Part shown: in pieces, positions 1 to 22,338 of the stretch
Layout of the letters: each line of letters opens with the position of its first letter
Position numbering within the stretch: the stretch's first letter is position 1
Origin: a virus
DNA length: 22,338 bases
IMG/VR virus record: IMGVR_UViG_3300043467_000556
Span: 1-22,338 of that record
Strand: one strand, 5' to 3'
The notes under the pieces: model-generated
What the model was told of the DNA's origin: nothing
The model's database searches: none
Seen by the model: the letters and a program-made list of their open reading frames with translations, nothing else
Program-made: the position numbers and the translations under genes

Positions 1-597
1 AAAAAATTTTGCCGACATATAAAACTCAGTTATATCAATAAATTCTCTTTTTCTTAACCAATAAACAAAAAATCCCTCTTTATCACCAATAAAATCCAAA
101 TTAAATTTTGGTTTTCTAATATCAACAGGTGGTAATAATGGTGATAATATTACACTCTCAAATTGACCTTGTTGTACCGGTAGTATAATTGTGAAATATA
201 ATGTTTGTGTTTTATCTTGTGGTGTATCATAAAAATCCAATTTAAAAAATGATTTTGTGAATGGTTTAACAAAATAATAAATGTCAGATGGTGTAAAACC
301 TTCGTTCAAATATGTCACGTCCCAATTTAATGGTGTCACAGTTGTTGCACTTATTGGTAAAGTATTGTCATAAAACTGAAACTCATAATTAATTTCAGTT
401 GTTTGGTTTTGGAATTCGTTGTGTGAAAACCGAATTGTTTCAAAATCATTGGCCAAACCAATAACTTCTTTGACCATTTTTTCTTGATATTCATCAATAC
501 TATCGTCACGTCCAGTAAAATCCCATTTCATCTCAATAGGGACATTTACGAACTGATCATTATCTGGTAACACTATTTTAAATTTATTCACACTCAT
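1..597 (-). CDS. Virion structural protein, C-terminus beyond window (partial)
   Basis: The minus strand is open from an ATG at 597 to the window edge, giving 199 codons with no stop, so the gene continues to the left. The protein starts MSVNKFKIVLPDNDQF and is rich in aromatic, Asp and Thr residues (for example IEMKWDFTGRDD), as beta-rich phage tail or baseplate proteins often are. The start overlaps the end of the upstream structural gene by 14 bases, which suggests translational coupling and one late operon. I see no enzymatic motif, signal peptide or membrane segment. The structural assignment rests on position in the virion block and on composition, so the exact role is unknown. Confidence 0.7.
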   Translation of the reverse strand, partial: MSVNKFKIVLPDNDQFVNVPIEMKWDFTGRDDSIDEYQEKMVKEVIGLANDFETIRFSHNEFQNQTTEINYEFQFYDNTLPISATTVTPLNWDVTYLNEGFTPSDIYYFVKPFTKSFFKLDFYDTPQDKTQTLYFTIILPVQQGQFESVILSPLLPPVDIRKPKFNLDFIGDKEGFFVYWLRKREFIDITEFYMSAKFF

Positions 598-2320
598 CTG
601 TTGTTGGTATTTCAATTTCACTTATGTTTTGTAGTCCAATACCCTCTGGGTATAACCTAAAAATATAATTATCATATGGATAATGTTTACCGTTTAAAAA
701 CGGATAATCAACACCAATATCAGCAGTATCAATATATCCATATGGATACATATCTCGCCATCTAAAACTATTTGATAAATTTGAGTAAAACGCATAATTA
801 GGTATCCCAATAACACCACTCGCTGGTGCTTCCTCAATATAATCCGAGAACGACCTAATTTTTAATGGTGAATGTGGTTTATAATAATAACCCAATGGAT
901 TTGTTGATAACATTAATGACGGAACATTAAAATGACTAACGTCAAAAGTTATTTTATGATTCATTTCAGATATAACACGTTCAATTTGATCATAATCATT
1001 CCATTCACAATACGCACCATCAATAATATCGCCAATCGTTAATAATTCATTATAGTAAAATGGTCCAGCTGGTGGTTGTGTGTTTGAATTATATGTGGAT
1101 TGTAAAACACCAGTTGATGATAGGGGATTTGTTTGATCCCACCAAGGATTTGTTAACCCATTAATTAATGGTACATTAAAATCAAACCCTTGTTTTAAAT
1201 CTTTTGTCCAACCAAAATAACCTCTCCAAATTGTTGTAAAATATAATTCACTAATTGGTCTTTTTTGGTTATCCAATAATGGATTAATATCTATATCACA
1301 ATTAAATGATAATGTATAACTTTGGTTACCTTCCTTAATTGACGTTCTTTCAACATTATTTGGTGTTAAGACGGCCTTTTCTAATTTTGTTTTATTACTA
1401 AAATTATTTAATTCAAAACCAGCCTTAGTTAATACCGCACATTCTGAGTTTGTCAATACTTTATGTAATCTAACATAATATTTTGATGTTGTTTCACCAG
1501 TATTTGTGTCGTTAATTACTCGTTTAAAATTACCAACGTTACCTGTTTGAAAAGTTGTCCCAGTGTATCCAATATTATCAATATTAAATATGTAGACATC
1601 ACTACCGTAACCAACGTCACCCAGACTACTTACCTGAAAAAGGTCAACACCATCATAATTAAATGGTAATTTAACAAATTCACCAACATTTAGTCCGTGT
1701 TTCATTGGTGTCTGGAACGATATTTCATTATTGTTTAAGTCGGATCCTGTTTTAATATAAAAAGGAATACCCTCGTTTGCTAACCAATACCACGATGCTT
1801 GTGTTTGGGGGTCAATCGCATATAATTGTTTGTCGTAATCGTTCTCAAACGCATATGTTATGTAATGTGACCAATTATAGGTTGTCGCACTTTTATTTAT
1901 AAAGTTAATGTGGTTGTTTGGTGGTTGTGTATAACCTAAAACATTATTGTCATTTCTAAATAAATCAAATTCAAAATATTGTGGATAACCATCCCAACCA
2001 ACATTTGGATTTGTTGTTTGTGTTATTTTATTCTTAATGGCGTTAGTATAGAATAAATTATCTTTATATGGTTTGTATGTTGTTGTTCCGCTAAATTCAT
2101 TTTGGAATATAAATGTGTACTTACAAGTTGGTCTAAAAGTAGTTGATGATTGACGTTCTTGATCAAAGACTACTTGTAAATTTAAATCAACATTTCTATC
2201 ATACTCAACCGATTCTTTATGTGTCTGTTCTAATGGGACATTTAAAGAAATACTTTGGTTCTGTGATGATTTAAATTTTTCACTACCTAAAACTATTGTT
2301 GTTGTACTATCAATTCCCAT
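584..2320 (-). CDS. Virion structural protein, 578 residues, function unknown
   Basis: This 578-residue protein starts MGIDSTTTIVLGSEKF. It is rich in Asn, Thr, Tyr, Phe and Gly and has no signal peptide or membrane segment, a profile typical of beta-rich tail, baseplate or fibre-attachment proteins. Its ATG overlaps the stop of the 1761-residue gene (TAATG, one shared base), and its own stop overlaps the next gene by 14 bases, so the three genes are translationally linked. No catalytic motif is visible. It follows the gp25/gp6 baseplate genes and the giant structural gene, so a baseplate-wedge or tail-tip role is plausible. I cannot match it to a particular T4 protein. Confidence 0.75.
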   Translation of the reverse strand: MGIDSTTTIVLGSEKFKSSQNQSISLNVPLEQTHKESVEYDRNVDLNLQVVFDQERQSSTTFRPTCKYTFIFQNEFSGTTTYKPYKDNLFYTNAIKNKITQTTNPNVGWDGYPQYFEFDLFRNDNNVLGYTQPPNNHINFINKSATTYNWSHYITYAFENDYDKQLYAIDPQTQASWYWLANEGIPFYIKTGSDLNNNEISFQTPMKHGLNVGEFVKLPFNYDGVDLFQVSSLGDVGYGSDVYIFNIDNIGYTGTTFQTGNVGNFKRVINDTNTGETTSKYYVRLHKVLTNSECAVLTKAGFELNNFSNKTKLEKAVLTPNNVERTSIKEGNQSYTLSFNCDIDINPLLDNQKRPISELYFTTIWRGYFGWTKDLKQGFDFNVPLINGLTNPWWDQTNPLSSTGVLQSTYNSNTQPPAGPFYYNELLTIGDIIDGAYCEWNDYDQIERVISEMNHKITFDVSHFNVPSLMLSTNPLGYYYKPHSPLKIRSFSDYIEEAPASGVIGIPNYAFYSNLSNSFRWRDMYPYGYIDTADIGVDYPFLNGKHYPYDNYIFRLYPEGIGLQNISEIEIPTTDECE

Positions 2321-5300
2321 TATTCTTCAGTTGTTATATATCTTGTTATGAACCGATTTAGTGCTGTTTTTCCATTTTTCAAACCAAAATAAAAATGATT
2401 TGGTCCACCAACTAAAAATGGTGTTAATGATCCACCAGTTGTATCTGGTGTCATCGGCATATTAAAATCGTATGATGTTGTAAAGTTTGTTATAAAACCA
2501 AAATTAATATCAGGGGCTGAAGATGTTGGTGTTGTAAAATAATCCCCCGAATTACTATCTAAATCTTGATATTTTTTGTGGAAGAACGGACCATTTGTTT
2601 CCCAATTGTTTAACTCATTACCAAAAATAGTAGAGACCGAATTTAGTTTCCATTTATAGTTTGGTACATCTTGTGTTGTTGGGTAACCGTAATTATAACT
2701 TAATAATGGTGAAATATTATATATTGTAATACCAGGACTTAATCCCTTTCTATTTTTATATTTCTCTTCATTAATATCATAAAAAACACCAAAAACTGGT
2801 TTTCCTGGTCCATCTTCACCTAAATAAATCTGTGCGTCAGGGTAGTTACCAGAAATAAACGGGTTGATTTCATACTCAGAATTTATTGAGAATGATTGAG
2901 CAAAGTCACCGTCAATTCTATCACCATCTCGTGAAAAAAATTGATTTACAGATGCGTCACCAACACCAAGCAATTGTTGTAACCAAGTTGAATTTAACAA
3001 CCTAGATATAACACCAATTTGTAGTAGATCGGAACTATCGTTATATGACGTACTTCGTAGTGTATCAACCAAATATTCGCCAGATAAATTAGGATTTGCA
3101 CATATCTCAGATACAAATTCGTCACGTTTACCTAAATCCATAATTGTTGTTGGGAATAATATTTGTCTAGTATTTTGTGATGGGTCTGGGGTTGCAGGTA
3201 ACAAACCAGGAACTGCTGATGTTGGTGGTGGTGGTATTGAACCAATAAAATCATTACCATCCCAAGGTGAACTTCGGTAATAAAAATTATTACTAATTTC
3301 ATCAAAAACAACAACACCATTACAATACTGATAATTAGTTACTTGACCAGAAATATTAAAGTTTGTCCCCTTGTTAAATGACGGCATATATAACACCCCG
3401 TTAATCCAGTTATTTTGGAACATATGACTAAACACACCTCTACAAGCAGCAAAATTTATTCTAAACCTAGTTGACCATTCTAAAAATAATTTTATATCAT
3501 CATCTAAATTTGCAACATATGGTTTGTTTAGCAAATAATAACAACCACCTTCAACTTTGTCGTTATTAACACAATTTGGGTCAACACCAAAATTCACACC
3601 ACTACCAGTGTAACATTGTAATTCAACAAGACCACTACAACTTAACGAATTAACAATAGATGTACCAACATTTCCTGTGTAATCTAAGTCTTGCATATTA
3701 CCAGTTTGATCAGGTGATGTTGATAAAATACTTATGTCAGCGTCCAATAATCCAGTATCTGGAATCTTATATATTACAAAACCATTATTCTGGTGTAATG
3801 CAAAACTAGTGTTAACGTTTCCAACAGACCCTTCGGTTGTTGTTGAAGTTGGTAACCTGTCACTTCTCATTACAATACCATTAACATTATTAAAATTAAT
3901 TCCCGTTAATGACGTATAGGTATGGTACGCCGGAGAGTATAACCACCATCTTTGTTGTTGTGAACCACTACCAAAAGTACTATTACGTGTCACATCACTA
4001 TATAAAAATGTACCACCACCAACGTAATAGTTGTTTGTTGCTAAATCAAATGTTTGTCCAACGGTTGTTGCATATTGTGAACCAGTGTTATTATCACTAG
4101 TTAATTGTACATCAAGATACCCATTAGGGTTTGATAACGCGTTATTAAATGGTAAAAATCTATTCGTATTTGTTAATAATAGTCTATTTGTTGTTGCATC
4201 TACCAATGAAGATAGGTTTTGTAATGACGAAACAGGTGAGTATGAACCCAAATTTGAATTATTATGATCTGTTGACAAATAATAATAAGGTAGTGTTGAG
4301 TTTTGATTGGGGTATTGTGCAAACAATGTTGGGTCTGGTGTAAAGGTAAAGGATGGGTAAAATAACTTTCTATCAGTACCTGATGTTATTGGTGTATTAT
4401 CATTAACGTTGTTGTGTTCAATTGGTTTTAGCCCATTTGAATAACCTCTAATTGGGTTGTTTAATTTAAACATACCGTTTACTTGTATATCATTATGTTG
4501 TTTACCGAACAATCGTCCAATACCATACGTTATGTTTTGTCGGTCGGTATACGGATCAACACCCCTAACTAAAACCATAATTGACAATAAATTTGGCCCG
4601 CCACATTGTGTTCCAATTGCAGACCAACTCTGACTCTTGTTGTTTCCACCAGTACCCCACTTATCGTAAGTATAACGTATTCTATGGTACAAATATTCAC
4701 TAGGAAACGAACCACTATCATTAAAATCAGGACCTAAATCAATAAATTGTTGTACCGTTAAACCAGTGACAACCTGGAAGTACTCGGTATCGGCTATAAA
4801 TTTGTAGTTCGTTTCAATATCACCCGTTTGTATTATATTGATATTTACTGGTAAACTATTATTGGGGTTACTTGGGTCAGCATAATAAATTGTTCTACCT
4901 ATTGATTGTCCAACAGTTGTTGTACCAGTTATTGATGAGGTTCCAAATTCATTTGTTATTGTGTTTCCACTATTATCTGTCAACCCAGTTAACCTTATTA
5001 AATCTGTTGATTTTTGGGGATCATTAAATGTTAATAAGTCACCAGACTGAAATGTTGATATCATACTAGGGTCACCAACCAATACCACGACCTGATCTTT
5101 AAATTCTGGCGAACCGTTAACACTAGTTGTTATTTGATTGACATTTGAAAAGTATTTATCTCTAAGGTTAAACGCGTTTAGTTTCTGACTCCACGGTTCT
5201 GTTAACGGGTAACCATATTCATCATTACCAGTACCACAATCACCAGATCTACTTAAAAAAGATGTTGACCCTCGTCTCCACGAAACGTCAGGATTGTCAA

Positions 5301-7605
5301 CACCACCAAACATTTGATAATATTGTGTTATGGCGTTTTGTATTGCAAGGACTTGTTGATTATCATCCAAATCATCACAGTTGTTATAAAATTTATCTAT
5401 ATTGGGGTTTTTATTAATAACGTTTGCCTCACCACAACCATAACTATTAGAACTACTAGTGTTTGCAAGTTGTGACGAGTTTGTTTCACCCTCTACCGTG
5501 AAAGTTTCAACTTCATCAAAATCCGCTGAACGATCCTCACAGGGACATGCGTCACAATCGGGGTAAGAAATCATAGGTAGTGCTATCCTTGAAAATCCTT
5601 TTTTTGATATTATTTTAGGGACGATCTTTGCAATAAAAAACACCAATAATAACGTATATAACGTTCCTGCCAAAATTTGAGGTATCACAATACCTAATGC
5701 TGGGAATGATGTTGCGGCAGTACCAAAAGCCTGTACTGCGAGATATATTAATAACGCTGGTATTAAAACAATAATTAACCATTTAAAAATTGGCCAGATT
5801 AATGCGACAAAGTGCCCTAAAGATAATAATATAATTAGTGGGTACTTTAAAATGAAAAGTAAAATACTAACAACAAACTCAATAAAATCAAAATTTCTCT
5901 GTAAGTCATTAACTGGAAATTTATTATTCTCACTTTGACAAGATCTATCGGTAATTTCTTTTATTCCCAAATGTCGTGATCTACCTTTACCATTTTTATA
6001 ACGATCAATAAATGAACTAATTGTATATACCTTATTATAATTAAATTCATAAAAAGTGTCTTCACAATTTATTGCCGATTGTTTATCAACATAATCATCC
6101 CAGTCTAAACTAAACGCATACGATCTTAATACATCATAATAGTCTTGTGGCAAAGCAGTATAAATAAATGTTTGTTGTTGAGTGTCATCAATAGGGTTTG
6201 ATACAATTTGTACTGTATCACCAATTGTCACCGGTATTAAAGTCGTATCACCATAATATGGGTTTCCGTTTATTACAACACTATAGTTTTGTGAGTTTAC
6301 ATTGTCCTCTAGTAATAAACCACCATTTTGTGTTATAATAGTTGTACCAGTTAATAAACCAGTTGGTATTTGGATTTGTACTGTACTAGTGTTCGCTGGA
6401 TTAAACGGATCTGTATTTGGGTTAGACCATCCGTGTTCTTTGATGTTTGGAACTAAAAAATTACCACGTAAAAAATCATTCTGTAATCCTTGTTCGTTTT
6501 GCCATTTAATTTTAAATCTATATTTTCCCTTTGTTGGTATACCTTTTTGGGGGTCGTTTGATATAACTTGTTGCCCAAATTCATTAGTTATGACATAATT
6601 CAAGTTCATTGGTACATTAATTAACCAGGTACCATTATCGTCAATAACTTTACCATCTTCATCTAACTTATATTGTTCAAGTAATGGGTTATTATTTTGA
6701 TCTGGAAATATAGTTTGTCTAATCGCCAATATCTGTCCCGGACCGGCAACCAAATCGCACATGTTTCCAGTATTATTCTTTGGTTTACAATTACGTTTAA
6801 TTGAGTCCTCGTCGGATGTTGATACTAACGAACCCATAAAAATCGCTGTCGGTTCAATTTTTATATTCGCCTCGGCGGTTAAATCAAAATCAAGACGATT
6901 TATACCAAATTGACAAATGTCAGCATCACCCCAAAATGGTGCGATTTCAGTAATCTTATTTAAAGTTTTAATTTGTGGTAACTCATTTAGATTTGTTGAG
7001 GTTTTAAAAGTGTTTCCATTAACTTGTGATGGATTGGCAACGCCAGAGTCAATTAAATCTTGTGGTGTTAATGAAAAACAACCTATGTCAGATAAATCAA
7101 CATCCATAACAATTGTTTGAGTTCCCGTTGGAACACCAAATATCATATAATCACCACTTTCATTTGTTTTAACCGTAAATTTATAATATTTGTCATACAC
7201 TTCAATGTACGATTGGTCTAACAGAACTTCATCTCTTGTTGGAAACGTCCCTGTTGCAGCATGTGTCGTATAAGAGGGATCTTTTGGTAATAAATTATAT
7301 CTATAACCATCTTCATTTAAATCAGTTAAATTTTTATATGGATACAATTCAGAAATCAATGGGTTTAACTCATCATCATCTGACAATGGTATAAAAACCG
7401 ATACTTTTGCGTTTGGTACTCCAAATCCACCATTAACCAAAACACGACCAACAATAACACCATAATCCGAACAAACTCTAGTGTAGATATCAGATTCGTT
7501 TATTTTAAGTGATAATATTTCTAATTGGTCAAAATCTTGTTCTAATTTAACATTAACATACTTGTCTTGACCAATCTCGGTTCTTATTCTATATGACTTG
7601 GGCAT
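2320..7605 (-). CDS. Giant virion/baseplate-associated protein with internal membrane segments (1761 residues)
   Basis: The N-terminus (MPKSYRIRTEIGQDKYVNVK) leads into a region resembling a carboxypeptidase-regulatory-like/Ig-type beta domain at about residues 50-172, with GRVLVNGG near 53, KTNESGDY near 146 and VPTGTQTIVMDVD near 158. A strongly hydrophobic stretch at about residues 570-670 can hold three or four transmembrane helices. It is followed by a Cys cluster (DCDACPCED, near 682-690). The remaining roughly 1050 residues are Asn/Thr/Ser/Gly-rich and look like tail or fibre beta structure. The start is preceded by AAGGA, one of the few Shine-Dalgarno-like sequences here. Its place after gp25- and gp6-like genes matches where T4 keeps its large wedge protein gp7, but I see no motif proving that equivalence. 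The membrane segments are unusual for a baseplate protein. Confidence 0.75.
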   Translation of the reverse strand: MPKSYRIRTEIGQDKYVNVKLEQDFDQLEILSLKINESDIYTRVCSDYGVIVGRVLVNGGFGVPNAKVSVFIPLSDDDELNPLISELYPYKNLTDLNEDGYRYNLLPKDPSYTTHAATGTFPTRDEVLLDQSYIEVYDKYYKFTVKTNESGDYMIFGVPTGTQTIVMDVDLSDIGCFSLTPQDLIDSGVANPSQVNGNTFKTSTNLNELPQIKTLNKITEIAPFWGDADICQFGINRLDFDLTAEANIKIEPTAIFMGSLVSTSDEDSIKRNCKPKNNTGNMCDLVAGPGQILAIRQTIFPDQNNNPLLEQYKLDEDGKVIDDNGTWLINVPMNLNYVITNEFGQQVISNDPQKGIPTKGKYRFKIKWQNEQGLQNDFLRGNFLVPNIKEHGWSNPNTDPFNPANTSTVQIQIPTGLLTGTTIITQNGGLLLEDNVNSQNYSVVINGNPYYGDTTLIPVTIGDTVQIVSNPIDDTQQQTFIYTALPQDYYDVLRSYAFSLDWDDYVDKQSAINCEDTFYEFNYNKVYTISSFIDRYKNGKGRSRHLGIKEITDRSCQSENNKFPVNDLQRNFDFIEFVVSILLFILKYPLIILLSLGHFVALIWPIFKWLIIVLIPALLIYLAVQAFGTAATSFPALGIVIPQILAGTLYTLLLVFFIAKIVPKIISKKGFSRIALPMISYPDCDACPCEDRSADFDEVETFTVEGETNSSQLANTSSSNSYGCGEANVINKNPNIDKFYNNCDDLDDNQQVLAIQNAITQYYQMFGGVDNPDVSWRRGSTSFLSRSGDCGTGNDEYGYPLTEPWSQKLNAFNLRDKYFSNVNQITTSVNGSPEFKDQVVVLVGDPSMISTFQSGDLLTFNDPQKSTDLIRLTGLTDNSGNTITNEFGTSSITGTTTVGQSIGRTIYYADPSNPNNSLPVNINIIQTGDIETNYKFIADTEYFQVVTGLTVQQFIDLGPDFNDSGSFPSEYLYHRIRYTYDKWGTGGNNKSQSWSAIGTQCGGPNLLSIMVLVRGVDPYTDRQNITYGIGRLFGKQHNDIQVNGMFKLNNPIRGYSNGLKPIEHNNVNDNTPITSGTDRKLFYPSFTFTPDPTLFAQYPNQNSTLPYYYLSTDHNNSNLGSYSPVSSLQNLSSLVDATTNRLLLTNTNRFLPFNNALSNPNGYLDVQLTSDNNTGSQYATTVGQTFDLATNNYYVGGGTFLYSDVTRNSTFGSGSQQQRWWLYSPAYHTYTSLTGINFNNVNGIVMRSDRLPTSTTTEGSVGNVNTSFALHQNNGFVIYKIPDTGLLDADISILSTSPDQTGNMQDLDYTGNVGTSIVNSLSCSGLVELQCYTGSGVNFGVDPNCVNNDKVEGGCYYLLNKPYVANLDDDIKLFLEWSTRFRINFAACRGVFSHMFQNNWINGVLYMPSFNKGTNFNISGQVTNYQYCNGVVVFDEISNNFYYRSSPWDGNDFIGSIPPPPTSAVPGLLPATPDPSQNTRQILFPTTIMDLGKRDEFVSEICANPNLSGEYLVDTLRSTSYNDSSDLLQIGVISRLLNSTWLQQLLGVGDASVNQFFSRDGDRIDGDFAQSFSINSEYEINPFISGNYPDAQIYLGEDGPGKPVFGVFYDINEEKYKNRKGLSPGITIYNISPLLSYNYGYPTTQDVPNYKWKLNSVSTIFGNELNNWETNGPFFHKKYQDLDSNSGDYFTTPTSSAPDINFGFITNFTTSYDFNMPMTPDTTGGSLTPFLVGGPNHFYFGLKNGKTALNRFITRYITTEE

Positions 7606-7688
7606 TAATTCCTTCTTTTTTGATAAATAGTTTATTTCCTATTTTCAAAGAATAATCTTGTTTCTGAAAAAGTAAAAGATTGGTGTTG

Positions 7689-7705
7689 TTTCACAAAAAG
7701 TGAAA
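7689..7705. other. Small inverted repeat (hairpin) between array and giant gene
   Basis: TTTCAC and GTGAAA form a perfect 6-bp stem around an A5 loop (T5 when read on the minus strand). It lies in the spacer between the CRISPR-like array and the 1761-residue gene. No long U-run follows on the minus strand, so it is not a textbook terminator. It could be a processing site or a weak stop for the array transcript. Confidence 0.4.
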
Positions 7706-7717
7706 TTATATTTGTTG

Positions 7718-7746
7718 TTTCAATTATTGTGAAATGATAATTGAAA
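7718..7746. other. 10-bp perfect inverted repeat at the distal end of the array
   Basis: TTTCAATTAT (7718-7727) and ATAATTGAAA (7737-7746) are exact reverse complements separated by 9 bases. The right arm runs into the degenerate terminal repeat of the array, so the hairpin sits where the outer half of that repeat should be. Read on the minus strand, the loop contains TTTCAC, which could also pair with the GTGAAA of the neighbouring hairpin at 7689-7705. It may act as a trailer or terminator-like structure for the array transcript. The stem is AT-rich and would be only moderately stable. Confidence 0.5.
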
Positions 7747-8099
7747 TTGTAGACCTCATCCAACTCAATTAACCATTGGTGAACGAATTCCTTCGGGTGT
7801 GACTCCCCTTAAATTTTAGACCTCATCCAACCCACTCCCAAATATACCTTTTCCTTCACAGGTGTGACTCCCCTTAAATTGTAGACCTCATCCAACCTTC
7901 TCTTGGTGAAATCATTTTTGTGTTCATAGGTGTGACTCCCCTTAAATTGTAGACCTCATCCAACTTCGTTACAAGAATGGATGATAATGGAAATGGTGTG
8001 ACTCCCCTTAAATTGTAGACCTCATCCAACAACATTCACATTGTAAGGAATTGTAACAACGCTGGTGTGACTCCCCTTAAATTGTAGACCTCATCCAAC
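7729..8099 (-). CRISPR. CRISPR-like array: six 36-bp repeats, five spacers
   Basis: Repeats lie at 8064-8099, 7995-8030, 7929-7964, 7861-7896, 7796-7831 and 7729-7764. On the minus strand the unit begins GTTGGATGAGGTCTAC and ends AAGGGGAGTCACACC. Four copies are identical, the fifth has one substitution, and the sixth keeps only its first half. The intervening sequences are 33, 30, 32, 29 and 31 bp (from right to left) and are unrelated to one another. A degenerate last repeat at the low-coordinate end implies minus-strand transcription with the leader side at 8099. Lengths fit type II or type V arrays, but I see no strong internal hairpin, no cas gene and no obvious anti-repeat in the window, so the type is unassigned. 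The first repeat lies inside the coding region of the 145-residue gene at 8036-8473. Confidence 0.8.
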
Positions 8100-8473
8100 C
8101 ATCTCTTTGTAAGTTCCTGTGTTTCAGAGTAGTTAAGTCCAAATTTGTCTTCCAAAACTGACCAAATTTCATAATAATTGATATAAACAACCTCATTTTT
8201 TCTATCGTAAATCATAAAATTATGACCTTTTTTAAAACGATATAACGTCCAATCTTCACGTTCTTCGCTCTGAACTGATTCCAGATCGTTAAATAAATTT
8301 AAGAAGTCCATCGGTTCTTTGATGTCAAAAATTTTAAATAAATTATCCAAGGATCCTACAATCTTTACAACAGATTCAAAACCAACTTTTTTAATTAAAC
8401 CCAATAACTTCTCTTTTAAAGAAACGTTTTCTTTGATTAGTTTATATTGGTTTTCAGTTATTATTATTTTCAT
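8036..8473 (-). CDS. Small leader-bearing phage protein whose 3' end enters the CRISPR-like array
   Basis: This 145-residue protein starts MKIIITENQYKLIKEN. I chose the ATG at 8473 over the GTG one codon upstream because the leader then matches those of the genes at 11413 and 11888. The leader holds two (Ile/Leu)-x-Glu sites (ITE and IKE). The rest is helical and charged, with no known enzymatic motif. The C-terminal residues LDEVYNLRGVTP are encoded by the first array repeat, and the last nine residues and the stop lie in the first spacer. The native C-terminus may therefore have been replaced, or the repeat may derive from this gene. It lies between the gp6-like gene and the 1761-residue gene, so a virion role is likely but unproven. 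Confidence 0.7.
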   Translation of the reverse strand: MKIIITENQYKLIKENVSLKEKLLGLIKKVGFESVVKIVGSLDNLFKIFDIKEPMDFLNLFNDLESVQSEEREDWTLYRFKKGHNFMIYDRKNEVVYINYYEIWSVLEDKFGLNYSETQELTKRWLDEVYNLRGVTPALLQFLTM

Positions 8474-8486
8474 CACATATTATTTA

Positions 8487-10325
8487 TTATGAAAAATTTA
8501 TACTTTTTAAGTTTATTACCCTAACATTAATATCCTTATTTGGGAATCTGATTTGATAAATTTGTGTTGGTTCAGCAAATATCGTATCATTTATTAATTC
8601 AATTTGTTTTGTTGATAAATCGGAATACCTTTGTGATGTCTGATATGAAGAATACTGACCCCCAACCTTATTGAAAAACCTTAAATCCGAAATACTTACA
8701 ATTCCATTTTCGTTCTGGATAATTCGTCTTAATTCTGAAACATTAACATTTTGACCTAATTGTCTATTTGTTGGACTAAAGAATGTTGTTACAATATTAA
8801 TTAATTTTGATATGATAGCACCTTGGTTTTGTGTTGCATCCAAGACAACGTCAACGTCAACAGATAGATCAATTGGGTTTGCACTCTCAATTGAGATATA
8901 ATCATTTATCATTCTATAGTTTGATAAATAATTTGATAAATTACTTTTTAGTGTGTTTGATATTGTATCAGTTAAATTACCATTACTATCATAAGATAAC
9001 ATTTTAACTTTTATCTTGTTATTTTCTTCAGTTATCGCAACTTTTGCTGGTGCACCAAATTGTGACGGCATTGTTTTTATTATTGATTCGTAATCATTAA
9101 TTGTTACCGCTCTGTTTTGTGCTGCAAAATTAAATGAAACCATTTGCCTTACGTCTTCAGTTGTTGGTGCGTTCGCACCTCCTATCGCAGCGGTCACGTT
9201 ATTACATCTCAATGTATTAATAACACTTTTATTGATTGTTTCTGATGGTCCATTGACAAAAAATGAAACGGTACCAATCTGTGTGATTACATTTGATCCA
9301 AGGTTTGTTGATTGTCCACCACCTATTCTGTATTGTATAAACAAAGTAGAGTTTGATTTTAACGCGGCACCTAGTGCTAGATTGTTTGAGTACTTATTCA
9401 AGTCAAATGAATTACCAGTTCTTGCAAATTCTCGTAATTGTTCTTCAGTCGAAACATTACCACCACCAAATGTCATTTTTAGATAACCTTCTGGTGTGTA
9501 TTCACTAATGAACTTAGTGTTAGTTGTGATATATTTACCTACTTTAACACCAGGTTGGTCTGACACTTTTGTTGGGTCCTCAATGAATACTCGGTCTTCA
9601 GCTAACGCTTTAACTTCATACCATCTGTTATCCAACCCAAGAAATTCTTGTGGTTCAGGTATTGTTGTATATTGTGTACCGTCTTTTAATAAAACACTTG
9701 TTATTCCCAAAACATTTTTTTCTGGTAAGAATAATTCAAAATAAGGTTTTACATCATTTGGTGTAATAACTCTCTTAAATACCTTTGTTGTTCCATTAAC
9801 AACAACCTCTCTTTTTGTTATTGTATAATTTAAAATCTTACCATTTGAATCAAAATTTGGTATTTTCAATCTATTTGGTGATCCCTCGGCATTTAATGGT
9901 GATGCAAAATCAATATCATAAACCGTTTCAAATGGTTGTCCAGCACCAGATACTTGTGATCCTCGTCTTAATATACCACAATATCTCAAATCTTCTTTAT
10001 CACCAAAGGCTGGTACTGTAATTGAGAAATCAACTAACGCCACAGAAGGTCGTTGACCAGGGATTTTTAATCCGTATGTTCTTGCTATGTTATAAATTGA
10101 TGATTTTTGTTGTGCGTATTGTAATACGGTTTCTTGGATACTTCTATCTATTTGGAATTGTAAATTATCAGTTACCGCCGCGTTCAAATCCATTAAAACA
10201 GAAAAAACACCAGCATCATTAAAGTTCTGGATTAAATCTGGATAATACGTTCGTGTAAAATTTATTAATTCCGTTCTAATCGTTTGGAAATCCCTAGCCG
10301 TATATGAAATCTTTTTCTCTGCCAT
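8487..10325 (-). CDS. 6: Baseplate wedge protein, T4 gp6-like (baseplate J family)
   Basis: This 612-residue protein resembles T4 gp6, the wedge protein that forms the ring around the baseplate hub (T4 gp6 is about 660 residues). The diagnostic N-terminal region is present: a start with SYTARDFQTIRTELINF, then YYPDLIQNFNDAGVFSVLMD, then DNLQFQIDRSIQETVLQYA. The middle and C-terminal parts have the beta-rich, repeated-domain look of the baseplate J family, including RVITPNDVKPYFELFLPE and a late DVDVVLDATQNQGAIISKL stretch. It starts 5 bases after the stop of the gp25-like gene, which matches the T4 order 25-6. The assignment is by motif recognition; the exact domain borders are not certain. 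Confidence 0.9.
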   Translation of the reverse strand: MAEKKISYTARDFQTIRTELINFTRTYYPDLIQNFNDAGVFSVLMDLNAAVTDNLQFQIDRSIQETVLQYAQQKSSIYNIARTYGLKIPGQRPSVALVDFSITVPAFGDKEDLRYCGILRRGSQVSGAGQPFETVYDIDFASPLNAEGSPNRLKIPNFDSNGKILNYTITKREVVVNGTTKVFKRVITPNDVKPYFELFLPEKNVLGITSVLLKDGTQYTTIPEPQEFLGLDNRWYEVKALAEDRVFIEDPTKVSDQPGVKVGKYITTNTKFISEYTPEGYLKMTFGGGNVSTEEQLREFARTGNSFDLNKYSNNLALGAALKSNSTLFIQYRIGGGQSTNLGSNVITQIGTVSFFVNGPSETINKSVINTLRCNNVTAAIGGANAPTTEDVRQMVSFNFAAQNRAVTINDYESIIKTMPSQFGAPAKVAITEENNKIKVKMLSYDSNGNLTDTISNTLKSNLSNYLSNYRMINDYISIESANPIDLSVDVDVVLDATQNQGAIISKLINIVTTFFSPTNRQLGQNVNVSELRRIIQNENGIVSISDLRFFNKVGGQYSSYQTSQRYSDLSTKQIELINDTIFAEPTQIYQIRFPNKDINVRVINLKSINFS

Positions 10326-10330
10326 AATTA

Positions 10331-10789
10331 TTAAATATTAATAATAACAAAATCTGTACTTTCAAACGCTTGATTTGTTACCCTATAATTTATTTTTATT
10401 CTTGCCGTATGTTCTTTTTCACCAATACCCTGTACCGTATATTCTCGTTCACCTTGTGAATTAATAAATGTACCTTTATTTTCTTCACCCTCAGAAGCAT
10501 CTTTAATTTCAATATTTAAAATCTGAATCCCAGGTATGTATTTTTCAACAGAATCCCTAATTTCAGATTCAACATCAGCAAACGTTGGTCCGTCTAATGG
10601 TTCAAAAATATATTCATATAATCTCGTACCAAAGTCTGGTAAAAAATATCTTGTTCCTTTTCTGGATAATAATAAATGTACTAAATCAGTTCTAATTTCT
10701 TCATCCGTAGTGTCAGATAAATCTAAATAACGTCCATTAAAAGAATCTCTAAAAGGAAAATTTATCCCATATGTTACACCATTTGCCAT
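10331..10789 (-). CDS. 25: Baseplate wedge protein, T4 gp25-like
   Basis: This 152-residue protein belongs to the GPW/gp25 family, which joins the wedge to the sheath/tube initiation complex in contractile tails and related injection machines. The family core is clear: LLLSRKGTRYFLPDFGTRLY followed by EYIFEPLDGPTFADVE and IRDSVEKYIPGIQI. An insert of acidic residues (SEGEENKG) near residue 100 precedes the last beta strands. Its length fits the family (about 130-150 residues). It is the first gene of the main structural run and has a T4-late-like TATAAATA box about 75 bases upstream. Confidence 0.9.
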   Translation of the reverse strand: MANGVTYGINFPFRDSFNGRYLDLSDTTDEEIRTDLVHLLLSRKGTRYFLPDFGTRLYEYIFEPLDGPTFADVESEIRDSVEKYIPGIQILNIEIKDASEGEENKGTFINSQGEREYTVQGIGEKEHTARIKINYRVTNQAFESTDFVIINI

Positions 10790-10842
10790 ATTTAATAAAT
10801 ATAATGGTTGGTTGTTTTATATAAAGAAAAAAGATGTTGTTG

Positions 10843-10854
10843 TGTTCTGGAACA
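10843..10854. promoter_or_regulatory. Dyad TGTTC-N2-GAACA, possible operator
   Basis: TGTTCTGGAACA has 5-bp arms around a 2-base centre. It lies just downstream, on the minus strand, of the TATAAATA box at 10863-10870, about where transcription toward the gp25-like gene would start. It could be a repressor or activator site, or chance. I cannot tie it to a named regulator. Confidence 0.25.
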
Positions 10855-10862
10855 TTCTCAAA

Positions 10863-10870
10863 TATTTATA
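10863..10870 (-). promoter_or_regulatory. T4-late-like promoter box TATAAATA before gp25-like gene
   Basis: The minus strand reads TATAAATA here, identical to the T4 late promoter core, which is read by the phage sigma factor gp55 with the sliding clamp. It would give a leader of about 68 bases before the gp25-like gene. It is in the only sizeable spacer ahead of the baseplate genes. The sequence is very AT-rich, so a chance match is possible. Confidence 0.4.
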
Positions 10871-10925
10871 TAAAAGACAAATTGTTAAAAAATGTTAAAA
10901 TTTACGTTTGTTTTAGTAATATATA

Positions 10926-10933
10926 TATCTTTG
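10926..10933 (+). promoter_or_regulatory. Bacteroidota-type -7 element TATCTTTG
   Basis: TATCTTTG matches the Bacteroidota -7 consensus TAnnTTTG exactly and lies about 30 bases before the plus-strand ATG at 10963. A TTG at 10908-10910 could serve as the -33 element, but the 15-base gap is shorter than the usual spacing. It probably drives the lone plus-strand gene with the host RNA polymerase. Confidence 0.5.
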
Positions 10934-10962
10934 ATGTATTAATAATTTAAAACCCAAACATT

Positions 10963-11379
10963 ATGAAAACAATTATTTTTATTTTATGTCTGTTATTTAC
11001 AACTTCTGTTAATTCACAAGTTATTAAAATTGAGGTGTCAGGTGTGGTTGAAGCATATGGTTATGATACCAGTGTTTTTAATCTTATCAACAACGACAAT
11101 TTAGTTTATGAATATAGAAAAGTTAATAGTACATATAATATTGATTTAACAAACAAGTCATTCACACACATCAAAAACAACATTGTTTTGAGTGAGGGTG
11201 AAATTACCTTTGATGATAAGGATGGTGTTGTCTTAGTTAAGTTTTTAATTGAAGGTTATAACATTTGGATGGTTATTAATACCGATATAAATAACGAACA
11301 AGTAACTTGGTTCTCAAACACAGATAACTTTATTGAATTAACCAAATTCACCGACTTTCTAATCGTGAAAAGTTCTTAA
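10963..11379 (+). CDS. Small secreted protein, possible moron gene
   Basis: This is the only convincing plus-strand gene. It encodes 138 residues beginning with a signal peptide: MKT, a hydrophobic core (IIFILCLLFTT), then SVNS with likely cleavage before Gln at about residue 19, a pattern common in Bacteroidota secreted proteins. The mature part of about 120 residues is beta-rich and contains no motif I recognise and no cysteines. It has its own -7 element upstream and a terminator downstream and is divergent from the baseplate genes. This independent, host-like unit inside a late region fits the definition of a moron, a lysogeny- or infection-expressed accessory gene. Possible roles include superinfection exclusion or periplasmic modification of the host, but no sequence evidence selects one. 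Confidence 0.75.
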   Translation: MKTIIFILCLLFTTSVNSQVIKIEVSGVVEAYGYDTSVFNLINNDNLVYEYRKVNSTYNIDLTNKSFTHIKNNIVLSEGEITFDDKDGVVLVKFLIEGYNIWMVINTDINNEQVTWFSNTDNFIELTKFTDFLIVKSS

Positions 11380-11384
11380 AACAA

Positions 11385-11408
11385 AAAACCCATCAAAAGA
11401 TGGGTTTT
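11385..11408. terminator. Bidirectional intrinsic terminator between convergent genes
   Basis: AAAACCCATC and GATGGGTTTT form a perfect 10-bp stem around an AAAA loop, with T-rich sequence after it on the plus strand and further T residues on the minus strand. It lies between the ends of the plus-strand secreted-protein gene and the minus-strand gene at 11413, so it can stop transcription from both sides. Confidence 0.85.
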
Positions 11409-11432
11409 ATTTTTATGGTTTTGTTGGTGTTG
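11406..11432 (-). repeat. 27-bp 3'-end module, copy 1
   Basis: This stretch covers the last codons (ending T-P-T-K-P) and the stop of the 146-residue gene plus 7 bases beyond. It matches the stretch at 11881-11907 at 26 of 27 positions. It is a direct repeat of the 3' end of two adjacent genes. Confidence 0.7.
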
Positions 11433-11853
11433 TAAATTGTGCAACCCAAGTATTTACGGCTTGTTTAAGTCCTGGTTGGGGTAATTGTTGTAAATTACTT
11501 GGCAATTCTTTATTGTAATTAATATTAAACGTTTGTATTATACTATTTCCAATAATACGAGGTCCGTTAGATGTTAACATTGACGAAACTCTTTGTGCTT
11601 CACCTATAGGTGTATTACCATATTTAAATTTATAATGTGTGTCGGTCGCATCAGATTTTCTTTCAACAGATAATTTAATGTTTGGGAACTTAGGATCTGT
11701 TTTAATTTTTGCATCTATTTGTGCATTTAAAATTCCTGCGACTTGATCCATTATTGCTTTAATAGAACTATCCTCTTTAGATTGTTGTTCTTTAATCACA
11801 CGTCTTACAATTCTTGTAAGATCTGATTCTGTTAATCTAATTATTTTTTTCAT
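11413..11853 (-). CDS. Leader-bearing small phage protein (candidate internal/virion protein)
   Basis: This 146-residue protein starts MKKIIRLTESDLTRIVRR and continues VIKEQQ. The leader carries LTE and IKE, both fitting the (Ile/Leu)-x-Glu rule of the T4 prohead protease. After the leader comes a mixed alpha/beta region with repeated Lys and Asp (AQIDAKIKTDPKFPNIKL, then ERKSDATDTHYKF) and a C-terminal TTPTKP. I see no catalytic motif, signal peptide or membrane segment. It lies just downstream of another leader-bearing gene, with a 34-base gap, and both share the same C-terminal tail and 3' flank. A packaged internal protein is a reasonable guess; no function can be read from the sequence. 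Confidence 0.7.
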   Translation of the reverse strand: MKKIIRLTESDLTRIVRRVIKEQQSKEDSSIKAIMDQVAGILNAQIDAKIKTDPKFPNIKLSVERKSDATDTHYKFKYGNTPIGEAQRVSSMLTSNGPRIIGNSIIQTFNINYNKELPSNLQQLPQPGLKQAVNTWVAQFTTPTKP

Positions 11854-11880
11854 TGTTTTTTATTTATAAATATATTATTG

Positions 11881-11907
11881 TTTATTTTTATGGTTTAGTT
11901 GGTGTTG
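11881..11907 (-). repeat. 27-bp 3'-end module, copy 2
   Basis: This is the second copy of the module at 11406-11432, with one mismatch. It spans the last codons (T-P-T-K-P), the stop and 7 bases after the 249-residue gene. The match outside the coding part argues for duplication or recombination rather than protein convergence alone. Confidence 0.7.
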
Positions 11908-12637
11908 CTGGCGTTGCAGTAATCGGTGTAATCGTTGATGACAATTGTGGTCCTTGTCCACTAATAAATGGTGTTATAGTAAAAAATCCTGTGTCTGTAT
12001 TTTGTGTACTTGCTTTAGTTACCCAACTTGAGTATGGTGTTTGATTTTTTGCGACCATACCAAAAGTACCAACATTTGGGTATAATCTTGATTTTACCCA
12101 ACCAAGGTTTTGTAAGTCTGTGATGTCACCACCTCCTACTGTGAATAAACTGACACCCTTTCTTATTGCGTTAACACCATCTGTAACGGTGTAATTATTC
12201 TCTTGGTCACTTTCATTAAAGTTAGTTTTAATTGGTGTTTTCCAAACCCAGATTGTGTTAGTACCATTAAAGTATAATGACCCAATAGTATATTCAGACG
12301 CAATATTAGAACCTAAAACCTCAGGGTTTGTTGTGTTTGCGTTTTTAAATACAACAATCGTTTTACCAACCATACCATTAATATCAGTACCCAAATATGT
12401 TTTATACGCATTAATTACATCTTCGTTTCTTGCGTTTTTAGGTAATGATGTACCCATAAGTTGATTTAAACGATCTAATGTTGGGTTCGGTTGTGTCGCT
12501 GGTTGTGTTGGTGTACCTGTTGCTACCGGCGCGACTGCTGGTGTTCCTTGTTCACCTAAAAATTCTCTAGCAATCGCACTTTTGTGCATACCAAGTATTC
12601 TTGATTTTTCTTCTTCTGTTATTAAGAATTTTTTCAT
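11888..12637 (-). CDS. Leader-bearing phage protein with Pro/Thr linker (249 residues)
   Basis: The protein starts MKKFLITEEEKSRILGMHKS followed by AIAREFLGEQ, so it carries ITE and LGE sites like its neighbours. A Pro/Thr/Ala-rich linker (about residues 31-50, GTPAVAPVATGTPTQPAT) leads to a globular part of about 180 residues with DRLNQLMGTSLPKNARNEDV, then a Thr/Asn/Gly-rich beta region, and a Pro/Thr-rich tail ending ATPTKP. The architecture of cleavable leader, flexible linker and domain suits a protein packaged into the head or attached to the virion, but the function is unknown. A TATAAATA motif abuts the start codon. It is the first gene after the terminator that ends the reductase block. 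Confidence 0.7.
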   Translation of the reverse strand: MKKFLITEEEKSRILGMHKSAIAREFLGEQGTPAVAPVATGTPTQPATQPNPTLDRLNQLMGTSLPKNARNEDVINAYKTYLGTDINGMVGKTIVVFKNANTTNPEVLGSNIASEYTIGSLYFNGTNTIWVWKTPIKTNFNESDQENNYTVTDGVNAIRKGVSLFTVGGGDITDLQNLGWVKSRLYPNVGTFGMVAKNQTPYSSWVTKASTQNTDTGFFTITPFISGQGPQLSSTITPITATPATPTKP

Positions 12638-12676
12638 TATTTATAATTTACATATATAAATATAGTAGTAACAAAA

Positions 12677-12700
12677 AAAAACCACTAATTAGTGGTTTTT
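12677..12700 (-). terminator. Intrinsic terminator after the nrd block
   Basis: AAAAACCACT and AGTGGTTTTT form a 10-bp stem around AATT. On the minus strand the stem is followed by a long T-run, the form of a strong intrinsic terminator. It lies a few bases after the stop of the C-terminal NrdA gene and separates the DNA-metabolism block from the virion block. Confidence 0.88.
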
Positions 12701-12707
12701 TTATATT

Positions 12708-13949
12708 TTAAGATGAACATCCAAAACATTCAAAGTCAGAATTTTCGGGTTTTGGTGGTAAATTAATATTTGTATAATTTATTTTTGGTTGTTCCTGTTT
12801 TGGTATTTCTCTTTTTGTAATGTCTACAGCCAAATGTTTCGCTCCAGTTGAGATAGCCTTTGTTCTAACATAATAACACAATGTTTTTAAACCACTTTCC
12901 CAAGAATGGAAATGTGATGATGTGATTTTTGATAGTGTTGGGTCTGCCATATAGATATTCATTGATTGTGATTGATCAATAAAAGGTGCTCTATCTGTTG
13001 CCATATCAATAAGTTGTTTTTGTGATATCTCCCAAATTGTTTTATATTTTGGTATTAGATGTTCAATTCTTTTTACCTTTTTAATATAATTTTTATCTTC
13101 TGGATCAAGGTAATTATTGAAATTAATGTTCTGGATTGACCCCTCGTTCATAATAATTTCATTCTTTAAATCCTCACACCATATTCCAATTTTTTCAAAA
13201 TCATTAATTAAATATTTGTTAACAATCGTAATTTCACCCCCAACAACACGTCTATTAAATATTGCGGAATGTGCTGGTTCTGTCATTTCATATGAACCGG
13301 TAATTTTTGCCGACGAGGCTACTGGCATCTGAGCCGTAAATAGTGAGTTACAGACACCGTATTTATTAACGTTTTCTTTTAATGTTGACCAATCCCAAAA
13401 TAAACTACCCTCATTTAACCCCCACATATCAAATTGAAACACACCTTGTGACATCGGTGACCCATCAAAATAGTCATATGGTTTATATTTACCCTCAATA
13501 CATAGTTGATTACTTTCGTAAATCGCACCATAGTATATCGTTTCAAATATTTCTTTATTAAGTCGTTTTGCTTCTTCTGATGTGAAAATATAATCCATTA
13601 AGTAAAAAACATCCGCTAAACCTTGTACACCAATAGCGATTGCTCGTTGTTCTAGACCACCCTTTCTACCTTTTTCAGTTGAGTAGTTGTTTATATCAAT
13701 TACTTTATTTAACGATCTCACAACCTTTCTAACCTCTTGGAATAATAACTCGTGATTAAATTTACCCCCTTGTATAAAATTCTTTATAACCATTGATGAT
13801 AATGTACAGATCGCTGTGGTTTCCTCGTTTGTCACTTGGAAAATTTCACAATTATGTACCAATATATTATTAGCATAAAAACAAGATGTTTCTGGTACTT
13901 GGATGTCGTAAACATCCTCTTTTTTGTTTAGTTTAGTTATTTTAATCAT
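12708..13949 (-). CDS. nrdA: C-intein fused to C-terminal half of ribonucleotide reductase NrdA
   Basis: Residues 1-33 are a C-intein, with VYDIQVPETSCFYANNILV then the terminal His-Asn, followed by Cys at +1 (residue 34). The C-extein (380 residues) is the C-terminal half of the class Ia reductase large subunit. Glu35 corresponds to E. coli Glu441, Cys48 (in TAICTLSS) to the redox Cys462, and Tyr359-Tyr360 (LCYYVRT) to the radical-transfer tyrosines 730/731. The C-terminal ECFGCSS supplies the thioredoxin/glutaredoxin-reduced cysteine pair. Joined to the N-half, the product is about 805 residues, near the size of other NrdA proteins. The start overlaps the endonuclease stop by 8 bases (ATGATTAA), so translation is probably coupled to it. 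Residue equivalences are from memory of E. coli numbering. Confidence 0.93.
   Translation of the reverse strand: MIKITKLNKKEDVYDIQVPETSCFYANNILVHNCEIFQVTNEETTAICTLSSMVIKNFIQGGKFNHELLFQEVRKVVRSLNKVIDINNYSTEKGRKGGLEQRAIAIGVQGLADVFYLMDYIFTSEEAKRLNKEIFETIYYGAIYESNQLCIEGKYKPYDYFDGSPMSQGVFQFDMWGLNEGSLFWDWSTLKENVNKYGVCNSLFTAQMPVASSAKITGSYEMTEPAHSAIFNRRVVGGEITIVNKYLINDFEKIGIWCEDLKNEIIMNEGSIQNINFNNYLDPEDKNYIKKVKRIEHLIPKYKTIWEISQKQLIDMATDRAPFIDQSQSMNIYMADPTLSKITSSHFHSWESGLKTLCYYVRTKAISTGAKHLAVDITKREIPKQEQPKINYTNINLPPKPENSDFECFGCSS
13851..13949 (-). other. C-intein (33 residues) of split NrdA intein
   Basis: This codes the C-terminal splicing motifs (blocks F and G): VYDIQV, then FYANNILVHN, with the final Asn followed by Cys+1. 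Its length and sequence resemble the naturally split NrdA inteins reported from metagenomic phage sequences. It has its own start codon and no endonuclease domain. Confidence 0.92.
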
Positions 13950-15099
13950 ATTCTATATATTTAAATTTTAAATTTCTATGTTTTTCTCGTTTACCTTTAC
14001 AGATCTGAACTATTGCCGAAGGATTTCCGTTAATATCATTTGCTGCTTCAGTTATTGACTCGTAAATTTTTTCGTTTCCTTCATTATCAATACTCATTAT
14101 TTTTAATTTTCTACCTTTTTTAATATCAAATGTAAATTCGGTATTTTCATATTTAAAGATATTTTTACTATCATTATTGTTTTTACATTTTCTACGTATC
14201 ACTTCAACACAAAATCCTGTTTCTTTTGATGCTTCGTGTACATTGTTAAATATTATTTCGTCTTTTTGATTAATATCTTTTTTATAACATATCTTCTTTT
14301 GTTTATTAGTGCGTTTAGGTTTGACATAATCAGATCTTTTACTTTTACTTAAAACTAATTCTTTATTTTGATATTTCCAATAGTAACCTTTATGTTTTCC
14401 ACCATTATTTAATGATTTATATAGACAAACAGGACTTAAATCATATTTTTTTATCGCGTCTATCGTTTTAAGTGTATCAACAATATTTAAAGTTTCAGGA
14501 CATATAACGTCAATAAGTGGTATTCGTTCATATCTTAAAGTTCTTAATATTTCTTTATGTTTTTCGGTAATTTTTCTACCAGTATTCCAATGGAAACCAT
14601 TTTCTTTTTTAAATTTAGAACTAAAACTTTCTTCTTTCGGTCTTTTATAATTAGGATTGTTTTCACCAGACCATCTTTTAGAAGATATTTTATCTATTTT
14701 TTCACGTAAACCAGGAATTACTTTAAATAAATCACCACCCACACCGCCGTCAGCAATATTTGTTAATATCCCGCCGTCCATATTCTTACCGTAAAATTTA
14801 ATTAAATTTTTTTCAACATCCAAAACTTTTTTTTCATCATCATCTTTATATACAATTACAAAATTAGGTTCAAAACCATTTTCTTGTAGTTTTTTAATTT
14901 TATTAAATTTGTGTGGATTAACTATTTTTTTTATATTTCGTTTAACTTCGTGATAATGTATTAAATGTCGTTCAATCCTATTTTTAGATAAAGAATCCCC
15001 TTTACCAACATAGAATGGTTTGTATTCAACAGAACAAAATTCATTATCATAACAACCTTTTTCCGTATCATCTAATAATATATAAACATAATATCTCAT
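13942..15099 (-). CDS. GIY-YIG homing endonuclease inside fractured nrdA
   Basis: This 385-residue protein has an N-terminal GIY-YIG nuclease domain: YVY at residues 4-6, YVG at 30-32, Arg at 41/44, a likely catalytic Glu96 in LDVEKNLIKFYG, and LTNIADGG at 112-119. Downstream, residues about 140-190 (GENNPNYKRPKEES, then TGRKITEKHKEILRTLR) resemble NUMOD3-type DNA-binding modules. The C-terminal part has two or three repeats resembling IENR1/NUMOD1 helix-turn-helix modules (NNVHEASKETGF and ESITEAANDINGNPSAIVQI). This is the domain order of phage homing enzymes such as I-TevI relatives. It stands alone between the two intein halves and is not fused to either. Its DNA is visibly poorer in G+C than that of the nrd halves, consistent with later arrival. 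Confidence 0.92.
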   Translation of the reverse strand: MRYYVYILLDDTEKGCYDNEFCSVEYKPFYVGKGDSLSKNRIERHLIHYHEVKRNIKKIVNPHKFNKIKKLQENGFEPNFVIVYKDDDEKKVLDVEKNLIKFYGKNMDGGILTNIADGGVGGDLFKVIPGLREKIDKISSKRWSGENNPNYKRPKEESFSSKFKKENGFHWNTGRKITEKHKEILRTLRYERIPLIDVICPETLNIVDTLKTIDAIKKYDLSPVCLYKSLNNGGKHKGYYWKYQNKELVLSKSKRSDYVKPKRTNKQKKICYKKDINQKDEIIFNNVHEASKETGFCVEVIRRKCKNNNDSKNIFKYENTEFTFDIKKGRKLKIMSIDNEGNEKIYESITEAANDINGNPSAIVQICKGKREKHRNLKFKYIEYD

Positions 15100-15130
15100 A
15101 TTTATAAATATACCAATAAAAACAAAACGA

Positions 15131-16714
15131 CTATATGTTAATATCTAAATTGTCATTTTCTAATAAATTATCAGCCCGAACATATCCTCTATTCTTTGTG
15201 TATATTAAATGGTCTGGTGTACATTTAATTGAATATCCGCTTTCTTCGTCATAAATTTCTAAAAGTTCACTATCTTTTCTTGTTAATTTACCAGTCAAAA
15301 TATCAACAAAAATTCCGTCTTTACTTTTTATTTTTAAACGTTCAGAACATTCTATCAATTCAATAACTTCAACCATTGTTAAATTTTCAATATTACCGTT
15401 TTCTCTCTGGATTATTAACTCAACGTCACCAGTTAAACAACATAAATTGGACTGTTTGATGACACCGATGTTTTGGTGGTTGGTTTTTCTATTAGCACTA
15501 TCTTTAGCAGCCAAATAAGGAACACCAGTTTCAACTTGTGATTCAATGATTTTTGACCATATATCTTGTGCTTTAACTTTTTTACCTAAACCCAAACTAA
15601 CCGCCTTATTATAGTTTGTTTCGTATTCATCACCATAACATTCTTGTAGTGGTTTAATTCCAGATTTAATAATATCACTTGGGCAAAATAAATACCAGTC
15701 ACCATTGTTCTTAACCGCTTCCATAAAATTATCTGGTATCCAAAGTGCTGTGAATAAATCACGAGCCCTTAACTCTTCAGCACCTGTGTTTTTCTTAATT
15801 TCCAATAAATCAATAATGTCTTTATGCCAAGGTTCTAAATAAATTGCCGCGGATCCTGGTCTACGACCTTGTTGGTTAAAAAATCTTAATGATTCATTAA
15901 CAATTTTAAGGTATTTCAATAAACCACCAGCATAACCACCAGATGTTGATATTCTACTTTCTTTACTTCGGATATTAGACATTGCCAATCCAATCCCCGC
16001 GGCATCAGATGAAAATGTTGAGATATCTGTCAATGTATCCAAAAGACCTTGTCTTGAATCCGCATTATTATAATGTAATACACACGACGCTAATTGAGGA
16101 ACTTTTGTTCCAGAATTAATCATAATTGGTGTTGCTTTAGAGATTAACTGTTTTGATAATGATTTATAATAATCAACCGCCTCTTCAAAAGTATTGGTTG
16201 TCCACAATGCAACACGCATATACATATGTTGTGGTCTTTCAATCGTTTTACCGTTTGATTTTTTTAATAAATACATTTCTTGTAACGATCTCCAAGCAAA
16301 ATAATCAAAGTTATAATCGTTTTCGTGTTCAATTACCGCGTCAATATTTTCTTCACCATACTCTTTAATTGTTTCAATTAGTATATCGTTAATAATACCT
16401 TCTTCATAAAGTTCAAACATTGTTTGTGTAAAACTAGCATTTGTTTCTTTGTGATATGATGATATTGCAACCGTTGCCGCTAACCTTGAGTAGTCGTGGT
16501 GACTACCTGTATATGCTGCAGCAATCTCATATACCAACTTGTCCAACTCTTTTGTTGTTACTTCACCTTCTGTTGGTACAGATGTAATTACTTTAATAAA
16601 GATTTCGTCAGAATTAACGTTTAACCCTTTAACGGATTTTTTAATTCTGTTGTATATTTTTTGGGGATTAAATGATACGATATCCCCATCTCGTTTAATT
16701 ATTTTTAGTGACAT
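15131..16714 (-). CDS. nrdA: N-terminal half of ribonucleotide reductase NrdA fused to N-intein
   Basis: Residues 1-425 are the N-extein of the class Ia reductase large subunit, which makes dNDPs for phage DNA synthesis. An ATP-cone-like regulatory domain covers about residues 3-92 (IIKRDGDIVSFNPQKIYNRI). Cys211 in QLASCVLHY matches redox Cys225 of E. coli, and ARDLFTALWIPDNFMEAV and RRPGSAAIYLEPWH are family signatures. The extein ends QSNLC, where Cys425 corresponds to the thiyl-radical Cys439. Residues 426-527 are an N-intein beginning CLTGDVE with a block B histidine in CTPDHLIYT. The reading frame stops naturally at the end of the intein half. The gene follows nrdB with a short gap, in the operon order helicase-nrdB-nrdA. 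Confidence 0.95.
   Translation of the reverse strand: MSLKIIKRDGDIVSFNPQKIYNRIKKSVKGLNVNSDEIFIKVITSVPTEGEVTTKELDKLVYEIAAAYTGSHHDYSRLAATVAISSYHKETNASFTQTMFELYEEGIINDILIETIKEYGEENIDAVIEHENDYNFDYFAWRSLQEMYLLKKSNGKTIERPQHMYMRVALWTTNTFEEAVDYYKSLSKQLISKATPIMINSGTKVPQLASCVLHYNNADSRQGLLDTLTDISTFSSDAAGIGLAMSNIRSKESRISTSGGYAGGLLKYLKIVNESLRFFNQQGRRPGSAAIYLEPWHKDIIDLLEIKKNTGAEELRARDLFTALWIPDNFMEAVKNNGDWYLFCPSDIIKSGIKPLQECYGDEYETNYNKAVSLGLGKKVKAQDIWSKIIESQVETGVPYLAAKDSANRKTNHQNIGVIKQSNLCCLTGDVELIIQRENGNIENLTMVEVIELIECSERLKIKSKDGIFVDILTGKLTRKDSELLEIYDEESGYSIKCTPDHLIYTKNRGYVRADNLLENDNLDINI
15134..15439 (-). other. N-intein (102 residues) of split NrdA intein
   Basis: It begins with catalytic Cys1 (codon 15437-15439) in CLTGDVELII (block A) and carries block B as CTPDHLIYTKNRGYVRADNL. 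The length is typical of the N-part of a naturally split intein. No endonuclease domain is fused to it. The preceding extein residue is itself a cysteine, so two Cys codons are adjacent at the junction. Confidence 0.93.
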
Positions 16715-16724
16715 AAATTATATT

Positions 16725-17672
16725 TTAAAAATCGTCCGTGAATGTTATTGTTTCATTTAATTTGGCTTTTTGATATTCCATTGTTCTTGATTCAAAGAAA
16801 TTACCTTTTGTTTCAAGAGCAATTTGTTCCATAAATTTAAACGGTTGTTCAACGTTAAAATGTTTACTACAACCAAATTTAAGTAGTAACCCATCAACAA
16901 CAAACTCAAGGTATTGTTTCATTAAGTTTGAGTTCATACCAATTAACGATACTGATAATGATTCTGTTATAAATTCTTTTTCAATCTCAAGTGCTGATAA
17001 TAGTATTTCTTTAATTCGTTCTTCTGATGGTTTATTTTCTAAGTGATTATTCAACAAATGGATTGCAAAATCACAATGTAGATTTTCATCTTTAAAAATC
17101 AATGTGTTAGCATTACATAAACCTTGCATAATACCCCTAGATTTTAACCAGAAGATAGAACAGAACGAACCTGAGAAGAATATACCTTCAACTGCAGCAA
17201 ACGCAACTAAACGTTCCGCGAACGACGCGTTTTCAATCCATTCTAAAGCCCATTGTGCCTTTTTTTGTACCGCTGGTAGTCTGTCTATTGCATTAAAACA
17301 TTCATCCTTTTCTTTTTGATCTGTAATGTACGTATCAATCAATAATGAATACATTAATGAATGAATATTTTCCATTGCCAACTGAAACCCATAAAAGAAT
17401 TTTGCTTCAGGATATTGTACCTCCCTGTAAAAATTTTCGGCCAAATTCTCATTAACAATACCATCTGATGCCGCAAAAAATGATAACACATTCTTAATGA
17501 AATATTTTTCATTTTCCGTTAAACCTTCCCAGTCTCTAATGTCATTTGTCAAATCAACTTCTTCTGCTGTCCAGAAAGCCGCTTGATGTTGTTTATAATA
17601 ATCCCAAATGTCATTATGTTCAATTGGGAAAATCACAAATCGGTTGGGGTTACTTACTAATATTTTTTCCAT
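16725..17672 (-). CDS. nrdB: Ribonucleotide reductase small subunit NrdB (class Ia)
   Basis: I chose the ATG at 17672 ([20 protein letters not shown]), giving 315 residues. A longer frame would overlap the helicase gene and adds only a Lys-rich stretch. The diiron ligands are all visible: Asp40 in WTAEEVD, Glu101 and His104 in MENIHSLMY, Glu162 in [10 protein letters not shown], and Glu196 and His199 in FKDENLHC. Tyr108 is the radical tyrosine (E. coli Tyr122). The C-terminus ends TFTDDF, the tail that docks into NrdA. It begins 10 bases after the helicase stop and lies just ahead of nrdA, so subunits are probably co-expressed. Unlike nrdA, it is uninterrupted. Confidence 0.95.
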
Positions 17673-17682
17673 ATTCTTTATT

Positions 17683-19065
17683 TTAATTATTTTTATTTTC
17701 TCTTTCTTTTCGTTTTTCCAATAACTCCTTAACTCTTTGTCGTTGGCGTTCTTCTTTTTGTTCTTCAATACCAAGGAATGTTGTTGTTGATTCGGTATCA
17801 ATTTCAATCATACCATTATCAAATTTACAATTCTCAAATACAACACCATCATCCCCAATTCTGGATTTGGTAATGGCAATTGTTGCCAACTTCATTTCTT
17901 TTTGTTGTAATGTTTTTGCAACAGTTATAATGACGTGACCCACTTGTGCTTTCTTAATTGAACCTCCCATTTGGTCTGTTGTAACAACTTCTGATGAGAT
18001 GCTTGCCCGTGAACCTTGGGTTGCTGTCCACCCCACCACATTTAATTCGTGACACATCGCCTCATATGCTCTCATTACAGATCCTTCACTTTTCCATTCG
18101 TTACCTAAATCTTTGTTTGGTAGAATACAATCAATATAGTCCAAAACAATCATATCAATTTTAGTTCCGTCAGCAATCAATTTTCTGACCTCATTTTTAA
18201 TTTGATTCATTGTTACCGTATCCGATGGTATTTTCTTTAAGATTAATTGGTTTGGCATTGTTGATTCAATTTCCTTAACCTTTGCTATTACCTCATCTTT
18301 TTTGTCTGATAATTCATCTGGATGTATCTTTGTCCAAAGTGTAAAGTGTTTTCGTTGTATAATCTGTGGATTATCCTCAAAAAAGATTTGTAAAACATTA
18401 AATCCAAGGTTATACGCATGGTTTGAAATCTTTGTTAAGATTGTTGATTTACCAACACCTGTTGGTGCCAAGATAACCCCCAATTCACCTTTTGCTAAAC
18501 CACCTTTTAATAGTCTATCAATACCAGGTATTCCCATTGGTATTGGATGTCTATAATCTTCATCTAACACCTGATCTAGGTTTGAAAAGACGTTCATCAT
18601 AGTGGTATCTTTTGACCCAACCAATAACGCTTCTCTAACCATTTCCTCTAGGGTATCATAATTTTCAAATTCACCCCCATCAATAATCTTTTGTGCTTGT
18701 TTCATAACACGTTGTAATTCTTGTTGTTTACAAAATTTCAACGCTTTTTCTTGTACAAAGTCGGCACCCTCAATTGGTGCGTTCTTAATTTTCTTAATTG
18801 TATCAAGAACAACTTTAATTGCCGTTTCTTGTTGTAATTCAGACTTAGCCACCTGTTCTAGTGTATCAAATGATGGTGTGTGATCATATTTTTTATGATA
18901 CTCTTTAATCATTTGTATAATGATTTTAAAGTATTTGTTTTCAAAATAGTTGTTTTCAATCACCTCAATAATTGAATGTGAAAACTCCTTATCTAATACG
19001 ATTTGGTTAAGTAGTTGGATTTGGAAATTGTTTCCAAGATATTCAAAGTTTTTGTTTGTCGCCAT
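17683..19065 (-). CDS. 41: Replicative DNA helicase, DnaB/T4 gp41-like
   Basis: This 460-residue protein has the hexameric replicative helicase RecA-type core: Walker A APTGVGKS at residues 200-207, Walker B MIVLDYID near 305-312, and TATQGSR near 347 in the H3/sensor region. The N-terminal 150 residues are helical, like the DnaB N-domain, and the last 30 are a charged helix ([20 protein letters not shown]). It would unwind DNA ahead of the phage polymerase and work with a primase that is not in this window. It is followed by nrdB 10 bases later, linking replication and dNTP supply. The length is close to T4 gp41 (about 475 residues). DnaB-type identity is firm; gp41 equivalence is inferred from genomic context. 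Confidence 0.9.
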
Positions 19066-19104
19066 AGTTTTTCTTTCTGTTAGTAATGATAAATACTACT
19101 AATA

Positions 19105-19548
19105 TTAGATAAATTGTGGATAGAAATAATTAAAATTTTTACCTGAAAAAATGTCAGTTAACTCAGTAAGTATTGTTTTTAGCCTTGGGCGTAGGTCTAC
19201 GGTGTATCTTACCTTTGGTGGGTATACTTTCGCATCAAAAACTCTATGACAAATTGTCATATTATCCACCTTAATAAATAAATTAAAATTTTCATCACCC
19301 TCCGTTATTGACGTATTTAACACGTCAGGATTTTCCCCAATCTCATATTTGTTTTCCAACATATATACGACAGTTCGCATTTTTAAATTATTTTGTAAAT
19401 CATTACAAAACATTCTAATATAATCATAAAACTCTTCTGATTTATGGGCGGTTTTATTATAACCCTTTACATTAAAAAATCGTTGTACAACAATATTGTC
19501 GTTACACGTTAACAAAAACTCTACTTTTGTTGCTTCTTGTTCTTTCAT
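19105..19548 (-). CDS. Unknown 147-residue replication-block protein
   Basis: The protein starts MKEQEATKVEFLLTCNDNIV and is a compact alpha/beta sequence with no membrane segment, signal peptide or known catalytic motif. It lies between the 5' nuclease (2-base gap) and the helicase (39-base gap), so it is co-transcribed with replication genes. In T4 several small replication accessory factors sit near the helicase, but I see no sequence link to a helicase loader or single-strand-binding protein. I do not recognise it. Confidence 0.65.
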   Translation of the reverse strand: MKEQEATKVEFLLTCNDNIVVQRFFNVKGYNKTAHKSEEFYDYIRMFCNDLQNNLKMRTVVYMLENKYEIGENPDVLNTSITEGDENFNLFIKVDNMTICHRVFDAKVYPPKVRYTVDLRPRLKTILTELTDIFSGKNFNYFYPQFI

Positions 19549-19550
19549 TT

Positions 19551-20567
19551 TTACTTTTTTGTTCTGTTTCTAAAATTTGTTTTTTCTTTTCTTGATAACT
19601 TTAAAAATGGTTTTAAAAACCCAACCCAAGCGTCATCACCTTTGGGTAAATACTTGAAGAACCCGTCTTCCATCATCATCTTGATTAGATTTCTATAACC
19701 CCTACCCTCTGGATCCAATGTCTCGGAGTAATATTCTCTAACCAATTCCTTCCCCTCTTCAGATATTAATGGATCGGCCAAATCCACAATCTTCTCATTC
19801 ACAATAAAAAACTCATCACCAAAAATACCTTCCTTTGTTCTACCAGTTAAAAGATTTTTTAGTACATTATTGTTTTTATCTTCTTTCAATAACGTTTCCG
19901 CCTTTGTTAAAATATCGGTATATTTTACTTCTCTGTCAAGTACTTCAGGAAATAATTTAAGAAATGTTTTTTCACCCAAATAATATATACCATCAATATT
20001 ATCCGAATTGTCACCAGTTAAGATTTTATATGTCTTAACATTATAATGTGGTATTTCGGACTCATAAAACTTAATGGTATCACCATTTTTATAGTATTTT
20101 TTGTGTTGTGGTGAATATATTGACACCTTATCCGAAATAAGTTGTGTTAAATCCCTATCTGAAGAAAAAATGGTCTTCTCTTCATCCTGGGATATCTGAC
20201 AATAATATGCTATCAAATCATCCGCTTCCGAATGTTCAATTTCCAATTGTCTTACAAACATTTCTTCAAGGTATTCTTTTACCCTTTCTTTTTGTTTTGT
20301 AAATGATTGATCCTTAGAGTCTTGATCGTCTTTTTGTTTACGATTCAATTTGTATTTTGGATATAAAAGTCTTCTTTGTGATGAACCAGTTTCACTATCC
20401 CAGAACACAATAACCTTATTGTAATTGGTTTCTTCTAAAAACTTTCTTAATGTATTTAAAAAATGCCAAGTACCACCAACGTGTTCACCTTTGTTAAAAA
20501 AATCTTTAACGCCGTGTATGCCGATTTTTAGAAGGTTGTTCGCGTCAACAACTAATGTTTTAGTCAT
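19551..20567 (-). CDS. rnh: 5' nuclease / RNase H, FEN family (T4 Rnh-like)
   Basis: This 338-residue PIN/FEN-type nuclease would remove RNA primers and flaps from lagging-strand fragments. The metal-binding acidic residues are in the expected places: Asp8 in VVDANNLL, Asp57 in FWDSETG, Glu114/Asp116/Asp117 in HSEADDLIAYYC, Asp137/Asp139 in FSSDRDLTQLI, and Asp186/Asp189 in GDNSDNIDGI (helix-3-turn-helix DNA-binding region). A basic arch sits near residues 66-82 (RLLYPKYKLNRKQK). The length is near T4 Rnh (305 residues). The start overlaps the methyltransferase stop by 8 bases (ATGACTAA), so expression is coupled. T4 Rnh is preferred to a general exonuclease because of the helicase and reductase neighbours. 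Confidence 0.88.
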   Translation of the reverse strand: MTKTLVVDANNLLKIGIHGVKDFFNKGEHVGGTWHFLNTLRKFLEETNYNKVIVFWDSETGSSQRRLLYPKYKLNRKQKDDQDSKDQSFTKQKERVKEYLEEMFVRQLEIEHSEADDLIAYYCQISQDEEKTIFSSDRDLTQLISDKVSIYSPQHKKYYKNGDTIKFYESEIPHYNVKTYKILTGDNSDNIDGIYYLGEKTFLKLFPEVLDREVKYTDILTKAETLLKEDKNNNVLKNLLTGRTKEGIFGDEFFIVNEKIVDLADPLISEEGKELVREYYSETLDPEGRGYRNLIKMMMEDGFFKYLPKGDDAWVGFLKPFLKLSRKEKTNFRNRTKK

Positions 20568-21579
20568 TTACCTCTTCGTTTGATTGGTTTGATAAAACTG
20601 GTTCTTTTTCTACAATATAATCAACAAAAAACTCACTAAATATTGCTTCCATTACTGGAACACATATTGAATTACCCGCTAACGCAATATGTGCTCTAGT
20701 TGATAGTGATGTTGTTAACATAACGTCAATATCAGAATCTTTAACACCCATAAACCTATAACCCTCTCTAGCGGTAAGTGTTCGTACCCTACCATCTGGT
20801 GTCATAACCTGGGGGGATCCACTTGTTGTTAAACAAGGTGAACAAGCCTCTAACGAGTAAATACGTCTCATTTGATCATAATTGATATCGTCACGTCTTG
20901 CTACTAATTTACAAATAGTATTTTGTTTTGCTTCGTGTAATGTAAATGGACAATCAACAAACAAAGACTCATCAATGTTACTATCAACAAATGACATCAT
21001 TGGTACTTTAGGTTTTTTATATCTGTCAACATTCATCATTTTCTGTTTAACATCATCTGGATTACCGTGTAATACCGAAATCATAAAAACCCTCTCTCTA
21101 TTCTGGGGACAGCCGAAATCAGCACCATTTAATAATCTCCAGTAAGATGAATACCCAAGTCCTCGTAAGAAATAAATGTGTTTTTTAAACGCTTCGTAGT
21201 GGTTCTTTGAAACCAGGTTCTTAACGTTTTCCATTAATAAAACCTTTGGTCTATTAACAGACAAAAGTCTTTCAACCTCATACAATAACCCACTTCTTGT
21301 ACCTTCTTTAATTCCATTTTGAATACCCGAAATTGAGATATCTTGACACGGGAATGAGTATGTTAATAAATCACAACTAGGGAAGTTATTCTCGTTTACT
21401 TGTCTAATATCACCCAAGTTACCATTTTGTGTTGTGTGTAGTGCGTCATAACATTCGTTGGCCGCCTTAAAGTTATCACAGTTTGCAATAACTTCATAAT
21501 CCACACCAATATACTTTAATGCCAATTCTTGTGTTCCGTATCCGGAAAATAGTGAAATTACTTTTAATTTATCGTTCAT
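20560..21579 (-). CDS. DNA (cytosine-5) methyltransferase
   Basis: I chose the ATG at 21579 (MNDKLKVISLFSG), giving 339 residues; a longer frame would run into the HNH gene. The ordered C5 motifs are complete: motif I SLFSGYGTQELAL (9-21), catalytic Cys78 in motif IV SFPCQDIS, motif VI ENVKNL (117-122), motif VIII QNRERVF (159-165), a motif IX region with RVRTLTAREGYR, and motif X AGNSICVPVM near the end. It transfers methyl groups to cytosine in a site set by the variable region before motif IX; the target is not readable. Solitary phage methyltransferases usually protect the genome from host restriction. It lies immediately after an HNH gene and overlaps the nuclease gene. Confidence 0.93.
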   Translation of the reverse strand: MNDKLKVISLFSGYGTQELALKYIGVDYEVIANCDNFKAANECYDALHTTQNGNLGDIRQVNENNFPSCDLLTYSFPCQDISISGIQNGIKEGTRSGLLYEVERLLSVNRPKVLLMENVKNLVSKNHYEAFKKHIYFLRGLGYSSYWRLLNGADFGCPQNRERVFMISVLHGNPDDVKQKMMNVDRYKKPKVPMMSFVDSNIDESLFVDCPFTLHEAKQNTICKLVARRDDINYDQMRRIYSLEACSPCLTTSGSPQVMTPDGRVRTLTAREGYRFMGVKDSDIDVMLTTSLSTRAHIALAGNSICVPVMEAIFSEFFVDYIVEKEPVLSNQSNEEVND

Positions 21580-21589
21580 TTGTTTTTTT

Positions 21590-22261
21590 TTATAAAATAT
21601 TGTTACTTTTTTTGAGATTGTCAATAGCCCAAAGTGGTTGTAGGTTAGTATAATGACATAACTGATATAATTCTTCCTCAGTTTTAGCTGATGATAATGG
21701 TATAATATGATCTATATGCCACTCACATCTGTTTTCCCACCCCATTCCGTCAACAAATTGTTTTTCTAAATGTTCTTTTAATTCCTGGGGGGTACAGCCC
21801 ACAATTTCAAAAGTTGTGTTTTTTTTAGTTATGTTTAAGGTTGTTAAATACTTTATTAACCGAGATCTAACGTTATTCACGAGTTTAAATAGTATGTCTG
21901 TTTTTAATCTTTCTCTACGAAGTTCGTTTCTTTTTGGTTTATAATTTTCGTCATAAATTTTCTTTTTTTGTTTTATAACTTCTTTATTTTTTTCACGATA
22001 CTTCTTTTTTGTCTCTTTAACTTTTTCTGGTGTTTCTAAACGATATTTTTCAAAATATTCAGATTTTTTATCTTTATTATTTTGATACCAATTTTTAGAA
22101 TATGTTAATACAATTTCTCTATTGTTTTCACGCCATTTATTATTTTTTTCGTTAAGACAAATTTTACACCACCAATTATAACCATCTTTACTTGATTTTG
22201 ATTTATAAAATTCTATTAATTCTTTTTCAATTTTACACTTGTTACAAATCTTTGTTTCCAT
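21590..22261 (-). CDS. HNH endonuclease, homing-type, with N-terminal zinc-binding motif
   Basis: This 223-residue protein has four N-terminal cysteines (Cys6, Cys9, Cys32, Cys35) in two CxxC pairs, likely binding zinc. A long Lys/Glu/Asn/Tyr-rich helical middle follows. At the C-terminus is an HNH nuclease motif: HIDHIIPLSS (His182, Asp184, His185), Asn206 in HYTNLQPLW, and Asn215 in IDNLKKSN. This layout is typical of free-standing phage HNH homing endonucleases. It starts inside the end of the upstream gene (20-base overlap) and ends 10 bases before the methyltransferase start. Its DNA is more AT-rich than the neighbours. A restriction role with the methyltransferase is possible but less likely than homing. 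Confidence 0.88.
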   Translation of the reverse strand: METKICNKCKIEKELIEFYKSKSSKDGYNWWCKICLNEKNNKWRENNREIVLTYSKNWYQNNKDKKSEYFEKYRLETPEKVKETKKKYREKNKEVIKQKKKIYDENYKPKRNELRRERLKTDILFKLVNNVRSRLIKYLTTLNITKKNTTFEIVGCTPQELKEHLEKQFVDGMGWENRCEWHIDHIIPLSSAKTEEELYQLCHYTNLQPLWAIDNLKKSNNIL

Positions 22262-22338
22262 TTTTAATATAATCTTTCAATAGTTTATTAACTAGGGAAG
22301 AAAGATTGATATGTTGACCCCTAATATAATCAAGAATC
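22242..22338 (-). CDS. C-terminus of a small protein, possibly ribbon-helix-helix (partial)
   Basis: The minus strand is open from the window edge to a stop at 22242-22244, giving 31 codons ending in a Lys/Asn-rich tail. The visible part contains LDYIRGQHINLSSLVNKLL followed by KDYIKN, which resembles the second and third elements of a ribbon-helix-helix (Arc/CopG-like) DNA-binding domain, in which a loop leads into a helix of the form NxSxLVxxLLxxYI. The stop overlaps the HNH gene by 20 bases. The start lies outside the window, so neither the length nor the identity can be confirmed. Confidence 0.5.
   Translation of the reverse strand, partial: ILDYIRGQHINLSSLVNKLLKDYIKNGNKDL

Follow-up and report, generated by a model that had tools for sequence, protein, structure and literature searches.

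Introduction

When a spacer is inserted into a non-CRISPR sequence, the sequence at the insertion site can reportedly be duplicated and so become a repeat, a non-canonical mode of spacer integration ascribed to Nivala et al. 2018. Arrays are also carried by viruses. Those of huge phages are compact and often lack adaptation genes, and some of their spacers aim at host genes, one of them at glycyl-tRNA synthetase (Al-Shayeb et al. 2020, PMC7162821). Viral CRISPR mini-arrays, reviewed in PMC11656645, have one to few spacers and no cas genes, carry the repeat of their host and mostly target related viruses. RNA anti-CRISPRs (Racrs) exist as solitary repeat units, none being reported for type VI (PMC10651486), and mock crRNAs can sequester Cas13b (PMC13187072). 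Regarding spacer acquisition, the type VI-B array of F. columnare has no cas1 of its own; although the repeats of the two systems differ, it relies on the II-C Cas1 in trans (PMC8092290).

The arrays considered here are exemplified by a 22,338-nt stretch of phage DNA from IMG/VR (record IMGVR_UViG_3300043467_000556), hereafter called the window. They resemble the huge-phage arrays in their compactness, their location on large phages, the apparent lack of adaptation genes and the host-gene spacers. However, huge-phage arrays are not described as having gene ends for repeats, nor as many small arrays at paralogous genes, and many come with a Cas effector. Viral mini-arrays are alike in spacer number and absence of cas genes, whereas the arrays reported here have a coding repeat and spacers that match host genes. 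As with Racrs, a phage-borne repeat-like sequence could occupy a host effector, but it occurs here in arrays with spacers. No report of phage repeats that overlap ORFs turned up in a literature search, and surveys that mask ORFs before the repeat search, such as the Racr search with SRUFinder (PMC10651486), would miss gene-end arrays for that reason. Phage CRISPR-like arrays that grow from the end of a protein gene and are fed by host housekeeping genes suggest a new way to borrow, jam or turn host CRISPR.

Anatomy of the array

The array (positions 7729-8099) consists of six 36-nt repeats and five unrelated spacers of 31, 29, 32, 30 and 33 nt, by rising coordinate. It runs along the minus strand, as do the flanking phage genes, and on that strand the repeat reads GTTGGATGAGGTCTACAATTTAAGGGGAGTCACACC. 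Repeat 1 (8064-8099), the gene-proximal one, doubles as coding sequence: it is the 3' end of a minus-strand protein gene (8036-8473, the ORF being also listed from an upstream GTG at 8476) with a core of about 137 residues (MKIIITENQYKLIKEN...WLDEVYNLRGVTP), and it encodes the C-terminus W-LDEVYNLRGVT-P. The frame continues past repeat 1 into spacer 1 (8031-8063, 33 nt) and stops at 8036. Because repeat 1 is a gene end, the array departs from CRISPR arrays proper, in which repeats are non-coding. On the same strand and moving away from the gene, repeat 2 (7995-8030) equals repeat 1, repeats 3 (7929-7964) and 4 (7861-7896) are identical copies, and repeat 5 (7796-7831) has one change. The terminal repeat (7729-7764) keeps only its 5' part of about 21-23 nt, being reduced to the half GTTGGATGAGGTCTACAATTT in the minus-strand reading. 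In type II guides, the kept 5' 23 nt would correspond to the tracrRNA-pairing segment. Spacers 2 (7965-7994, 30 nt) and 5 (7765-7795, 31 nt) are discussed below; spacers 3 (7897-7928, 32 nt) and 4 (7832-7860, 29 nt) are without identified source. Rfam and tRNA searches of the window gave no match. The exact 36-mer is found in 17 other IMG/VR contigs, nearly always in repeat-spacer arrays and in many of them with other spacers, so that it is not a chance sequence.

The original prediction had described a CRISPR-like array in a T4-like phage and had seen no cas gene nearby, and this holds. Its coordinates were right, as was its count of six 36-bp repeats and five unrelated spacers of 29-33 bp, with four repeats identical, the next changed once and the last half degenerate. 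The decay it saw away from the growing end agrees with the intact proximal repeats and the degenerate one at 7729-7764, and the repeat hairpin is indeed weak (-2.1 kcal/mol). The gene-end nature of the repeat, the many dispersed arrays and the host-gene spacers had escaped this first reading.

Recurrence and mobility

The array-bearing gene represents an unannotated phage family, for which a protein search of IMG/VR with its product returned 88 relatives. The phage group that carries it is large and widespread and appears to infect Bacteroidota. Scoring a downstream copy as at least 17 of the 23 nt of the locus's own gene end, this end recurs downstream in about 48-49 of 78 usable family loci, down to about 33% protein identity. 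The gap between gene end and copy is 28-33 nt in 46 of 49 such loci, and the last repeat copy often keeps its first ~23 nt only. Diverged members (L211, L213, L215, L209 and L183) duplicate their own diverged gene end, so that the repeats arise by local duplication and not by import. In the phage arrays as a whole the repeats are a constant 36 nt and the spacers mostly 29-33 nt (75 spacers), with one to five spacers per array rather than solitary repeat units.

About ten gene-end array loci are present in the related 296-kb phage G001, where each array follows the 3' end of one of several paralogous genes (~137 codons); the first repeat is again the last 36 nt of the gene and encodes W-LDEVYNLRGVT-P. 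Some gene copies of this phage form C-terminal fusions with other proteins, of which one looks superoxide-dismutase-like by eye. The window site itself is adjoined by a baseplate wedge gene on one side and a gene for a 1761-aa protein on the other. The flanks of this site are readable in 73 relatives. The array-bearing gene is present in five of these and missing from 64, where a short gap (~70 nt, in one 117 nt) takes its place; the other four have different insertions. To judge from these sequence comparisons, the array-bearing gene is a mobile, multicopy module. Two further observations concern individual copies. The G001 region at 238.8-242.7 kb (L035-L036) holds about six tandem family copies with decayed single-spacer arrays, including one superoxide-dismutase-like fusion, and the family member at 3001-3411 of L157 has an in-frame stop, perhaps as a pseudogene or through an assembly error.

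Spacer turnover and origin

The window and the related phage G007 have four distal spacers in common and differ in the gene-proximal one (spacer 1). Likewise, L051 shares with L052 and L058 a distal spacer (with a few changes) and a diverged terminal repeat, the proximal spacer being different, and L160 shares one distal unit with the 49.9-kb locus of G001, the rest being different. Turnover at the gene-proximal end is thus well supported by three cases. CRISPR adaptation has this same polarity, the gene here occupying the position of the leader. At the window's site, the spacers are wholly different in G001, G003, G009 and G010. One spacer lineage, CTACGCAAACGGCACGGAAGTAATTGGAAAA and variants, is unlike the other spacers in being kept across diverged phages (L194, L151, L060 and G001 at 240 kb); it reads in frame as the tail YANGxxVIGK.

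To find the source of the spacers, 65 of them were searched at E<=0.01, with the same spacers reversed as control. Matches were obtained in 36 of 396 Flavobacteriales genomes, versus 2 of 396 for the reversed spacers, and in 16 genomes of a second, partly overlapping sample of 395 from Bacteroidota. As these host searches scored only two candidates for each genome, the genome counts are lower bounds. By query position, the matches concern glyS (at least 17 genomes), purC (at least 6), lpdA (at least 5) and pnp, hemE and an amidohydrolase gene (at least 2 each), the target genes being read in a subset of the loci and named from translated sequences. Spacer 5 of the window matches purC (SAICAR synthase) in sense orientation in six genomes, the best of which agrees at 28 of 31 nt. 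Spacer 2 is antisense to the amidohydrolase gene (25 of 30 nt in two Bacteroidota genomes; FVTRMDDNGN versus AVTRMDHSGN at the protein level), a match of moderate support and weaker than that of purC. The spacers matching glyS, lpdA, pnp and hemE belong to relatives of the window, and for glycyl-tRNA synthetase the agreement extends to the protein level (RPETAQDIFV versus RPETAQGIFV). Translations of ~10 residues were also compared with 2 Mb of a single Flavobacteriales genome. Scores above the control maximum were obtained for glyS and one unexplained peptide only; peptides resembling those of rpmA, ntrC and udk were plausible but within the control range and are not counted. A response-regulator match comes from one genome, and a rhuM match of an L211 spacer is kept apart because that spacer is partly palindromic.

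Several spacers are, with good support, pieces of host chromosomal housekeeping genes, and the phage arrays share with CRISPR arrays a spacer content derived from DNA outside the element. The G+C content of the spacers (36.4%) is higher than that of the phage (30.3%). Since the true host is absent from the genome sample, the method favours conserved genes, and the actual spacer sources may be any host genes. The host targets lie on both strands, sense and antisense being mixed, so that no selection for RNA targeting is visible, and no PAM is visible beside them. The spacers gave no match in 50,697 phage records (INPHARED) and none convincing in 18 related phage records; an action against rival phages, one of the roles proposed for this array at the outset, therefore finds no support. 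Among the conditions under which the original prediction was to be given up were that no spacer matched foreign DNA and that related phages had identical repeats and spacers without turnover. What we found instead are matches to host genes and the three turnover cases. Two other candidate targets were rejected. One relative has a spacer that partly matches, over 20 nt, a nuclease gene of related phages (gp46/SbcC-like by eye); IMG/VR offered nothing fuller, and the best self-targeting matches, at 62-78%, are taken as chance level.

Repeat type and putative writer of the array

The phage repeats resemble those of type VI-B in their letters, and share with them the 36-nt length, spacers of ~30 nt, the GTTG start and the AAGGG and TCAC(A) positions. 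Against a VI-B profile built from nine repeats of cas13b loci, no other 36-mer among 1.1 million phage positions scores as high as they do, the identity being only 23-25 of 36. However, the hairpin of the window repeat (-2.1 kcal/mol, z +1.7) is weak compared with VI-B repeats (-4.6 to -11.2 kcal/mol) and falls outside the range of that subtype. VI-B spacers are complementary to their target mRNA, whereas both orientations are mixed here, and no cas13b was found in the phage records. A II-C origin of the repeat was rejected, with at most 19 matches to arrays at 26 Flavobacteriales II-C loci. The coding repeat end has no clear excess of nucleotide-level (synonymous) constraint (0.71 versus 0.65). 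Given the limited VI-B identity, the poor hairpin, the lack of a clear constraint excess and the dissimilarity to II-C, the phage repeat cannot be assigned to a subtype; the original prediction had left the CRISPR class open. A search of 84,980 species for a host genome with the phage repeat, using a degenerate pattern, had as sole find Riemerella anatipestifer's own Cas13b array. In this array (L023, 3700-5500) many repeats are interrupted by a hairpin-like insert of ~50 nt and alternate with plain repeats.

Neither Cas1 nor Cas13b was detected in the 18 phage records, which are fragments, so that within these records no cas gene accompanies the arrays. A search of the phage records for reverse transcriptase was likewise negative. 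Of the 25 G001 ORFs of at least 600 aa, 20 were passed through PADLOC, which reported no Cas effector among them. A cas gene elsewhere on the phage, or Cas proteins acting in trans, are possible. Type II Cas1 was above cut-off in 79 of the 396 Flavobacteriales genomes. As the phage records searched yielded neither Cas1 nor reverse transcriptase, we infer that the insertions are made by host CRISPR adaptation proteins, most likely type II-C Cas1-Cas2 in trans. A permissive host Cas1-Cas2 would be the most economical writer, given that the VI-B array of F. columnare uses the II-C Cas1 in this way.

Possible functions

There is good support for the anatomy of the array, its recurrence at gene ends, the local duplication, the polarised turnover and, for several spacers, the host origin. 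The explanation that we tentatively prefer, while putting it at somewhat less than an even chance, is a CRISPR-like mini-array on the end of a mobile gene, written by host adaptation proteins and producing an RNA that serves counter-defence. Host chromosomal pieces of ~30 nt would be inserted beside the phage gene by host Cas1-Cas2, most likely of type II-C and in trans, and each insertion would duplicate the last 36 nt of the gene, so that the array would grow from its gene-proximal end. Lying directly behind the gene and in the same direction, the array is presumably co-transcribed with it. In the least certain step, its RNA would load an effector of the host's CRISPR system with guides that do the phage no harm and are aimed at the host. 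Counter-defence or host attack is thus the function we prefer, with modest confidence. Against this explanation, no known host has this repeat, the stable VI-B hairpin and a visible PAM are missing, a source is identified for some spacers only and the phage records are fragments. The mixed strands and the weak constraint on the repeat argue mildly against guide activity on RNA; the avoidance of stops in first spacers, the recurrence and the copy number argue mildly for a function. If host adaptation proteins do write into phage genomes, the defence of the host is recorded, or turned, inside the virus. The arrays also make it possible to test for autoimmunity aimed by a phage, or for decoy RNA, and the phage spacers offer a direct route to host identification.

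The arrays could alternatively be neutral scars, left when host Cas1-Cas2 mistakes a repeat-like gene end for a leader-repeat junction, and have no function for the phage. Breakdown of the host chromosome by these phages, should it occur, would make fragments of host DNA abundant for insertion. The host-gene origin of spacers on mixed strands is as expected from such accidents, the repeat end has evolved much as coding sequence ordinarily does, and the spacers were not found to aim at rival phages. Spacer insertion outside arrays is described (Nivala et al. 2018, as cited in PMC9456107). The likeness is that a non-CRISPR sequence is reportedly turned into a repeat; the difference is that here this happens in viral genomes, recurrently in one gene family, and is kept over evolutionary time. 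Against scars speaks that the arrays recur at many loci, on many contigs and in diverged members of the family, with about ten loci in the single genome of G001. In addition, first spacers avoid in-frame stops, 39 of 45 being open compared with 20 and 23 in the other forward frames. We consider purely neutral scars rather unlikely.

An RNA decoy, or RNA anti-CRISPR, would have repeats that mimic those of a host VI-B system and tie up Cas13b, the content of the spacers being irrelevant. The top rank of the phage repeats against the VI-B profile and the VI-B-like repeat and spacer lengths are in line with this, and overexpression of mock crRNA lowers Cas13b defence (PMC13187072). However, the identity to VI-B repeats is low and the hairpin of the common repeat weak, the 3' part is lost from the terminal repeat, and a decoy has no need of changing spacers. 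This makes a decoy unlikely. Still less probable, in our opinion, is a self-contained guide-capturing module, in which the 3' end of the mobile gene would be both protein code and guide-RNA scaffold and would capture gene pieces of the current host; an RNA-guided complex, perhaps including the small protein, would then act on the host without Cas.

The arrays might also have nothing to do with CRISPR and be a gene-end cassette system, in which C-terminal peptide tails are swapped by recombination between the repeats. In favour of this, translation runs into the first spacer, which tends to lack stops, and the YANGxxVIGK tail is kept across phages by its spacer lineage. A spacer length held at 29-33 nt regardless of reading frame, and host-gene pieces in any frame and on either strand, make tail swapping very doubtful. 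A conventional mini-array, directed at rival phages with the help of Cas proteins of the host as known for archaeal viruses (PMC11656645) and huge phages (PMC7162821), is the explanation we disfavour most and is highly improbable here: the spacers match host genes, with no match in the 50,697 phage records and none convincing in the 18 related ones.

The array-bearing protein and neighbouring genes

The predicted fold of the array-bearing protein is confident (pLDDT 92.9). No convincing Pfam or PHROGs match was found for it, and comparison with solved and predicted structures gave no Foldseek match at E<=0.001 and no VIA-align match at Z>=5. Its N-terminus is MKIIITENQYKLIKE, and a similar start is present in 29 of the 325 ORFs of G001, where 0.6 are expected; most of these 29 tagged proteins have (L/I)xE near residue 15, 22 or 29. 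The tag variants MKIIITENQYKLIKE, MKKIIRLTESDLTRIVRRVIKE and MKKFLITEEEKSRILGMHKSAIAREFLGE occur in the window in the gene starting at 8473 and in ORFs 11413-11853 and 11888-12637, all on the minus strand, and in the G001 loci L024-L038. In the family alignment, the tag is absent from some members. It resembles the capsid-targeting sequences cut by a T4-type prohead protease. By this resemblance, the array-bearing gene product may be packaged into the capsid and injected. The injected internal proteins of T4 include one anti-defence factor, and a packaged, injected protein would fit a counter-defence role.

Elsewhere in the window (12708-16714, minus strand), the gene for the large ribonucleotide reductase is split into ORFs 15131-16714 and 12708-13949. 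The ORF between these two parts (13942-15099) is homing-endonuclease-like, and intein-like ends are present, all as judged by eye.

Follow-up and report, generated by a model that had tools for sequence, protein, structure and literature searches.

We propose that the last 36 coding nucleotides of a phage gene family double as a CRISPR-type direct repeat, with the gene serving as the leader of a mini-array that starts with the gene's own end as repeat 1 and holds one to five spacers, and that these mini-arrays are written by host Cas1-Cas2 acting in trans, a reading to which we assign a probability of about 0.55. Pieces of foreign DNA of ~30 bp would enter directly behind the gene end, duplicating its 36 nt every time, so that the gene-proximal repeat would be the template for later repeats and all repeats of the array would follow the gene sequence. 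Every insertion would also swap a disposable C-terminal tail of the protein.

The window, that is the whole stretch of 22,338 nucleotides that was analysed, is a fragment of a phage carrying baseplate wedge genes. The nearest GenBank phages are ~25-27% identical by baseplate protein and include Flavobacterium phages, and the group apparently comprises large phages of the Flavobacterium type (host inferred). Elsewhere in the window, the ribonucleotide reductase (RNR) large subunit (12708-16714, minus strand) appears to be split, with an ORF whose end resembles an intein N-half, then a free-standing NUMOD-type endonuclease ORF (13942-15099), and then an ORF that starts like an intein C-half (...ANNILVHNC).

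The gene lies on the minus strand at 8476-8036 and encodes 146 aa from a GTG start codon, or 145 aa from the ATG at 8473. It belongs to a multi-copy phage family, and the putative leader is formed by the 3' portion of the gene. The C-terminal region reads ...TKRWLDEVYNLRGVTPALLQFLTM and the protein terminates in ...RWLDEVYNLRGVTPALLQFLTM, the TGA stop codon being at 8036-8038. The 36-nt repeat, on the minus strand GTTGGATGAGGTCTACAATTTAAGGGGAGTCACACC, is present in exact copies at 8064-8099 (repeat 1), 7995-8030 (repeat 2), 7929-7964 (repeat 3) and 7861-7896 (repeat 4) and with one mismatch at 7796-7831 (repeat 5). The array is closed by a degenerate terminal repeat limited to the first 21 nt (7744-7764), similar to the 20-24-nt terminal copies that close many arrays of the family. 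Spacers 1 to 5, read on the same strand, measure 33 nt (8031-8063), 30 nt (7965-7994), 32 nt (7897-7928), 29 nt (7832-7860) and 31 nt (7765-7795). Repeat 1 encodes LDEVYNLRGVTP in frame, its edge lying off the codon boundary, on the final base of TGG (W), and translation then runs into spacer 1, which supplies the tail ALLQFLTM and the stop codon. The initial annotation had reported this overlap between repeat, stop codon and first spacer for the window; we confirm it, and the pattern proved general across phage loci.

A protein search of IMG/VR identified 40 distinct loci of the family, and a search with its alignment 79; the exact repeat was found in 21 stretches and a related repeat in 11. 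The arrangement of gene end and array was seen at dozens of phage loci, and one relative of 296 kb carries 15-19 family members, several of them with arrays. All of these sequences are metagenome assemblies, and the arrangement recurs across many independent data sets. Homologues at 47-58% identity retain WL..VYNLRGVT, with ends of the form WL[DSG].VYN[LI]RG[VI]T or near it, and in each lineage its own gene-end variant reappears 27-33 nt downstream. Since homologues down to ~50% identity keep the peptide and the lineage's own variant recurs downstream, the coding overlap is not due to chance, and by this comparative evidence the repeat is genuinely protein-coding. Beyond the motif, the tail varies by locus and commonly ends in the other frames of the next repeat, as VG or WMRSTI before the stop codon. 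Members that have no array (those at 116811 and 238793 in the 296-kb relative, and L141 and L163) keep the motif as W-L-...-[YF]-N/G-[LI], and the residues that follow it are partly kept. Since these array-less relatives retain WL...[YF]N, the gene end most probably predates the array. When all members were compared, nucleotide constraint was not clearly higher in the repeat than in the rest of the gene.

The AlphaFold2 model of the 146-aa product was confident (mean pLDDT 90.9), and its predicted last helix (115-130) includes WLDEVYN, with low confidence in the final tail residues. One reading to consider is that the frame merely runs by chance from a gene of no relation into a conventional CRISPR array behind it. 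We found nothing in favour of this, and it is refuted by a peptide that is conserved to ~50% identity, forms part of the folded core and has its motif retained in array-less homologues; the homologues neither end before the repeat nor leave its frame unselected. As to function, a PDB fold search gave no indication (E >= 0.5), nor did a viral fold search, in which the best matches were uncharacterised phage proteins (E about 0.002), and there was no recognised enzyme domain in the protein and no match in an Rfam search. Some copies of the family lie within longer proteins (L087:10782-11876, L091:424-1944), and in the 296-kb relative an Fe/Mn superoxide dismutase domain is followed, in one fusion protein, by the family domain and its repeat-bearing end (L098:196-1716). 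At another locus (L251:2726-2959) the frame is open across the whole array, giving four LEETYNLKGLTP units with 10-residue spacers between them. The N-terminus is of a type, MKKIIxTExxxxxI, that is common to unrelated small genes of the window (at 8473, 11853 and 12637, minus strand) and is possibly a shared targeting peptide or propeptide.

The spacers turn over beside the gene. The window is 99.3% identical to a related stretch, L007, over 9.26 kb, and at minus-strand positions 12212-15071 and 15082-19479 (2.9 + 4.4 kb) the two are the same except for spacer 1. Around the array, 7.2 kb are therefore identical base for base and the sole difference is spacer 1, for which L007 has a different 31-mer, altering the protein tail from ALLQFLTM to KMNTWTAPSGVG. 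A second relative, L006, is 99.6% identical to the window and has all its spacers, so that spacers 2 to 5 are common to all three. Spacer 1 of the window and of L007 could represent either two gains or a replacement. Partly shared spacer sets were found for three pairs among 50 distinct arrays, and in 3/3 the distal spacers are shared and the gene-proximal ones differ; as in CRISPR arrays, turnover is thus leader-proximal in every informative pair as well as between the window and L007. These three pairs are the basis for the polarity, and a single pair provides the clean comparison of strains. In the L024 group, flanks are 84-96% identical, yet the same locus holds unrelated spacers, and the spacers are likewise unrelated in L241/L242/L245/L249/L250, where identity is 86-98% upstream and 92-99% downstream.

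Furthermore, the repeats of an array track the version carried by its own gene, as seen in L043, L045, L184, L192 and the two gene types of L242/L244/L246, and in L024 the gene-end variant is present in repeats 1 and 2 and absent from repeat 3. The initial annotation had offered two alternatives, that each spacer gained would rewrite the C-terminus or that the repeat had arisen from the gene's own 3' end. Both are supported and they are mutually compatible, the first by the comparison with L007 and the second by the array-less members and by the lineage-specific variants in the repeats. The position of the gene and the polarity of turnover also support its suggestion that the putative leader is coding sequence. 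At the far end of the arrays the last repeat is degenerate and often ends after ~23 nt, and about half of the distinct arrays have a single spacer, often followed by only ~23 nt of repeat. In many lineages (e.g. L172, L173, L184, L186) the terminal repeat is cut at ~23 nt and followed by an A-rich stretch, a sharp edge that random decay would not produce.

Overall, the 36-nt repeats are combined, as in CRISPR arrays, with about 100 spacers of 27-33 nt that are almost all unique (length mode 30-31 nt, with one degenerate 23-mer and one 20-mer besides); 86 distinct spacers form 81 clusters at 85% similarity. Their composition is foreign to the phage, with a G+C content of 36% compared with 30%, and in a second-order Markov comparison they lie 6.6 SD from phage samples, between phage and Flavobacteriaceae. 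Relative to shuffles, stop codons are depleted in the sense direction of the spacers and, in first spacers only, in the antisense direction too, the antisense depletion being absent from later spacers; this depletion fits pieces of coding DNA. The lengths of first spacers are spread evenly modulo 3 (21/20/17), and therefore the reading frame is not kept. Since, in addition, stops fall at any position, the change of tail looks like a by-product, and a selected role for the new tails is unsupported by these sequences.

No spacer had a full-length match outside the arrays in 1.34 Mb of relatives, and protospacers were not found for four spacers of the window lineage in IMG/VR, for two spacers in GenBank phages or for two in 249 Flavobacterium genomes. 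Two candidate sources were rejected. Spacer 3 of the window (7897-7928) resembles a gene end of the family (YEHKNDFTKRR before LDEV) by a short match only, and in related phages there were partial matches (T32, T46) that span 18-20 nt, do not continue into the flanks and were taken as chance, the DNA being AT-rich. Spacer 2 of L043 and spacer 1 of the window (8031-8063), from distant phages, have ATTCCTTACAA in common within partly palindromic sequence.

These properties bear on whether the repeats could simply be short stretches of homology that swap 3' tails among gene copies, diversifying the C-termini without any CRISPR machinery. T4-like phages recombine readily, the 296-kb phage has the same 23-nt spacer at two of its loci, and there are tandem clusters made of gene-repeat-spacer-half repeat units. 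The shared spacer and the tandem clusters show that these repeats are also subject to ordinary recombination. As the explanation of the arrays it is nevertheless unlikely, since new 30-mers cannot arise by shuffling, almost every spacer is unique and without a source in the 1.34 Mb of relatives, their composition is foreign, and the random length of first spacers modulo 3 implies that the tails are not selected as peptides.

In sequence, the phage repeat resembles the repeats of type VI-B arrays. A degenerate pattern made from the phage repeat and VI-B repeats retrieved 20 loci in GTDB genomes, mostly Bacteroidota arrays with a 66-nt period, with Cas13b adjacent in 3/3 examined; chance matches to the repeat pattern (L114 and L117) also score 24/36. 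Since judging pattern-found loci alone would be circular, Cas13b loci found by protein were used as an independent test set, an array being present at four of them. The phage repeat agrees with these four repeats at a mean of 22.25/36 positions (fixed register, better of two orientations). For shuffled repeats the best-of-four score averaged 13.7, and the observed mean was attained by none of 20,000 shuffles, nor by any of 20,000 synonymous variants encoding the same 12 residues (mean 18.2, SD 1.2). As a control, II-C 36-nt repeats from the same bacterial family showed agreement of 11-15/36 when anchored. The L043-type repeat comes even closer: its alignment to the VI-B repeat of F. beibuense has no gap longer than one base, and 0/1500 recodings were as good; in other lineages support is weaker, with P values of 0.01-0.05 against recoding for the best match, and the lineages are not independent. 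An inner stem is formed by the L043-type and L244-type repeats, and the window type folds weakly (z +1.75), in contrast to genuine VI-B repeats. Spacers are 29-33 nt in window-type arrays and exactly 30 nt in 114/139 host VI-B spacers. Cas13b was not found at the phage locus, and no resemblance to the phage gene was seen in the leaders of host VI-B arrays. Taken together, it is probable that the phage repeat mimics VI-B repeats.

Cas1, Cas2 and Cas13b were not found in the 296-kb relative, which may be incomplete, and PADLOC, applied to 127 of its large ORFs, gave methyltransferases and helicases of other systems as the 25 families listed per batch, a listing too short to exclude further cas genes. 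The adaptation and effector genes expected of a CRISPR locus are therefore not seen in cis, but orphan arrays are known nevertheless. The exact repeat is absent from the GTDB genome contigs (84,980 genomes), which leaves it without a known host array; the identity with a host repeat that characterises viral mini-arrays is thus not seen among these genomes. The VI-B array of Flavobacterium columnare has 36-bp repeats and no adaptation genes of its own, and gains spacers in trans via the II-C Cas1 from phage and host DNA (PMC8092290). Since the phages apparently have no Cas1 or Cas2 and their gene ends resemble Bacteroidota VI-B repeats, the likeliest writer would be the host adaptation complex acting in trans and taking the phage gene end for a leader-repeat junction. 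Against this count the failure to find a protospacer or a host array, the weak fold of the window-type repeat and the broad range of spacer lengths.

Some of the same observations would be accommodated if the phage, or its multi-copy protein, wrote ~30-bp pieces of foreign DNA behind gene ends independently of Cas proteins. The 296-kb relative yielded neither Cas1 nor Cas2, the repeat was found in no host array, spacer lengths are broader than in host VI-B arrays, and a protein of no known fold is always at the array. If true, this would be a second natural mechanism of spacer acquisition besides Cas1-Cas2. We consider it very unlikely, because the repeats fit VI-B arrays in length, period and sequence, no enzyme domain is recognised in the protein, and fusions to other proteins occur among the array-bearing copies.

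If the host complex is the writer, the gene transcript would extend into the array as a pre-crRNA that directs host Cas13b to the targets of the spacers or keeps it occupied. The product may thus be pre-crRNA for host Cas13b, a decoy resembling an RNA anti-CRISPR (Racr), or tolerated damage at a dispensable tail; crRNA or decoy use, and a benefit to the phage, are presumed. Since a VI-B crRNA consists of a spacer and then a complete repeat, loci with a single spacer and a half terminal repeat could not yield one, which argues against every locus making VI-B crRNA. Such loci, which are many, would suit a decoy alone, in which the gene-end repeat and its copies are transcribed as mimics of the VI-B repeat that sequester Cas13b, and the spacers are incidental passengers of occasional integration. 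Also in keeping with this are repeat mimicry beyond what coding explains, up to 15-19 gene copies per genome, the existence of Racrs for most types of CRISPR system, with type VI as an exception (PMC10651486), and the lowering of Cas13b defence by free repeat-only RNA (PMC13187072). Still, a decoy alone leaves the rapid turnover of spacer 1 unexplained and the window-type repeat is missing a stable hairpin, so we regard this as rather unlikely.

Compared with known systems, the loci have in common with the VI-B arrays of Bacteroidota (PMC8092290) a 36-nt repeat that begins GTTG and ends ACA(A/C)C, a ~66-nt period, a repeat sequence that agrees in register and the gain of new spacers at the leader end. 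They differ in that the phage repeat lies within a gene, the hairpin is weak in the window lineage, the terminal repeat is often halved and Cas13b is not found in cis. The viral CRISPR mini-arrays of huge phages and archaeal portogloboviruses (PMC7162821, PMC11656645) are likewise short, cas-less and viral, with unique spacers of ~30 nt. However, those carry a host repeat and spacers against related viruses, neither host repeat nor target being found here, and in the present loci the leader and first repeat are protein-coding and there are many loci per genome. RNA anti-CRISPRs are also phage sequences that mimic CRISPR repeats, but they are non-coding solitary repeats, whereas the phage gene ends are coding and have changing spacers (PMC10651486). 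That survey found solitary repeat units for all types except VI, and these gene ends, if our reading is right, would be a candidate mimic for the missing type (PMC10651486).

If the proposed reading is right, a living CRISPR-type array would have protein-coding sequence for its leader and first repeat, such that the acquisition of memory would edit a protein each time, and host adaptation acting in trans would be exploited by phages, or leave its marks on them, at many gene ends in each genome. Ectopic, non-canonical integration of spacers (neo-CRISPR) is known from E. coli, and there too spacers are integrated outside the normal array at a repeat-like site. Unlike neo-CRISPR, the phage loci appear to be maintained in evolution across lineages and at many loci, and they offer a concrete system for asking how ordinary sequence gives rise to new CRISPR arrays.
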